A stretch of DNA of 64,000 nucleotides, from assembly GCF_000498575.2 (NCBI RefSeq), contig NZ_AWSQ01000004.1, forward strand, positions 531,834 to 595,833, given 5' to 3'. Under the pieces are notes generated by a model. The model searched no databases. It was not told the DNA's origin and saw only the letters and a list, made by a program, of their open reading frames with translations. Shown here in pieces: positions 1 to 64,000 of this stretch. Source of the DNA: Pseudomonas taeanensis MS-3 (GTDB lineage Bacteria; Pseudomonadota; Gammaproteobacteria; Pseudomonadales; Pseudomonadaceae). A program made the translations under genes and the position numbers. Numbering within the stretch: position 1 is the first letter of the stretch; every line of letters starts with the position of its first letter.

Positions 1-1
1 C

Positions 2-535
2 GGCACCTTCTTCGCCATGGAGCAGATGGGCGTGGCCGCCGACCTGACCACCTTCGCCAAGTCCATCGCCGGCGGCTTCCCGCTAGCCGGGGTGTGCGGC
101 AAGGCCGAGTACATGGATGCGATCGCTCCGGGTGGCCTGGGCGGCACCTATGCCGGCAGCCCGATTGCCTGCGCCGCGGCGCTGGCGGTGATGGAGGTGT
201 TCGAGGAAGAACAGCTGCTGGAGCACTGCAAGGCGGTTGGCGAGCGTCTGGTCACTGGCCTCAAGGCCATCCAGGCCAAACACAAGGCCATCGGCGACGT
301 GCGCGCCCTGGGCGCGATGATCGCGGTCGAGTTGTTCGAAGGCGGCGACCTGCACAAGCCCAACGCGGCACTGGTCGGCCAGGTCGTCGCCAAGGCGCGC
401 GACAAGGGTCTGATCCTGCTGTCCTGCGGCACCTACGGCAACGTGTTGCGCGTACTGGTACCGATCACCGCCGAAGAAGCATTGTTGGACAAGGGCCTGG
501 CGATCATCGCCGAGTGCTTCGACGAACTCGCCTGA
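2..535 (+). CDS. gabT: 4-aminobutyrate aminotransferase, C-terminal part
   Basis: The 5' end lies outside the window; 177 residues remain of an expected ~425. The enzyme is a PLP-dependent class III aminotransferase moving the amino group of GABA to 2-oxoglutarate, giving succinate semialdehyde and glutamate in the cytoplasm. The fragment opens just before the PLP-lysine motif TFAKSIAGGFPL (Lys at fragment residue 20), followed by GGLGGTYAGSP and the C-terminal small domain ending in DELA. The sequence closely resembles Pseudomonas GabT, although other class III transaminases of GABA or aminovalerate share these motifs. In Pseudomonas gabD normally lies just upstream. A strong terminator follows within 10 bases. 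Confidence 0.9.
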   Translation, partial: GTFFAMEQMGVAADLTTFAKSIAGGFPLAGVCGKAEYMDAIAPGGLGGTYAGSPIACAAALAVMEVFEEEQLLEHCKAVGERLVTGLKAIQAKHKAIGDVRALGAMIAVELFEGGDLHKPNAALVGQVVAKARDKGLILLSCGTYGNVLRVLVPITAEEALLDKGLAIIAECFDELA

Positions 536-544
536 GGCACAGCA

Positions 545-597
545 AACGCCATAAAGGCAGCAGGTATGTTCAGCCCTTCCCTGCTGCTTTATGGCGT
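545..597 (+). terminator. Hairpin terminator downstream of gabT
   Basis: A nearly perfect 19-20 bp inverted repeat (AACGCCATAAAGGCAGCAGG against its complement, with one base missing in the right arm) encloses a 14-base loop, starting ten bases after the gabT stop. There is no long T run, so termination strength is uncertain. Confidence 0.7.
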
Positions 598-600
598 TCA

Positions 601-1522
601 GCTTGGCCCAAGAGCAGTTACTGCTCGGCAGCCTTGATATGCGCTGCTTGAGGAGGCCTGGGGCGGTACTCCACAACCCAGCCAACACCTCGACATCACC
701 CCTGTTCCGATCGTCGACACCCTCCCTTTTTCTCCCATGCGTAGCGCCCTGCCGTGCTGTGCGGCTCATGCCAGCTTGGCTTTAGCAAAACTGGGCAGCC
801 CCTGCAGTTGAGCGTCAATCTGCTTGATGGTGTAAGCCCCGATCGGGATGGCCGAAGTCGCCGCCGTGGAGGTGCCATCGGGCACCATAGCGGCCTTCCC
901 TGGTTTGAGCTGCCTGCCTTCATGATTGAGCTGACCAGGCATGACGAGCTGACCAGCCTACAGCGCATCGTGGATAGCCCCTAACTCTTCCCTAGGCCAC
1001 GCCAGGGCAAACACTTTTCCAGCGTGGTCATGTTGATGGGCTTACGTCGAATGGGGCGCGAATATCTGGCCATGCACGAACTCCTCCGCACGTCCCGCGA
1101 CTGGGCGCAATACACAACCCCTGCTCTGCAGAGAGCATCATTCGAAGTGATATTAAACTCGTGTGAATACCTTCGTCCCCGGCAGCTCAACGTTAGGCCG
1201 AGATGCAACAGGTGCCGACCAATCTGGCTGTAATGTTCAGGTACTCGACCGCCGCGAATCAGGAGTCTCCAAACATTTCGAATTGGAATTCTTCAATCGG
1301 CCCTATTTGATAATCGGTTTACCGCGAGCAGTAGGTCGGAGCGCTCCTTCACGGCCAACGGCCCTGTGATGCGCTGGAAGAAGTGGTTCATGGCCATAGT
1401 GCATCCACTCACCATGGGCACTTAATACTGCGTCACCCCACCGGCGCTAAAGCGTGAGCACCCGCCCAAACTCAAGCAGCACATATCGACCGTTCCAATG
1501 ACTTAGCGCCGGAGACATCTAC
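601..1522. other. Gene-poor decayed stretch between gabT and the COG0523 gene
   Basis: No reading frame here has convincing coding character from start to stop. The largest frames are 60-90 codons, overlap on opposite strands and lack ribosome binding sites. Pieces look like eroded coding sequence: a 58-codon minus-strand frame at 766-942, and a plus-strand tail ending near 1424 with hydrophobic residues (WFMAIVHPLTMGT). A 10-bp inverted repeat, CCGGCGCTAA, occurs at 1441-1450 and 1503-1512 just beyond the 3' end of the next gene. I read it as remnants of lost genes. Confidence 0.4.
766..942 (-). pseudogene. Possible C-terminal remnant of an unidentified gene
   Basis: This 58-codon frame begins MPGQLNHEGRQLKPGK and ends GLPSFAKAKLA. 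Its balanced composition and soluble-protein look contrast with the arginine- and serine-rich frames around it. A stop codon lies seven codons upstream in the same frame, so any original N-terminus is gone. I do not recognise the family and cannot exclude chance. Confidence 0.25.
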
Positions 1523-2497
1523 CTATGCGATGCACTGCTCAAATGCTGTCTGGAAAGCCGCCGCATCGATAGCTCCGCGTTTGCCGATGACAATCACTTG
1601 GCTAAATGGCGCAGTACCCTGCCATTTCTCGGCTGGGTTGATCTCACATCTATTACCCACCAGATGCATGATGCAGCGCTGCCCCGGCACCTCGGCGATG
1701 TTGCAAACCCCTTTGGCGCGGTAGATATCGGTGGGTAGCGCTGCCAATGTCTGACGTAGGGCTTTGAGTGAGAGAGGCTGATCGCTGCTCCAGCACCAGG
1801 TGTCGAAGATCGCACCATGGTCGCGGGCGGGCGTTATGCCGAGCGAGTGTGAGGGGACTCGAGATTCAGCCGGCTTTAGTTTGCCGTCCGAATTGAAGCG
1901 TCCCACCCCGAGCACCAGCTCCAGCGGCACTTCGCAGTGCCGGGCTTCCAGCAGCCGTGCCTTAGGGTAAAGCCAGCGTGCCCGCAGGGCGTCGACCTGC
2001 TCGCGGCGAACTTGATCAATCTTATTCAGGACGATGATGTCAGCTGCATCCAACTGCTCCATTGCCAGTTGCGCCATCACGCCTTCAAGATTTTCAAATT
2101 GTGCCGCGTCGACCACCGTGAGGATGCTGTCGATGCTCAAGACGTCGCGGAACTGCGGGTAACGCAGGGTATTGGCGATTTTTACCGGATTGGAGACACC
2201 ACTGGCCTCGATGACGATGTATTCGGGGCGGTTTTCCCGATTGTCGAGCATGCGGCCGAGCTGCTCGATCAAGTCACTTTCGACAGTGCAGCAAATGCAG
2301 CCGTTGGCCAGACTGATGGTGGTCTGGGTTTGGCTGACGATCAGCTGGCTGTCGATGTTGATAGCGCCGAAATCGTTGACCATCACCGCCATGCGCAGGC
2401 CATGATCGCTGCTGAGAATGCGGTTCAGCAGGGTGGTCTTGCCCGCGCCCAAAAAGCCAGAAACTATCGTCACCGGGATGCTATTGCGTCTGTTCAT
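1523..2497 (-). CDS. COG0523 (CobW/YjiA-type) G3E-family metal GTPase
   Basis: This 324-residue P-loop GTPase belongs to the family whose members deliver or handle metal ions such as cobalt, zinc or nickel. Visible motifs are Walker A GFLGAGKT (residues 14-21), the family-defining metal-binding CxCC in NGCICCTV (Cys67, 69, 70), Walker B-like EASG (97-100) and the NKID guanine-specificity motif (158-161). A CobW C-terminal domain fills roughly 220-320. No histidine-rich insert is present. The start has an AGGAG ribosome binding site six bases upstream. It ends the minus-strand cluster, 53 bases after a metal-dependent amidohydrolase gene. That suggests, but does not prove, a role in metallating that enzyme or the aldolase. 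Confidence 0.88.
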   Translation of the reverse strand: MNRRNSIPVTIVSGFLGAGKTTLLNRILSSDHGLRMAVMVNDFGAINIDSQLIVSQTQTTISLANGCICCTVESDLIEQLGRMLDNRENRPEYIVIEASGVSNPVKIANTLRYPQFRDVLSIDSILTVVDAAQFENLEGVMAQLAMEQLDAADIIVLNKIDQVRREQVDALRARWLYPKARLLEARHCEVPLELVLGVGRFNSDGKLKPAESRVPSHSLGITPARDHGAIFDTWCWSSDQPLSLKALRQTLAALPTDIYRAKGVCNIAEVPGQRCIMHLVGNRCEINPAEKWQGTAPFSQVIVIGKRGAIDAAAFQTAFEQCIA

Positions 2498-2550
2498 AGA
2501 ATCTCCTACTACTTGGCAATGGGCAGGGGCCTAGCCCCCCACCGGTTGAA

Positions 2551-4287
2551 TCAGAAGTTCGGCAACTCGCCCTGCCAGATCGCGGCGTAATCGGTGCCAT
2601 CGAACTCGCCCAGACGGTCCCAGGTCACTTCGCCTTCGAGCAAGGTCAGTTGCACCTGGGTGTTGTGGATATTGCCCTTGGCCGCGATGTCGAACAGGTT
2701 GCGGTCGAGCACGATCAGGTCCGCTGACTTGCCGACTGTGATGGAGCCAGCTTGCCCCTCAATACCCATGCACCAAGCGCCGTTGATGGTCATCACGCTG
2801 ATGGCCTGCTCCAGAGAGATCGGCTTGCCGTAGAAGCTGCCTTCTTCCTCAGCAAACGGGTTCTGGCGGGTGATCATGGCTTCGAAGCCAATCCAGGGAT
2901 TGAGGCTGGACACCGGCCAATCGGTGCCCATTACCGCGACACCACCGGCTTCGAGCACGCCCTTGAAGTTGTAGGCGCGCTGCATGCGTTCCTCGCCAAA
3001 CACGGCGCGCGCATTGGCAAAGGAGGAAGGGAACCAGCCTACCGGAGAGAACTCGGCGGTAACCTGCAGCTCAGCGAAGCGCGGCAAGTTGGCGTCCAGC
3101 AGAGTCGTGCTGTGCGCGCATTGGTGACGCACGCCGCTGTCGCCGTTGCGCCGCCGTGCCTCAGCCACTGCATCGAGGAACAGATCGGAAGCGCCGTCGC
3201 CGGTGCAATGGGCAATTACGCGGACGCCCTTACGGTCCATGTCCACCACCATATCGGTGATGTGCTCGGGGGTCAGATTGAGGTGGCCGCGCCAGCTGCT
3301 TTCGCCCGGCCAAGCGCTAGACAGGTAGGAGGAGCGGGATTCGTGGGTGCCGTCGAAATGGAACTTAACCGCGTTGGCGTTGAGTCGGGCACTGCGGTAG
3401 AAGTGGCGTTCGCCAGCCAGCAACTCCCAGCGGCGCTTGACCGGGAAGATGTCATCCTGCCAGCTGATTGCTGCCTCCACCCGCACGGACAATTCGCCGG
3501 CCTGATCGATGGATTTAAGCGCGTTAAGCCGGTGTTCGCAGACATGCACGTACTTGGTGCCCACCACACCATGGCCGCTCTGGAATTGCACACCTTCGCG
3601 GTAGGCACGCTTGAGCGCATGCTGCGGGGTCGGCGGCATGGTCGCGTGGATCATCGCATAGGCACCATCCACCAATATGCCCGTGGGTTCTGCAGTCACA
3701 CTGTCGCGCTCAATATAGCCGTGGCGCGGGTCTGTGGTGTCCGTATTGATACCCGCCAGCTCCAGCGCTTTGGAGTTGACCAGCATGCAACCCCATGAGC
3801 GGTCGAGAATTGCCACGGGGCGGTCCGGCATAAAGCTGTCCAACCACTCGCGATCTGCTACCAGGCCGGCCTGTTTGAAGGTGTAGCGCACGAAGTACTG
3901 CCCATATATCCAGCCATCCCCGGGATGACTTTCGGCATAGTCGAGCACGGCCTGCTTGACCTGCTCTGGCGTAGGATCATCCAAACCGATGGCCAAGTCA
4001 CCGGAATAACCGGGAGCCAAGGCAAGGTCTGGGTGGGTGTGCATATCGTAGAGCCCCGGCATGGCGAAGCGTCCATTGAGATCGACAACTCGCGTGTGTG
4101 CACCAATACAGGAGGCAACCTCAGCGGCCCTGCCGACGGCAATGAAACGCCCGCCACGAATGGCTACAGCGTCGGCCCATGGATTGCTCGCATCCACGGT
4201 GTAGATGCGGCCATTGGTCAATACCAAGTCGGCGGCGCCGGTATTGCCCGGAATGTTAGAGGAGCTGAAGTCAGCGGGATTACCCAT
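2551..4287 (-). CDS. YtcJ-type metal-dependent amidohydrolase
   Basis: The product is 578 residues, usual for the Amidohydrolase_3/YtcJ family, which hydrolyses amide or related C-N bonds with an active-site metal in a TIM barrel. The N-terminal beta-sandwich strand DLVLTNGRIYTVD (about 20-32) leads to the metal-binding HxH in YDMHTHPD (His83, His85). Further landmarks are VIAHCTGDGASD (about 355-370) and the catalytic-aspartate region GTDWPVSSLNPW near residue 455. No signal peptide is apparent, so it is probably cytoplasmic. Substrate is unknown; relatives act on N-acyl or carbamoyl compounds. It sits between a YjiH-type membrane protein gene and the COG0523 GTPase gene. Confidence 0.85.
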   Translation of the reverse strand: MGNPADFSSSNIPGNTGAADLVLTNGRIYTVDASNPWADAVAIRGGRFIAVGRAAEVASCIGAHTRVVDLNGRFAMPGLYDMHTHPDLALAPGYSGDLAIGLDDPTPEQVKQAVLDYAESHPGDGWIYGQYFVRYTFKQAGLVADREWLDSFMPDRPVAILDRSWGCMLVNSKALELAGINTDTTDPRHGYIERDSVTAEPTGILVDGAYAMIHATMPPTPQHALKRAYREGVQFQSGHGVVGTKYVHVCEHRLNALKSIDQAGELSVRVEAAISWQDDIFPVKRRWELLAGERHFYRSARLNANAVKFHFDGTHESRSSYLSSAWPGESSWRGHLNLTPEHITDMVVDMDRKGVRVIAHCTGDGASDLFLDAVAEARRRNGDSGVRHQCAHSTTLLDANLPRFAELQVTAEFSPVGWFPSSFANARAVFGEERMQRAYNFKGVLEAGGVAVMGTDWPVSSLNPWIGFEAMITRQNPFAEEEGSFYGKPISLEQAISVMTINGAWCMGIEGQAGSITVGKSADLIVLDRNLFDIAAKGNIHNTQVQLTLLEGEVTWDRLGEFDGTDYAAIWQGELPNF

Positions 4288-4315
4288 GGCAGAAAACCTG
4301 AAGCAGAAGTCTTAA

Positions 4316-4342
4316 GGAAAAGGCGGGCAGCCTGCCCGCCTT
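4316..4342 (-). terminator. Hairpin terminator or attenuator inside the cluster
   Basis: On the minus strand a perfect 11-bp stem, AAGGCGGGCAG paired across a single central base, is followed directly by TTTTCC. It lies between the YjiH-type gene and the amidohydrolase gene, so transcription from the aldolase promoter may stop or be reduced here. Confidence 0.65.
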
Positions 4343-4357
4343 GGCAGAGGCTATTGC

Positions 4358-5749
4358 TCAGCCGAGCATTAGATGCCCTAGCACGGACAGGACCGGCAGC
4401 GAGATAAACACGCGCAAGAAATAGATCAGTACCAGATCGCGAAGTCGCAGGCCGATATCGGCCTTGATCAGGATGATCGCCGCCTCGGTGAAGAAGATGA
4501 TCTGGGTGACCGCAACGCCCGCCATCACGAAGCGCGTTACTTCGCTCTCGATACTGGCGCCGAGAATCGACGGCATGATGCTGTCGACTATGCCGGCCAG
4601 CAGCGCGGGGGCCGCCTTGTCTGCTTCCGGCAATTGCAGCAGTTCAAGATAGGGCACCAGAGGCAGCGACAGTGTCTGGAACAGGCTGGTGAACTCGATC
4701 AGGGCCAGGCCGACACAACCGACCAGCATCATCGCCGGGTAGATGGAGATAGCAATGTCGGCGCTGACATGCAGTCCGTGCTTGAGTTGCTCCAGAGGTG
4801 AACTGGCGTTATCGGCACGCTCGACGGCGCGACGCAAGCCTAAGGCAAACAGCCCCTCGCCTTCACGACGATCGGTCTTCAACTGCTTGCCTACGGCCGG
4901 GTTGTAAGTCTGGGCCTTACCACGCAGCGGCGGCAGCTTGGGGACAATCAACGCGCAGATAACCCCGGTGATAGCGACAGCGATGTACCACTGGATGAAC
5001 ACATGCTCCATGCCGATCAGTTTGAGCAGCAGGTAGGAGTAGGCAATCGATACGATGGAGAAATTGGTAGCGATGGTGCAGGCTTCACGGCTGCTGTAGA
5101 AGCCCTGACGATACTGCTGGGTGGTCAGAATGATACCCACGCTGGACGCCGACAACCAAGAAGCCAGGCAGTCCACTGCTGCGCGTCCGGGGAGGCCAAA
5201 GAGCTTCTCGAACACCCGGCTCACCAGGCTGCCGATAAACTCCATCAGGCCATAATCGGTCAGCAGTGGTAGCAGGATGGCGGAGAGGAAATAGATTGCC
5301 AGCACCACCGGACCGACGTCGTAGAGCATCACCCCACCGGTATTGCGGTGCCAGACCCACTCAGGACCCACCTCGAAGTAGACCATTGCCATCAGCACCG
5401 CACCGATGATCCGCACCAGGGTCCAACCGAGCCCCGGGTTGAACATCTGGACGAAGCGGTTTTGGATATTCTTCAGCGGACTGAAGCTGACCAGCAGGGT
5501 TATCAGGCTAGGAATGATGGCGACAGCGGCCGTGGCGGTCACCATCATGGGTTTGACGACATCGTTCACATAATCGATAACGAACGCGATCATGATCGTC
5601 ATACGGCCATCGATGCTTATCGGCGTTAAGAAGAGCAGTACGCCGAGCAGCGTGGGAATGATGAAGCGCAGCAATTGCTGCGTGGTGTATTGACCGAGCA
5701 CGCTACCTGCTTCGGGTACAGAGGCTTTGGTATTGGGTTGTTCGAGCAT
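4358..5749 (-). CDS. YjiH-type membrane protein with nucleoside-recognition (Gate) domain
   Basis: This 463-residue protein has about ten hydrophobic segments. The N-terminal half carries LLRFIIPTLLGVLLFLTPI and an inner-membrane core; around residues 180-260 it has the Gate-like stretch with FGLPGRAAVDCLASWL and SVGIILTTQQY. It resembles the YjiH family, presumed inner-membrane transporters of unknown substrate. I chose the ATG at 5749, preceded by AAAAGG; a GTG two codons earlier is the alternative. It follows the class II aldolase gene by 100 bases and precedes the amidohydrolase gene, so uptake or export of the pathway substrate is a reasonable guess. Confidence 0.8.
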   Translation of the reverse strand: MLEQPNTKASVPEAGSVLGQYTTQQLLRFIIPTLLGVLLFLTPISIDGRMTIMIAFVIDYVNDVVKPMMVTATAAVAIIPSLITLLVSFSPLKNIQNRFVQMFNPGLGWTLVRIIGAVLMAMVYFEVGPEWVWHRNTGGVMLYDVGPVVLAIYFLSAILLPLLTDYGLMEFIGSLVSRVFEKLFGLPGRAAVDCLASWLSASSVGIILTTQQYRQGFYSSREACTIATNFSIVSIAYSYLLLKLIGMEHVFIQWYIAVAITGVICALIVPKLPPLRGKAQTYNPAVGKQLKTDRREGEGLFALGLRRAVERADNASSPLEQLKHGLHVSADIAISIYPAMMLVGCVGLALIEFTSLFQTLSLPLVPYLELLQLPEADKAAPALLAGIVDSIMPSILGASIESEVTRFVMAGVAVTQIIFFTEAAIILIKADIGLRLRDLVLIYFLRVFISLPVLSVLGHLMLG

Positions 5750-5849
5750 TTTCACACCTTTTATTGTATTTGTGATTGGTCAGCCAGCAGAAGCACCCGC
5801 AGGCTCGTCAGGGCTGTGCAAGGTTTGTTCTCGCAGTTGCCGCTGCAGG

Positions 5850-6590
5850 TCAGTTGCGGAAGGAAGGATCGAGGCGGTCCAGCTTGCGCAACTCGGCGTT
5901 CCAGACCAGTTCCACGCTCTCGTTGTGGTAATGCTCGTGTTCGAACTGGCGGGCGGTGAACTCGCAATCCTGTGACGACGGGATGACCAGCGGGCGCCCG
6001 GTTTTCATTGCTTCCAGCTGAATCTCGCAAGCCTGGTTCAGGTAGTACATGAAGAAGTACGCCTCAGCGACGCTGCGACCGACCGTTAGCAGGCCGTGGT
6101 TGCGCAGGATCGCGCACTGCCTGTCGCCCAATGCGGCGACAATACGTGCGCGCACTTCCAGATCCAGGGGAATGCCTTCGTAGTCGTAATAGGCCACCCG
6201 CTCATAAAAGGCCATGTTGGTCTGATTCAGCGGCAGCAAGCCTTCTTCCAGAGCCGCCACTGCCATGCCAGCCAGGGTGTGCGTGTGCATCACGCAGACC
6301 GCGTCGTGGCGATGCGTATGGATGGCGCTGTGGATGGTGAAGCCCGCGGGATTTACCTCGGGGGCGCTGTCGTCCAGTTTGTTGCCATTCACATCGATGG
6401 CCACTAGGTTGGACGCGCTGATTTCCTCGGGCAGCAAGCCATACTGATTGATCAGAAAAGCCGGTTCATCCATAGGCAGGCGTACCGATATATGGGTGAA
6501 GACCTGATCGCTCCAGCCGTTGCGTTCCAGCAGGCGGTAGGCCGCCGCTAGATCGGTGCGTAGCGACTGCTCGGTGGCAGAGTTATTCAT
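5850..6590 (-). CDS. Class II aldolase/adducin family protein
   Basis: This 246-residue protein has the class II aldolase fold, which uses a divalent metal bound by histidines to cleave or decarboxylate sugar phosphates and hydroxy acids. Metal-ligand motifs are visible as CVMHTHTLAG (about 105-114) and ILRNHGLL (about 160-167). I chose the start at 6590 because GAGG lies eight bases upstream; an in-frame ATG 11 codons earlier lacks this. It is the first gene of a minus-strand cluster and is transcribed divergently from a LysR gene, the usual layout for a regulator and its target. Substrate is unknown; length and domain are typical of the adducin-like subgroup. Confidence 0.85.
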   Translation of the reverse strand: MNNSATEQSLRTDLAAAYRLLERNGWSDQVFTHISVRLPMDEPAFLINQYGLLPEEISASNLVAIDVNGNKLDDSAPEVNPAGFTIHSAIHTHRHDAVCVMHTHTLAGMAVAALEEGLLPLNQTNMAFYERVAYYDYEGIPLDLEVRARIVAALGDRQCAILRNHGLLTVGRSVAEAYFFMYYLNQACEIQLEAMKTGRPLVIPSSQDCEFTARQFEHEHYHNESVELVWNAELRKLDRLDPSFRN

Positions 6591-6772
6591 TGAGTGTCCT
6601 CGCAAACTGGTGTCGACAACCATGGATAGGAGTGAGAACAGCCTTGTGCCAAGAAGCTCAACTCTGTGCGGCTATCCACCGACCTTCCCTTTGCCAAGAG
6701 ATTAAGACGCTTGTTGTGGAGCGAATATCGACTTATTCTTCAGGCACTCATTCCAAAACGTCATGAACTCTG

Positions 6773-7702
6773 ATGCGCCGCCAGCTCCCTAGCATGATCT
6801 CCCTGAGTTGCTTCGCCGCCTTCGCTCGACATATGAGCGTCACCAAGGCTGCAGAGGAGCTGAACCTGACGCAGAGCGCCGTGAGTCGGCAAATCAAGAA
6901 TCTGGAGGACATGCTCGGCTGCGCATTGGTCGAGCGGGTCAAACAACGGCTGCTGCTGACCGACACCGGCCGTGAATATGTGCAGGAGATCAGCCTGCTG
7001 CTGGACCAGATGGAAGCCGCCACCCATCGAGTGCGCAGCAGCCATACGGGTCACCTGCGGGTGGGGGCGGAGCCGTCCTTCACTACCCGCTGGCTGCTAC
7101 CGAAACTCAGGGAGTACGTGCGACTACATCCCGATATCGACCTCGAGATCATGAATGACCTGCGACGCCTGTATGACAGCCATGAAGGCTACGACGTTGG
7201 GATTCTCTACGGGGACGGCAACTGGCCAGAGTTTGAGTCCCGTTTCCTGATGCACAGCGAAATGCTGGCAGTGTGCACGCCAGAGTTACTGGAACGTCAC
7301 GGCCCAATCGTCAAGCGGCGCGACATCCTGCGCTACCCCCTGCTGCACCATGCCGCCCACTCGTCGCTAATGAGGTCATCCACCCAACTGTGGCTGGATA
7401 AGGCTGGGCTTTCGCCAAAGGAAATCGAGGCATTGCCCGGTCAACGCCTGGAACACTTCCAGTTCGTCCTGGATGCCGCCCTCCACGGCCTGGGCGTGAC
7501 CGTGCTACCGCACTTTTTCGTGGCCAAGGATGTGGCCGAGGGACGCCTGGTGGTCGCCTGCCAGGAGCCACTGATCTGCGGTGGGTACTACGTAGTGATG
7601 CCCAGACACAGCCGCGATCCGAAGATCAATCGCTTTGCCGACTGGCTGTTGCAATGGCGTGATGGGCAGGAAAATTCATCCGCTGCACCGCTCTACAAGT
7701 AA
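6773..7702 (+). CDS. LysR-family transcriptional regulator (GcvA-like)
   Basis: The 309-residue product starts with a winged helix-turn-helix (residues about 8-67, AAEELNLTQSAVSRQIKNLE), followed by a periplasmic-binding-protein-like effector domain beginning near 95 (HLRVGAEPSFTTRWLLPKL). The opening RRQLPSM and the sequence TRWLLPKL are characteristic of the GcvA-like subgroup. It diverges from the class II aldolase gene across about 180 bases, so it probably controls that cluster in response to a pathway metabolite. No strong Shine-Dalgarno sequence is seen before the ATG. The effector is unknown. Confidence 0.9.
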   Translation: MRRQLPSMISLSCFAAFARHMSVTKAAEELNLTQSAVSRQIKNLEDMLGCALVERVKQRLLLTDTGREYVQEISLLLDQMEAATHRVRSSHTGHLRVGAEPSFTTRWLLPKLREYVRLHPDIDLEIMNDLRRLYDSHEGYDVGILYGDGNWPEFESRFLMHSEMLAVCTPELLERHGPIVKRRDILRYPLLHHAAHSSLMRSSTQLWLDKAGLSPKEIEALPGQRLEHFQFVLDAALHGLGVTVLPHFFVAKDVAEGRLVVACQEPLICGGYYVVMPRHSRDPKINRFADWLLQWRDGQENSSAAPLYK

Positions 7703-7946
7703 CACGGCCACGCCGCAACGGCTGGCACATGTAGTCCCCCCGGCCACCGACCTTTGGTCGCCATGCTGATATCCGGGCCGAACACCTTCAACACTGCTCC
7801 TCTAGCGTCTTGCTGGTCGCAGGTACATCGACTCGGGATGTCGACAATCTGTATCCCTCCCTTTCATCCCGCTCGATAGCTCGTATTTCACCACATCCAG
7901 ATGGCACGCGAGCGTGACCTGCAACGGCGTCAGCAGCACCCGCGAC

Positions 7947-9563
7947 TTACTTGCCTGACAAGAACGTCGCGCTCTCCTGCACTTCAATCAGGGTAGGTCG
8001 GTCGGCCTGCACGGCGCTCAGCAACAACTCTCGTAAATGCACAAAACTCTCTGCGCGCGCGGCATGGCAGCCAAAGCCCTTAGCCAGCGCGAGGAAATCT
8101 GGTGTGTAGATATCGACACCGATGGTGGGAATATCGCGGTCTTCCATATAACGCTTGATTTCGCCATAGCCGCTGTTGTTCCACAACAACACGATGATTG
8201 GCGCCTGGGCTTCAACGGCTGACGCCAGTTCTGGCAAGGTGAACTGGATACCGCCATCGCCGATCAGCGCTACCACCGGTCGCTCCGGTGCGGCCAGCTT
8301 GGCGCCAATGGCAGCCGGCAGGCCGTAACCCAGGGTGCCGTAGCCAGTAGATGAGTTGAACCACGTGCGCGGCTGGGTCGCTTCGTATAGGAAATTGCCT
8401 GAGTACACTGGCTGGGTGGAGTCCCCCGCGATAATCAGTTCCGGCAAGGTTTGTTGAAGGACCTGCAACACCCGCTGCTGGCCACGCCAGGCATCCGGTA
8501 TCAGTTCTTCTAGCTGGCTTCGCACCTGCCCGGCACGCTGTGCACCTGGGCTGCCTGGATTGAAACCACCCCTGGCACCCAGTGCTACCAGCAATGCCTG
8601 CATGGCCATGCGCGCGTCGCTGAGAATCGCGACATCGGCTGGGAAGTTACGGTTTAGCTGCTCTGCGTCGATATCGATCCTGATCAACTGGCTTTCGATC
8701 CTGAAGTTGCCGTCGAACACCCCGTCGTAATCGGTCTCACCCAACTCAGTACCGATAGCCAGCACCACATCAGACTGCAGTACTAACTCACGAACCGGTA
8801 CCAGCGACTGATTCGAACCCAATGCCAATGGATGCCCCTTTGGCAGCACACCCTTGGCATTGATCGTGTACGCGGTTGGCGCATCCAGTGCCTCAACAAG
8901 GCGTATCGCCTCGGCGCTGGCGTTTGCCGTGCCACCACCGAGCAATACCAAGGGTCGTTGCGCCGCCTTGAGCATTTGCACCGCCTGCAGAATTGCCTCG
9001 GGGCACGGCGCCGGCCGGCTGGGCAATGCACCCAGCTTGCGCTTGACGTGATCCGCAGGCGCAGTAATCACATTGATCGGAATCTCGATGTGCACCGGAC
9101 GCGGGCGGGCACTGTTGAACACCGCGAAAGCACGTGAAAGCACAACCGGCAGCTCATCCGGGCGCATCAGTGTATGGCTGAACGCAGCGACACCCGAAAC
9201 CAGATTACTTTGCGAAGGCAGTTCATGCAGACGTCCGCCGCCCATCGCCAGTTGCTCGGTATTGTTGACGCTGGAAACCACCAGCATGGGCACTGAGTCG
9301 CCGTAAGCCTGACCCATCGCGGTGGCGATATTGGTCATGCCAGGCCCGGTGATGATGAAACACACACCCGGCTTGCCACTAACGCGCGCATAACCATCCG
9401 CCATGAAGCCCGCACCCTGTTCATGGCGTGGAGTGATGTGCTTGATCTGAGTAGCTGGCAAACCACGATACAACTCGACCGTATGTACGCCAGGTATACC
9501 AAATACGGTATCGACCCCGTATGCCTCCAGAAGCTCTACCAGCAGTTCTCCGCAGGTCAACAT
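7947..9563 (-). CDS. aruI: ThDP-dependent 2-oxo acid decarboxylase, AruI-like (5-guanidino-2-oxopentanoate decarboxylase)
   Basis: The 538-residue protein has the three-domain layout of the acetolactate synthase/decarboxylase superfamily. The N-terminal domain has FGIPGVHTVELYRGL and the ThDP-activating glutamate in RHEQGAGFMADGYAR (Glu48); a central domain has VLLGGGTANA; the C-terminal cofactor motif runs from IGDGGIQFT to LLWNNSGYGEIK. It resembles Pseudomonas AruI, which decarboxylates 2-ketoarginine in the arginine transaminase pathway. No acetolactate synthase small subunit is nearby, arguing against valine or isoleucine synthesis. A decayed aminotransferase lies just upstream on the same strand, as aruH neighbours aruI in P. 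aeruginosa. GGAG precedes the start. Confidence 0.75.
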   Translation of the reverse strand: MLTCGELLVELLEAYGVDTVFGIPGVHTVELYRGLPATQIKHITPRHEQGAGFMADGYARVSGKPGVCFIITGPGMTNIATAMGQAYGDSVPMLVVSSVNNTEQLAMGGGRLHELPSQSNLVSGVAAFSHTLMRPDELPVVLSRAFAVFNSARPRPVHIEIPINVITAPADHVKRKLGALPSRPAPCPEAILQAVQMLKAAQRPLVLLGGGTANASAEAIRLVEALDAPTAYTINAKGVLPKGHPLALGSNQSLVPVRELVLQSDVVLAIGTELGETDYDGVFDGNFRIESQLIRIDIDAEQLNRNFPADVAILSDARMAMQALLVALGARGGFNPGSPGAQRAGQVRSQLEELIPDAWRGQQRVLQVLQQTLPELIIAGDSTQPVYSGNFLYEATQPRTWFNSSTGYGTLGYGLPAAIGAKLAAPERPVVALIGDGGIQFTLPELASAVEAQAPIIVLLWNNSGYGEIKRYMEDRDIPTIGVDIYTPDFLALAKGFGCHAARAESFVHLRELLLSAVQADRPTLIEVQESATFLSGK

Positions 9564-9730
9564 TGAGGGTAATACTCCTATAAGACAGTGAATAGGCTTG
9601 AGTGCCGCTCTGACATCGAGGTGTCGCAGCGCGCTCCTCGTAGATGTTGTGAATAGTCGAGTCTGGTTAGCGGCGGATCACGGAATGAACCCATCGACAC
9701 CGGCCACCTACTCGGATGTTTAAATGGCGC

Positions 9731-10032
9731 CTAGTGCCCCGCACACAGGGTCTCGACAACTGTAGCGATGCGCTGGCAGGTATCTTTCAGCACCCAATCG
9801 GCAACCGTAAAGGACAACCGTGCTCAGCTCTACGTGCTCGCGCAGAAGGCCTGCGCATCGAGACTGGGACACCGGCCTGGCGTAACAGCTGCCAGGCAAA
9901 ACCCATATTCGACAGGCCGGTGCGGCGCACGCCTAGCAACATGAACACACCAACTTCCGGCGTACTGCAGTTCAATTGCCGCACCCGACTTAACCCGGAG
10001 ACCACTAGGTCCCGCCGCGCCGAGACAGTCAC
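9731..10032 (-). pseudogene. Remnant of a class I/II PLP aminotransferase (AruH-like C-terminus)
   Basis: The minus-strand frame starting near 10032 reads ARRDLVVSGLSRV, then PEVGVFMLLGVRRTGL and FAWQLLRQAGVPVS, the typical C-terminal small-domain pattern of class I/II aminotransferases. Near 9864 the homology jumps to another frame, continuing DAQAF, two in-frame stops, then ARLSFTVADWVLKDTCQRIATVVETL and a stop at 9731-9733. That matches the final FGPSxxGHxRLSF-like segment and last helix. About 290 N-terminal residues are absent. The remnant is broken by a frameshift, two stops and truncation. Its position upstream of the AruI-like gene suggests a former arginine:pyruvate transaminase; that assignment is inference. 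Confidence 0.7.
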
Positions 10033-10383
10033 GCGCTGTGTTCAGATCGTTTCAGGCATTGAGATCAACCGCTCTATCCAGCAGACGAAGCCATGTCGAC
10101 GTGCATAAACAACCTGGATTGGCTTCGGAGAATAGCCAAATAAAACACAGGGTCAATCGAGTTATTTTTGCCAAATAGTGAAATTTAATTCAATAATTAG
10201 CCCGGCAACCGATGGTACGTCAGGCTGTTGCCTCCAGAGGATTCCGGCTCTCTTAAAGCCACGGCAGAAGGACTGCGGTAGAGCGGCATTGGACGCTTTA
10301 CTTAGGCTGGCTGGTCCCCCTCCTCATACAGCGCCCAACTAAGCACTCTTACTTCGACCCAGTCGGGGAGGAACTTCATCCCT
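10033..10383. other. AT-rich non-coding region upstream of the second LysR gene
   Basis: About 350 bases without a credible gene. The middle part (about 10135-10200) is much richer in A and T than its surroundings and probably holds the divergent promoters of the LysR gene and the former aminotransferase-decarboxylase pair. GGGGAGGA, 12 bases before the ATG at 10384, is the likely ribosome binding site. Confidence 0.4.
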
Positions 10384-11331
10384 ATGCGCCTGCCTTCAAT
10401 GACCGCCTTACGCGCGCTAGATGCTGTTGCCCGCTCAGGCAGTGTGTCCGATGCAGCCAGCGAACTGAATCTGACGCCCAGCGCCATTAGTCACCAGCTC
10501 AAGAGTCTCGAGCAAACCCTCGGATTCGCCTTAACCGAGCGTATTGGCCGAGGCATCCGCCTCACCTTTCAAGGGGAGCGTTATGCCAGAGACATCCATC
10601 ATCTGTTGGCCAATATTTTGGAGGCCGGCCAACGCTTCGATGGCCAACTAGTAAGTGGCAGGCTCTGTATCAGCAGTCCCGCCGGCTTCTCCACCTATTG
10701 GTTGTGCCTGCATATTGCAGCGTTTCAAGACCTCTATCCGCAGGTAGAGCTGCATCTAATTTCGCCTCGCACACCAGGCGATACCAGCGATAGCAACACC
10801 GATCTGTTTATTGCCTATGGCATGGGCGACTGGCCTAACCAACATGTCCAGCAAATCGTTACGCTGCGTTTTTTTCCGGTATGCAGCCCACGCCTGGCCA
10901 ATGCCCTGGGTGGACTAAAGAGCCCCCAAGAGTTGAGTGGTTGTCCGCTTTTACACATGCTCGACCACTCAGATTGGCGAGTTTGGCTGGCCGCAGCCAA
11001 TGCACCACATGTAGAAGTACGCCCCGGCATAGTGTTTTCTGATGCGCACTTTGTGCAGTCAGCCTGCATCGCCGGCCAAGGCATCGCCATAGGCGACAAC
11101 CTGATTAGTGGCGAAGCCCTGTCGCGTGGTTTGTTGGTGAAACCTTTCGCAACGGAAATTGAATCCAACCGGGGCTACTACCTGGTTGCCGACCCACAGA
11201 AAGCCGAGCGTCCGGTTGTTCGGGCCTTTTGTGAGTGGATTAAAACTCAGTTGAGTGCTCCAAGCCGAACAGCCCACCATGTGCGCAGAACATTAAACCG
11301 GGAGACTTTCGCCAATAGATCAGATGGGTAG
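10384..11331 (+). CDS. LysR-family transcriptional regulator (GcvA-like)
   Basis: This is a 315-residue regulator. The N-terminal helix-turn-helix spans about 5-63 (AASELNLTPSAISHQLKSLE) and the effector-binding domain starts near 88 with LCISSPAGFSTYWL. It has the MRLPSMTALRALDAVAR opening seen in GcvA-like proteins. It diverges from the decayed aminotransferase and the AruI-like gene, so it may be their regulator; no arginine-specific feature can be read from the sequence. The C-terminal ~20 residues are polar and may be an extension. The gene is followed immediately by an IS remnant. Confidence 0.88.
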   Translation: MRLPSMTALRALDAVARSGSVSDAASELNLTPSAISHQLKSLEQTLGFALTERIGRGIRLTFQGERYARDIHHLLANILEAGQRFDGQLVSGRLCISSPAGFSTYWLCLHIAAFQDLYPQVELHLISPRTPGDTSDSNTDLFIAYGMGDWPNQHVQQIVTLRFFPVCSPRLANALGGLKSPQELSGCPLLHMLDHSDWRVWLAAANAPHVEVRPGIVFSDAHFVQSACIAGQGIAIGDNLISGEALSRGLLVKPFATEIESNRGYYLVADPQKAERPVVRAFCEWIKTQLSAPSRTAHHVRRTLNRETFANRSDG

Positions 11332-11341
11332 CTGTGCCTAG

Positions 11342-11455
11342 TGGTCAACTAATCCCGGACACGACGTTAAGTTTTTTCTCGGCCTGCGCTGGGGCCAACC
11401 GACCGTTGAATTGATGGGGGCGAATCCAGTTGTATCGATGAATCAAAAAAATGGC
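11342..11455 (-). pseudogene. 3' remnant of an IS3-family element (transposase C-terminus and terminal repeat)
   Basis: The minus strand reads YNWIRPHQFNGRL followed by APAQAEKKLNVVSGIS and a stop at 11345-11347, the end of an IS3-family OrfB integrase. The outer end begins TGGTCAACTAATCCCGGACA, which looks like that element's terminal inverted repeat. Only about 35 codons survive; the catalytic residues are gone. Its sequence differs from the complete element at 30.1-31.4 kb, so it belongs to another IS. Confidence 0.7.
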
Positions 11456-11642
11456 TGATACCACGCAGGGCTTGATGGGCAGACACTGGCGGGCCAAAAC
11501 GGTGAGGTGCGCCACTTAAAGGCAGTAGGTAAATCCGTCGAGGACAACCTTCTACGCGCCGTCAACGTGGGGGAGCAACTGGGGGGAGCAGCGAACCACA
11601 GAAACGACAAGGCCCCGAATACGGGGCCTTGATGCATCAATA
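11456..11642. other. Non-coding stretch between IS remnant and tRNA-Ser
   Basis: No supported gene. Opposing frames of 55-65 codons exist on both strands but lack ribosome binding sites and recognisable motifs. A GC hairpin at 11608-11631 probably ends the tRNA transcript. Confidence 0.35.
11608..11631 (-). terminator. Hairpin after tRNA-Ser
   Basis: A 9-bp stem, AAGGCCCCG with its complement, has a short loop 12 bases beyond the 3' end of the tRNA on the minus strand. The downstream T tract is weak (TTGTCGTTTC). Confidence 0.5.
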
Positions 11643-11730
11643 TGGCGGAAGCGTAGAGATTCGAACTCTAGGACAGTTTCCCGTCGGCGGTTTTCAAGAC
11701 CGCTGCCTTAAACCACTCGGCCACGCTTCC
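11643..11730 (-). tRNA. tRNA-Ser (anticodon UGA)
   Basis: The minus strand folds as an 88-base class II tRNA. The acceptor stem GGAAGCG pairs with CGCTTCC, followed by G and an encoded CCA. The D region has GCCGAGTGG, the anticodon loop reads CTTGAAA with anticodon TGA, there is a long variable arm, and the T loop has GTTCGAATC. It decodes UCA and, by wobble, other UCN serine codons. A decayed IS lies just beyond its 3' end, a common situation at tRNA genes. Confidence 0.95.
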
Positions 11731-11839
11731 AAAATTTTTACGGCAACGTTCATGGCCGCTTTACATCATTCAATCACGCCTTGGCTTGACTGAGGGCGGC
11801 AATCTTACCGGAACGCAACACACTGTCAAACTCTAAAGG

Positions 11840-11867
11840 TTGGCAGTGCGTATTGCTCTGTTATGAT
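11840..11867 (+). promoter_or_regulatory. Sigma-70-type promoter for the Bax-inhibitor-1 family gene
   Basis: TTGGCA and TATGAT are separated by 16 bases, and TG one base before TATGAT makes an extended -10. It lies about 50 bases ahead of the ATG at 11916. Confidence 0.6.
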
Positions 11868-11915
11868 CCCCACAACCCTGATCACGGATCTACTAATCTT
11901 TACAGGAGTGTCGCC

Positions 11916-12584
11916 ATGCGCGAACAAGATATCGCACTCAATCACACGCAGGTTGAGCAGCTGGAAGTCAGCCGCGTCTTGCGCAATACCTACGGCCTGC
12001 TAGCCATCACCCTCGCCTTCAGCGGCCTGGTGGCTTATCTGGCGCAACGCGCCAACGTACCTTACCCGAATTTTATCGTGGTATTGGTCGGCTTCTACGG
12101 TTTGTTCTTCCTCACCGCGAAGCTGCGCAACTCGCCATGGGGCCTGCTCTCCACCCTCGCCCTGACCGGCTTCATGGGCTACACCCTCGGGCCGATCCTC
12201 AACCGTTACATGGGCATGTCCAACGGCGCGGAAGTGGTGAGTTCGGCCTTTACCATGACGGCGCTGGTATTCTGTGGCCTGTCCGCCTATGTGCTGACTA
12301 CCCGTAAGGACATGAGCTTCCTCAGCGGCTTCATCACGGCGGGCTTCTTCGTTCTGATCGGGGCCATGCTGGCTGGCTTCTTCTTCGAGATCAGCGGCCT
12401 GCAATTGGCGATTAGCGCTGGTTTCGTGCTGTTTTCCTCGGCCTGCATCCTCTATCAGACCAGCGCGATCATCCACGGCGGCGAACGTAACTACATCATG
12501 GCCACCATCAGCCTGTATGTATCGATCTACAACCTGTTCGTCAGCCTGCTGCAAATTTTCGGCATCATGAGCGGCGACGACTGA
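11916..12584 (+). CDS. Bax inhibitor-1/YccA family inner-membrane protein
   Basis: The 222-residue protein has seven hydrophobic segments, the usual topology and length of the BI-1/YccA family. E. coli YccA binds and restrains the membrane protease FtsH; other members conduct calcium. The start at 11916 is preceded by AGGAG seven bases upstream; a 21-codon upstream extension would include the promoter and is rejected. The N-terminal 25 residues are polar and cytoplasmic, and the protein ends in acidic SGDD. The gene appears monocistronic: own promoter upstream, strong terminator 12 bases after the stop. Exact function here is not shown by the sequence. Confidence 0.88.
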   Translation: MREQDIALNHTQVEQLEVSRVLRNTYGLLAITLAFSGLVAYLAQRANVPYPNFIVVLVGFYGLFFLTAKLRNSPWGLLSTLALTGFMGYTLGPILNRYMGMSNGAEVVSSAFTMTALVFCGLSAYVLTTRKDMSFLSGFITAGFFVLIGAMLAGFFFEISGLQLAISAGFVLFSSACILYQTSAIIHGGERNYIMATISLYVSIYNLFVSLLQIFGIMSGDD

Positions 12585-12596
12585 TCCCTCAGCGAT

Positions 12597-12630
12597 GCAT
12601 GAAAGCCCGCTTCGGCGGGCTTTTTCATGC
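12597..12630 (+). terminator. Intrinsic terminator of the Bax-inhibitor-1 family gene
   Basis: Stem AAAGCCCGC / GCGGGCTTT with loop TTCG, extended by GCATG/CATGC on the flanks and a run of five T. Confidence 0.9.
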
Positions 12631-12694
12631 CTGCGGGGAGCATCTTGCGCGCTGAGGCATTATCATTCCGCCAGATATCTTCGCTGGACCTTCC

Positions 12695-13087
12695 ATGAAA
12701 TTTGCCATTGCCCTCTTTTCCGCACCGCATGCGCCCTCCTCGCGTCGCGCCCTGCGCTTCGCCCAGGCAGCTTTGGCTGGCGGCCATGAGATAGTGCGGC
12801 TGTTTTTCTATCAGGAGGGTGTACACAGCGCCTCGAGTAATGTCGTCACCCCGCAAGACGAGCTGGATATATCCGGCGAGTGGCGTGACTTCGTCCGTGA
12901 GCAGCGACTGGACGGCGTGGTGTGCATTGCCGCCGCACTGCGCCGTGGCGTGCTGAATGCCGAAGAGTCTCAGCGTTACGACCGTCCCGCCGCCAACCTG
13001 GACGATCCCTGGGCGCTATCAGGCCTAGGCCAACTGCATGAGGCGGCACAAGTGGCGGATCGCCTGGTGTGCTTTGGAGGGCCTTGA
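12695..13087 (+). CDS. tusD: Sulfurtransferase complex subunit TusD
   Basis: This 130-residue DsrE-fold protein is the catalytic subunit of the TusBCD hexamer. It accepts sulfur from TusA and passes it to TusE for 2-thiolation of wobble uridine (s2U34) in tRNAs for Lys, Glu and Gln. The persulfide cysteine is in DGVVCIAAALRRG (Cys77), close to Cys78 of the E. coli protein. It is first of four tightly packed genes; tusC begins one base after its stop. The end product of the relay, MnmA, is encoded in this same window at 35949. Confidence 0.92.
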   Translation: MKFAIALFSAPHAPSSRRALRFAQAALAGGHEIVRLFFYQEGVHSASSNVVTPQDELDISGEWRDFVREQRLDGVVCIAAALRRGVLNAEESQRYDRPAANLDDPWALSGLGQLHEAAQVADRLVCFGGP

Positions 13088-13088
13088 A

Positions 13089-13448
13089 ATGAGAAAATCA
13101 TTGTTGATCATCAGTCGCCAAGCCCCCTGGTCAGGCCCTGGCGCACGCGAAGCGCTAGACATTGCTCTTGCTGGCGGCGCCTTTGATTTGCCCATCGGCA
13201 TGCTGTTTCTCGACGATGGGGTGTTTCAGCTGACTGCTGCGCAGCAGCCAAAAACCCTGCAGCAGAAAGACTTGAGCGCTAACTTGCAAGCGCTGCCAAT
13301 GTTCGGCGTGGAGTCGCTGTATGCCTCCGCTCGCAGCCTGCAAGAGCGCGGTTTGGCTGAGAACCCCCTGACGCTTGCCGCAGAGCCCCTGGATGATGCT
13401 GCGCTCGCTGCCCTTATCGACCGATATGATCAGGTGATCACTCTCTGA
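13089..13448 (+). CDS. tusC: Sulfurtransferase complex subunit TusC
   Basis: At 119 residues, this is the DsrF-like structural subunit of TusBCD. It opens MRKSLLIISRQAPWSGPGAREALD, has the DsrE fold, and lacks the catalytic cysteine of TusD, as expected. I chose the ATG at 13089 immediately after tusD; a frame extension back to 13038 lies inside tusD and lacks support. Its stop overlaps the tusB start by one base, indicating translational coupling. Confidence 0.9.
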   Translation: MRKSLLIISRQAPWSGPGAREALDIALAGGAFDLPIGMLFLDDGVFQLTAAQQPKTLQQKDLSANLQALPMFGVESLYASARSLQERGLAENPLTLAAEPLDDAALAALIDRYDQVITL

Positions 13449-13747
13449 TGGCCACGTTGCATGTGCTTTCTCACTCCCCCTTTAGCGACAGTCGCTTGAG
13501 CAGTTGCCTGCGCCTGCTGGGCGCCAACGATGGCCTACTGCTTAGCGGCGACGCGGTCTACGCCCTGCAACCCGGTAGCGCGCAGCTCCGGGCCCTGGAA
13601 ATGATGCCAGACAGCATTGGTCTGTTCGCCCTTGACGAAGACCTGACCGCACGCGGCATCAGTGCTGCGCAGCGGGCACAGGTGGTCGACTACCCAGGAT
13701 TCGTCGAGCTCAGCTGCCGCTTTGACAAGGTCAACAGCTGGCTATGA
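13448..13747 (+). CDS. tusB: Sulfurtransferase complex subunit TusB
   Basis: This 99-residue DsrH-like protein is the third subunit of the TusBCD sulfur relay. It starts MATLHVLSHSPFSDSRLSSC and contains the family pattern DGLLLSGDAVYAL (about 28-40). It overlaps tusC by one base and tusE by four, so all four genes must be co-expressed. Length matches the E. coli protein (95). Confidence 0.9.
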   Translation: MATLHVLSHSPFSDSRLSSCLRLLGANDGLLLSGDAVYALQPGSAQLRALEMMPDSIGLFALDEDLTARGISAAQRAQVVDYPGFVELSCRFDKVNSWL

Positions 13748-14079
13748 CTCAGTTGATCGTCGACGACCGCAGCATTGCGCTGGATAAAGACGGCTACCTG
13801 GTGAATCTCGATGATTGGGACGAGGCCGTAGCCGCCGCCCTGGCGCAGCAGGAAACCCTGAATCTGAGCGCCGAGCACTGGGAAATTTTACGGCTGCTAC
13901 GGGCGTTCTACAGCGAGTTCCAGTTGTCACCGGCCAATCGGCCCCTCATCAAGTACGCGGCCCTCAAGCTCGGCCCGGCAAAAGGCAATAGCCTGCACCT
14001 CAATCGCTTGTTCAATGGCACTCCCGCCAAGCTCGCCGCCAAGCTGGCGGGTCTGCCCAAACCGACGAATTGCCTATGA
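13744..14079 (+). CDS. tusE: Sulfur carrier TusE (DsrC family)
   Basis: At 111 residues, TusE takes the persulfide sulfur from TusD and presents it to MnmA. It has DKDGYLVNLDDWDEAVA near the N-terminus and the essential penultimate cysteine, ending PTNCL (Cys110). The other conserved DsrC cysteine of sulfite reducers is absent, consistent with a tRNA role rather than dissimilatory sulfur metabolism. ATGA overlaps join it to tusB and to the next gene. Confidence 0.92.
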   Translation: MTQLIVDDRSIALDKDGYLVNLDDWDEAVAAALAQQETLNLSAEHWEILRLLRAFYSEFQLSPANRPLIKYAALKLGPAKGNSLHLNRLFNGTPAKLAAKLAGLPKPTNCL

Positions 14080-15059
14080 ACCTTGTCACGCCCCCGGAAC
14101 ACCCTTTCGCTCAGTTCGTGCGCATCCTCGGCAAAGGCAAGCGCGGCGCGCGTAACCTCACGCGCGCAGAAGCCCGTGAAGCCATGGGCCTGTTGCTCGA
14201 CGACAAGGTCGAGGACACCCAGCTCGGCGCCTTCCTGATGCTGCTGCGGCACAAGGAGGAAAGCGCCGAGGAGATGGCTGGTTTTGCCGAAGCGGTGCGC
14301 GAGCGCCTGCAGGCGCCGCCGATAGCCGTCGATCTCGACTGGCCCAGCTATGCCGGCAAGAAGCGCCATCTGCCGTGGTTCCTCTTGGCCGCCAAAGCCC
14401 TGGCGCAGAGCGGCGTGCGTATTTTGCTACACGGCGGCGGCGCACATACCGCTGGGCGTCTGTACAGCGAACAGGTGCTCGGGCAACTGGCTATTCCGCT
14501 GTGCCGCAGCTGGAGCGAAGTCGAACAGGCGCTGCAGCAACAGCAATTGGCCTTTATCCCGCTAGGCGACTGGATGCCGCAGCTGCAACGGATGATCGAC
14601 CTGCGCAACACCCTCGGTTTGCGCTCGCCGATCCACTCGCTAACCCGGATTCTCAACCCCTTGGCGGCGCGCTGCGGCCTGCAAAGTATTTTTCACCCGG
14701 GCTACCAGGCGGTACACCGCGAGGCCAGTCAATTGCTAGGCGATACGGCCATTGTGATCAAGGGTGAAGGCGGCGAGATCGAAATCAATCCAGATGCCAC
14801 CAGTCACTTGTATGGCACGGCGAATGGAGAAAACTGGGATGAAGACTGGCCGCCACTGTCGCCGCAACGCCACGTCAAACCCGAGTCGCTGAACCCTGAG
14901 CACCTGCAGGCATTCTGGCGCGGCGAAGTCGCGGACGCTTACGGCCAGCTCGCCGTGCTGAGCAGCATGGCACTGGCGTTACGCGGTCTTGGTACACCGC
15001 GAGACGAGGCCTTCAGCCGAGCGCAGCAATGCTGGGATGCGCGTGACATATCGAAATAA
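14076..15059 (+). CDS. TrpD2/YbiB-like protein of the anthranilate phosphoribosyltransferase fold
   Basis: The 327-residue protein resembles YbiB, a paralogue of anthranilate phosphoribosyltransferase that in E. coli binds nucleic acids and is DNA-damage inducible rather than making tryptophan. It has the N-terminal helical domain (LTRAEAREAMGLLLDDKVEDTQLGAFLM is split around residue 40) and the glycine-rich HGGGAHTAGR segment at about 113-122. The ATG at 14076 overlaps the tusE stop; a TTG two codons earlier is less likely. Placement after tusE suggests a link to RNA metabolism. Confidence 0.82.
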   Translation: MNLVTPPEHPFAQFVRILGKGKRGARNLTRAEAREAMGLLLDDKVEDTQLGAFLMLLRHKEESAEEMAGFAEAVRERLQAPPIAVDLDWPSYAGKKRHLPWFLLAAKALAQSGVRILLHGGGAHTAGRLYSEQVLGQLAIPLCRSWSEVEQALQQQQLAFIPLGDWMPQLQRMIDLRNTLGLRSPIHSLTRILNPLAARCGLQSIFHPGYQAVHREASQLLGDTAIVIKGEGGEIEINPDATSHLYGTANGENWDEDWPPLSPQRHVKPESLNPEHLQAFWRGEVADAYGQLAVLSSMALALRGLGTPRDEAFSRAQQCWDARDISK

Positions 15060-15149
15060 TCACGATTAACGGGCAGTTTTTTGCGGGTTTCAATCGACTT
15101 ATTCTCGTTAGACTGAACCCCTAAGCCGTACAGCTAAAGGAGTCGGGAA

Positions 15150-16151
15150 ATGGGTTTGTTGGTCGAAGGACAGTGGCAGGATCAGTGGTATGACACTGCC
15201 AAGGACGGTCGCTTCAAGCGCGAGAGCGCGCAGCGCCGCAACTGGATCACCGCCGACGGTGCCGCGGGCCCGAGCGGTGTAGGCGGCTTCCCCGCCCAGG
15301 CAGACCGCTACCACCTGTACGTATCCCTCGCCTGCCCCTGGGCCCACCGCACCTTGGTACTGCGTCAGCTCAAGGGCTTACAGGGGCTGATCGATGTCTC
15401 AGTGGTCAGCTGGCTGATGGGCGAGGATGGCTGGACCTTCGACAGCAACTACGGCTCCAGTGGCGACCAACTGGATCAGTTCAGCTACATGCATCAACGC
15501 TATACCGCCGATGACCCCAACTACAGCGGACGGGTGACCGTGCCACTGCTGTGGGACAAGCAGCGCCAGTGCATAGTCAGTAATGAGTCGGCGGAAATCA
15601 TCCGCATGTTCAATTCGGCCTTCGATGGTTTGACCGGAAACCCCCTGGATTTCTATCCCGAGCTGCTGCGAGGTGAGGTAGACGCTCTCAATCAGCGCAT
15701 CTATCCGGCGGTCAATAACGGGGTCTATCGCGCTGGTTTTGCTACGTCACAAGCCGCCTACGAGGAAGCCTTCGCGGAACTGTTCGACGAGCTGGACACG
15801 CTGGAAAAACAGCTGGGCGAGCGCCGCTATCTGGCCGGTGAATACCTCACCGAAGCGGACTGGCGACTGTTTACCACGCTGATCCGTTTCGATGCCGTGT
15901 ATTACGGCCATTTCAAGTGCAACCTGCGCCGTATCGAGGATTATCCGAATCTGTCCAATTGGCTGCGCGAGCTGTACCAATGGCCCGGGGTGGCCGAAAC
16001 GGTCGACTTTGAGCATATCAAGAGCCACTACTACGCCAGCCACCGCACCATCAATCCAACCGGCATCGTGCCACAAGGGCCGGCATTGGATCTTGGTCGC
16101 AGTCACGATCGCCAACGCTTAACCGGCAAGGGCATCTGGCAAAAGCCATAG
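15150..16151 (+). CDS. yqjG: Glutathionyl-hydroquinone reductase (Xi-class GST, YqjG-like)
   Basis: This 333-residue enzyme of the Xi class reduces S-glutathionyl-hydroquinones with glutathione. The active-site cysteine is in LACPWAHRT (Cys62), followed by the characteristic VSWLMGEDGWTFD and VPLLWDKQRQCIVSNES in the thioredoxin-like domain. The C-terminal helical domain includes NNGVYRAGFATSQ and DWRLFTTLIRFD. It is cytoplasmic. AAAGGAG eight bases before ATG is a strong ribosome binding site. It is convergent with cysG, 19 bases away. Confidence 0.9.
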   Translation: MGLLVEGQWQDQWYDTAKDGRFKRESAQRRNWITADGAAGPSGVGGFPAQADRYHLYVSLACPWAHRTLVLRQLKGLQGLIDVSVVSWLMGEDGWTFDSNYGSSGDQLDQFSYMHQRYTADDPNYSGRVTVPLLWDKQRQCIVSNESAEIIRMFNSAFDGLTGNPLDFYPELLRGEVDALNQRIYPAVNNGVYRAGFATSQAAYEEAFAELFDELDTLEKQLGERRYLAGEYLTEADWRLFTTLIRFDAVYYGHFKCNLRRIEDYPNLSNWLRELYQWPGVAETVDFEHIKSHYYASHRTINPTGIVPQGPALDLGRSHDRQRLTGKGIWQKP

Positions 16152-16170
16152 TGCCTGTGTAACCGCCAGG

Positions 16171-17565
16171 CTAAACCTCAGCCTGAGCGCCTTCGAACCA
16201 GGCCAGTTTCTCGCGCAATTGCACCACTTCACCGACTATCACCAGGGTCGGTGCGTGCACGTTGTGCTGCGCGACCAACTCCGGAAGATTGGCCAAGGTG
16301 CCGGTAAACACTCGCTGATTGCTGGTGGTGCCCTGCTGGATCAGCGCTGCCGGCGTGCTGGCGGCGCGTCCGTGGGCAATCAGTTGCTGGCAAATCACCG
16401 GCAAGCCAACCAGCCCCATGTAGAACACCAGGGTCTGGCTTGACGCCGTGAACTCTGCCCACGGCAGGTCACAGCTACCGTCCTTGAGGTGGCCGGTGAC
16501 GAAGCGTACCGATTGCGCATAATCACGATGAGTCAGTGGAATCCCCGCATAAGCCGCGCAGCCGCTGGCCGCGGTGATGCCGGGTACGACCTGGAAGGGA
16601 ATACCCTGAGCCGCCAGTTCCTCGATCTCTTCGCCCCCCCTGCCGAAGATAAAGGGATCGCCGCCCTTCAAGCGCAGCACCCGCTTGCCTTCTTTGGCCA
16701 AGGTGACCAAGCGCTGATTGATCTGATCCTGCGGCACCGAATGGGCGGATCGTTGCTTGCCGACATAGATGCGCTCGGCATCGCGGCGACACAATTCGAT
16801 AATTGCCGGCGCGACCAGCCGGTCGTAGAGCACCACATCGGCCTGCTGCATCAAACGCAGCGCACGGAAGGTCAACAGATCGGGATCGCCCGGACCGGCA
16901 CCGACCAGATACACCTCACCCAAGGCCTGCGGTATGGCGCCGGCCACTTTCTGAGTGAGCAAACGCTCAGCTTCATGCAACTTGCCGGCAAACACGCTCT
17001 CGGCGATCTGCCCTTGAAACACATCCTCCCAGAACACCCGTCGTTGCTGCACATCAGGCAGCAGACCTTTGACCTGAGCGCGGAAGTGTTTCGCCAACCC
17101 GGCCAGCTGGCCGTAAGTCGCCGGAATCCAGGTTTCGATCTTGGCGCGGATCAGCCGCGCCAACACCGGTGCATCGCCACCGCTACTGACGGCGACGATC
17201 AACGGCGAGCGATCGACTATGGCCGGAAAAATCACGCTACACAGCTTCGGCGCGTCCACCACATTGACCGGGATACCGAGCGCCTGTGCCTGTTCTGATA
17301 TCCGCGCATTCAGGGGTTCGTCATCGGTGGCGGCAATGATCAGCGCCACACCCTCCATGTCGCCTGCCTGATAGCCACGCAGTAACAACTGATTGGCGCC
17401 CTGTCCAGCGAGCTCGCGCAGATCGCCCCGCACTTCAGGGGCGACGACTCTCAGGGTGGCCCCGGCGTCCGCCAGCAAGCGGGCTTTACGCAGCGCCACT
17501 TCACCACCACCGACCACCAGCACCAGGCGATCCTGCAGTTTGTGGAACAGGGGAAGGAAGTCCAT
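16171..17565 (-). CDS. cysG: Siroheme synthase (trifunctional CysG)
   Basis: The 464-residue enzyme converts uroporphyrinogen III to siroheme, the cofactor of sulfite and nitrite reductases. The N-terminal CysG-B domain (about 1-205) has the NAD-binding [15 protein letters not shown] and the [17 protein letters not shown] segment for precorrin-2 oxidation and ferrochelation. The C-terminal CysG-A methyltransferase domain starts near 217 with [19 protein letters not shown] and includes [17 protein letters not shown]. Length is close to E. coli CysG (457). It is the last gene of a minus-strand run, 136 bases after serS. Confidence 0.95.
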
Positions 17566-17655
17566 GGCGAATACCCACGATGCGCCATCCTGGCGGACGG
17601 CTTAGAGAAAAATAGCCTGCGATCCTACGGCGGTCGCGAGAGAACCTAGCCAGAG

Positions 17656-17689
17656 TGGCCATACGGGCGTGGTTGAGCCCGCATGGCCA
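17656..17689 (-). terminator. Possible hairpin after serS
   Basis: A 13-bp inverted repeat with one mismatch (TGGCCATACGGGC against GCCCGCATGGCCA) lies 13 bases beyond the serS stop. No T run follows on the minus strand, so it may be an RNA-stabilising hairpin rather than a terminator. Confidence 0.4.
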
Positions 17690-17701
17690 AGCTCCGCGGT
17701 G

Positions 17702-18991
<1,290 letters not shown>

Positions 18992-18997
18992 TCATCA

Positions 18998-19372
18998 TCA
19001 GAGTTTGGTCAGGGACAAGCCCGCCCAAGTGGCGAGCAGGCCGCCGAACACGCTGAGTGCCACATAGCCAAAGGCCAATAGCAATTGCCCGCTTTCCAGC
19101 AAGCGCAGCGTGTCGAGGGAAAAGGAAGAAAACGTCGTCAGGCCACCGAGAAAGCCGACCAGCAAACCTGCGCGTAACTCCAGGGGGATATCCGGGCGTA
19201 GCAGAAACAGGCCATAGAAGTAGCCAATCAGTAAACAGCCGACAATATTGACCAGCAAGGTGGCGATATTGAAGTGCTGTGGCCAATGGCTGTTGATCCA
19301 GTTGGCAGTGGTGAAGCGCAACAGGCAGCCGGCTGTACCGCCTGCAGCGACCGCAACAAACACGCCAATCAT
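18998..19372 (-). CDS. crcB: Fluoride channel CrcB (Fluc)
   Basis: This 124-residue membrane protein exports fluoride as a dual-topology dimer. Four hydrophobic helices are visible, with the signature [14 protein letters not shown] around residues 74-87 and [13 protein letters not shown] near 15-27. It overlaps rarA by four bases, with serS 15 bases downstream. No fluoride riboswitch can precede it because it is embedded in the run, so expression probably follows its neighbours. Confidence 0.93.
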
Positions 19373-20694
19373 GGCTTTCTCCGCTGCCGCGGACTAGCGC
19401 AGTCCTGTGCAGCGAGATGATTCAGTTTGTCACGGATCTTCAATTCCAAACCACGAGCCACCGGCTGGTAGTACTGACGCGGCGGCAACTGCTCGGGGAA
19501 ATAATCCTCACCCGCCGCATAAGCCTCTGGCTCATCATGGGCATAGCGATATTCGTCGCCATAACCCAGCTCTTTCATCAATTTGGTCGGTGCATTGCGC
19601 AAGTGCAGCGGTACTTCCTGCGAACCATGTTCCGCAGCATCGCGCATGGCCGCCTTGAAGGCGTTGTACACCGCGTTGCTCTTCGGCGCGCAGGCCAGGT
19701 AGACAATGGCCTGCGCCACCGCCAACTCGCCCTCGGGACTGCCCAGACGTTCCTGTACATCCCAAGCATTCAGGCACAGTGTCAGCGCTCGCGGATCGGC
19801 ATTGCCGATGTCTTCGCTGGCCATACGCACCACTCGGCGGGCGATATATAGCGGATCGCAGCCACCATCGAGCATGCGTGCAAACCAATACAAGGCGCCA
19901 TCGGGGCTGGAGCCCCGCACCGACTTATGCAGCGCGGAAATCTGGTCGTAGAACGCCTCGCCGCCCTTGTCGAAGCGCCGGCGGCTGTCACCTAGCAGGT
20001 CGAGCAACAGCTCGTGGCTGATTTCGCCACCGTCTTCGGCCAAGTCCGCAGCGTTTTCCAGAAAATTCAGCAGCCGCCGGCCGTCGCCGTCCGCAGCGGC
20101 GAGGAGAATCTTGAAGCTTTCCTCCGGCAGACTCAGTTGGCGCCCAGCCAGACCTTTGGGATCGCTCAGCGCGCGGGCCACTAATTTGCGCAACGCCGCT
20201 TCGTCGAGGCTTTTCAGCACATAGACCCGTGCGCGCGAGAGCAAGGCGTTATTCAATTCGAACGAGGGATTTTCGGTAGTGGCGCCGATAAAGATCAGCG
20301 TGCCGTCCTCGACGTAAGGCAGAAAGGCATCCTGTTGCGACTTGTTGAAGCGGTGCACTTCATCGACGAACAGAATGGTGCGCCGACCGTACTGTGCGGC
20401 GTGCTGTTGGGCGATCTCGACCGCCTGACGGATTTCCTTGACCCCTGAGAGCACCGCGGAAATCGTCTCGAAATGCGCATCGGTTACCTGAGCCAAGAGG
20501 CGCGCCAGCGTCGTCTTGCCGACGCCCGGCGGCCCCCAGAAGATCATTGAGTGCAGCGCGCCCTGCTCCAGCGCCTCACGCAACGGCTTACCACGGGCGA
20601 GCAAGTGCTCCTGGCCGACATACTCGTCCAGATTGGCCGCGCGCAAGCGGGCGGCCAATGGTTGCGCGACAGGAGCCTTGCTGAATAGATCCAT
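19369..20694 (-). CDS. rarA: Replication-associated recombination protein A (AAA+ ATPase)
   Basis: The 441-residue RarA/MgsA acts at stalled replication forks and shares the clamp-loader AAA+ fold. Walker A is GPPGVGKT (residues 54-61), Walker B is [10 protein letters not shown] (Asp111, Glu112), and sensor 1 is [15 protein letters not shown] helical tetramerisation domain follows ([17 protein letters not shown], then a C-terminal [10 protein letters not shown]). It starts 19 bases after lolA, and its stop overlaps the crcB start. Confidence 0.95.
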
Positions 20695-20713
20695 GGAACC
20701 GGGCTAAGACCTC

Positions 20714-21340
20714 TTACTCTTGAATGACGTCCACGCCGTCCGGAATGTCGAAGCTGAACTGCCCGTCATCCAGCTTCTCGTTCATCTTCACACTGAGGAA
20801 CAGGATGTTGGTGCGCTGACCGATGCTGTCAATCAACTGCATGTCATTCAACACGCCGCTACGGAACGACAGGCGCAAGCTGTCGAACAGGGTGTCCTTG
20901 GCTTTGGGCTTGAGAATGAAATCGACCACGTTCCCACCTTCCTTGTAGCTGATGTCGAAATTCTCGCTAATCTTCGACACATCACCGGACAGCAGCAATG
21001 CAGGCGTATGAGTCAGGCGCTGGTCGAGGGTCTGAATCGTGACCTGTTGCAAATCGGGATCGTACAGCCAGACCTTCTTGCCATTGGATACCAGCAACTG
21101 CTCCATCGGCTCATCGGTGTGCCAGCGGAACAGCCCAGGACGCTTCAATACCAACTGGCCCGCGGTTTCCTGCAGCTGGGTACCGCTACCGTCCAGGGTC
21201 AGTTGTGAGAAGCGCGCACTGATGGTTTGAGCCTGGCTGAGCAATTGAGTCAGGCGCTGCACCGCCGCCTCGTCGGCCGCCAGGGCAGACATGCTGGAAA
21301 CGCTTAAAACAACCAACAACAGCATGCGAATCAGGCGCAT
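20714..21340 (-). CDS. lolA: Periplasmic lipoprotein carrier LolA
   Basis: The 208-residue precursor has a clear signal peptide ([19 protein letters not shown]) with cleavage after ALA near residue 21. LolA ferries outer-membrane lipoproteins from LolCDE to LolB. Family features are the sequence [36 protein letters not shown] and [15 protein letters not shown] in the open beta-barrel. GAGG sits seven bases before the ATG. It is 30 bases downstream of ftsK. Confidence 0.95.
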
Positions 21341-21370
21341 GAAAGTCCTCTTAAAGTCGATGTGTAGGCG

Positions 21371-23773
21371 TTAGTCGCGAACGGGGCTCGGCGCGATCAC
21401 TTCGCGCGAGCCGTTGGTATTCATTGACGTCACCACGCCAGCCATTTCCATGGCTTCGATCATCCGCGCGGCACGGTTGTAGCCAATCTTCAGCTTGCGC
21501 TGTACCGCGGAAATCGAGGCCCTACGGCTCTCGGTAACAAAGCGTACGGCCTCGTCATATAGCGGGTCCGACTCACTGCCCTCGCCGCTACCTTCGCTAC
21601 TGCCGTCGAAGCCGCTACCGGCCTCTTCGACACCCGCGAGTATGTCTTCGATATAGTCCGGCGAACCGCGCTGCTTCCAGGCTTCGACGACACGATGCAC
21701 CTCTTCGTCGGAAACGAAGGCACCATGGACCCGGATCGGCAAGCCGGTACCGGGCGGCAGGTAGAGCATGTCACCATGACCCAGCAGCTGTTCGGCGCCA
21801 CCCTGATCGAGAATGGTACGCGAATCGATCTTGCTCGACACCTGGAAGGCCATACGAGTCGGAATGTTGGCCTTGATCAGGCCGGTGATCACATCCACCG
21901 ACGGCCGCTGGGTGGCGAGAATCAGGTGGATTCCTGCAGCACGCGCCTTTTGCGCGATGCGCGCGATCAATTCTTCGACCTTCTTGCCGACGATCATCAT
22001 CATGTCAGCGAATTCGTCGACCACCACCACGATAGTTGGCAGAGGCTTCAGCAGCGGCGCTTCGTCCTCCATGCTTTCGCGCTTGTACAGCGGATCTTCT
22101 AGCGGCTGGCCGGCATCAATGGCGTCTTTGACCTTGCGATTGAAGCCTGCCAGGTTACGCACGCCCATCTTCGACATCAGCTTGTAGCGCCGTTCCATCT
22201 CGGCCACGCTCCAACGCAGAGCATTGGCCGCCTCCTTCATGTCAGTCACGACCGGACAGAGTAAGTGCGGGATACCTTCGTAGATCGACAATTCGAGCAT
22301 TTTCGGGTCGATCATGATCATCCGCGCCTCCTCCGGCGTGGATTTGAACAGGATCGACAGAATCATCGCGTTGACCCCCACCGACTTGCCCGAGCCGGTG
22401 GTGCCCGCTACCAGCAGATGCGGCATGCGCGCCAAGTCGGTAATCACCGGCTTGCCGCCGATGTCATGCCCGAGGGCCAGAGTCACCGGCGACTTGGCTT
22501 CATCATATTCGGTCGAGGACAGCACCTCAGAGAAGCGCACGATCTGCCGGTCTTCGTTGGGGATTTCGATACCAACTGTGGTTTTACCCGGAATGACTTC
22601 CACCACCCGCACACTGATCACCGCCAGCGAACGGGCCAAGTCTTTAGCCAGGTTGGAAATACGGCTGACTTTTACCCCAGCGGCTGGCTGTATTTCAAAG
22701 CGCGTAATCACCGGACCTGGATGAACCGACTCGACCAGCACCTCGACACCAAACTCCTTGAGCTTGATCTCCAGCAGGCGCGACATGGCCTCGAGAGATT
22801 CCGGCGAGTACTTCTTCTGTACCTTTTCCGCCACATCAAGGATAGCAATTGGCGGAAGCGTGCCCTCTACTGCGCTATCGACGAACAATGGCGCTTGCTT
22901 TTCTTTCAGTACACGCTTGCTCGGCTCCGCTGTTTTCGCTGCAGCAGGTGGGGTAATGATTGGCGCGGAACGGTTCTCACGCTCGCTCATGTGCTTACTC
23001 AGGGTTTCCTCACGAGCAAGCATGCGCTCTTTGACTTTGGCCTGTTCACGACGGTCATGCACCATCGGGGCCGCTACGTCGTTAACCCGCTCATCGACTT
23101 CTCGTAACTGCAGGGCCAGCTGTTTGCGCTCGACACGCGCACTCCACCAGCGGTTGACTAGACTATGAATCAGCTCGAACAAATCCAGGGTGATCTTGCC
23201 GGTCAGGTCCATCACCTTAAACCAAGACAAATCGGTAAAGACCGTCAAACCAAAGAGAAATAGCGCAATGAACAGCAGGGTACTGCCTTGCACATTCAGA
23301 GCATCTTCAGCCAACTGACCAATACTTTCCCCCAAGGCGCCGCCTGCAGAGGCCGGCATGCTCGAACCGGCGTCAAAATGGATATCGGCCAACGCCGCCC
23401 CCGACAGCACCAGGAATACCAAGCCGATCAATCGCCAGGAAAACAACCAGCCACTCCAGTGCCAGGGCTTGTGGCGATCTCGGAACACTTGCAGAGTCTT
23501 GAGCCCGAGCAATAGCGGGAACAGATAGGCAAAATAGCCCAGGGCCATGAATAGGATATCGGCGAACCATGCACCCGCGCGACCGGCGGCATTGTGCACC
23601 TGCTCAACATTGCTGGTGTGGGTCCAGCCTGGATCGGCTGCATCGTAAGTCAGCAACGCCATCCACAGATAAAGGCAGAGTGCGCCAAGGGCAATCAGGG
23701 CACCCTCTTTCAGTCGGTAGGGCAGTTGCTGGCGCCAGATCGGTGCCTGAGCTGTAGAGCTAGAATTCTTCAA
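21371..23773 (-). CDS. ftsK: DNA translocase FtsK
   Basis: The septal motor that pumps chromosome ends and activates XerCD at dif. From a TTG start it has 800 residues: four transmembrane helices (about 18-180), a charged linker, the alpha/beta motor with Walker [12 protein letters not shown], Walker [15 protein letters not shown], and a C-terminal winged-helix gamma domain ([20 protein letters not shown]) that reads KOPS. I chose TTG at 23773 because the protein then opens [17 protein letters not shown] like other Pseudomonas FtsK. The ATG 13 codons upstream would add an odd arginine-rich [16 protein letters not shown] lies 11 bases before the TTG. Confidence 0.92.
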
Positions 23774-24011
23774 AACGCATCTATTCCTGCGCCGGCGGGC
23801 GCGCCGAATCATCGGTTAACGGCGAAAATGAGGCCTATTGTACGGGTTTGCCCGTTTGCTGCCACGCAGCCCAACTGTGGTAATCACTGCAGGGTCGAAG
23901 CCTGGTGTCGCTGACTCCCGTTCGCCCCCTGCTTCGGTGTAGCATAGCCAGCATCATCTTCCGTGCGGCTCAATTGGAGCATGCATTCTCTTTTGTGACA
24001 AAGGCTTATGA

Positions 24012-24971
<960 letters not shown>

Positions 24972-24991
24972 TAGCCCCTGGGCGGGTGCCT

Positions 24992-25049
24992 AGGAGCCTG
25001 TCGGATTTGAGCGCCCGCAGCAGGGCAGGATTAAATTCGACAGACTCCT
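24992..25049. repeat. Imperfect 17-bp inverted repeat between trxB and aat
   Basis: AGGAGCCTGTCGGATTT and AAATTCGACAGACTCCT pair with two mismatches around a 24-base GC-rich loop. No T run follows. It could act as a weak terminator or RNA hairpin, or be a copy of a dispersed intergenic repeat; no second copy occurs in this window. Confidence 0.55.
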
Positions 25050-25082
25050 GACATCCGCCCTACCCTCTTCCGGCTGCGCTAA

Positions 25083-25763
25083 ATGCTGACCTGGCTACAA
25101 CGCGACTCACTGAGTTTCCCACCCCTGAGCAAGGCCCTGCGCGAACCCAATGGTTTGCTCGCCGCGGGCGGCGATCTGAGTGCCGATCGCTTGATTCAGG
25201 CCTATCGCCACGGCTGCTTCCCCTGGTACCAAGAAGGCCAGCCCGTCCTCTGGTGGTCGCCCGACCCGCGCACCGTGCTTTTCCCACATGAGTTACATAT
25301 CTCGCGCAGCCTGCTCAAGGTGTTGCGCCAAGCACGCTATCAGGTGACGTTCGACCAAGCCTTTGCTGCCGTCATCCAGGCCTGTGCCGCGCCGCGCGAA
25401 TATACCGACGGCACCTGGATTACCACGGATATGCAGCAGGCCTATCTTGAGCTGCACAAGCGAGGCATCGCCCACTCGGTCGAAGTCTGGCGCAACGGCG
25501 AGCTGGTCGGAGGGCTGTACGGACTGGCAATGGGCCAACTGTTTTTTGGTGAATCGATGTTCAGTCGTGCCGACAATGCCTCCAAGGTCGGCTTTGCCAC
25601 CTTGGTCGAGCACCTGAAAACCTGGAACTTTGTGCTTATCGACTGCCAGATGCCAACCGAGCATCTGCATAGTTTCGGCGCCCGCGCCATCACCCGCGCG
25701 GACTTCAGTGGCTATCTGAAATGCCATCTCGACCAGCCCAGTAATGCGAACTGGCTTTTCTAG
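25083..25763 (+). CDS. aat: Leucyl/phenylalanyl-tRNA-protein transferase
   Basis: The 226-residue enzyme attaches Leu or Phe from charged tRNA to proteins with N-terminal Arg or Lys, creating primary N-degrons. Family blocks are [38 protein letters not shown] (about 44-61) and [20 protein letters not shown] (about 142-161). It forms a functional module with bpt next door and with clpS and clpA 3 kb away, which recognise and degrade the products. The ATG has no strong ribosome binding site. Confidence 0.95.
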
Positions 25764-25817
25764 TCGCGCACGACGGCCTGGCATACACTTACTTTAGGCT
25801 TCCTCCGAGACTCGACC

Positions 25818-26525
25818 ATGACCGAGCTGGCCCGCTTGAAGTTTTACGCCACCCAGCCTCATCCGTGCAGCTACCTGCCAGAAGAACAGGCCACGACACT
25901 GTTCCTGGACCCCAGCCAGCCGATGGATGCAGACGTTTACGCCGAGCTCTCGGAAATGGGTTTTCGCCGCAGCGGCGATCACCTTTATCGCCCCCACTGC
26001 CAACACTGCACAGCTTGCGTACCGGCCCGCATCCCCGCCGCCCAGTTCAACCCTAACCGCCAACAACGACGGATCATCAAACGTAACCTCGACGTGCAGG
26101 TGCGCGCTGTACGCCCGGCATTCACCGAGGAGTACTACGACCTGTATGCCCGCTACATCGAGCAGCGACATGCCGATGGCGATATGTACCCTCCCAGCCG
26201 CGAGCAGTTCTCTACCTTTCTAGTGCGTGATTTGCCATTTTCCCGCTTCTTCGAGTTCCGCAAGAACAGCCGGCTAATGGCAATCGCAGTAACCGACGCC
26301 CTGCCCAACGGGCTTTCTGCGGTTTATACATTCTATGATCCTAACGAAGAACGTCGCAGCCTGGGCCGCTTTGCCATACTTTGGCAAATTTCCGAAACCG
26401 CACGCCGAGGCCTACATGCTGTCTATCTCGGTTACTGGATCAAAAACTGCCGAAAAATGAATTACAAGACGCAATACCGCCCGATTGAACTGTTCGTCAA
26501 TCAACGCTGGGTCACGCTTACCTGA
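25818..26525 (+). CDS. bpt: Aspartate/glutamate leucyltransferase (Bpt, ATE-family)
   Basis: At 235 residues, Bpt transfers Leu to N-terminal Asp or Glu, converting secondary destabilising residues into ClpS targets. Characteristic sequences are [18 protein letters not shown] (about 15-32), [15 protein letters not shown] with its cysteine cluster (about 60-74) and the C-terminal [19 protein letters not shown]. It is 54 bases after aat and precedes infA, the arrangement usual in Pseudomonas. Confidence 0.94.
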
Positions 26526-26625
26526 TTTCCTTGGCGGAAACCTCTATTTTCGGGCACAATGCACGCCGCTTTTGCCTGGGGCCAGTTGCACCGGGCCATT
26601 CATTGGATACCGAGGGCTTTACTGC

Positions 26626-26844
26626 ATGTCGAAAGAAGACAGCTTCGAAATGGAAGGCACTGTCGTCGACACCCTGCCCAACACCATGTTTCGTGTGGAG
26701 TTGGAAAACGGGCACGTCGTTACCGCGCACATCTCCGGAAAAATGCGCAAGAACTACATCCGCATTCTGACTGGCGATAAGGTTCGCGTTGAGCTGACAC
26801 CTTATGACTTGAGCAAAGGTCGTATCACCTACCGCGCTCGCTAA
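26626..26844 (+). CDS. infA: Translation initiation factor IF-1
   Basis: This 72-residue OB-fold protein binds the ribosomal A site during initiation. The whole family sequence is recognisable, from [19 protein letters not shown] to [14 protein letters not shown] chose the start at 26626 because it gives exactly the conserved length; the open frame extends 47 codons upstream but that part overlaps bpt. It is convergent with clpA, sharing a bidirectional terminator. Confidence 0.97.
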
Positions 26845-26858
26845 GTTTAAGCACCAGT

Positions 26859-26888
26859 AAAAACGCCCGGCATAGCCGGGCGTTTTTG
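26859..26888. terminator. Bidirectional terminator between infA and clpA
   Basis: Stem ACGCCCGGC / GCCGGGCGT with loop ATA, flanked by AAAA on the left and TTTTT on the right. It can therefore stop transcription from both infA and clpA. Confidence 0.92.
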
Positions 26889-26905
26889 TTTGTGGAAAAT
26901 AGCCC

Positions 26906-29176
26906 TCAAGCCATTTCGGCAGTGGTTTCAAAGTCGAAAGTCAGTTCGCCATTGCTGATATCGATATGCACCACGCCACCATGCTCGGCCAACTCACCGA
27001 ACAGAATTTCTTCCGCGAGCGGGCGCTTGATCTTGTCTTGAATCAAGCGCGCCATCGGCCGAGCGCCCATCTGCACGTCGTAGCCTGTTTCCGCCAACCA
27101 GTTGCGCGCCGCATCGCTGACCTCGAGCATGACGCGCTTGTCCTCAAGCTGCGCCTGCAACTCGGTGAGAAACTTGTCGACGATGCTCTTGATCACCTCA
27201 TGGCTCAGGCGGCTGAACTGGATAGTGGTATCCAGACGGTTACGGAACTCTGGCGTAAAGCTCTTCTTGATCACTTCCATGGCATCGGACGAGTGATCTT
27301 GATGAGTGAAGCCAATAGAGGCCCGCGACGCGGTCTCCGCGCCCGCGTTAGTGGTCATAATCAGGATGACGTTGCGGAAATCTGCCTTGCGCCCGTTGTT
27401 GTCGGTCAGCGTGCCGTGATCCATAACCTGCAGCAGCAGATTGAAGACTTCTGGATGAGCCTTCTCGATTTCATCGAGTAGCAATACGCAATGGGGCATC
27501 TTGGTGATCGCCTCGGTCAGCAAACCACCCTGATCGAAGCCGACATAACCCGGCGGAGCGCCGATAAGGCGAGAAACAGTATGCCGCTCCATGTACTCGG
27601 ACATATCGAAGCGCACCAACTCAATCCCCAAGGCCTTGGCCAACTGACGCGCCGCCTCGGTTTTACCGACCCCGGTAGGACCGGCAAACAGGAAAGAACC
27701 GACAGGCTTATCAGGCGCCTTGAGACCGGCGCGCGACAATTTAATCGCCGTCGAGAGTGAGTCAATGGCCGCATCCTGACCAAACACCGTGAGCTTGAGG
27801 TCGCGCTCAAGGTTACGCAGCAACTCCTTGTCCGAACTACTGACATGCTTAGGCGGAATTCGCGCAATCTTAGCCACGATATCCTCGACCTGCGCCACCT
27901 CAATGCGCTTGACGCGCTTATCCACCGGCTGCAGACGCTGATAGGCACCTGCCTCATCAATCACATCGATGGCCTTGTCAGGCATATGACGATCATTGAT
28001 GTAACGCGAGGCCAGCTCCGCGGCTGCACGCAAAGCCTCATCACTGTACTCGATACTGTGGTGTTGCTCGAAACGCGCCTTCAGGCCACGCAGAATACCA
28101 ACGGTGTCCTCAACGGAGGGTTCGACCACATCGACTTTCTGGAAGCGCCGCGCCAGGGCACGATCCTTCTCGAAAATGCCACGAAACTCCTGGAAGGTAG
28201 TCGAGCCGATGCAGCGAATCTCACCCGAAGAAAGCATCGGCTTGAGCAGATTGGACGCATCCATTACTCCACCCGAAGCCGCACCCGCACCGATGATGGT
28301 GTGGATTTCGTCGATAAACAGAATCGCATGCGGACGCCTGCGCAGCTCATTGAGCAGCGCCTTGAAGCGCTTCTCGAAATCGCCACGGTATTTAGTGCCA
28401 GCCAACAAGGCCCCCAGGTCCAGCGAATAGACCACGCTATCCGCCAGCAAATCCGGGACCTGCTGGTCGACAATACGCTTGGCCAGGCCCTCGGCAATGG
28501 CGGTCTTGCCGACCCCAGCCTCACCAACCAGCAGCGGGTTGTTCTTGCGCCGCCGCGCGAGGATCTGCGCCACGCGCTCCACCTCAAGCTCACGACCGAC
28601 CAGAGGATCAATCCGCCCCTGACGCGCCAGCTCGTTGAGGTTGCTGGCGTAAGCATCCAGCGGGTTACCCGAGGTCGAGGACTCCCCGCCTTCTTCGTCC
28701 TGCATCTCCTGATCGGCGTCAGAGTGGCCGCCATGCCCCGGCACCTTGGAAATGCCATGAGCGATGAAGTTGACCACGTCGATCCGCGCGACACTCTGTT
28801 GCTTGAGCAAAAACACGGCCTGGCTTTCCTGCTCACTGAAAATCGCCACCAATACGTTGGCGCCCGTAACCTCGCGCTTGCCAGAGCTTTGCACATGGAA
28901 TACCGCGCGCTGCAAAACACGCTGGAAGCCCAGGGTCGGCTGAGTTTCGCGCTCTTCGTCATGCAGAGGAATCAGTGGCGTAGTGGAGTCGATGAACTCC
29001 TGTAAATCATGCCGCAACTTGTCGAGGCTGGCGCCGCATGCGCGCAATACGCTGGCGGCGGCTTCGTTATCCAGTAGAGCCAGCAGGAGGTGCTCAACCG
29101 TCATGAACTCATGACGCTTGGTGCGAGCCTCTTTGAAGGCCAGATTGAGGGTGACTTCGAGCTCTCGATTTAACAT
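26906..29176 (-). CDS. clpA: ATP-dependent Clp protease ATPase subunit ClpA
   Basis: The 756-residue Hsp100 unfoldase feeds ClpP. It has an N-domain (1-145, ClpS-binding), a first AAA+ module with Walker A GEAGVGKT (about 212) and VLFIDEIHT-like Walker B ([15 protein letters not shown]), and a second with GPTGVGKT (about 492) and [13 protein letters not shown]. The ClpP-docking loop [13 protein letters not shown] lies near 615. AGGTGA precedes the start. clpS is 29 bases upstream on the same strand, giving a clpS-clpA operon for N-degron degradation. Confidence 0.97.
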
Positions 29177-29205
29177 AGCTTCACCTCATGCCCAAGCGGC
29201 CGGCG

Positions 29206-29568
29206 CTAACCGTCCTTCTCGATCTCACAGAGTAATGGATGCTGGCATTCTCTCGCGTATTGGTTGACCTGCATCGCCTTTGTTTCGGCAATGTCGCGGG
29301 TAAACACTCCGCAAACTGCCCGCCCCTCTGTGTGGACGGTCAGCATCATCTTGGTCGCCAGCTCCCGATTTAGGTTGAAAAACACCTCGAGCACCTCGAC
29401 TACGAAATCCATAGGTGTGTAGTCGTCATTGAATATGACCACCTTGTACAGCGGTGGTGCCTGTAACGCCGGTTTAGATTCCTGAACGGCAAGACCGAAA
29501 GAATCGTCCTCATGCGTTGCTGGGCGATCCTGATTGAATGTTAGTCGAATCTGGCTACTTGCATGCAT
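29206..29568 (-). CDS. clpS: ClpA adaptor ClpS
   Basis: The 120-residue N-recognin binds N-terminal Leu, Phe, Tyr and Trp and hands substrates to ClpA. The core begins with [20 protein letters not shown] (about 43-62), containing the ligand-gripping NDD-T-M residues, and later has [20 protein letters not shown]. The N-terminal 40 residues form the flexible extension. It diverges from cspD over about 230 bases. Confidence 0.96.
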
Positions 29569-29796
29569 GTGGGGAAAAGGTTCGTGGTTGGACGAAGACA
29601 GGGACTAGAAGGAGTTTGAACGGCTTCTCAGCCAGTTGCAGCATCGCCTTGACTATCGGCAAAACGGTGTTACAAACAATAAATACCCATTCAGGGTATG
29701 AGAGATTCCGCGCCCTCGCCCAACCCGGTTGATTAATGCGCGGAATCGAAGTGGATGATACTCCAGTGATGGGGTCCTTTGCAGAGGGATATGAGC

Positions 29797-30060
29797 ATGC
29801 TTAGCGGTAAGGTCAAGTGGTTCAACAACGCCAAGGGCTATGGATTTATCCTGGCCGACGGCCGAGATGAGGACCTGTTCGCCCACTACTCGGCGATCCA
29901 GATGGAGGGCTATAAAACGCTCAAAGCGGGTCAGTCGGTGAGTTTCGATATAATTCAGGGCCCTAAAGGGCTCCACGCCGTGAATATCAGTGCGATTTCT
30001 ATCCCTGCCGAAGCATCGGCTACGGCCAACCTACCTCACGGAAATACGGTTGAAGTCTAA
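29797..30060 (+). CDS. cspD: Cold-shock-like protein CspD
   Basis: This 87-residue single OB-fold nucleic-acid-binding protein has RNP1 KGYGFI (residues 13-18) and RNP2-like DLFAHY (about 28-33), the F-to-A/L pattern seen in CspD rather than CspA. E. coli CspD inhibits replication in stationary phase. I chose ATG 29797, with GAGGG ten bases upstream giving MLSGKVKWFNNAKGYG; the ATG at 29791 is too close to that site. A 20-residue tail follows the fold. Confidence 0.9.
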   Translation: MLSGKVKWFNNAKGYGFILADGRDEDLFAHYSAIQMEGYKTLKAGQSVSFDIIQGPKGLHAVNISAISIPAEASATANLPHGNTVEV

Positions 30061-30083
30061 CCACCAGGGCATCACCTTCTCAT

Positions 30084-30115
30084 GAAAAAGGCCGGTCAAT
30101 GACCGGCCTTTTTTC
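30084..30115. terminator. Bidirectional terminator after cspD
   Basis: Stem AAGGCCGGTC / GACCGGCCTT with loop AAT, AAAA to the left and TTTTTT to the right. It ends cspD and, before the IS insertion, would have lain a few bases beyond icd on the opposite strand. Confidence 0.9.
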
Positions 30116-30174
30116 TTACCGTGTCCCGCCCTGAATAAGGTTTACACCTTCTGACCTATTTTCAGGAGGGCGCA

Positions 30175-30576
30175 ATGGATTCGGGGAAAAGGCGCAGTCA
30201 GCGCGATTACACCTTGGCTTTTAAATTGGCGGTTGTAGATCAAGTTGAAAAAGGCGAGTTGAGTTATAAAGACGCTCAAACCCGCTATGGCATCCAGGGT
30301 AGCTCGACAGTGCTGGTTTGGTTACGCAAACATGGTCGACAGGACTGGAGCCAAGGCGCATCCATTCGAGTTCAGAGAACCCGCGCCGTGCACAAGCCAT
30401 CCACACCACTGACGCCTGAACAGCGGATCAAGGAGCTTGAAGAACAGCTCACGATGAGCAACCAGAAGGCTCAATTTTTTGAAGCTGTCGTGAACGTTCT
30501 GAAAAACGACTACGGCGTTTCTATCGTAAAAAAGCGACCCGGCAAGTCCTCTCGCAAGGGCAAATCGAAGGCCTGA
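30175..30576 (+). CDS. IS3-family transposase OrfA (helix-turn-helix protein)
   Basis: The 133-residue protein carries an N-terminal helix-turn-helix (about 10-60, YTLAFKLAVVDQVEKGELS) that binds the IS ends, then a leucine-zipper-like helix (RIKELEEQLTMSNQKAQFFEAV is split near 90-112). CAGGAGG sits upstream of the ATG. Near the 3' end, A6G (30528-30534) in phase A_AAA_AAG is a classic slippery heptamer directing a -1 shift into orfB. Confidence 0.93.
   Translation: MDSGKRRSQRDYTLAFKLAVVDQVEKGELSYKDAQTRYGIQGSSTVLVWLRKHGRQDWSQGASIRVQRTRAVHKPSTPLTPEQRIKELEEQLTMSNQKAQFFEAVVNVLKNDYGVSIVKKRPGKSSRKGKSKA
30528..30534 (+). promoter_or_regulatory. Programmed -1 ribosomal frameshift site of the IS
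   Basis: AAAAAAG is read A_AAA_AAG in the orfA frame. After slipping -1, the frame is open from GCG at 30534 through to the orfB ATG and beyond with no stop, giving an OrfAB fusion transposase. Confidence 0.85.
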
Positions 30577-30599
30577 GCATCACTAGGGCTTGCCTGTTT

Positions 30600-31397
30600 A
30601 TGGAAATTTCGCGCCAGGCTTATTACAAGCGAATCCGGGCATACGAGGCCCGCGCCCAACACGATCAAGGCGTGCTGGATTTTGTCTTGGAAAAGCGTCG
30701 CCGCCAGCCCCGGCTAGGAACGCGCAAGCTGCACCATTTACTGCATATTGAAGCTAGAACATCGCTGCAAGTCGGGCGAGATCGGTTGTTCACAATCCTG
30801 CGAGAGGCGCGTGAACTGGTGCCACGCAAACGTGCTTATCACAAAACCACCCACAGCCATCATCGCTTCCGACGCCATCCCAATCTGCTAAAAGACGGCC
30901 CAGCACAGGTTGTTGCTACGGGCCCTGAACAAGTTTGGGTCGCCGACATAACCTACCTGCCGACCCAGGAAAATGTAGCGTACCTAAGCCTGGTGACCGA
31001 TGCCTTCTCACGCAAAATCGTAGGGCATCACGTGCATGAGACGTTGCACACGGAGTCGGTGCTCAAGGCTCTGAAGAGCGCTGTCAGCGAGAGAGAAACA
31101 GACCAACCTCTGATCCATCATTCTGACCGCGGCGCCCAGTACTGCTCAGACCTTTATCAGCAGTTGCACATCAAGCATGGCATTACCTGTTCAATGACCG
31201 ACGGGTACGACTGTTACCAAAACGCGATGGCCGAGCGAGTGAACGGTATTTTGAAGATGGAATTCCTGCTGCGTCGGCCAAAAGACCTGGCAGAGGCTCG
31301 GAAGATGGTGGGCGAATCGGTGGCTATTTATAACGAAGAGCGGCCACATCTGGCCTTGAAATACAAAACGCCCGATGCGGTGCACCGGGCGTTTTGA
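30600..31397 (+). CDS. IS3-family transposase OrfB (DDE integrase)
   Basis: This 265-residue catalytic part has an rve integrase core with the DDE triad visible as WVADITYLPTQ (first Asp), HHSDRGAQYCS (second Asp) and NAMAERVNGILKMEF (Glu). The C-terminus IYNEERPHLALKYKTPDAVH is typical of the IS150/IS51-like groups. It can initiate at ATG 30600 or be made as an OrfAB fusion by -1 frameshifting. All catalytic residues are present. Confidence 0.95.
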   Translation: MEISRQAYYKRIRAYEARAQHDQGVLDFVLEKRRRQPRLGTRKLHHLLHIEARTSLQVGRDRLFTILREARELVPRKRAYHKTTHSHHRFRRHPNLLKDGPAQVVATGPEQVWVADITYLPTQENVAYLSLVTDAFSRKIVGHHVHETLHTESVLKALKSAVSERETDQPLIHHSDRGAQYCSDLYQQLHIKHGITCSMTDGYDCYQNAMAERVNGILKMEFLLRRPKDLAEARKMVGESVAIYNEERPHLALKYKTPDAVHRAF

Positions 31398-31439
31398 GAG
31401 TGAAACAGGTGTAAACCTATTTCAGGACTAGACACCGCT

Positions 31440-31461
31440 GATCACTCACATGTGAGTGATC
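31440..31461. repeat. Perfect 22-bp palindrome spanning the icd stop codon
   Basis: GATCACTCACA is followed directly by its exact reverse complement TGTGAGTGATC. It covers the last codons and stop of icd, and the IS ends five bases away. Confidence 0.85.
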
Positions 31462-32702
31462 ATGGCGTCGCCGAACTGCGAGCACGACATCAGCTTGGCA
31501 CCTTCCATCAGGCGCTCGAAGTCGTAGGTCACGGTCTTGGCCGAGATAGCGCCATTGGTACCTTTGATGATCAGGTCGGCAGCTTCTACCCAGCCCATAT
31601 GGCGCAACATCATTTCGGCAGAGAGGATCAGCGAACCCGGGTTGACCTTGTCCTGGCCCGCGTACTTCGGCGCCGTACCGTGGGTCGCCTCGAACATGGC
31701 GATGGTGTCGGACAGGTTGGCGCCCGGAGCGATGCCAATGCCACCCACCTCGGCCGCCAGAGCGTCGGACAGGTAGTCACCGTTGAGGTTCAGAGTGGCA
31801 ATCACATCGTATTCGGCCGGACGCAACAGGATCTGCTGCAGCATGGCGTCGGCGATAGCATCTTTAACGATGACATTCTTACCGGTTTTCGGGTTCTTGA
31901 ACTGCATCCAAGGACCGCCATCGAGCAGGGTTGCGCCGAACTCCTCGGCCGCAATTTCGTAGGCCCACTCTTTGAAGGCACCTTCGGTGAACTTCATGAT
32001 GTTGCCTTTATGCACGATGGTCAGCGAGTCGCGGTCGTTATCAACCACGTACTGCAGCGCCTTGCGCGCCAGACGCTTGGTGCCTTCCTTGGAAACCGGC
32101 TTGACGCCAATGCCGCAGTTTTCATCGAAACGGATCTTGGTTACCCCCATTTCTTCCTTGAGGAACTTGATGACCTTGTCTGCTTCCGGTGAACCGGCTT
32201 TCCACTCAATACCGGCATAAATATCTTCGGAGTTTTCGCGGAAGATGGTCATGTCGACATCGCCGGGTTTTTTCACCGGGCTAGGCACGCCTTCGAACCA
32301 GCGCACGGGGCGCAGGCAGACGTACAGGTCTAACTGCTGACGCAGCGCTACGTTTAGGGAGCGGATACCACCACCGACGGGCGTAGTCAGCGGGCCTTTG
32401 ATGGAAACGACGTAGTCTTTGACAGCGTCCAGAGTTTCCTGCGGCAACCAGGTGTCCTGATCGTAAACCTGGGTGGCCTTCTCGCCAGCGTAAACTTCCA
32501 TCCAGGAAATCTTGCGCTTGCCGCCGTAGGCTTTTTCGACAGCCGCATCAACGACCTTGATCATCACCGGGCTGATGTCGACGCCGATGCCATCACCCTC
32601 GATGTAAGGGATGATCGGATTGTTCGGTACATTGAGGGACATATCGGCATTGACGGTGATTTTGTCACCGGTTGCTGGCACCTGGATCTTTTGGTATCCC
32701 AT
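31446..32702 (-). CDS. icd: Isocitrate dehydrogenase (NADP+), dimeric type
   Basis: The 418-residue enzyme oxidises isocitrate to 2-oxoglutarate in the TCA cycle. The substrate-binding serine, which AceK phosphorylates in E. coli, is in [13 protein letters not shown] (Ser115). [10 protein letters not shown]-like metal and NADP segments appear as [16 protein letters not shown] and [23 protein letters not shown] lies six bases before ATG. It diverges from idh, an unrelated enzyme for the same reaction. Its 3' end is only 12 bases from an IS3 element. Confidence 0.96.
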
Positions 32703-33068
32703 GCTGGACTCCGTCTTGTGGTTAAACAGTGCGCATCGCCCGAGAGTAACTCAGTTGAATCGAGCGAAACCATATGTTCGTTGGTCTTATGCACAAGGGC
32801 ATTCTGCGACGCACAGTCGCAGTGGTATACTGCTTAGGTGACTAACGAGTCATAAGGGGCTGACTGTCTTGAACGAGACGTCCGCCTCTTGAATCTGCCG
32901 AATTGCTACCGCGACTCGACGGCTCGAAGTGCTCGACACTCTACTGGTGCATCCAACATCACCGCGGCAAGTCCTCGACTTCCGGCTCGCTCACACAGCG
33001 AACCACGGCGCCTACCTGCGCATGTCGAGGGCTTGTGTACGCTCAGCGAAGAAGAGAGTTAACCCTAA
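32703..33068. other. Divergent icd-idh regulatory interval
   Basis: About 365 bases holding both promoters. A GCGAC-GCACA-GTCGC hairpin and an extended -10 (TGGTATACT) occur at 32806-32831, pointing toward idh. About 230 bases remain between that site and the idh start. No gene is supported inside; a 73-codon frame at 32929-33150 overlaps idh out of frame. Confidence 0.5.
32803..32831 (+). promoter_or_regulatory. Candidate idh promoter (extended -10)
   Basis: TGGTATACT is a near-consensus extended -10, with a weak -35 (TTCTGC) 18 bases upstream. It would start a leader of about 230 bases before idh. Confidence 0.5.
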
Positions 33069-35294
<2,226 letters not shown>

Positions 35295-35330
35295 GCGCTA
35301 ATACCCGGCGCCCACGGGCGTCACACCATG

Positions 35331-35359
35331 GAAACCCCGGCCCCTGCGCCGGGGTTTCT
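35331..35359 (+). terminator. Intrinsic terminator after idh
   Basis: GAAACCCCGGC pairs with GCCGGGGTTTC around a short CCCTGC-type loop, 36 bases beyond the idh stop. The T run is contained in the stem arm. Confidence 0.75.
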
Positions 35360-35429
35360 GCTTTCGGCCTGACAGAAGCGCACAGGCGCGACTGTTATGC
35401 TCACCATTTATCTGCTCAGGTAGTGTTTT

Positions 35430-35876
35430 ATGAATTGGCTGCCTCATATCACCGTGGCCACGGTCATCGAAGACCAGGGCCGCTTCCTCTTGGTCGAAGA
35501 ACTGGCCGAGGGCCGTGCAGTATTCAACCAGCCTGCCGGCCACCTGGAGGCAGACGAAAGCCTCCTGCAGGCCGCCATACGCGAAACCCTCGAAGAAACC
35601 GGCTGGGATGTCGAGCTGACCGGCGTCACCGGCATTTATCTCTATACAGCCCCCAGCAATGGGGTGACCTATCAGCGCGTCTGCTTCGCTGCCAAAGCGC
35701 TGCAGCGACATCCTGAACTCGCACTGGATGAAGGCATCATCGGTCCACGCTGGCTGACTCGCGACGAATTGGCCGCCCAGCCAGAGCGCTGGCGCAGCGA
35801 GCTGGTACTGCGCTGCATCGACGACTACCTGGATGGCGCGTGCTTCCCGTTAACCCTGATCCGCGACCCAGCTTAA
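35430..35876 (+). CDS. Nudix hydrolase (NudJ-like)
   Basis: The 148-residue protein has a complete Nudix box: G37, E43, R51-E52, E55-E56 and G58 in GHLEADESLLQAAIRETLEE. Position beside mnmA matches NudJ (YmfB), a phosphatase that hydrolyses thiamine pyrophosphate and nucleoside tri- and diphosphates in E. coli. The N-terminal WLPHITVATVIEDQGRFLLVEE is the usual first strand pair. No signal peptide. Substrate here is not shown. Confidence 0.88.
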   Translation: MNWLPHITVATVIEDQGRFLLVEELAEGRAVFNQPAGHLEADESLLQAAIRETLEETGWDVELTGVTGIYLYTAPSNGVTYQRVCFAAKALQRHPELALDEGIIGPRWLTRDELAAQPERWRSELVLRCIDDYLDGACFPLTLIRDPA

Positions 35877-35907
35877 CGCCTGGCTAGTCGCCGCAACGAG
35901 CCGGCCC

Positions 35908-35916
35908 TGTTAGAAT
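35908..35916 (+). promoter_or_regulatory. Candidate extended -10 promoter for mnmA-hflD
   Basis: TGTTAGAAT matches TGN-TATAAT with one mismatch, 33 bases before the mnmA ATG. No clear -35 is seen. Confidence 0.4.
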
Positions 35917-35948
35917 CGCGTCCTTTTGAGCCTCTGCACACTCAACCC

Positions 35949-37067
35949 ATGCCCGATCCAACTGCAACCCGCGTAATCGTCGGCATGTCCGGCGGCGTCG
36001 ACTCGTCTGTTTCTGCCCTGCTGCTGCTGGAGCAGGGTTATCAGGTCGAAGGCCTGTTCATGAAGAACTGGGACGAGGACGACGGCACCGAATATTGCAC
36101 CGCCATGGATGACCTGGCCGACGCCCAGGCCGTGTGCGACAAGATCGGCATCAAGCTGCACACCGCCAATTTCGCGGCGGAGTACTGGGACAATGTGTTC
36201 GAGCACTTCCTCGCCGAGTACAAGGCTGGGCGCACCCCCAACCCGGACATCCTGTGCAACCGCGAGATCAAGTTCAAAGCCTTTCTCGACTATGCGCTGA
36301 TGCTCGGTGCCGATCTCATCGCCACCGGCCACTATGTGCGCCGCCGCGATAGCCACGGCCGTACCGAACTGCTCAAGGGCCTGGACCCGAACAAGGATCA
36401 GAGCTACTTCCTGCATGCGGTCGGCGGCGAGCAGATCGCCAAGACCCTGTTCCCGGTCGGCGAACTGGAGAAGCCCCAGGTGCGCGCCATCGCCGAGAAA
36501 TATCAGCTGGCCACGGCGAAGAAAAAAGACTCCACCGGCATCTGCTTCATCGGCGAGCGCCGCTTCAGCGACTTCCTCAAGCAGTATCTGCCCGCTCAGC
36601 CTGGTGATATCGAAACCACCGAAGGCGAGGTCATCGGTCGCCACCATGGCTTGATGTACCACACCATCGGCCAGCGCCAAGGTCTGGGTATTGGCGGTTT
36701 GAAAGATGCCAGCGACGAACCCTGGTACGTCCTGGAGAAAGACTTAGTGAGAAATGTATTGGTGGTTGGTCAAGGTAACGAACACCCTTGGCTATTCTCC
36801 AGCGCCCTGCTTGCCTCGCAGATTTACTGGGTCAACCCAGTCGACCTCAGCAGCCCACGCCAACTGACCGCCAAGGTGCGCTACCGCCAGAGTGACCAGG
36901 CCTGCACATTGGAACAGACCGCCAATGGCTACCGCGCCTCGTTTGCCATGCCACAACGAGCCGTTACACCGGGCCAGTCCGTAGTGTTCTATGACGGCGA
37001 GGTTTGCCTCGGCGGCGGCGTGATCGAAACAGCCGAACCCTGGAGCAGCAAGGGCCCACGCTCATGA
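35949..37067 (+). CDS. mnmA: tRNA-specific 2-thiouridylase MnmA
   Basis: The 372-residue enzyme performs the last step of s2U34 synthesis, taking sulfur from TusE encoded at 13744. The PP-loop SGGVDSS (residues 14-20) activates the uridine with ATP. Catalytic cysteines are in [12 protein letters not shown] (Cys103) and [10 protein letters not shown] (about 200). GLGIGG and the C-terminal beta-barrel follow. hflD starts inside its stop codon (ATGA overlap), indicating coupling. Confidence 0.96.
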
Positions 37068-37684
37068 CCCCGACACAGGAGCAGCTGGTGGCACTGGCCG
37101 CGGTTTTCGAGTCGGCCGTACTGGTCGATAAGCTCGCGCGCACCGGCCAGATCAGCGAAGCCGATCTGGCCTGCATGCTCGGTAGCCTATTGATCCGCGA
37201 CCCGCAGAACACCCTGGATGTTTACGGCGGCGATGATCTCAACCTGCGCGATGGCTATCGCGCCCTGGTCAGTTCACTGGAGCGCGACCCCGCCAGCCTG
37301 CAGCGCGAACCGCTGCGCTATGCCCTGGCCCTACTCGCGCTGGAGCGACAACTGTCCAAGCGCGACGACATGCTGCAGGTCATGGGCAAACGCCTCGATC
37401 AGATTCAACAACAGGTCGAGCACTTCGGGCCGATTCACGAGAACGTGGTCGCCTCCTGCGGCAGCCTGTACCAGGACACCATCAGCACCTTCCGTCAGCG
37501 CATTCAGGTGCAAGGTGACATGCGCCACCTGCAACAACCCAGCAATGCCTCGAAAATCCGCGCCCTGTTACTTGCCGGTATTCGCGCGGCACGCTTGTGG
37601 CGTCAGCTCGGTGGCCATCGCTGGCAGCTGGTGTTAAGTCGCGGCAAATTACTCAAAGAACTCTACCCGCTGCTGCGTAGCTGA
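37064..37684 (+). CDS. hflD: High-frequency lysogenization protein HflD homologue
   Basis: At 206 residues, this peripheral inner-membrane protein in E. coli binds the lambda CII activator and affects its degradation; its role without lambda is unclear. It opens [20 protein letters not shown] and contains [18 protein letters not shown] and the C-terminal [16 protein letters not shown] chose ATG 37064, overlapping the mnmA stop; the frame stays open 20 codons upstream within mnmA. The mnmA-hflD-purB order is conserved, though here a permease gene intervenes. Confidence 0.93.
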
Positions 37685-37687
37685 CCC

Positions 37688-38545
37688 ATGGCAGCGCGCA
37701 TGGTCAACCCCATGCGAGGCGCCGCGCTGCTGGCGCTCTCCGCACTGTTATTCGCGCTGATGGGCGTTGGCGTGCGCGAAGTCTCCATCAGCGTCAACAA
37801 TGAATCGGTGGTGTTCTTTCGCAACCTTGTCGGTGTGCTGTTGTTTCTACCGCTGATTCTGCTCAAAGGCACGCGTCCATTGAGAACGGGCCGCCTCAAG
37901 TCGCATCTGTGGCGCACCTTCTTCGGCCTGGCGGCGATGTACTGCTTCTTTTATGCCATCGCCCATTTGCCACTGGCCGATGCCATGCTGTTCACCTATT
38001 CGGCCCCAGTCTTCACCCCACTGATCGCCTGGTGTTGGCTGAAAGAACCGCTGAGCAAGCGCATCCTTGCCACCACCATCATCGGCCTGCTCGGCGTGCT
38101 GCTGGTTGCCAAGCCTTCCGCCGCCCTGCTCGACAGCCAGGCACTGATCGGCATGGCAGCCAGCATTCTGGCGGCCTTTGCCTTTGTCTCGATTCGCGAG
38201 ATGAGTGACACCGAGCCCGCCTTTCGCATGGTCTTCTACTTTTCCCTGTTCAGTGCATTGATCTCGGCGCTCCCGCTCGCCTGGGCCTGGCAACCGGTGA
38301 GTCAGCATGAGTTGAGTTTGCTGCTGTTCATCGGCCTGCTCGCCACCGCCAGTCAGATCATCATGTCCAAAGCCTATAGTCTGGCACCACCTGGTTTGAT
38401 CGGTCCCGTCGCCTACCTGGCCATCGTGTTTGCCGGCCTGATCGCCTGGCTGCGCTGGGGCGAAACCCCGGACCTGACATCGTTGTTCGGCGCTGCCTTG
38501 ATTTTCGCCTCTAGCCTGCTGTCGATTCGTCGTCACGCTCGCTGA
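37688..38545 (+). CDS. DMT-superfamily (EamA) permease
   Basis: The 285-residue protein has ten hydrophobic helices as two EamA repeats. The first ends near 135 (TIIGLLGVLLVAKPS) and the second begins LIGMAASILAAFAFVSIREM. Members export amino acids, metabolites or drugs; the substrate cannot be read. It begins three bases after hflD, so probably co-transcribed, and lies between hflD and purB. Two early ATG codons (37688, 37700) are possible starts. Confidence 0.85.
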   Translation: MAARMVNPMRGAALLALSALLFALMGVGVREVSISVNNESVVFFRNLVGVLLFLPLILLKGTRPLRTGRLKSHLWRTFFGLAAMYCFFYAIAHLPLADAMLFTYSAPVFTPLIAWCWLKEPLSKRILATTIIGLLGVLLVAKPSAALLDSQALIGMAASILAAFAFVSIREMSDTEPAFRMVFYFSLFSALISALPLAWAWQPVSQHELSLLLFIGLLATASQIIMSKAYSLAPPGLIGPVAYLAIVFAGLIAWLRWGETPDLTSLFGAALIFASSLLSIRRHAR

Positions 38546-38590
38546 ACGGCCGTCGGCCAAACGCGGCCCGAGCACTGTTTTCATGTATGA

Positions 38591-40003
<1,413 letters not shown>

Positions 40004-40021
40004 GCGGCAACAGCCCTCCCT

Positions 40022-40047
40022 ACGCCCGGCTGTGCCGGGCGTTTTTA
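40022..40047 (+). terminator. Intrinsic terminator after purB
   Basis: Stem ACGCCCGGC / GCCGGGCGT with loop TGT, followed by TTTTATTT. Confidence 0.92.
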
Positions 40048-40081
40048 TTTATGGGTAATTACTCATTTCAAAGGCTTACCG

Positions 40082-41248
40082 ATGAATCCTGATATTCCAC
40101 TGCAACTTCTGGGTGGCCTGACCGCGCGCGAGTTCTTGCGTGATTACTGGCAGAAGAAACCGCTACTGGTGCGCCAGGCGATGCCCGACTTCGAGAGCCC
40201 GATCTCGCCCGACGAACTGGCCGGCCTGGCGCTGGAGGAAGAAGTTGAATCGCGCCTGGTACTCGAGCACGGCGAGCGGCCCTGGGAACTACGCCGCGGT
40301 CCATTCGCCGAGGATGCCTTCGCCGATCTGCCCGAACGTGACTGGACCCTACTGGTGCAAGCGGTCGATCAGTTCGTCCCGGAAGTCGGCGAACTGCTGG
40401 AGTCATTCAACTTCCTGCCCAAGTGGCGCATCGACGATGTCATGGTCAGCTTCGCCACACCGGGTGGCGGCGTCGGCCCGCACTTCGATAATTACGACGT
40501 ATTCCTGCTGCAAGGCCACGGCAAGCGCCGCTGGCAAATAGGCCAGACCTGCAACTCCGAGAGCCCATTACTCGAGCATGCGGATCTGAAAATTCTGGCC
40601 GAATTCGATAAAACTGAAGAATGGGTACTGGAACCCGGCGACATGCTGTATCTGCCGCCACTCCTGGCCCACTGTGGTACCGCTGAGGATGATTGCATGA
40701 CCTATTCCGTAGGCTTCCGCGCGCCAAGCGCCGCCGAAGTACTCACCCATTTCACCGACTTCCTGGGCCAGTTCCTGCCCGATGAGGAGCGCTACAGCGA
40801 CGCCGATGCGCAGCCGACCAGCGATCCCCACCAGATCCAGCGCGACTCGCTGGATCGCCTGAAGAACCTGCTCAACGAACACATGGGCGACGAGCGGCTG
40901 CTGATGACCTGGTTCGGCCAATTCATGACCGAACCACGCTACCCGGAATTGATCGGCGGCATCGAAATGGATGAGGAAGCCTTCCTCGGCAATCTGCAAG
41001 ACGGCGCCGTCTTAATCCGCAACCCCAGTGCCCGCCTGGCCTGGTCCGAAGTCGGCGAAGATCTGGTGCTGTTCGCCAGCGGTCAGAGTCGCCTGCTGCC
41101 GGCCAGTCTGCGTGAGCTGCTCAAGCTTGTCTGCGCGGCGGAAGCGTTACATAGCGAAAACCTTGGTCAGTGGCTGGGCGACGAAACCGCGCGTAATTTG
41201 CTCTGGGAACTGGTCAAGCAAGGCAGCCTGGAGTTTGCCAATGAATAG
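40082..41248 (+). CDS. Ribosomal protein uL16 3-hydroxylase (RoxA/YcfD-like JmjC oxygenase)
   Basis: The 388-residue 2-oxoglutarate- and Fe(II)-dependent oxygenase resembles YcfD, which hydroxylates an arginine of ribosomal protein uL16. The iron triad is GPHFDNYD (His134, Asp136) and LLAHCGT (His197), in a cupin/JmjC barrel. A dimerisation and winged-helix C-terminal part (about 210-388) follows. It opens a run of four overlapping or close genes and its stop overlaps the GNAT start by eight bases. Confidence 0.88.
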   Translation: MNPDIPLQLLGGLTAREFLRDYWQKKPLLVRQAMPDFESPISPDELAGLALEEEVESRLVLEHGERPWELRRGPFAEDAFADLPERDWTLLVQAVDQFVPEVGELLESFNFLPKWRIDDVMVSFATPGGGVGPHFDNYDVFLLQGHGKRRWQIGQTCNSESPLLEHADLKILAEFDKTEEWVLEPGDMLYLPPLLAHCGTAEDDCMTYSVGFRAPSAAEVLTHFTDFLGQFLPDEERYSDADAQPTSDPHQIQRDSLDRLKNLLNEHMGDERLLMTWFGQFMTEPRYPELIGGIEMDEEAFLGNLQDGAVLIRNPSARLAWSEVGEDLVLFASGQSRLLPASLRELLKLVCAAEALHSENLGQWLGDETARNLLWELVKQGSLEFANE

Positions 41249-41666
41249 CATTCACGTCCGCCTGGCCGACTGGCAGAAGGACAATGCCGAGCTTCGACGC
41301 ATTCGCGAAGCGGTATTTATCGCCGAACAATCCGTGCCACCGGAGCTCGAATGGGACGCAGAGGATGCCGATGCCGCGCATTTTCTAGCCTATGAAGGCG
41401 ACTACCCGATTGGTACGGCGCGCCTGCTGCCCGACGGGCATATCGGCCGGATGTCGGTACTCAAGGACTGGCGCGGGCTGAAAGTCGGTGATGCGCTGAT
41501 GCGCGCGGTCATCGCCGAAGCTGAAAAACGTGGTCTGCAGCGCCAAATGCTCAGTGCCCAGGTGCATGCCACGGCTTTCTATGAACGGCTAGGCTTTGCC
41601 ATCGTCAGCGGTGAATACCTCGACGCCGGCATCCCCCACGTGGACATGGTGCGCGACAGCGACTAG
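41241..41666 (+). CDS. GNAT-family N-acetyltransferase
   Basis: The 141-residue acetyl-CoA-dependent transferase begins at ATG 41241 inside the preceding gene. The acetyl-CoA loop is in MSVLKDWRGLKVGDALM (about 73-89), with HATAFYERLGF completing the fold near 112-122. The opening RIREAVFIAEQSVPPELEWD is typical of YjcF/ElaA-like members. Substrate unknown. The overlap with the oxygenase gene suggests co-translation. Confidence 0.88.
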   Translation: MNSIHVRLADWQKDNAELRRIREAVFIAEQSVPPELEWDAEDADAAHFLAYEGDYPIGTARLLPDGHIGRMSVLKDWRGLKVGDALMRAVIAEAEKRGLQRQMLSAQVHATAFYERLGFAIVSGEYLDAGIPHVDMVRDSD

Positions 41667-41788
41667 AAGAACTGATCCGCTACCCGCGCAGGGCTTGATG
41701 CTACATTGCACCTACTGCCTTGGGCCTATGGGTGCTGCCGCTCCTTGCCTTGGTTCGGGCAATCAAGCACAGGCTCCAAGAGGTCAGG

Positions 41789-42430
41789 ATGAACGACAAG
41801 AACGCCCCGCCAGACGCAACCGACAGCAACGCGGCAGAACCGCTTCCTGCTATCGAATTCGAGTCTTCGGGGCGTTTCGCCGTCCACAACCCAGAGCCTG
41901 TGGTCACCGATAGCGCGCGCTGTGAACCCGCCCCCTTCGTTCTCGGCGAGCACCAGCCGCTGGAGCGTTTCAGTCAGACCGATGAGGCCCGAGCCCACGC
42001 CCTCGCCCTGCTCCAGCAAGCCCGTCGCAGCCTGTGTATCTACACTGATGACCTGGAGCCCTGGCTCTATCATCACAGCAGCATCGAGGAGGCCTGCAGG
42101 CGGTTTCTCCTCGCCAATCCGAAGAATCGCCTGCGCATTCTGGTCAAAGATCTCAACCGCAGCGTGAAAGACGGCCACCGCCTGCTCAGCCTGTCACGCC
42201 GCCTGACCAGCAACTTGCTTATTCGCAAGCTGCATCCTGACTATCCCGCTGAAGACGCCAGCTTCCTGCTCGCCGATAGCAGCGGTATGCTCGTGCGCCC
42301 CGAACACGGCCAGTTCGCCGGCTATGCCTTGTACCAGAATCCAGGCCGAGTTCGCCTGCAACAAAGAGCCTTCGACCTGGCTTGGGATACCAGCATCCTT
42401 GACCCTGACTTGCGGAGTTTCCTGCTATGA
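41789..42430 (+). CDS. Conserved protein with PLD-like region (DUF7931-like)
   Basis: A 213-residue protein without a signal peptide. The first 60 residues are acidic and low-complexity. The remainder (about 70-205) resembles the half-domain of phospholipase-D-like proteins: ALALLQQARRSLCIYTDDLE, then RLRILVKDLNRSVKDGHRLL, but no HxK(x4)D catalytic motif is apparent. I chose ATG 41789 behind AGAGG; the frame is open 23 codons further upstream. Its stop overlaps the next start (ATGA). Function unknown. Confidence 0.7.
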   Translation: MNDKNAPPDATDSNAAEPLPAIEFESSGRFAVHNPEPVVTDSARCEPAPFVLGEHQPLERFSQTDEARAHALALLQQARRSLCIYTDDLEPWLYHHSSIEEACRRFLLANPKNRLRILVKDLNRSVKDGHRLLSLSRRLTSNLLIRKLHPDYPAEDASFLLADSSGMLVRPEHGQFAGYALYQNPGRVRLQQRAFDLAWDTSILDPDLRSFLL

Positions 42431-43236
42431 ATGCTCGCACCCTAATCGCCGCCCTGCTGTTCTGTGTCAGCCAGGCATTGAGTGCCGCCACCGAAGTCAT
42501 CCCCCTGAATTACCACACCGCCGACGAAATGCTCCCGCTGCTGCAATCGGTGCTGGGCAATGAGGGCCGCATCAACGCTTATGGCAACCAGTTGGTGGTC
42601 AATGCCACGCCGGCGAAGATCGAGGAAATCCGCGCCTTACTGAGCCAGCTGGACACCCAGCCTCGCCGCCTGTTGATCAGCGTCGACAGCTCCGACTCGG
42701 CCTACCAGACCGATCGCGGTTACCGCACCGATGGGTCGATCGGCGCTGGCAATGCCGAAGTGATAATCGGCCAGGGCGAGATCAACGGTCGTGACCAGGT
42801 ACGCATCATCCGTCGCAACACCGACAGTCGCGGTGGTGGCACGCAACAGGTGCAAACCAACGAAGGCTATCCCGCCTTGATTCAGATCGGCCAGAGCGTG
42901 CCCATTACCACCAGCAGCCACGACGGCTACGGCCAGGTGTACAACAACACCCAGTACCGCGACGTCACCCGTGGTTTCTACGTGACCGCCAGCCTCACCG
43001 GGGACATCGTGCATATCAGCATCAGCAGTAACCGCGACCGCCTGAATCCATCACAGCCAGGGGTAATTGACGTGCAAAGCACCGATACCCGGGTCAGCGG
43101 CCGGCTTGGCGAATGGATCAGCATCGGCGGCGTCAACGAGCAAAGCCATGTCGATCAACAGGGCTTTGGACAGCAACGCTCAACCCAGGGCCGCGAAGAC
43201 ATGAGCTTGCGGGTGAAGGTCGAAATCGTTGAATAA
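42427..43236 (+). CDS. Short secretin/NolW-like exported protein
   Basis: This 269-residue protein has a signal peptide (MNARTLIAALLFCVSQALSA) and then a secretin N-domain-like unit (STN/N1, VIPLNYHTADEMLPLLQSVL through IEEIRALLSQLDTQPRRLLI). The rest is beta-rich (YPALIQIGQSVPIT, GFYVTASLTGDIVHIS) and resembles part of the secretin beta-domain but is far shorter than a true secretin (over 550). No other secretion genes are nearby. It is coupled to the PLD-like gene by ATGA. An outer-membrane or periplasmic role is likely; partner unknown. Confidence 0.7.
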   Translation: MNARTLIAALLFCVSQALSAATEVIPLNYHTADEMLPLLQSVLGNEGRINAYGNQLVVNATPAKIEEIRALLSQLDTQPRRLLISVDSSDSAYQTDRGYRTDGSIGAGNAEVIIGQGEINGRDQVRIIRRNTDSRGGGTQQVQTNEGYPALIQIGQSVPITTSSHDGYGQVYNNTQYRDVTRGFYVTASLTGDIVHISISSNRDRLNPSQPGVIDVQSTDTRVSGRLGEWISIGGVNEQSHVDQQGFGQQRSTQGREDMSLRVKVEIVE

Positions 43237-43750
43237 ATACTTGGCCGGCATGACTCATCAGTCGCTTTAGAACTTATGTAGTAGTGCTAAAAAACCACTA
43301 CAAAACGTTTGACGAACCCTTTCTGCGGAGGCATTATGGCCTCGCTCCCGCTAATCAGGGGCCCTGGAAAGGGCCTCCCGGGTCGCTCTCCGACTTACCG
43401 TTGGGACGGCTCGTGTTGTAAAGCCCACAAGGCAGTTCGACGAGATTGCGACTGGAACGAAGTTGTCCTGAGGGACGGGGAAGCGTTTTAACGTATAGCC
43501 AGCATGGCAATCGCAGTCTACTGAGTCGTCCAACGGCATCCACGAGCCGGTAAACGCCAAATGACCTGGTCATTTGCAGCAGCTGTAGTCAGCGAACTGT
43601 TCGTCTCGTCACCCCCTCCTCCCAGTTTCAATGCGTCCTGGTCACTCTCTCGATGTTCTGCGGTGAGCCCCCGCAACCAAAGCCTTGTTCACTCAGGTTT
43701 TGAGTGGGAAAGCCGGTGCTCAACCAAACACATACTTTGAAGGATTGACC
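43237..43750. other. Long structured interval upstream of aceA
   Basis: About 510 bases with no supported gene. It contains an A-rich hairpin (GTAGTG/CACTAC, 43281-43301), a promoter-like TTGACG-17-CATTAT at 43309-43337, and several local hairpins between 43355 and 43490, including GGCCCT-GGAA-AGGGCC with GGA in its loop and GTCC-TGAG-GGAC. A leader RNA of about 400 bases for aceA or a separate small RNA would fit. Confidence 0.5.
43309..43337 (+). promoter_or_regulatory. Candidate sigma-70 promoter for aceA leader or small RNA
   Basis: TTGACG and CATTAT are spaced by 17 bases. Start of transcription would be near 43344, about 407 bases before the aceA ATG. Confidence 0.5.
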
Positions 43751-45346
43751 ATGTCAGCTTATCAAAACGACATCAAAGCCGTAGCGGCTCTTAAAGAGAC
43801 AGCCGGTAACAGCTGGAGCGCTATCAACCCTGAGTCCGTCGCCCGCATGCGCGCTCAGAACCGCTTCAAAACCGGTCTTGATATCGCCAAGTACACTGCC
43901 GCCATCATGCGTAACGACATGGCCGAGTACGACGCTGACAGCTCCGTCTACACCCAGTCGCTGGGTTGCTGGCATGGTTTTATCGGTCAGCAGAAGATGA
44001 TTTCCATCAAGAAACATCTGAAGACCACCAACAAGCGCTACCTCTACCTGTCCGGCTGGATGGTCGCTGCACTGCGTTCTGACTTCGGCCCGCTGCCGGA
44101 TCAGTCGATGCACGAAAAGACTGCCGTATCCGGCCTGATCGAAGAGCTGTACACCTTCCTGCGCCAGGCTGATGCCCGCGAGCTGGACCTGCTGTTCGTC
44201 GACCTGGATGCTGCCCGCGCTGCTGGCGACGCTGCCAAGGCCGCTGAAATTCAGGGCAAGATCGATAACTACGAAACTCACGTAGTACCGATCATCGCCG
44301 ACATCGACGCCGGTTTCGGTAACCCGGAAGCCACCTACCTGCTGGCCAAGCGCATGATCGAAGCAGGCGCGTGCTGCATCCAGATCGAAAACCAGGTGTC
44401 CGACGAGAAGCAGTGCGGTCACCAGGACGGCAAAGTAACCGTTCCCCACGAAGACTTCCTCGCCAAGATCAACGCAGTTCGCTACGCGTTCCTCGAGCTG
44501 GGTGTCGATGACGGCGTGATCGTTGCACGTACCGACTCCCTGGGTGCTGGCCTGACCAAGCAAATCGCCGTGACCAAGCAGCCGGGCGACCTGGGCGACC
44601 AGTACAACGCCTTCCTCGATTGCGAAGAAGTGTCCGCTGCCGAACTGGGTAACGGTGACGTGGTCATCAACCGTGGCGGCAAGCTGCTGCGTCCTAAGCG
44701 TCTGCCTAGCAACCTGTTCCAGTTCCGCAAAGGCACCGGCGAAGACCGCTGCGTGCTGGACTGCATCACCTCGCTGCAGAACGGTGCCGACCTGCTGTGG
44801 ATCGAAACCGAGAAGCCACACGTTGGCCAGATCGCGGCCATGGTTAACCGCATCCGCGAAGTGATTCCGAATGCCAAGCTGGTTTACAACAACAGCCCGT
44901 CCTTCAACTGGACCCTGAACTTCCGTCAGCAAGTGTTCGATGCATTCGTCGCTGAAGGCAAAGACGTTTCCGCCTACGACCGCGCCCAGCTGATGAGCGT
45001 CGAGTACGACCAGACCGAACTGGCTCAGGTTGCAGACGAGAAGATCCGGACCTTCCAGCGTGATGGTTCGGCTCAGGCCGGTATCTTCCACCACCTGATC
45101 ACCCTGCCTACCTACCACACCGCCGCGCTGTCCACCGACAACCTGGCCAAAGGGTACTTCGCAGACCAGGGCATGCTGGCCTACGTCAAAGGCGTTCAGC
45201 GTGAAGAGCTGCGCCAGGGCATCGCTTGCGTGAAACACCAGAACATGGCTGGCTCCGACATCGGTGACAACCATAAAGAGTACTTCGCTGGTGAAGCCGC
45301 GCTGAAGGCCGGTGGTAAAGACAACACCATGAATCAGTTCGGTTAA
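43751..45346 (+). CDS. aceA: Isocitrate lyase (531-residue type)
   Basis: AceA splits isocitrate into glyoxylate and succinate, the first step of the glyoxylate shunt used on acetate and fatty acids. It competes with Icd and Idh, both encoded here. The product is 531 residues, longer than the 434-residue E. coli enzyme. The catalytic cysteine sits in DEKQCGHQDGK (Cys222), where E. coli has KKCGH. ADIDAGFGNPEATY and NNSPSFNWTLNF are further active-site blocks. GAAGGA precedes ATG 43751; the 22-codon upstream extension is rejected. A terminator follows. Confidence 0.95.
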   Translation: MSAYQNDIKAVAALKETAGNSWSAINPESVARMRAQNRFKTGLDIAKYTAAIMRNDMAEYDADSSVYTQSLGCWHGFIGQQKMISIKKHLKTTNKRYLYLSGWMVAALRSDFGPLPDQSMHEKTAVSGLIEELYTFLRQADARELDLLFVDLDAARAAGDAAKAAEIQGKIDNYETHVVPIIADIDAGFGNPEATYLLAKRMIEAGACCIQIENQVSDEKQCGHQDGKVTVPHEDFLAKINAVRYAFLELGVDDGVIVARTDSLGAGLTKQIAVTKQPGDLGDQYNAFLDCEEVSAAELGNGDVVINRGGKLLRPKRLPSNLFQFRKGTGEDRCVLDCITSLQNGADLLWIETEKPHVGQIAAMVNRIREVIPNAKLVYNNSPSFNWTLNFRQQVFDAFVAEGKDVSAYDRAQLMSVEYDQTELAQVADEKIRTFQRDGSAQAGIFHHLITLPTYHTAALSTDNLAKGYFADQGMLAYVKGVQREELRQGIACVKHQNMAGSDIGDNHKEYFAGEAALKAGGKDNTMNQFG

Positions 45347-45398
45347 ACGCAACTGACTCACTCAGCCAGGATCGAGTCTTCTGGCTGAGCGCCGGTAC

Positions 45399-45430
45399 AA
45401 AAAAACCCAGCAGCGATGCTGGGTTTTTTT
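45399..45430 (+). terminator. Intrinsic terminator after aceA
   Basis: AACCCAGCA pairs with TGCTGGGTT, with loop GCGA, A7 upstream and T7 downstream. A separate perfect 9-bp hairpin (CTCAGCCAG/CTGGCTGAG) precedes it at 45361-45389. Confidence 0.93.
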
Positions 45431-45703
45431 ATGTGTGCGACCTACTGTTTCCACCAACGACCTCCTCGTTCTCCCCAAAACCCTTCCCGCGCATGACCAG
45501 CTCCGCACACCTCGGCAGCTGATCGAACCCGCCAAAATCACTCGCCGTGACCTAGCCTGATACTGCTCACGCCAAACGCTTCACGCGACTTAGAGCACCT
45601 GCGTGCCTGCCCGATTTGTGCACTGCGGCACATGTCCTGTAATCGTTCCGTCGTGTTGTTTGTTTAGCGTCGAGGCTCCGTCGATCAGCCCAAGGAGCCG
45701 ACC
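45431..45703. other. aceA-phoX intergenic region
   Basis: No gene supported; a 63-codon frame at 45603-45794 overlaps phoX out of frame. The only recognisable elements are the candidate PHO box at 45637-45654 and an AGGAG ribosome binding site just before the phoX ATG. Confidence 0.45.
45637..45654 (+). promoter_or_regulatory. Candidate PHO box upstream of phoX
   Basis: CTGTAAT-CGTT-CCGTCGT matches the PhoB consensus CTGTCAT-N4-CTGTCAT at 11 of 14 positions. It lies 50 bases before the ATG of the PhoX gene, a position suited to PhoB activation. Confidence 0.6.
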
Positions 45704-47710
45704 ATGCAACATGAGAGTGACAACGAGGTGTTGTTCGGTAGTGGTGATGAGTTACTCAGCAACCACTGCGCAAACACTCACATCAACCAGGTGATCAGCG
45801 GCGGCCTCGCCCGCCGACAGGTGTTGGCCGGTGGCGCCGCGCTGGGTACCTTGGCATTCCTGGGCGCGGTCCTGCCCTCTGCGGTCAATGCCGCTGAACC
45901 GGCCAGCCAGGGCCCGGCGGGGTTCTCTTTCAAGCGCCGCAGCAAGTTACCGTTCGTCCCAGTGGCCGTGACGCGCGCCGATACCATCAGCGTGCCTGCT
46001 GGCTACCGGGCTAGCCCGTTCATACCCTGGGGCACCCCGCTTAGCGGTCGCTACCCGGCCTACCTCGACGACGGCAGCAACAGCGCCCAGGACCAGGCCG
46101 AGCAACTCGGCATGCACCACGATGGTATGCACTTCTTCCCTATCGATGCCCAGCAGGGTCACGGCCGCAACAGCCATCACGGCCTGCTGGTGCTCAACCA
46201 TGAATACATCGATGCCGGGTTGCTCCACGCCAATGGACCCACAGTTGTGGATGGCAAGCGCACCAGTGCCGAACAAGTGCGCAAGGAAATCAATGCCCAC
46301 GGGGTGTCCGTGGTGGAAGTTTGCCGTGGGCCGCGCGGCGAGTGGACAGTGTTGCCCAGTGCTCGCAACCGCCGCGTCACTGGTGCAACACCCATGCAGA
46401 TCAGCGGCCCGGCGCGCGGCCACGTACTCCTGCAAACCCGCTACAGCCCGACCGGCACGGCCACCCGCGGCACGCTGAACAACTGCTCCAACGGTTTCAC
46501 GCCCTGGGGCACCTACCTGACCTGCGAGGAAAACTGGGCCGGGTATTTCGCCAGCGACGACCCCAGCCTGCCCCGCGAACTTAGCCGTTATGGCCTGCGC
46601 AGCAGCAGCCGCTACGGCTGGGAAAGCGTGGCCGGCGATGAGTTCGAACGCTTCGATGCCACCCGCACGGGCGCAAGCGCCAGTGACGACTACCGCAACG
46701 AACCCAACCACTTCGGCTGGATCGTCGAAATAGATCCTTTCGCCCCCGAGTCTCAGCCGATCAAACGCACCGCACTCGGCCGCTTCGCCCACGAAGGCCT
46801 GGTGTTCGCCCCGGTTAAGCCGGGGCGGCCGCTGGTCTGCTACTCCGGCGACGACTCGCAGAACGAGTACATCTACAAATATGTCAGCCGTGACAAATAC
46901 CGCCCCGGGCGCAGCAATGGCCAGCTTCTGGATCACGGCACCCTGTACGTCGCCCGTTTCAATGCCGACGGTAGCGGTGAGTGGCTGGCCCTGGACCTTC
47001 AGGATGCGAGCTTTCAACAAGCCTGCCAAACGGCTGGAGTGAGCTTCGCCGACCAGGGTGAGGTGCTGATCAATACTCGCCTGGCCGCCGATGTCGTCGG
47101 CGCGACCAAGATGGATCGCCCCGAATGGGGCGCGGTGAATCCCGACAACGGCGAGGTCTACTTCACGCTTACCAACAACAGCTCACGCAGCGAGACCGAC
47201 GCCGCCAACCCACGGCCAGCCAACGCCTATGGCCACATCATCCGCTGGCGTGAAGGCAGTAAACACTCCGCGGGCCGCCACTTCAGCTGGAATCTGTTCC
47301 TGCTCGCCGGACCGGAGACCGACAGTGTCGGGCCCAACGGCCAGCCGCTGAGCGCCGACAACCGCCTGGCCAGTCCAGACGGCCTGTGGTTCGATGATGA
47401 AGGCCGCCTGTGGATTCAAACCGACATGAGCGGCAGTCAACTCGGCAGCGGCCCCTTCGGCAACAACCAGATGCTGGTTGCCGACCCGAAAAGTGGCGAG
47501 TTGAAGCGCTTTCTGGTCGGACCGCTCGGTGCGGAAATTACCGGTATCACTGCCACCCCAGACTTCCGCACGCTGTTCGTGAATATCCAGCATCCAGGCG
47601 AAGGCTCGACCGCCAGCAACTTGCTCAGCACCTGGCCAGACGGCCCCGGCAAACGACCACGCTCCTCAACAGTGGTGATCACCCGCGATGACGGTCGCCG
47701 CCTGCTGTAG
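45704..47710 (+). CDS. phoX: PhoX-family alkaline phosphatase (Tat-exported)
   Basis: The 668-residue product has a Tat signal with a long n-region: twin arginine in GGLARRQVLAGGA (Arg37-Arg38), a hydrophobic stretch to about 60 and cleavage near VNAA. PhoX enzymes use calcium and iron to hydrolyse phosphate monoesters in the periplasm. Family blocks are GLLVLNHEYID (about 165), GTLNNCSNGFTPWGTYLTCEENW (centred near 265), GRFAHEGLVFAP and the C-terminal FVNIQHPGEGS. A candidate PHO box lies upstream, supporting induction by phosphate starvation. AGGAG precedes the ATG. Confidence 0.9.
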   Translation: MQHESDNEVLFGSGDELLSNHCANTHINQVISGGLARRQVLAGGAALGTLAFLGAVLPSAVNAAEPASQGPAGFSFKRRSKLPFVPVAVTRADTISVPAGYRASPFIPWGTPLSGRYPAYLDDGSNSAQDQAEQLGMHHDGMHFFPIDAQQGHGRNSHHGLLVLNHEYIDAGLLHANGPTVVDGKRTSAEQVRKEINAHGVSVVEVCRGPRGEWTVLPSARNRRVTGATPMQISGPARGHVLLQTRYSPTGTATRGTLNNCSNGFTPWGTYLTCEENWAGYFASDDPSLPRELSRYGLRSSSRYGWESVAGDEFERFDATRTGASASDDYRNEPNHFGWIVEIDPFAPESQPIKRTALGRFAHEGLVFAPVKPGRPLVCYSGDDSQNEYIYKYVSRDKYRPGRSNGQLLDHGTLYVARFNADGSGEWLALDLQDASFQQACQTAGVSFADQGEVLINTRLAADVVGATKMDRPEWGAVNPDNGEVYFTLTNNSSRSETDAANPRPANAYGHIIRWREGSKHSAGRHFSWNLFLLAGPETDSVGPNGQPLSADNRLASPDGLWFDDEGRLWIQTDMSGSQLGSGPFGNNQMLVADPKSGELKRFLVGPLGAEITGITATPDFRTLFVNIQHPGEGSTASNLLSTWPDGPGKRPRSSTVVITRDDGRRLL

Positions 47711-47737
47711 CCCTCCGGGTCAATGCTCCACCCGAAT

Positions 47738-47760
47738 TAACCGGTCGTACTGGCCGGTTA
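47738..47760 (+). terminator. Weak hairpin after phoX
   Basis: TAACCGG pairs with CCGGTTA around a nine-base loop, 28 bases beyond the stop. The T run is poor. A second perfect 7-bp hairpin (CCTGCAG/CTGCAGG) lies at 47814-47838 in the nuo upstream region. Confidence 0.4.
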
Positions 47761-47977
47761 GTTACTTCCCTGCCTCGATCACCCGCCCTTTTCGCCACAG
47801 CCTCTGCCGGTGTCCTGCAGTCAATGCTTGGCTGCAGGGTGACGGGCAGCCGTGGCAATTTTTTTTCGGCATAAATTCACTGACTTGCAGAAGCCCGCCT
47901 AGTATTGAACTAAGCGCCGAGACGCAGGCGCAGGGAGCGATGCATGAGCAATACCCTTCCTTAGCGAGGAGTACGGC

Positions 47978-48394
47978 ATGCCTGATGCGGTAGTGAGCTT
48001 GTCCCATAACTGGGGGTTAGCGGTTTTTCTTCTAGGCGTTGCGGGTTTGTGCGCCTTTATGCTCGGGGTCTCCAGCCTGCTGGGCAGCAAAGCCTGGGGG
48101 CGCAGCAAGAACGAGCCGTTCGAGTCCGGCATCGTCTCCACTGGGGGGGCCCGCCTGCGCTTTTCCGCCAAGTTCTACCTGGTCGCGATGCTGTTCGTGA
48201 TCTTCGATGTGGAGGCCTTGTTTCTCTTCGCCTGGGCCGTCTCGCTGCGTGAAAGCGGCTGGGCTGGGTTTATCGAGGCCTTGATATTCATCGCGATTCT
48301 CCTGGCCGGGTTGGTTTATCTGGCCCGGATCGGCGCCCTCGACTGGGCTCCGGAGGCGCGCCGCAAGCGCCTCGCCAGCAAACCCAAATCTTGA
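47978..48394 (+). CDS. nuoA: NADH-quinone oxidoreductase subunit A
   Basis: At 138 residues, this small membrane subunit of complex I has three hydrophobic helices and the conserved [20 protein letters not shown] loop (about 45-64), which lines the quinone entry. GAGGAG lies nine bases before the ATG. First gene of the operon; about 265 bases separate it from phoX. The C-terminal tail ([13 protein letters not shown]) is basic. Confidence 0.95.
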
Positions 48395-48403
48395 GGTGCA
48401 GGC

Positions 48404-49078
48404 GTGCAATACAAACTCACCCGAATCGACCCCAACGCGCCCAATCAGCAATACCCGATTGGCGAGCGCGAGACCGTCGGCGATCCGCTCGAAGGCCAGG
48501 TGCACCGCAATATCTACATGGGCAAGCTGGAAGAGGTGCTCAACGGCGCGGTCAACTGGGGTCGCAAGAATTCACTCTGGCCGTACAACTTCGGCCTCTC
48601 CTGCTGCTACGTGGAGATGACCACGGCCTTCACCGCGCCGCATGACATTGCCCGTTTCGGCGCCGAAGTCATCCGCGCCTCGCCGCGCCAGGCGGACTTC
48701 ATGGTCATCGCCGGCACCTGCTTCATCAAGATGGCGCCGATCATCCAACGCCTCTACGAACAAATGCTCGAGCCTAAGTGGGTGATTTCCATGGGCTCCT
48801 GCGCCAACTCCGGCGGCATGTACGACATCTATTCCGTGGTGCAGGGCGTCGACAAGTTTCTTCCGGTGGATGTCTACGTACCCGGCTGCCCGCCCCGGCC
48901 CGAGGCGTTCCTGCAAGGTTTGATGCTGCTGCAGGAGTCCATCGGCCAGGAGCGCAGGCCTTTGTCCTGGGTGGTCGGTGAGCAGGGGGTGTACCGCGCC
49001 GAGATGCCTTCGCAGCGCGAACAACGCCGTGCCGAGCGGATTCAAGTCACCAACCTGCGCAGCCCTGATGAAGTTTGA
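48404..49078 (+). CDS. nuoB: NADH-quinone oxidoreductase subunit B
   Basis: The 224-residue hydrophilic subunit holds the terminal 4Fe-4S cluster N2, which passes electrons to quinone. Cluster ligands are GLSCCYVEM (Cys67, Cys68), MGSCANSGG (about 132) and [11 protein letters not shown] (about 162). It starts nine bases after nuoA. The basic C-terminus [21 protein letters not shown] is a Pseudomonas-like tail. Confidence 0.96.
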
Positions 49079-49124
49079 CTCGAGTTCCGATTAACGCCTG
49101 CCGCTAACGGATAGCCATGACACC

Positions 49125-50906
49125 ATGACTGCACCCAGTGCCCTACACACAACGCCGCCACCCACCGCCACTGACGATGTGGTCGCCGAATTGCACGCGC
49201 GATTTAGCGCCGAGACCTTCACCGTGCAAGTCACGCGTACCGGCATGCCGGTGCTCTGGGTCGCTCGTGAGTTGCTGCTGGAGGTACTGGGCTACCTGCG
49301 TCACCTGCCCAAGTCCTACGTCATGCTCTATGACTTGCATGGCATGGACGAGCGCTTGCGCACCCAGCGCCGTGGGCTGCCGGCAGCGGACTTCAGCGTG
49401 TTCTATCACCTGCTGTCGATCGAGCGGAACAGCGACGTGATGATCAAGGTCGCCCTACAGGAAAACGACCTCAAGCTGCCCAGCGCCACGCGCATCTGGC
49501 CCAACGCCAACTGGTACGAGCGGGAAGTCTGGGACATGTTCGGCATCCACTTCGATGGCCATCCGCATCTGACGCGGATCATGATGCCGCCAACCTGGCA
49601 AGGTCATCCGCTGCGCAAGGATTACCCGGCCCGCGCCACCGAATTCGACCCCTACAGCCTGTCCGCCGCCAAGCAGGATCTGGAACAGGAAGCGCTGCGC
49701 TTCCAACCGGAGGACTGGGGTATGCAACGTCACAGCGAGAACGAGGACTATATGTTCCTCAACCTCGGCCCCAACCACCCTTCTGCCCACGGCGCTTTTC
49801 GCATCATCCTGCAACTGGACGGCGAGGAAATCGTCGACTGCGTACCCGAAGTCGGCTACCACCATCGTGGCGCCGAGAAGATGGCCGAGCGCCAGTCCTG
49901 GCACAGTTTCATCCCCTACACCGACCGCATCGATTACCTCGGCGGGGTGATGAACAACCTGCCCTACGTGCTGGCGGTGGAGAAACTCGCCGGCATTACC
50001 GTGCCGGACCGGGTCGATTTCATCCGGGTGATGCTCGCCGAGTTCTTCCGCATCAACAGCCACCTGCTGTTCCTCGGTACCTATATCCAGGACGTCGGCG
50101 CCATGACCCCGGTGTTCTTCACCTTCACCGATCGCCAGCGCGCCTACCAGGTTATCGAGGCGATCACCGGTTTTCGCATGCACCCGGCCTGGTACCGCAT
50201 CGGCGGTGTGGCCCATGACCTGCCGCGCGGCTGGGACAAGCTGGTGCGGGACTTCGTCGCCTGGCTGCCCAAGCGCCTCGACGAGTACGAAAAAGCCGCG
50301 TTGCAGAACAGCATCCTGCGGGGCCGCACCATCGGCGTCGCCGCCTACAACACCCAACAGGCGCTGGAGTGGGGCGTCACCGGCTCCGGCCTGCGCGCCA
50401 CCGGACTGGACTTCGACCTGCGCAAGGCGCGTCCCTATTCCGGTTACCAGCACTTCGATTTCGAGATTCCTCTAGCGGTGAATGGCGATGCCTACGACCG
50501 CTGCATCATCCGCGTCGAGGAAATGCGCCAGAGCCTGCGCATCATCGAGCAATGCCTGAACAATATGCCGGCGGGCCCCTACAAGGCCGATCACCCGCTG
50601 ACCACCCCGCCGCCGAAAGAACGCACCCTGCAGCACATCGAAACCCTAATCACCCATTTCCTGCAGGTGTCCTGGGGCCCGGTGATGCCGGCCAACGAAG
50701 CGTTTCAAATGATCGAGGCGACCAAGGGCATCAACAGTTACTACCTGACCAGCGACGGCAGCACCATGAGCTACCGCACGCGGATTCGCACCCCGAGCTT
50801 CCCGCACCTGCAGCAGATCCCGGCGGTGATCAACGGCAGCATGGTCGCCGACCTGATCGCCTACCTGGGCAGCATCGATTTCGTCATGGCCGACGTGGAC
50901 CGCTGA
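49125..50906 (+). CDS. nuoC: NADH-quinone oxidoreductase fused subunit C/D
   Basis: The 593-residue fusion (NuoCD) combines the 30-kDa NuoC domain (about 1-185, with [19 protein letters not shown]) and the 49-kDa NuoD domain (about 200-593, [20 protein letters not shown] to the C-terminal [12 protein letters not shown]). NuoD forms the quinone pocket with NuoB. The fusion is typical of E. coli and Pseudomonas complex I. No cluster ligands are expected. It follows nuoB by 46 bases. Confidence 0.96.
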
Positions 50907-50907
50907 T

Positions 50908-51405
50908 ATGACTAGCAAGCTGATTCAAACCGACCGATTTTCCCTCAGCGACGACGAACGTGCGGCCATCGAGCATGAGATGCAGCACTACGAAGATCCA
51001 CGGGCGGCGTCCATCGAAGCGCTGAAGATTGTGCAGAAGGCCCGTGGCTGGGTGCCCGACGGCGCCGCCGAGGCCATAGGCGCGCTGCTCGGCATCCCCG
51101 CCAGCGACGTAGAGGGCGTAGCGACCTTCTACAGCCAGATTTTCCGCCAACCGGTGGGGCGGCACATCATCCGCCTGTGCGACAGCATGGTCTGCTATAT
51201 CAATGGCCATGAAGCGATCCAGCAGGCCTTGCATCAGGAACTGGGCATCGGCCTGGGCGGGACCAGCCGCGACGGCCGCTTCACCCTGCTGCCGGTGTGC
51301 TGCCTTGGCAACTGCGACAAGGCGCCGACCCTGATGATCGACGACGACACCCACAGCCGCCTGGACACCGCCACCGTCACTCAACTGCTGGAGCGCTACC
51401 CATGA
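50908..51405 (+). CDS. nuoE: NADH-quinone oxidoreductase subunit E
   Basis: This 165-residue subunit binds 2Fe-2S cluster N1a beside FMN. The four cysteines lie in [11 protein letters not shown] (about 91 and 96) and [10 protein letters not shown] (about 132 and 136). Thioredoxin-like fold follows an N-terminal helical bundle ([20 protein letters not shown]). Its stop overlaps the nuoF start by four bases. Confidence 0.96.
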
Positions 51406-52751
51406 GTTGCGTGTCCCTGAGCACCGCCAACCGGGTGCCGCGCCCGGCTGACACCCATCCGCTGACCTGGCGCCTGCGCGACGACGGCGAGCCCGTGTGG
51501 CTGGACGAATACCAGCGGCAAAACGGCTACAGCGCCGCGCGCCATGCCTTGAGCCAACTCAGCCCGGAGGAGATCACCCAACAGGTCAAGGACAGCGGCC
51601 TCAAGGGCCGCGGCGGTGCCGGCTTTCCCACCGGGGTGAAGTGGGGGCTGATGCCCAAGGACGAGTCGCTGGATAAGCGCTACCTGCTGTGCAACGCCGA
51701 CGAGATGGAGCCCAACACCTACAAAGACCGCCTGCTGATGGAGCAGCTGCCGCACCTGTTGATCGAGGGCATGCTGATCAGCGCCCGCGCGCTCAAGGCC
51801 TACCGTGGCTACATCTTCCTGCGTGGCGAATACGTCGACTGCGCCCGTCACCTCAATCGCGCGGTCGAGGAAGCCAAGGCCGCCGGCCTGCTGGGACGCA
51901 ACATCCTCGGCAGCGGTTTCGACTTCGAGCTGTTCGTGCACACCGGCGCCGGACGCTATATCTGCGGCGAGGAGACGGCGCTGATCAGCTCCCTCGAAGG
52001 GCGCCGCGCCAATCCTCGCTCCAAGCCGCCCTTTCCCGCGGCCGTCGGCGTGTGGGGCAAACCGACCTGCGTGAACAACGTCGAGACGCTGTGCAACGTG
52101 CCGGCGATCATCGGCAACGGCGTGGCCTGGTACCAAGCCCTGGCCCGCCCCGGCAGCGAGGACCACGGCAGCAAGCTGATGGGTTTTTCCGGCAAGGTGA
52201 AGCAACCTGGGCTGTGGGAATTGCCATTCGGTATCCCGGCGCGCGAGCTGCTCGAGGACTATGCCGGTGGCATGCGCGCCGGCAGCCGCCTGAAAGCCTG
52301 GCAACCGGGCGGCGCAGGCACCGGCTTCCTGCTGCCGGAGCACCTGGATGCACCGATGTACGCCGCCGCCATCGCCAAGGTCGGCACGCGTATGGGCACC
52401 GGCCTGGCCATGGCCCTGGACGACAGCGTCAACATGGTCGGCCTGCTGCGCAACATGGAGGAATTCTTCTCCCGCGAGTCCTGCGGCTTCTGCACCCCCT
52501 GCCGCGACGGTCTGCCCTGGAGCGTCAAGCTGCTGCGTGCCTTGGAACTGGGTCAAGGCCAGCCCGGCGATATCGAAACCCTGGAACAACTGTGCGACTT
52601 CCTCGGCCCCGGCAGAACCTTCTGCGCCCATGCCCCTGGGGCCGTCGAGCCGCTGGCCAGCGCCCTCAAGTATTTCCGTAACGAATTCGAGGCCGGCATC
52701 GTGCACCCGGCGCATGCCGAGCACAACCAGCCCACAGCACTGGAGGTGTGA
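51402..52751 (+). CDS. nuoF: NADH-quinone oxidoreductase subunit F
   Basis: The 449-residue subunit binds NADH, FMN and 4Fe-4S cluster N3. The FMN/NADH glycine-rich loop is [17 protein letters not shown] (about 67-83); the cluster ligands are [12 protein letters not shown] (about 363-374) plus a later cysteine in [12 protein letters not shown] 51402 overlaps nuoE; the open frame extends upstream inside nuoE. A 22-codon ORF lies between this gene and nuoG. Confidence 0.96.
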
Positions 52752-52820
52752 ATGAACATGGCAGAACAGCGCACGCACTCCATAAGCCACTCCCGCCATC
52801 GCGGATCGGAAGATAACTGA
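52752..52820 (+). CDS. Putative 22-codon ORF between nuoF and nuoG
   Basis: It starts one base after the nuoF stop with GGAGG five bases upstream, and ends three bases before the nuoG ATG. The peptide begins MNMAEQRTHSISH and is rich in His, Ser and Arg, with no hydrophobic segment. It could be a translated small protein, a coupling leader for nuoG, or spacer that happens to be open. Confidence 0.35.
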   Translation: MNMAEQRTHSISHSRHRGSEDN

Positions 52821-52823
52821 GCC

Positions 52824-55535
52824 ATGGCCACTATCCATGTAGACGGCAACGCGTTCGAGGTCGACGGTGCAGACAACCTGCTGCAGGCCTGCCTGTCGCT
52901 GGGCCTGGATATTCCCTACTTCTGCTGGCACCCCGCGCTCGGCAGCGTGGGCGCCTGCCGGCAGTGCGCGGTCAAGCAGTTCAGCGACGCCAACGACAGC
53001 CGCGGACGCCTGGTGATGGCGTGCATGACCCCGGCGACCGATAACAGCTGGATCGCCATCGACGACGAGGAAGCCAAGCAATTTCGCGCCAGCGTGGTCG
53101 AATGGCTGATGACCAACCACCCGCATGACTGCCCGGTATGCGAGGAAGGGGGACATTGCCACCTGCAAGACATGACGGTGATGAGCGGTCACAACCAGCG
53201 CCGCTATCGTTTCAGCAAACGCACCCACCAGAACCAGGACCTGGGGCCGTTCATCGGTCATGAAATGAACCGCTGCATCGCCTGTTACCGCTGCGTGCGC
53301 TACTACAAGGACTACGCGGGCGGCAGCGACCTGGGCGTCTATGGTGCCCACGAGAACGTCTATTTTGGCCGCGTGGAAGACGGCGTACTGGAGAGCGAGT
53401 TCTCCGGCAACCTGACCGAAGTCTGCCCGACCGGGGTGTTCACCGACAAAACCCACTCCGAACGCTACAATCGCAAGTGGGACATGCAGTTCGCCCCGAG
53501 CATTTGCCACGGCTGCTCGGTCGGCTGCAACATCAGCCCCGGCGAACGCTATGGCGAGATTCGGCGCATCGAAAATCGTTACCACGGCGCCATCAACCAC
53601 TACTTCCTCTGCGACCGCGGGCGCTTCGGCTACGGCTATGTGAACCGCGCCGATCGTCCGCGCCAGCCGCTGCTGGATGGCCAGCCGCTGAGCCTGGATG
53701 ACGCGCTGGATCAGGCCGCCGCCTTGCTCAAGGGCAAGCGCATCCTCGGCATCGGCTCACCGCGCGCCAGCCTGGAAAGCAACTTTGCCCTGCGTGAACT
53801 GGTCGGCGCCGAGAATTTCTACAGCGGCATTGCCGCCGACGAACTGCAACACTTGCGCCTGGCCCTGGAGATCCTGCAGCGCAGCCCGCTGCCGATTGCC
53901 TCGCTACGCGAGATGGAAAGCCACGACGCGGTACTGGTGCTCGGCGAGGACCTGACCCAGACCGCGGCACGCATCGCCCTGGCGCTACGGCAGACGGCAA
54001 AAGGCAAGGCCGTGGCGATGGCCGCAGCGATGAAAATCCAGCCTTGGTTGAATGCCGCGGTGCAGAACATCGGCCAGCACAACCTGTATCCGCTGTTTAT
54101 CGCCAGCGTCGAGGCCACCCGGCTCGACGATGTCGCCGAAGAGTGCGTGCACGCCGCCCCGGACGACCTGGCCCGCCTGGGTTTCGCCGTGGCCCACGCC
54201 CTGGATCCCAGTGCACCGGCGGTGGATGGACTGGATGACCAGGCGGCAGCTCTGGCCGAACGCATCGCCGCCAGCCTGCTCCAGGCGCAACGTCCGCTGA
54301 TCATCAGCGGCACCTCGCTGGGTAACCGGGCCTTGCTCGAGGCGGCGGCGAATATCGCTAAAGCCCTGCATGCACGCGACAAACAAGGCTCGCTGAGCCT
54401 GGTGGTCGCCGAGGCCAACAGCCTGGGGCTGGCGCTGCTCGGCGGCGACTCGGTCGATGCCGCGCTGCAAGCCATGTGTGAGGATCAGGCCGATGCCGTG
54501 ATAGTGCTGGAGAACGACCTGTATCGCCGCGCCAGCAGCGCAACGGTCGACCGCGCGCTGAACGCCATAGCGACGCTGATCGTCACCGATCACCAGCGTA
54601 CTGCCACAGCCGAGCGTGCCGACGTGCTGCTTTCGGCGGCCAGCTTCGCCGAGGGCGACGGCACCCTGGTCAGCCAGGAAGGCCGCGCCCAGCGTTTCTT
54701 CCAGGTATTCGAGCCCAGTTACCAGGATGCCACCAATTGCGTGCGTGAAAGTTGGCGCTGGCTACATGCCCTGCACAGCACCCTGCAAGGCAAGGCCGTG
54801 GATTGGACCCAGCTCGATCAGGTCACGGCCGCCTGCGCCGCCAGCACAGCAGCATTGGCCGCCATTGTCGAGGCGGCGCCGAATGCCGGGTTTCGCATCA
54901 AGGGGCTCAAGCTGGCCCGTGAACCGCACCGTTACAGCGGCCGCACCGCCATGCGCGCCAATATCAGCGTGCACGAGCCGCGTACCCCACAGGATCAGGA
55001 CAGCGCCTTCGCCTTCTCCATGGAGGGCTACTCCGGCTCGGCCGAGGCGCGCCAGCAAGTAGCCTTCGCCTGGTCGCCGGGCTGGAACTCACCGCAGGCC
55101 TGGAACAAGTTTCAGGATGAAGTCGGCGGCCATCTGCGTGCCGGCGACGCGGGCGTGCGTTTGATCGAGCCGCAAGGCGATCGCCTCGCCTGGTGCGAGC
55201 AGATCCCCGGCGCATTCACCCCGGCCGCCAATCGTTGGCAGGTGGTGCCCTGCCATCACCTGTTCGGCAGCGATGAAAGCAGCGCACTGGCCGCACCGAT
55301 CCAGGCGCGCATGCCCGAGCCCTATGCGCTGTTGAGCGAAGCGGACGCCAGCCATCTGGGCCTCAGCGAAGGTTGCCTGCTCAACCTGCTCGTCGCCGGT
55401 CAGCCGCTGCAGGTGGCGCTGCGCATCAGTACACAACTGCGCGAAGGCCTGCTCGGTCTGCCGCTCGGCCTACCGGGTATGCCGCCGCTGTTGAGCGGCC
55501 TGACGGTGGACGCGTTAGCGGAGGTCAAGGCATGA
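52824..55535 (+). CDS. nuoG: NADH-quinone oxidoreductase subunit G
   Basis: The 903-residue subunit carries most iron-sulfur clusters of the peripheral arm. N-terminal 2Fe-2S cysteines are YFCWHP (Cys34), GACRQC (Cys45, Cys48) and MACMTP (Cys67). Further clusters are bound by [29 protein letters not shown] and [16 protein letters not shown]; the latter is the extra N7 site found in E. coli-type NuoG. A molybdopterin-oxidoreductase-like domain fills about 220-800. GGAAG lies before the ATG. Confidence 0.96.
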
Positions 55536-56512
55536 GTTGGCTAACCCCCGAACTGGTGGAGATCCTAGTCGCGGTGCTCAAGGCCATCGTGATTCTGCTG
55601 GTGGTGGTGGTGTGTGGCGCGCTGCTCAGCTGGGTCGAACGGCGTCTGCTGGGGCTCTGGCAGGACCGCTACGGGCCCAACCGGGTCGGCCCATTTGGCG
55701 CCTTTCAGATCGCCGCGGACATGATCAAGATGTTCTTCAAGGAGGACTGGACGCCGCCATTTGCCGATAAATTCATCTTCACCCTGGCCCCGGTGCTGGC
55801 CATGAGCTCCCTGCTGATCGCCTTCGTCGTGGTGCCAATCACCCCGACCTGGGGCGTCGCCGACCTGAATATCGGCCTGCTGTTCTTCTTCGGCATGGCC
55901 GGTCTGACGGTGTACGCGGTGCTGTTCGCCGGCTGGTCGAGCAACAACAAGTTCGCCCTGCTCGGCAGCCTGCGCGCCTCGGCGCAGACGGTGTCCTACG
56001 AAGTCTTCATGGGCCTGGCGCTGATGGGCGTAGTGGCCCAGGCCGGCTCGTTCAACCTGCGCGAGATCGTCGAATACCAGCACCAGCACCTGTGGTTCAT
56101 CCTTCCGCAGTTCCTTGGTTTCTGTACCTTCTTCATTGCCGGGGTGGCGGTGACCCACCGCCACCCCTTCGACCAGCCCGAAGCCGAACAGGAACTGGCC
56201 GACGGTTATCACATCGAATACGCCGGGATGAAATGGGGCATGTTCTTCGTCGGCGAATACATCGGCATCGTGCTGATCTCGGCGCTGCTGGTCACCCTGT
56301 TCTTCGGCGGCTGGCATGGGCCGCTGCTGCCCCCGTTCGCCTGGTTCGCGTTGAAGACCGGCTTCTTCATCATGCTGTTCATCCTGCTGCGCGCGTCTAT
56401 TCCGCGGCCGCGCTATGACCAGGTGATGGCGTTCGGCTGGACCTTCTGCCTGCCATTGACCCTGATCAACCTGCTGGTGACCGGCGCCCTGGTGCTGGTC
56501 GCCGCCAACTGA
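55532..56512 (+). CDS. nuoH: NADH-quinone oxidoreductase subunit H
   Basis: The 326-residue membrane subunit has eight helices and links the quinone cavity to the proton channels. Conserved loops include [20 protein letters not shown] (about 31-50), [10 protein letters not shown] and [18 protein letters not shown] 55532 overlaps the nuoG stop by four bases; the longer open frame upstream runs inside nuoG. Confidence 0.96.
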
Positions 56513-56523
56513 GGAGAACCGGC

Positions 56524-57072
<549 letters not shown>

Positions 57073-57088
57073 GCCCAAGGAGCCACTG

Positions 57089-57589
57089 ATGGAATTCGCC
57101 TTCTATTTCGCCGCTGGCGTCGCCGTGGTTGCCACCTTGCGGGTGATCACCCACACCAACCCGGTGCATGCCCTGCTCTACCTGATCATCTCCTTGCTGG
57201 CGGTGGCCATGTGCTTTTTCGCCCTCGGGGCCCCTTTCGCCGGTGCCCTGGAGATCATCGTCTATGCGGGCGCGATCATGGTGCTGTTCGTCTTCGTGGT
57301 GATGATGCTCAACCTCGGCCCAGTGGCCAGCGAACAGGAACGTCACTGGCTAACGCCAGGCATCTGGATCGGCCCGGCGCTGTTGTCGCTGTTGCTGCTC
57401 GGCGAGTTGCTTTATGTGCTGTTCGGCACCAGCAGTGGCGCTGCTTTGGGGCTTGAAACCGTGGATGCCAAGGCGGTCGGTATCAGCCTGTTCGGTCCTT
57501 ACCTGCTGGTCGTCGAGTTGGCTTCGATGCTGCTACTGGCGGCGCTGGTCGCGGCCTTTCACCTTGGCCGACAGGAGGCGAACAGATGA
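57089..57589 (+). CDS. nuoJ: NADH-quinone oxidoreductase subunit J
   Basis: The 166-residue membrane subunit has five helices; helix 3 in the family has a conserved pi-bulge ([20 protein letters not shown] is split at about 52-72). ATG 57089 has AAGGAG nine bases upstream and yields the standard [19 protein letters not shown] start. Its stop overlaps nuoK by four bases. Confidence 0.95.
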
Positions 57590-57897
57590 TCGGTTCAATT
57601 CCCCTCGAACACGGCCTGGCACTGGCCAGCGTACTGTTCTGCCTCGGCCTGGTCGGGCTGATGGTGCGGCGCAACATCCTGTTCGTGCTGATGAGCCTGG
57701 AAATCATGATGAACGCCGCCGGTCTGGCCTTTATTGTTGCGGGCAGCCGCTGGGGTCAGGCCGATGGCCAGGTGATGTTCATTCTGGTGATCAGCCTGGC
57801 GGCCGCCGAAGCAAGCATCGGCCTGGCGATTCTGCTGCAGCTGTACCGACGTTTTCACACCCTCGACATCGATGCTGCCAGTGAGATGCGCGGATGA
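57586..57897 (+). CDS. nuoK: NADH-quinone oxidoreductase subunit K
   Basis: At 103 residues with three helices, NuoK carries buried glutamates of the proton path: [13 protein letters not shown] (about 34-46) and [17 protein letters not shown] (about 68-84). Coupled to nuoJ and nuoL by four-base overlaps. Confidence 0.95.
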
Positions 57898-59741
57898 ACC
57901 TTCTCTACCTGACTGTATTGTTTCCCCTGCTCGGCTTCTGTGTGCTGGCCTTCTCCCGCGGGCGCTTGTCGGAGAACCTCACGGCGCTGATTGGGGTCGG
58001 CTCGGTCGGCCTCGCGGCGTTGACTGGGCTGCTGGTCGGTTGGCAGTTCTTCACGACAGCGCCTGTTGACGGCGCCTACGTGCAGACCCTCTGGCAGTGG
58101 CTGGCGGTGGACGGTTTCACCCCCAGCGTCTCCTTGCGCCTGGATGGCCTATCGCTGACCATGCTTGGGGTGGTCAGTGGCGTGGGTTTCTTTATCCATC
58201 TGTTTGCCTCCTGGTACATGCGCGGCGAAGAGGGTTATTCGCGGTTCTTCGCCTACATGAACCTGTTCGTCGCCAGCATGCTGTTGCTGGTGTTCGGCGA
58301 TAACCTGCTGCTGCTGTATTTCGGTTGGGAAGGCGTCGGTTTGTGCAGCTACCTGCTGATCGGTTTCTACTACCGCAACCCGGCCAATGGCGGCGCCGCG
58401 CTCAAGGCGTTTATAGTCACCCGCATCGGCGATGTGTTCCTGGCCTTGGGCCTGTTCGTGCTGTTTCACGCGTTCGGTACCCTGAATATTCAGGAGTTGT
58501 TAGTACTGGCGCCGCAGCAGTTCGCCAGCGGCGACCCGCTACTGACCGTCGCCACCCTGCTGCTGCTGGGCGGCGCGGTGGGCAAGTCGGCGCAACTGCC
58601 GCTGCAAACCTGGCTGGCCGACGCCATGGCCGGTCCGACCCCGGTCTCGGCGCTGATCCACGCGGCGACCATGGTCACCGCCGGCGTCTACCTGATCGCC
58701 CGCTGCCACGGCTTGTTCAGCCTGACGCCCCTGACCATGGAACTGGTCGGCATCGTCGGCGGCGTGACCCTGTTGCTAGCCGGCTTCGCCGCCTTGGTGC
58801 AGACCGATATCAAGCGCATCCTCGCCTACTCGACCATGAGCCAGATCGGCTACATGTTTCTTGCCCTGGGCGTCGGCGCCTGGCAGGCGGCGATCTTCCA
58901 CCTGATGATCCATGCCTTCTTCAAGGCTTTGCTGTTTCTCACCGCAGGGTCGGTCATCGTCGCCTGTCACCACGAACAGAACATCTTCAAGATGGGCGGC
59001 CTGCGCAAACCCTTGCCACTGGCCTACGCCTGCTTTCTGGTCGGCGGCTCGGCCTTGGCCGCTTTGCCCCTGATCACCGCAGGCTTCTACTCCAAGGACG
59101 AAATCCTCTGGGAGGCATTCGCCAGTGGTCATCAGGTGCTGTTACTGGCCGGGCTGATCGGCGCTCTGCTGACCTCGCTGTACACCTTCCGGCTGATTTT
59201 CATCGTCTTCCACGGCGAAGCAAAAAGCCAAGCCCACGCGGGCCATGGCATCGCGCACTGGCTGCCGCTGTCGGTGCTGCTGGTGCTCTCGACCTTCGTC
59301 GGCGCGCTGATCAGCCCGCCCCTGGCAGGGGTGCTGCCAGACGGCGTCGGGCATGCCGGCGGCGAAGCCAAACACAGCCTGGAACTGCTGTCCGGGGTGA
59401 TCGCCATACTCGGCATCGGCATCGCCAGCCTGCTGTTCCTCGGCCGCCGCGACGCCGTCCGGCGTCTCGCCCTCAGCCCCTCAGGCAGTTTCTTCGTCGC
59501 CTGGTGGTTCGCCGCCTGGGGCTTCGACTGGCTCTACGACAAGCTGTTCGTCAAACCCTATCTGTTGCTCTGCCGCCTGCTCGGCCGCGATCCGTTCGAC
59601 CGCAGTATCGGCGTGTTGCCGCGCATTGCCCGTGGCCTGCACCAGCTGCTAAGTCGCAGCCAAACCGGTCAGTTACGTTGGTATGCCCTGTCACTGGTCG
59701 GCGGCGCCGTGCTGTTGCTCGGCGTGTTGCAGGTGGTCTGA
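57894..59741 (+). CDS. nuoL: NADH-quinone oxidoreductase subunit L
   Basis: This 615-residue antiporter-like proton pump subunit has about 16 helices and the long lateral helix at the C-terminus. Key residues lie in [19 protein letters not shown] (Glu), [20 protein letters not shown] (Lys) and [15 protein letters not shown]. It opens [20 protein letters not shown]. Overlap with nuoK is four bases. Confidence 0.96.
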
Positions 59742-59766
59742 TCATGGATTCAAGGAGCGCGACCCT

Positions 59767-61299
59767 GTGATTCTGCCCTGGCTCATTCTGATCCCCTTTA
59801 TCGGCGGCCTGCTCTGTTGGCTGGCCGAGCGCCGTAGCCTCACCCTGCCGCGTTGGCTGGCCCTGGCGACCATGGGCCTGGAACTGCTGCTCGGCCTGTG
59901 GCTGTGGCACCAGGGCGACTTCCAGCTGGCCCCCGGCGGTGGTCGCGAGCCGAGCTGGGAGCTGGAGTTCAAGTACGGCTGGATCGAGCGGTTCGGCATC
60001 AGCATCCACCTGGCACTCGATGGCCTGTCGCTGTTGATGATCCTGCTCACCGGGTTGCTCGGGGTGCTCTCGGTGCTCTGCTCCTGGCGGGAAATCCAGA
60101 ATCACGTCGGCTTCTTTCACCTCAACCTGATGTGGATTCTCGGCGGCGTGGTTGGCGTGTTCCTGGCTCTGGATCTGTTCCTGTTCTTCTTCTTCTGGGA
60201 AATGATGCTGGTGCCGATGTATTTCCTCATCGCACTGTGGGGCCATAGCGCGGCCGACGGCAAAACCTCGCGGATCAATGCGGCGACCAAATTTTTCATT
60301 TACACCCAGGCCAGCGGGCTGATCATGCTGGTGGCGATTCTCGGCCTGGTGCTGGCCAACTTCCACAGCAGCGGCGTGCTGACCTTCGACTATGCCCTGC
60401 TGCTCAAGGCCGAGCTGGCGCCTGGGGTCGAATACATCCTGATGCTCGGCTTCTTTATCGCCTTCGCGGTCAAACTGCCGGTGGTGCCGCTGCACTCCTG
60501 GCTACCGGACGCCCACGCCCAGGCGCCGACCGCCGGCTCGGTGGACCTGGCCGGTATCCTGCTGAAAACCGCGGCCTATGGCCTGCTGCGCTTCGGCGTG
60601 CCGCTGTTCCCCAATGCCTCGGCCGAATTCGCGCCTATCGCCATGGGCCTCGGCGTGCTCGGGATTATCTACGGCGCGCTGCTGGCCTTCGCCCAGACCG
60701 ACATCAAGCGCCTGGTTGCCTACACCAGCGTGTCGCACATGGGCTTCGTGCTGATCGGTATCTATTCCGGCAGCCAACTGGCGTTGCAGGGCGTGGTGAT
60801 CCAGATGCTCGCCCACGGCCTGTCCGCCGCCGCGCTGTTCATCCTCTGCGGCCAGCTGTACGAGCGCCTGCACACCCGCGACCTGCGTGAAATGGGTGGC
60901 CTGTGGTGCCGCCTGAATTACCTGCCAGGGGTGATGCTGTTCTTCGCGGCCGCCTCGCTGGGCCTGCCCGGCACCGGTAATTTCGTCGGCGAGTTCCTGA
61001 TTCTGCTGGGCACCTTCAAGGTCGCGCCGCTGATTACCGTGATCGCCACCGGCGGCCTGGTGCTGGCCTCGGTGTATTCGCTGATCATGATCCAGCGCGC
61101 GTTCTATGGGCCGGCCAAGGCAGAGGGACAGCTCAGGGGGCTGGATGGTCGCGAACTGGCCATGCTCCTCAGCCTGATCGGCCTGCTGCTCTGGTTAGGC
61201 GTCTATCCCCAGCCGGCGCTGGATACGTCCTATGCCAGCATGCACGGCGTGCAGCAGTGGCTTGAAGCTGCCTTCTCCCAACTGATTACGGCCAGGTAG
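59767..61299 (+). CDS. nuoM: NADH-quinone oxidoreductase subunit M
   Basis: The 510-residue antiporter-like subunit starts at GTG 59767, with AAGGAG eight bases upstream. The open frame extends 28 codons further, but that part overlaps nuoL and gives a cysteine-rich sequence unlike any NuoM. The proton path shows [19 protein letters not shown] (Glu) and [20 protein letters not shown] (Lys), plus [17 protein letters not shown]. Fourteen helices expected. Confidence 0.95.
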
Positions 61300-61304
61300 C
61301 GCCC

Positions 61305-62768
61305 ATGGACCTGACACAGCAGCACTTCATCGCCCTACTGCCATTGCTGATCACCAGCGCCACGATCCTGGTGGTGATGCTTGGGATCGCCTGGCGGCGC
61401 AACCATACCCAGAGTTTCCTGCTCTCGGTGGTCGGTCTCAACCTGGCACTGCTCTCATTGATCCCGGCGCTGCAAGTCGCCCCGCTGCATGTCACCGCAC
61501 TGCTGACGGTGGATCGCTTCGCCTGCTTCTTCATGGCGCTGATTCTGGTTGCCACCCTCGCCTGCGTCACCCTGGCGCATGCCTACCTCGGTGAGAAACA
61601 AGGTAAAGGCTACCCGGGCAACCGTGAAGAGCTGTACCTGCTGATGCTCCTGGCCGCCGCCGGTGGGCTGGTGCTGGTCAGCGCGCAACATCTGGCCGGG
61701 CTGTTTATCGGCCTGGAATTGCTCTCGGTGCCGACCTATGGGCTGGTCGCCTATGCCTTCTTCGACAAACGCTCACTGGAGGGTGGCATCAAGTACATGG
61801 TGCTGTCCGCCGCCGGATCGGCCTTCTTGCTGTTCGGCATGGCCCTGCTGTATGCCGATGCCGGCACCTTGAGTTTTGCCGGCATCGGCGCGGTGCTGGC
61901 GCCTGCCGCGCTGCCTGGCCCGCTGGTGCAACTGGGCATGGGCATGATGTTGGTCGGGCTGGCGTTCAAGCTGTCGCTGGTGCCCTTCCACTTGTGGACG
62001 CCGGACGTCTACGAAGGCGCGCCCGCACCAGTGGCGGCGTTCCTCGCCACCGCCAGCAAGGTCGCGGCATTCGCCGTACTGCTGCGCCTGTTTCAGATTT
62101 CACCGGCCGCCGCGACTCCGGCCCTGCATGACCTGCTGACGATCATCGCCGTTGCCTCGATCCTATTCGGCAACCTGCTGGCCCTGCTGCAAAGTAATCT
62201 CAAACGCCTGCTCGGCTACTCCTCGATCGCCCACTTCGGCTACCTGCTGGTTGCCCTCGTCGCCAGTCAGGGGCTGGCGGTCGAGGCCGTAGGCGTTTAT
62301 CTGGCCACCTATGTGCTGACCACGCTCGGCGCCTTCGGCGTGATCACCCTGATGTCGACGCCATATAACGGCCGTGACTGCGACGCGCTGTATGAATACC
62401 GTGGCCTGTTCTGGCGGCGCCCCTACCTGACCGCAGTGCTCGCGGTGATGATGCTGTCGCTGGCGGGTATTCCCTTGACGGCGGGCTTTATCGGCAAGTT
62501 CTACATCATCGCCGTCGGGGTCCAGGCCCAACTGTGGTGGCTGCTCGGCGCACTGGTGATCGGCAGTGCGATCGGCGTGTTCTATTACCTGCGGGTGATG
62601 GTCACCCTGTTCCTCATGGAGCCCAACCTGCGCCGCCACGATGCGCCGTTCAACTGGGGCCAACGAGCCGGTGGGATGATGTTGCTGCTGGTCGCGGTGC
62701 TGGCGTTCGTCCTCGGCGTTTACCCACAGCCGCTGCTGGCGATGCTCAGCACCATCACCTTGGGCTGA
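61305..62768 (+). CDS. nuoN: NADH-quinone oxidoreductase subunit N
   Basis: The 487-residue final antiporter-like subunit has 14 hydrophobic helices. [20 protein letters not shown] carries the proton-path glutamate and [20 protein letters not shown] the lysine; [17 protein letters not shown] matches the equivalent loop in NuoL and NuoM. It starts five bases after nuoM and ends the operon. Confidence 0.96.
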
Positions 62769-62775
62769 ATAAAAA

Positions 62776-62805
62776 CCGGGCGGCCATGCTAATGGCCGCC
62801 CGGTA
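62776..62805 (-). terminator. Terminator between nuoN and the antiporter-like gene
   Basis: A perfect 13-bp stem (ACCGGGCGGCCAT/ATGGCCGCCCGGT) with a four-base loop. A T5 run follows only on the minus strand, so it is a canonical terminator for the convergent gene and a hairpin for nuoN. Confidence 0.85.
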
Positions 62806-62851
62806 GTCGGTCGCACATGTCGCGCTCGCCGTCAGCGCCCCAGCCTATGGC

Positions 62852-64000
62852 TTACAGCACCATGGCCGCGACCCAGCCGAACACCAGCAGCGGCAGGTTG
62901 TAGTGCAGGAAGGTCGGCACCACGCTGTCCCAGATGTGGTTGTGCTGACCGTCCACGTTCAGCCCCGAGGTTGGCCCGAGGGTCGAATCCGAAGCGGGCG
63001 AGCCGGCATCGCCCAACGCCCCGGCCGTACCGACGATGCTGACAATCGACAAGGGGCTGAAGCCCAACTGCACCCCCAGCGGCACGAAAATCGCCGCAAT
63101 GATCGGGATGGTGGAGAACGAGGAGCCGATGCCCATGGTCACCAGCAGGCCGACCAACAGCATCAGCAAGGCGCCCACTGCCTTATCCTGTCCGACCAGT
63201 TCGGCGGCGCCGTCGACCAGGGTCTTGACCTCGCCGGTGGCTTTCATTACTTCGGCGAAACCAGCGGCGGCGATCATGATAAAGCCGATCATCGCCATCA
63301 TCTTCATGCCCTCGGTGAACAGGCCATCTGCCTCTTTCCAGCGCACCACGCCGGACACCGAGAAAATCACGAAGCCGCTCAGCGCACCGATGATCATCGA
63401 GTCCAACCACAGTTGCACGACGAAGGCGGCAGCAATCGCCACACCGGCCACCAGCAGGCTCAGCGGGTTATAGGCCACATCGACGCGCTCGACCTGCTCG
63501 ATCTTCGCCAAGTCGTAGACGCGCCTCTTGCGGTAGCTGAACAGCACCGCCACCAATAAACCGAACAGCATGCCCAGGGCCGGAATCGACATGGCTTCGG
63601 TCACGCTCAAACCACGGATATCCACACCGGCATTGGCTACGCTGGCCATGAGAATCTCATTCAGGAAGATCCCGCCAAACCCAACTGGCAGGAACATATA
63701 GGGTGTGACCAGGCCGAAGGTCAGCACACAGGCGATCAAGCGGCGATCCAGTTGCAACGTGCTCAGTACATAGAGCAGCGGCGGTACCAGCAGCGGAATA
63801 AAGGCGATGTGAATCGGCAGCACGTTCTGCGAGGCAATCGCCACCGCCAATAGCAGCGTGAGCAGCACCCACTTGAGCAATCCGCCGCCCTGCACCTGCT
63901 GCTTACCGACCATGGCCAGCGCCTTGTCGGCCAGCGCGTGGGCCAGCCCCGACTTGGCGATGGCCACCGCGAAGGCGCCGAGCAAGGCATAGGACAAGGC
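62852..64000 (-). CDS. Na+/H+ antiporter family permease, N-terminus beyond window
   Basis: About 382 C-terminal residues of a polytopic membrane protein with ten or more helices. [40 protein letters not shown]-type sequence (split near 290) and the repeat [19 protein letters not shown] resemble the NhaC/YuiF-type Na+/H+ antiporter family. The frame is open to the window edge; the apparent Met codon at 63997 is probably internal. Substrate specificity cannot be read. It converges on nuoN. Confidence 0.8.

Follow-up and report, generated by a model that had tools for sequence, protein, structure and literature searches.

A decayed aminotransferase gene between an AruI-like decarboxylase and a conserved LysR regulator in Pseudomonas taeanensis MS-3

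An intact decarboxylase and its gene cluster

We analysed a window of 64,000 nucleotides of the P. taeanensis MS-3 genome in which an intact gene for an AruI-like ThDP decarboxylase (minus strand, 7947-9563; 538 aa) is followed, on its upstream side, by the broken 3' end of an aminotransferase gene (minus strand, 10017-9737) and an intact LysR-type gene, here called LysR2 (plus strand, 10384-11331). The decarboxylase contains the TPP-enzyme N, M and C domains (Pfam) and scores 836 bits against NCBIfam NF005712 (PRK07524, '5-guanidino-2-oxopentanoate decarboxylase'; cut-off 500), a non-discriminating model that three other kinds of decarboxylase tested also pass, with 783, 784 and 871 bits. Its HEQGAGF and GDG...NN motifs are both present, HEQGAGF being the catalytic Glu region of ThDP decarboxylases. 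By domains and motifs the product thus appears to fit an active-type ThDP decarboxylase, and the description of an intact AruI-like gene in the first-pass annotation stands.

The decarboxylase is nevertheless a PRK07524-family member other than an AruI orthologue. In a tree, it forms a clade of four (support 100/98) with its orthologues in BN102, G041 and G042 (83-86% identity), next to a ureohydrolase-linked group (P. aeruginosa PA7 and others) and well separated from AruI as well as from the decarboxylases linked to ATx, the label used here for a clade of class I aminotransferases apart from AruH. The window gene and the AruH-adjacent gene of PA7 share 46% identity and belong to separate clades. 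Its reading as AruI is therefore not sustained: it lies in neither the AruI clade nor the clade that accompanies ATx. Its evolution is not accelerated, with a dN to BN102 of 0.123 against 0.121 for the G041 gene. A second genus sample, centred on G042, yielded no close orthologues beyond those of G041 and G042 (2 of 397 genomes; our samples of 397 or 398 genomes were drawn evenly from a larger group).

None of these three closest orthologues has an AruH- or ATx-like neighbour. The sole match of that type near them is weak (29%) and 6 kb off, in a G042 gene resembling, on inspection by eye, a GntR-type regulator. Among 80 named loci (L009-L088, the best 80 of 593 confirmed stretches, some of them short), an AruH-like gene adjoins the decarboxylase in only two, L035 and L074. 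In G041, a one-contig genome carrying the decarboxylase, neither AruH nor ATx was found anywhere (best relative 33%), nor was a second decarboxylase of the family among the matches listed (down to E 5.7e-57). Because the orthologues have no such aminotransferase beside them and none was found in G041, the window decarboxylase seems not to depend on a nearby aminotransferase. Its expected substrate would be a guanidino or amino 2-oxo acid.

The remainder of the decarboxylase cluster comprises genes for a G3E GTPase, an amidohydrolase, a Gate-domain membrane protein and a class II aldolase (minus strand, 1523-6623), together with LysR1 (plus strand, 6773-7702), the regulator that belongs to this kind of cluster. 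G041 and G042 have the same genes in the order G3E GTPase, amidohydrolase, membrane protein, aldolase, LysR1, LacI, decarboxylase, with further genes intervening between LysR1 and LacI in G041, and BN102 shares the aldolase, LysR1, LacI and the decarboxylase. All three closest orthologues (3/3) have both a LacI-family gene and a LacI-type palindrome, and the window has neither: the gap between LysR1 and the decarboxylase (7703-7946), where the three orthologous clusters hold the LacI-family gene, is without it, and the palindrome that precedes their decarboxylases is gone from the upstream region (minus strand, 9564-9736). A search for the LacI-family gene in the window's genome did not find it, the best LacI relative there being 37% identical. 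In G041, the LacI-type palindrome (L127 5193-5210 and 10899-10914) also precedes inserted genes that, by eye, resemble lutABC, which suggests that LacI may control two units there. The amidohydrolase-G3E GTPase pair (window 1523-4287) recurs beside different decarboxylase clades and transporters; that the GTPase serves as a metal chaperone is no more than a guess.

The aminotransferase remnant and the clusters of its relatives

The remnant corresponds to the final 94 codons of a class I aminotransferase of 393 residues (L132 reference) and is read on the minus strand in two pieces, codons 299-350 at 10017-9862, with the deletion junction upstream, and codons 351-392 in another frame at 9862-9737. 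It matches by tblastn with E 1e-25 over the two pieces (71.6 and 48.1 bits), and its lesions are one frameshift at 9862 and two in-frame stops, both in the second piece (TAG 9832-9830 and TGA 9826-9824); BLAST weakly extends the first piece to 10092, which would add a TGA at 10044-10042. These data confirm what had been noticed at the outset, an aminotransferase C-terminus of about 100 residues interrupted by a frameshift and two stops, with the rest missing. A chance match is ruled out: when the stretch was shuffled in two-base blocks and searched with two ATx proteins and one AruH, the best of 500 copies reached 26.9 bits, against 71.6 for the remnant.

In a tree of 25 aminotransferases, the remnant falls inside the ATx clade (14 rows, support 100/100), although it covers only 23% of the tree columns and is placed only in the clade as a whole. 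Matching residues number 58-63 of 91-92 against the eight tree members from LysR2 clusters, 50-54 of 90-92 against the five remaining ATx in the clade, and only 32-36 against five AruH (33/88 for PA7, the others of 92); the AruH rows, from this genome, P. aeruginosa PA7, P. otitidis, BN102 and G042, all lie outside the ATx clade. Placement and residue matches together exclude that the remnant is aruH, and the alignment with AruH and other aminotransferases that had been proposed as a check on the AruH link comes down in favour of ATx. What survives of that link is that the remnant is from a related aminotransferase and that ATx, in relatives, sits with an AruI-like decarboxylase. Databases gave no discriminating name: GntC, below its cut-off, is the best NCBIfam match of both ATx and AruH, and a PDB search with ATx returned general class I aminotransferases only (best E 8.7e-69). 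The nearest DNA match obtained (72%) comes from G032 and G052, where an AruI-like gene lies about 5.5 kb away.

In the tree the remnant has a tip of 0.66, roughly six times the 0.11 of L202, which would be expected of a pseudogene. Across 16 relatives it keeps 135 of 161 invariant columns, distributed over the three codon positions as 51/64, 73/79 and 11/18; since the columns still differ by codon position, much of its divergence appears to predate decay. An intact ATx elsewhere in the genome was looked for and rejected, as the best relative of the L132 ATx, the nearest intact kind, is this genome's own AruH on contig C6 (51% identity) and the next is 33% identical.

That AruH, an intact gene, stands in a row of three on C6 with a decarboxylase (47-48% identical to the window's) and an aldehyde dehydrogenase. 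It shares 83-84% identity with a PA7 gene located next to PA7's decarboxylase of the same clade, a pair that we take, by gene order, to be aruH-aruI. The genome holds three NF005712-family decarboxylases in different clades (C4:539783-541396, C6:298230-299810 and C10:137452-139065), the C10 member adjoining an aldehyde dehydrogenase. The AruI-clade gene beside AruH is the one on C6, and the remnant's neighbour is of a different clade; an intact aruH exists elsewhere in this genome, paired with a different aruI, a finding that the first-pass annotation had itself named as going against its reading. This intact pair rules out loss of the arginine transaminase genes, and we find no support for a loss of the arginine pathway.

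Intact counterparts of the remnant occur in clusters with LysR2 orthologues. Of 398 genomes, 18 others carry an orthologue at 78-83% identity (77-83% in the 16 relatives with enough sequence for the cluster comparison), and 21 further ones have weaker matches of 56-71%. Our LysR2 set is the 19 genomes at 78% or more, the window's own included, of 40 with matches; 17 of the 18 others were examined by locus, and G360 counts for identity and operator but not in the cluster comparison. An AruI-like decarboxylase, 53-57% identical to the window's, adjoins LysR2 in 17/17 relatives, and LysR2 is divergent from an ABC ATPase-permeases-ATx operon in all 16 with enough sequence; the seventeenth, L199, is a 3.6-kb contig with LysR2, the decarboxylase and the start of an ABC gene only. 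An amidohydrolase and a G3E GTPase follow in 15 clusters (the L133 amidohydrolase was matched in two pieces), giving the ATx cluster its content of ABC transporter, amidohydrolase, G3E GTPase, AruI-like decarboxylase and LysR regulator besides ATx; these neighbour counts cover genes matched by 20 reference proteins in tblastn at E 1e-8. The G226 cluster has a partial amidohydrolase (L204 3986-4903) and no G3E GTPase match and is possibly decaying. G261 has a fuller cluster in a row (L229 9448-19870, L259 2376-5084): a LysR2-like gene (65%), a 530-aa protein with no Pfam family at 1e-5, an amidohydrolase (82%), G3E, an ATx-kind decarboxylase, ABC genes, ATx and, at the end, an aldehyde dehydrogenase. 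Its amidohydrolase is 82% like the window's and yet lies beside ATx, which blurs a division into two modules.

In eight clusters measured, 3953-4019 bases separate the start of the ABC ATPase gene from ATx codon 299. The window lacks the ABC ATPase, the permeases and ATx upstream of codon ~299, and the region upstream of its LysR2 aligns with intact clusters from about 10128; about 4 kb has therefore been lost and the promoter region joined to the ATx end, with the junction somewhere in about 10018-10127. That this happened in one single event we infer. The ATx cluster's own decarboxylase is also absent beside the window LysR2, and no remnants of known cluster genes were detected at 7703-7946 or 11332-11640 at E 0.06 or better. 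A tRNA-Ser gene (tga, 11643-11730), whose 3' end faces the cluster, adjoins LysR2 and may be an insertion site.

LysR2 and its putative operator

The LysR2 gene is an intact ORF of 315 codons for a protein with HTH_1 and LysR_substrate domains (Pfam), and its product is the orthologue of the ATx cluster regulator, orphaned here. LysR2 is not accelerated: its mean amino-acid difference to six outgroups, 0.312, is the lowest of 18 rows (range to 0.352), and it has a tree tip of 0.12 where the remnant has 0.66, L202 having 0.11 in both trees. These comparisons rely on amino-acid relative rates and trees, branch-specific dN/dS being uninformative at a dS of ~1.4 or more for the window pairs, near saturation. 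LysR2 also has a GC3 of 0.57, the lowest of 13 window genes measured (0.74-0.95 in 23 homologues), and an extended C-terminus.

Upstream of LysR2 lies a sigma70-like promoter that points leftward (minus strand, 10129-10156), identified by consensus match only (TTGACC-16-TATTCT; -35 at 10156-10151, -10 at 10134-10129), which in intact clusters faces the ABC-ATx operon. A putative LysR2 operator region (10151-10193) contains a TGAA-N6-TTCA dyad at 10179-10192. The dyad's centre lies about 64 bases upstream of where leftward transcription is expected to start, a position at which LysR proteins often bind. Across 17 relatives, 34 of 35 invariant columns are kept at 10120-10200, promoter included, as are 9 of 13 nearer LysR2 (10201-10383) and 505 of 554 in LysR2 itself; the contrast between 34/35 here and 135/161 in the remnant is modest (one-sided Fisher P = 0.026), and the alignment favours matches.

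An operator pattern allowing at most one mismatch, designed like the others from an alignment that includes the window, occurs once per genome in 19 of 398 genomes, which are exactly those with LysR2 at 78% or more, and is absent from the 21 genomes with LysR2 matches of 56-71%; the backwards control gave none. The window operator has no mismatches to the pattern. Up to three mismatches, there is no second full LysR2 operator elsewhere in the genome, and the weak three-mismatch matches within the window are at shuffle level. LysR2 may bind the putative operator and regulate adjoining genes. A scan of 9400-10450 placed both of its promoter-like hits at the operator and found no terminator; it is a weak scan, in that shuffles average 0.7 of each.

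Origin of the arrangement and comparison with known systems

We propose that a deletion fused two catabolic modules here. One, of the G041/G042 kind, would have comprised the G3E GTPase, amidohydrolase, membrane protein, aldolase, LysR1 and decarboxylase; the other would have been a LysR2-controlled ATx cluster beside it. Removal of about 4 kb of the latter, starting a short way upstream of the ABC ATPase gene and ending at ATx codon ~299, would have left LysR2, the operator with its leftward promoter, and the decaying ATx 3' end. Transcription from that promoter would now cross the remnant and reach the decarboxylase, some 560 bases downstream, replacing LacI control, and the enzyme would act on 2-oxo acids from other transaminases. 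We give this overall account an even chance. As the LacI-family regulator and the palindrome have both been lost, the decarboxylase has probably passed to LysR2 control, and in the simplest reading it would have moved there by read-through from the captured promoter. That the deletion thereby placed it behind another operon's promoter, with LysR2 again controlling an AruI-family decarboxylase but one of another clade than in the 17 relatives, is a more tentative claim, to which we assign somewhat less than even probability. If gene decay let the decarboxylase capture a promoter, the survival of the regulator beyond its operon would be explained; a counterpoint is that the leader would be long, with a pseudogene inside it.

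The main competing explanation, which we consider a possibility well short of even, is that LysR2 and its operator have simply not yet decayed, that the decarboxylase has a promoter of its own and that LysR2 regulates nothing of note. The low GC3 and extended C-terminus of LysR2 agree with such a relic, as does the codon-position pattern still visible in the remnant, which implies fairly recent decay; LysR2 may have been kept merely because the time for decay was too short, and the operator could be kept solely for LysR2 autoregulation. The codon-position pattern and the low GC3 accordingly call for caution about a switch of regulator. Against a relic speak the lack of any excess amino-acid change in LysR2, beside a remnant with a tip about six times that of L202, and the retention of 34 of 35 invariant promoter and operator columns. 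The conservation of LysR2 would also suit a target elsewhere in the genome rather than the decarboxylase, and LysR regulators can act in trans; we think this unlikely, as a genome-wide search for full sites with up to three mismatches gave a single operator, at LysR2's own promoter.

Two further readings carry much less weight. The first-pass annotation proposed that aruH had been lost beside aruI, so that the first step of arginine transamination was gone and the second survived, and the remnant does come from an AruH-related group and does lie beside an AruI-like gene. The grouping of the remnant with ATx, the position of the decarboxylase outside the AruI clade and the intact AruI-AruH pair, with its aldehyde dehydrogenase, on C6 make this very improbable. 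Least probable of all, and hardly credible, is that an assembly or sequencing error gives an intact aminotransferase a broken appearance. One frameshift could arise in this way, but here the frameshift agrees with two stops, the absence of about 298 codons and of the ABC genes, and the long tree tip.

Overall, the case is one of ordinary gene decay, rightly noticed at first but ascribed to the wrong gene and pathway, with a moderately interesting proposed consequence for regulation. It corrects a tempting pathway call, in that an AruI-like gene beside a dead aminotransferase does not imply broken arginine transamination, and it separates several clades that go under one family name and differ in their neighbours and probably in their role. 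If the regulator swap is true, it would be a clean natural case of a deletion shifting a gene between regulons. A literature search on promoter capture with LysR gave nothing apt among the matches listed. On arginine-pathway, guanidinobutyrase and LysR themes, we met no description of the ATx cluster in the portions of the literature covered (including parts of PMC7268258 and PMC11113362), which is not proof that it is unpublished.

Among known systems, P. aeruginosa AruH-AruI uses the same enzyme families, a class I aminotransferase and a ThDP decarboxylase (Pfam, NF005712), but the window's remnant and decarboxylase belong to other clades, and the orthologous pair lies intact elsewhere in the genome. 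The AspC-IlvB1 pair of Sinorhizobium meliloti, which we liken by description rather than by sequence, has an AruH-like transaminase with an AruI-like decarboxylase gene downstream; the article describing it calls both enzymes promiscuous and IlvB1, termed an AruI homologue, sevenfold more active on 5-amino-oxopentanoate (PMC7268258). To the extent of that account, AruI homology does not fix the substrate.

The ureohydrolase-linked decarboxylases of P. aeruginosa PA7, P. otitidis and others form the neighbouring clade, at 64-68% identity to the window's in the Pseudomonas loci examined, and some of their clusters share the aldolase or the Gate-domain protein with the window. The ureohydrolase beside them we take to be guanidinobutyrase; the window cluster has the amidohydrolase and G3E GTPase instead, with no ureohydrolase match in window 1-12000. 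Compared with the LysR2-ABC-ATx-amidohydrolase-G3E-decarboxylase cluster, the window lacks the ABC genes, the greater part of ATx and the decarboxylase that belongs to such clusters, and it is this kind of cluster that gave rise to the remnant, LysR2 and the operator.
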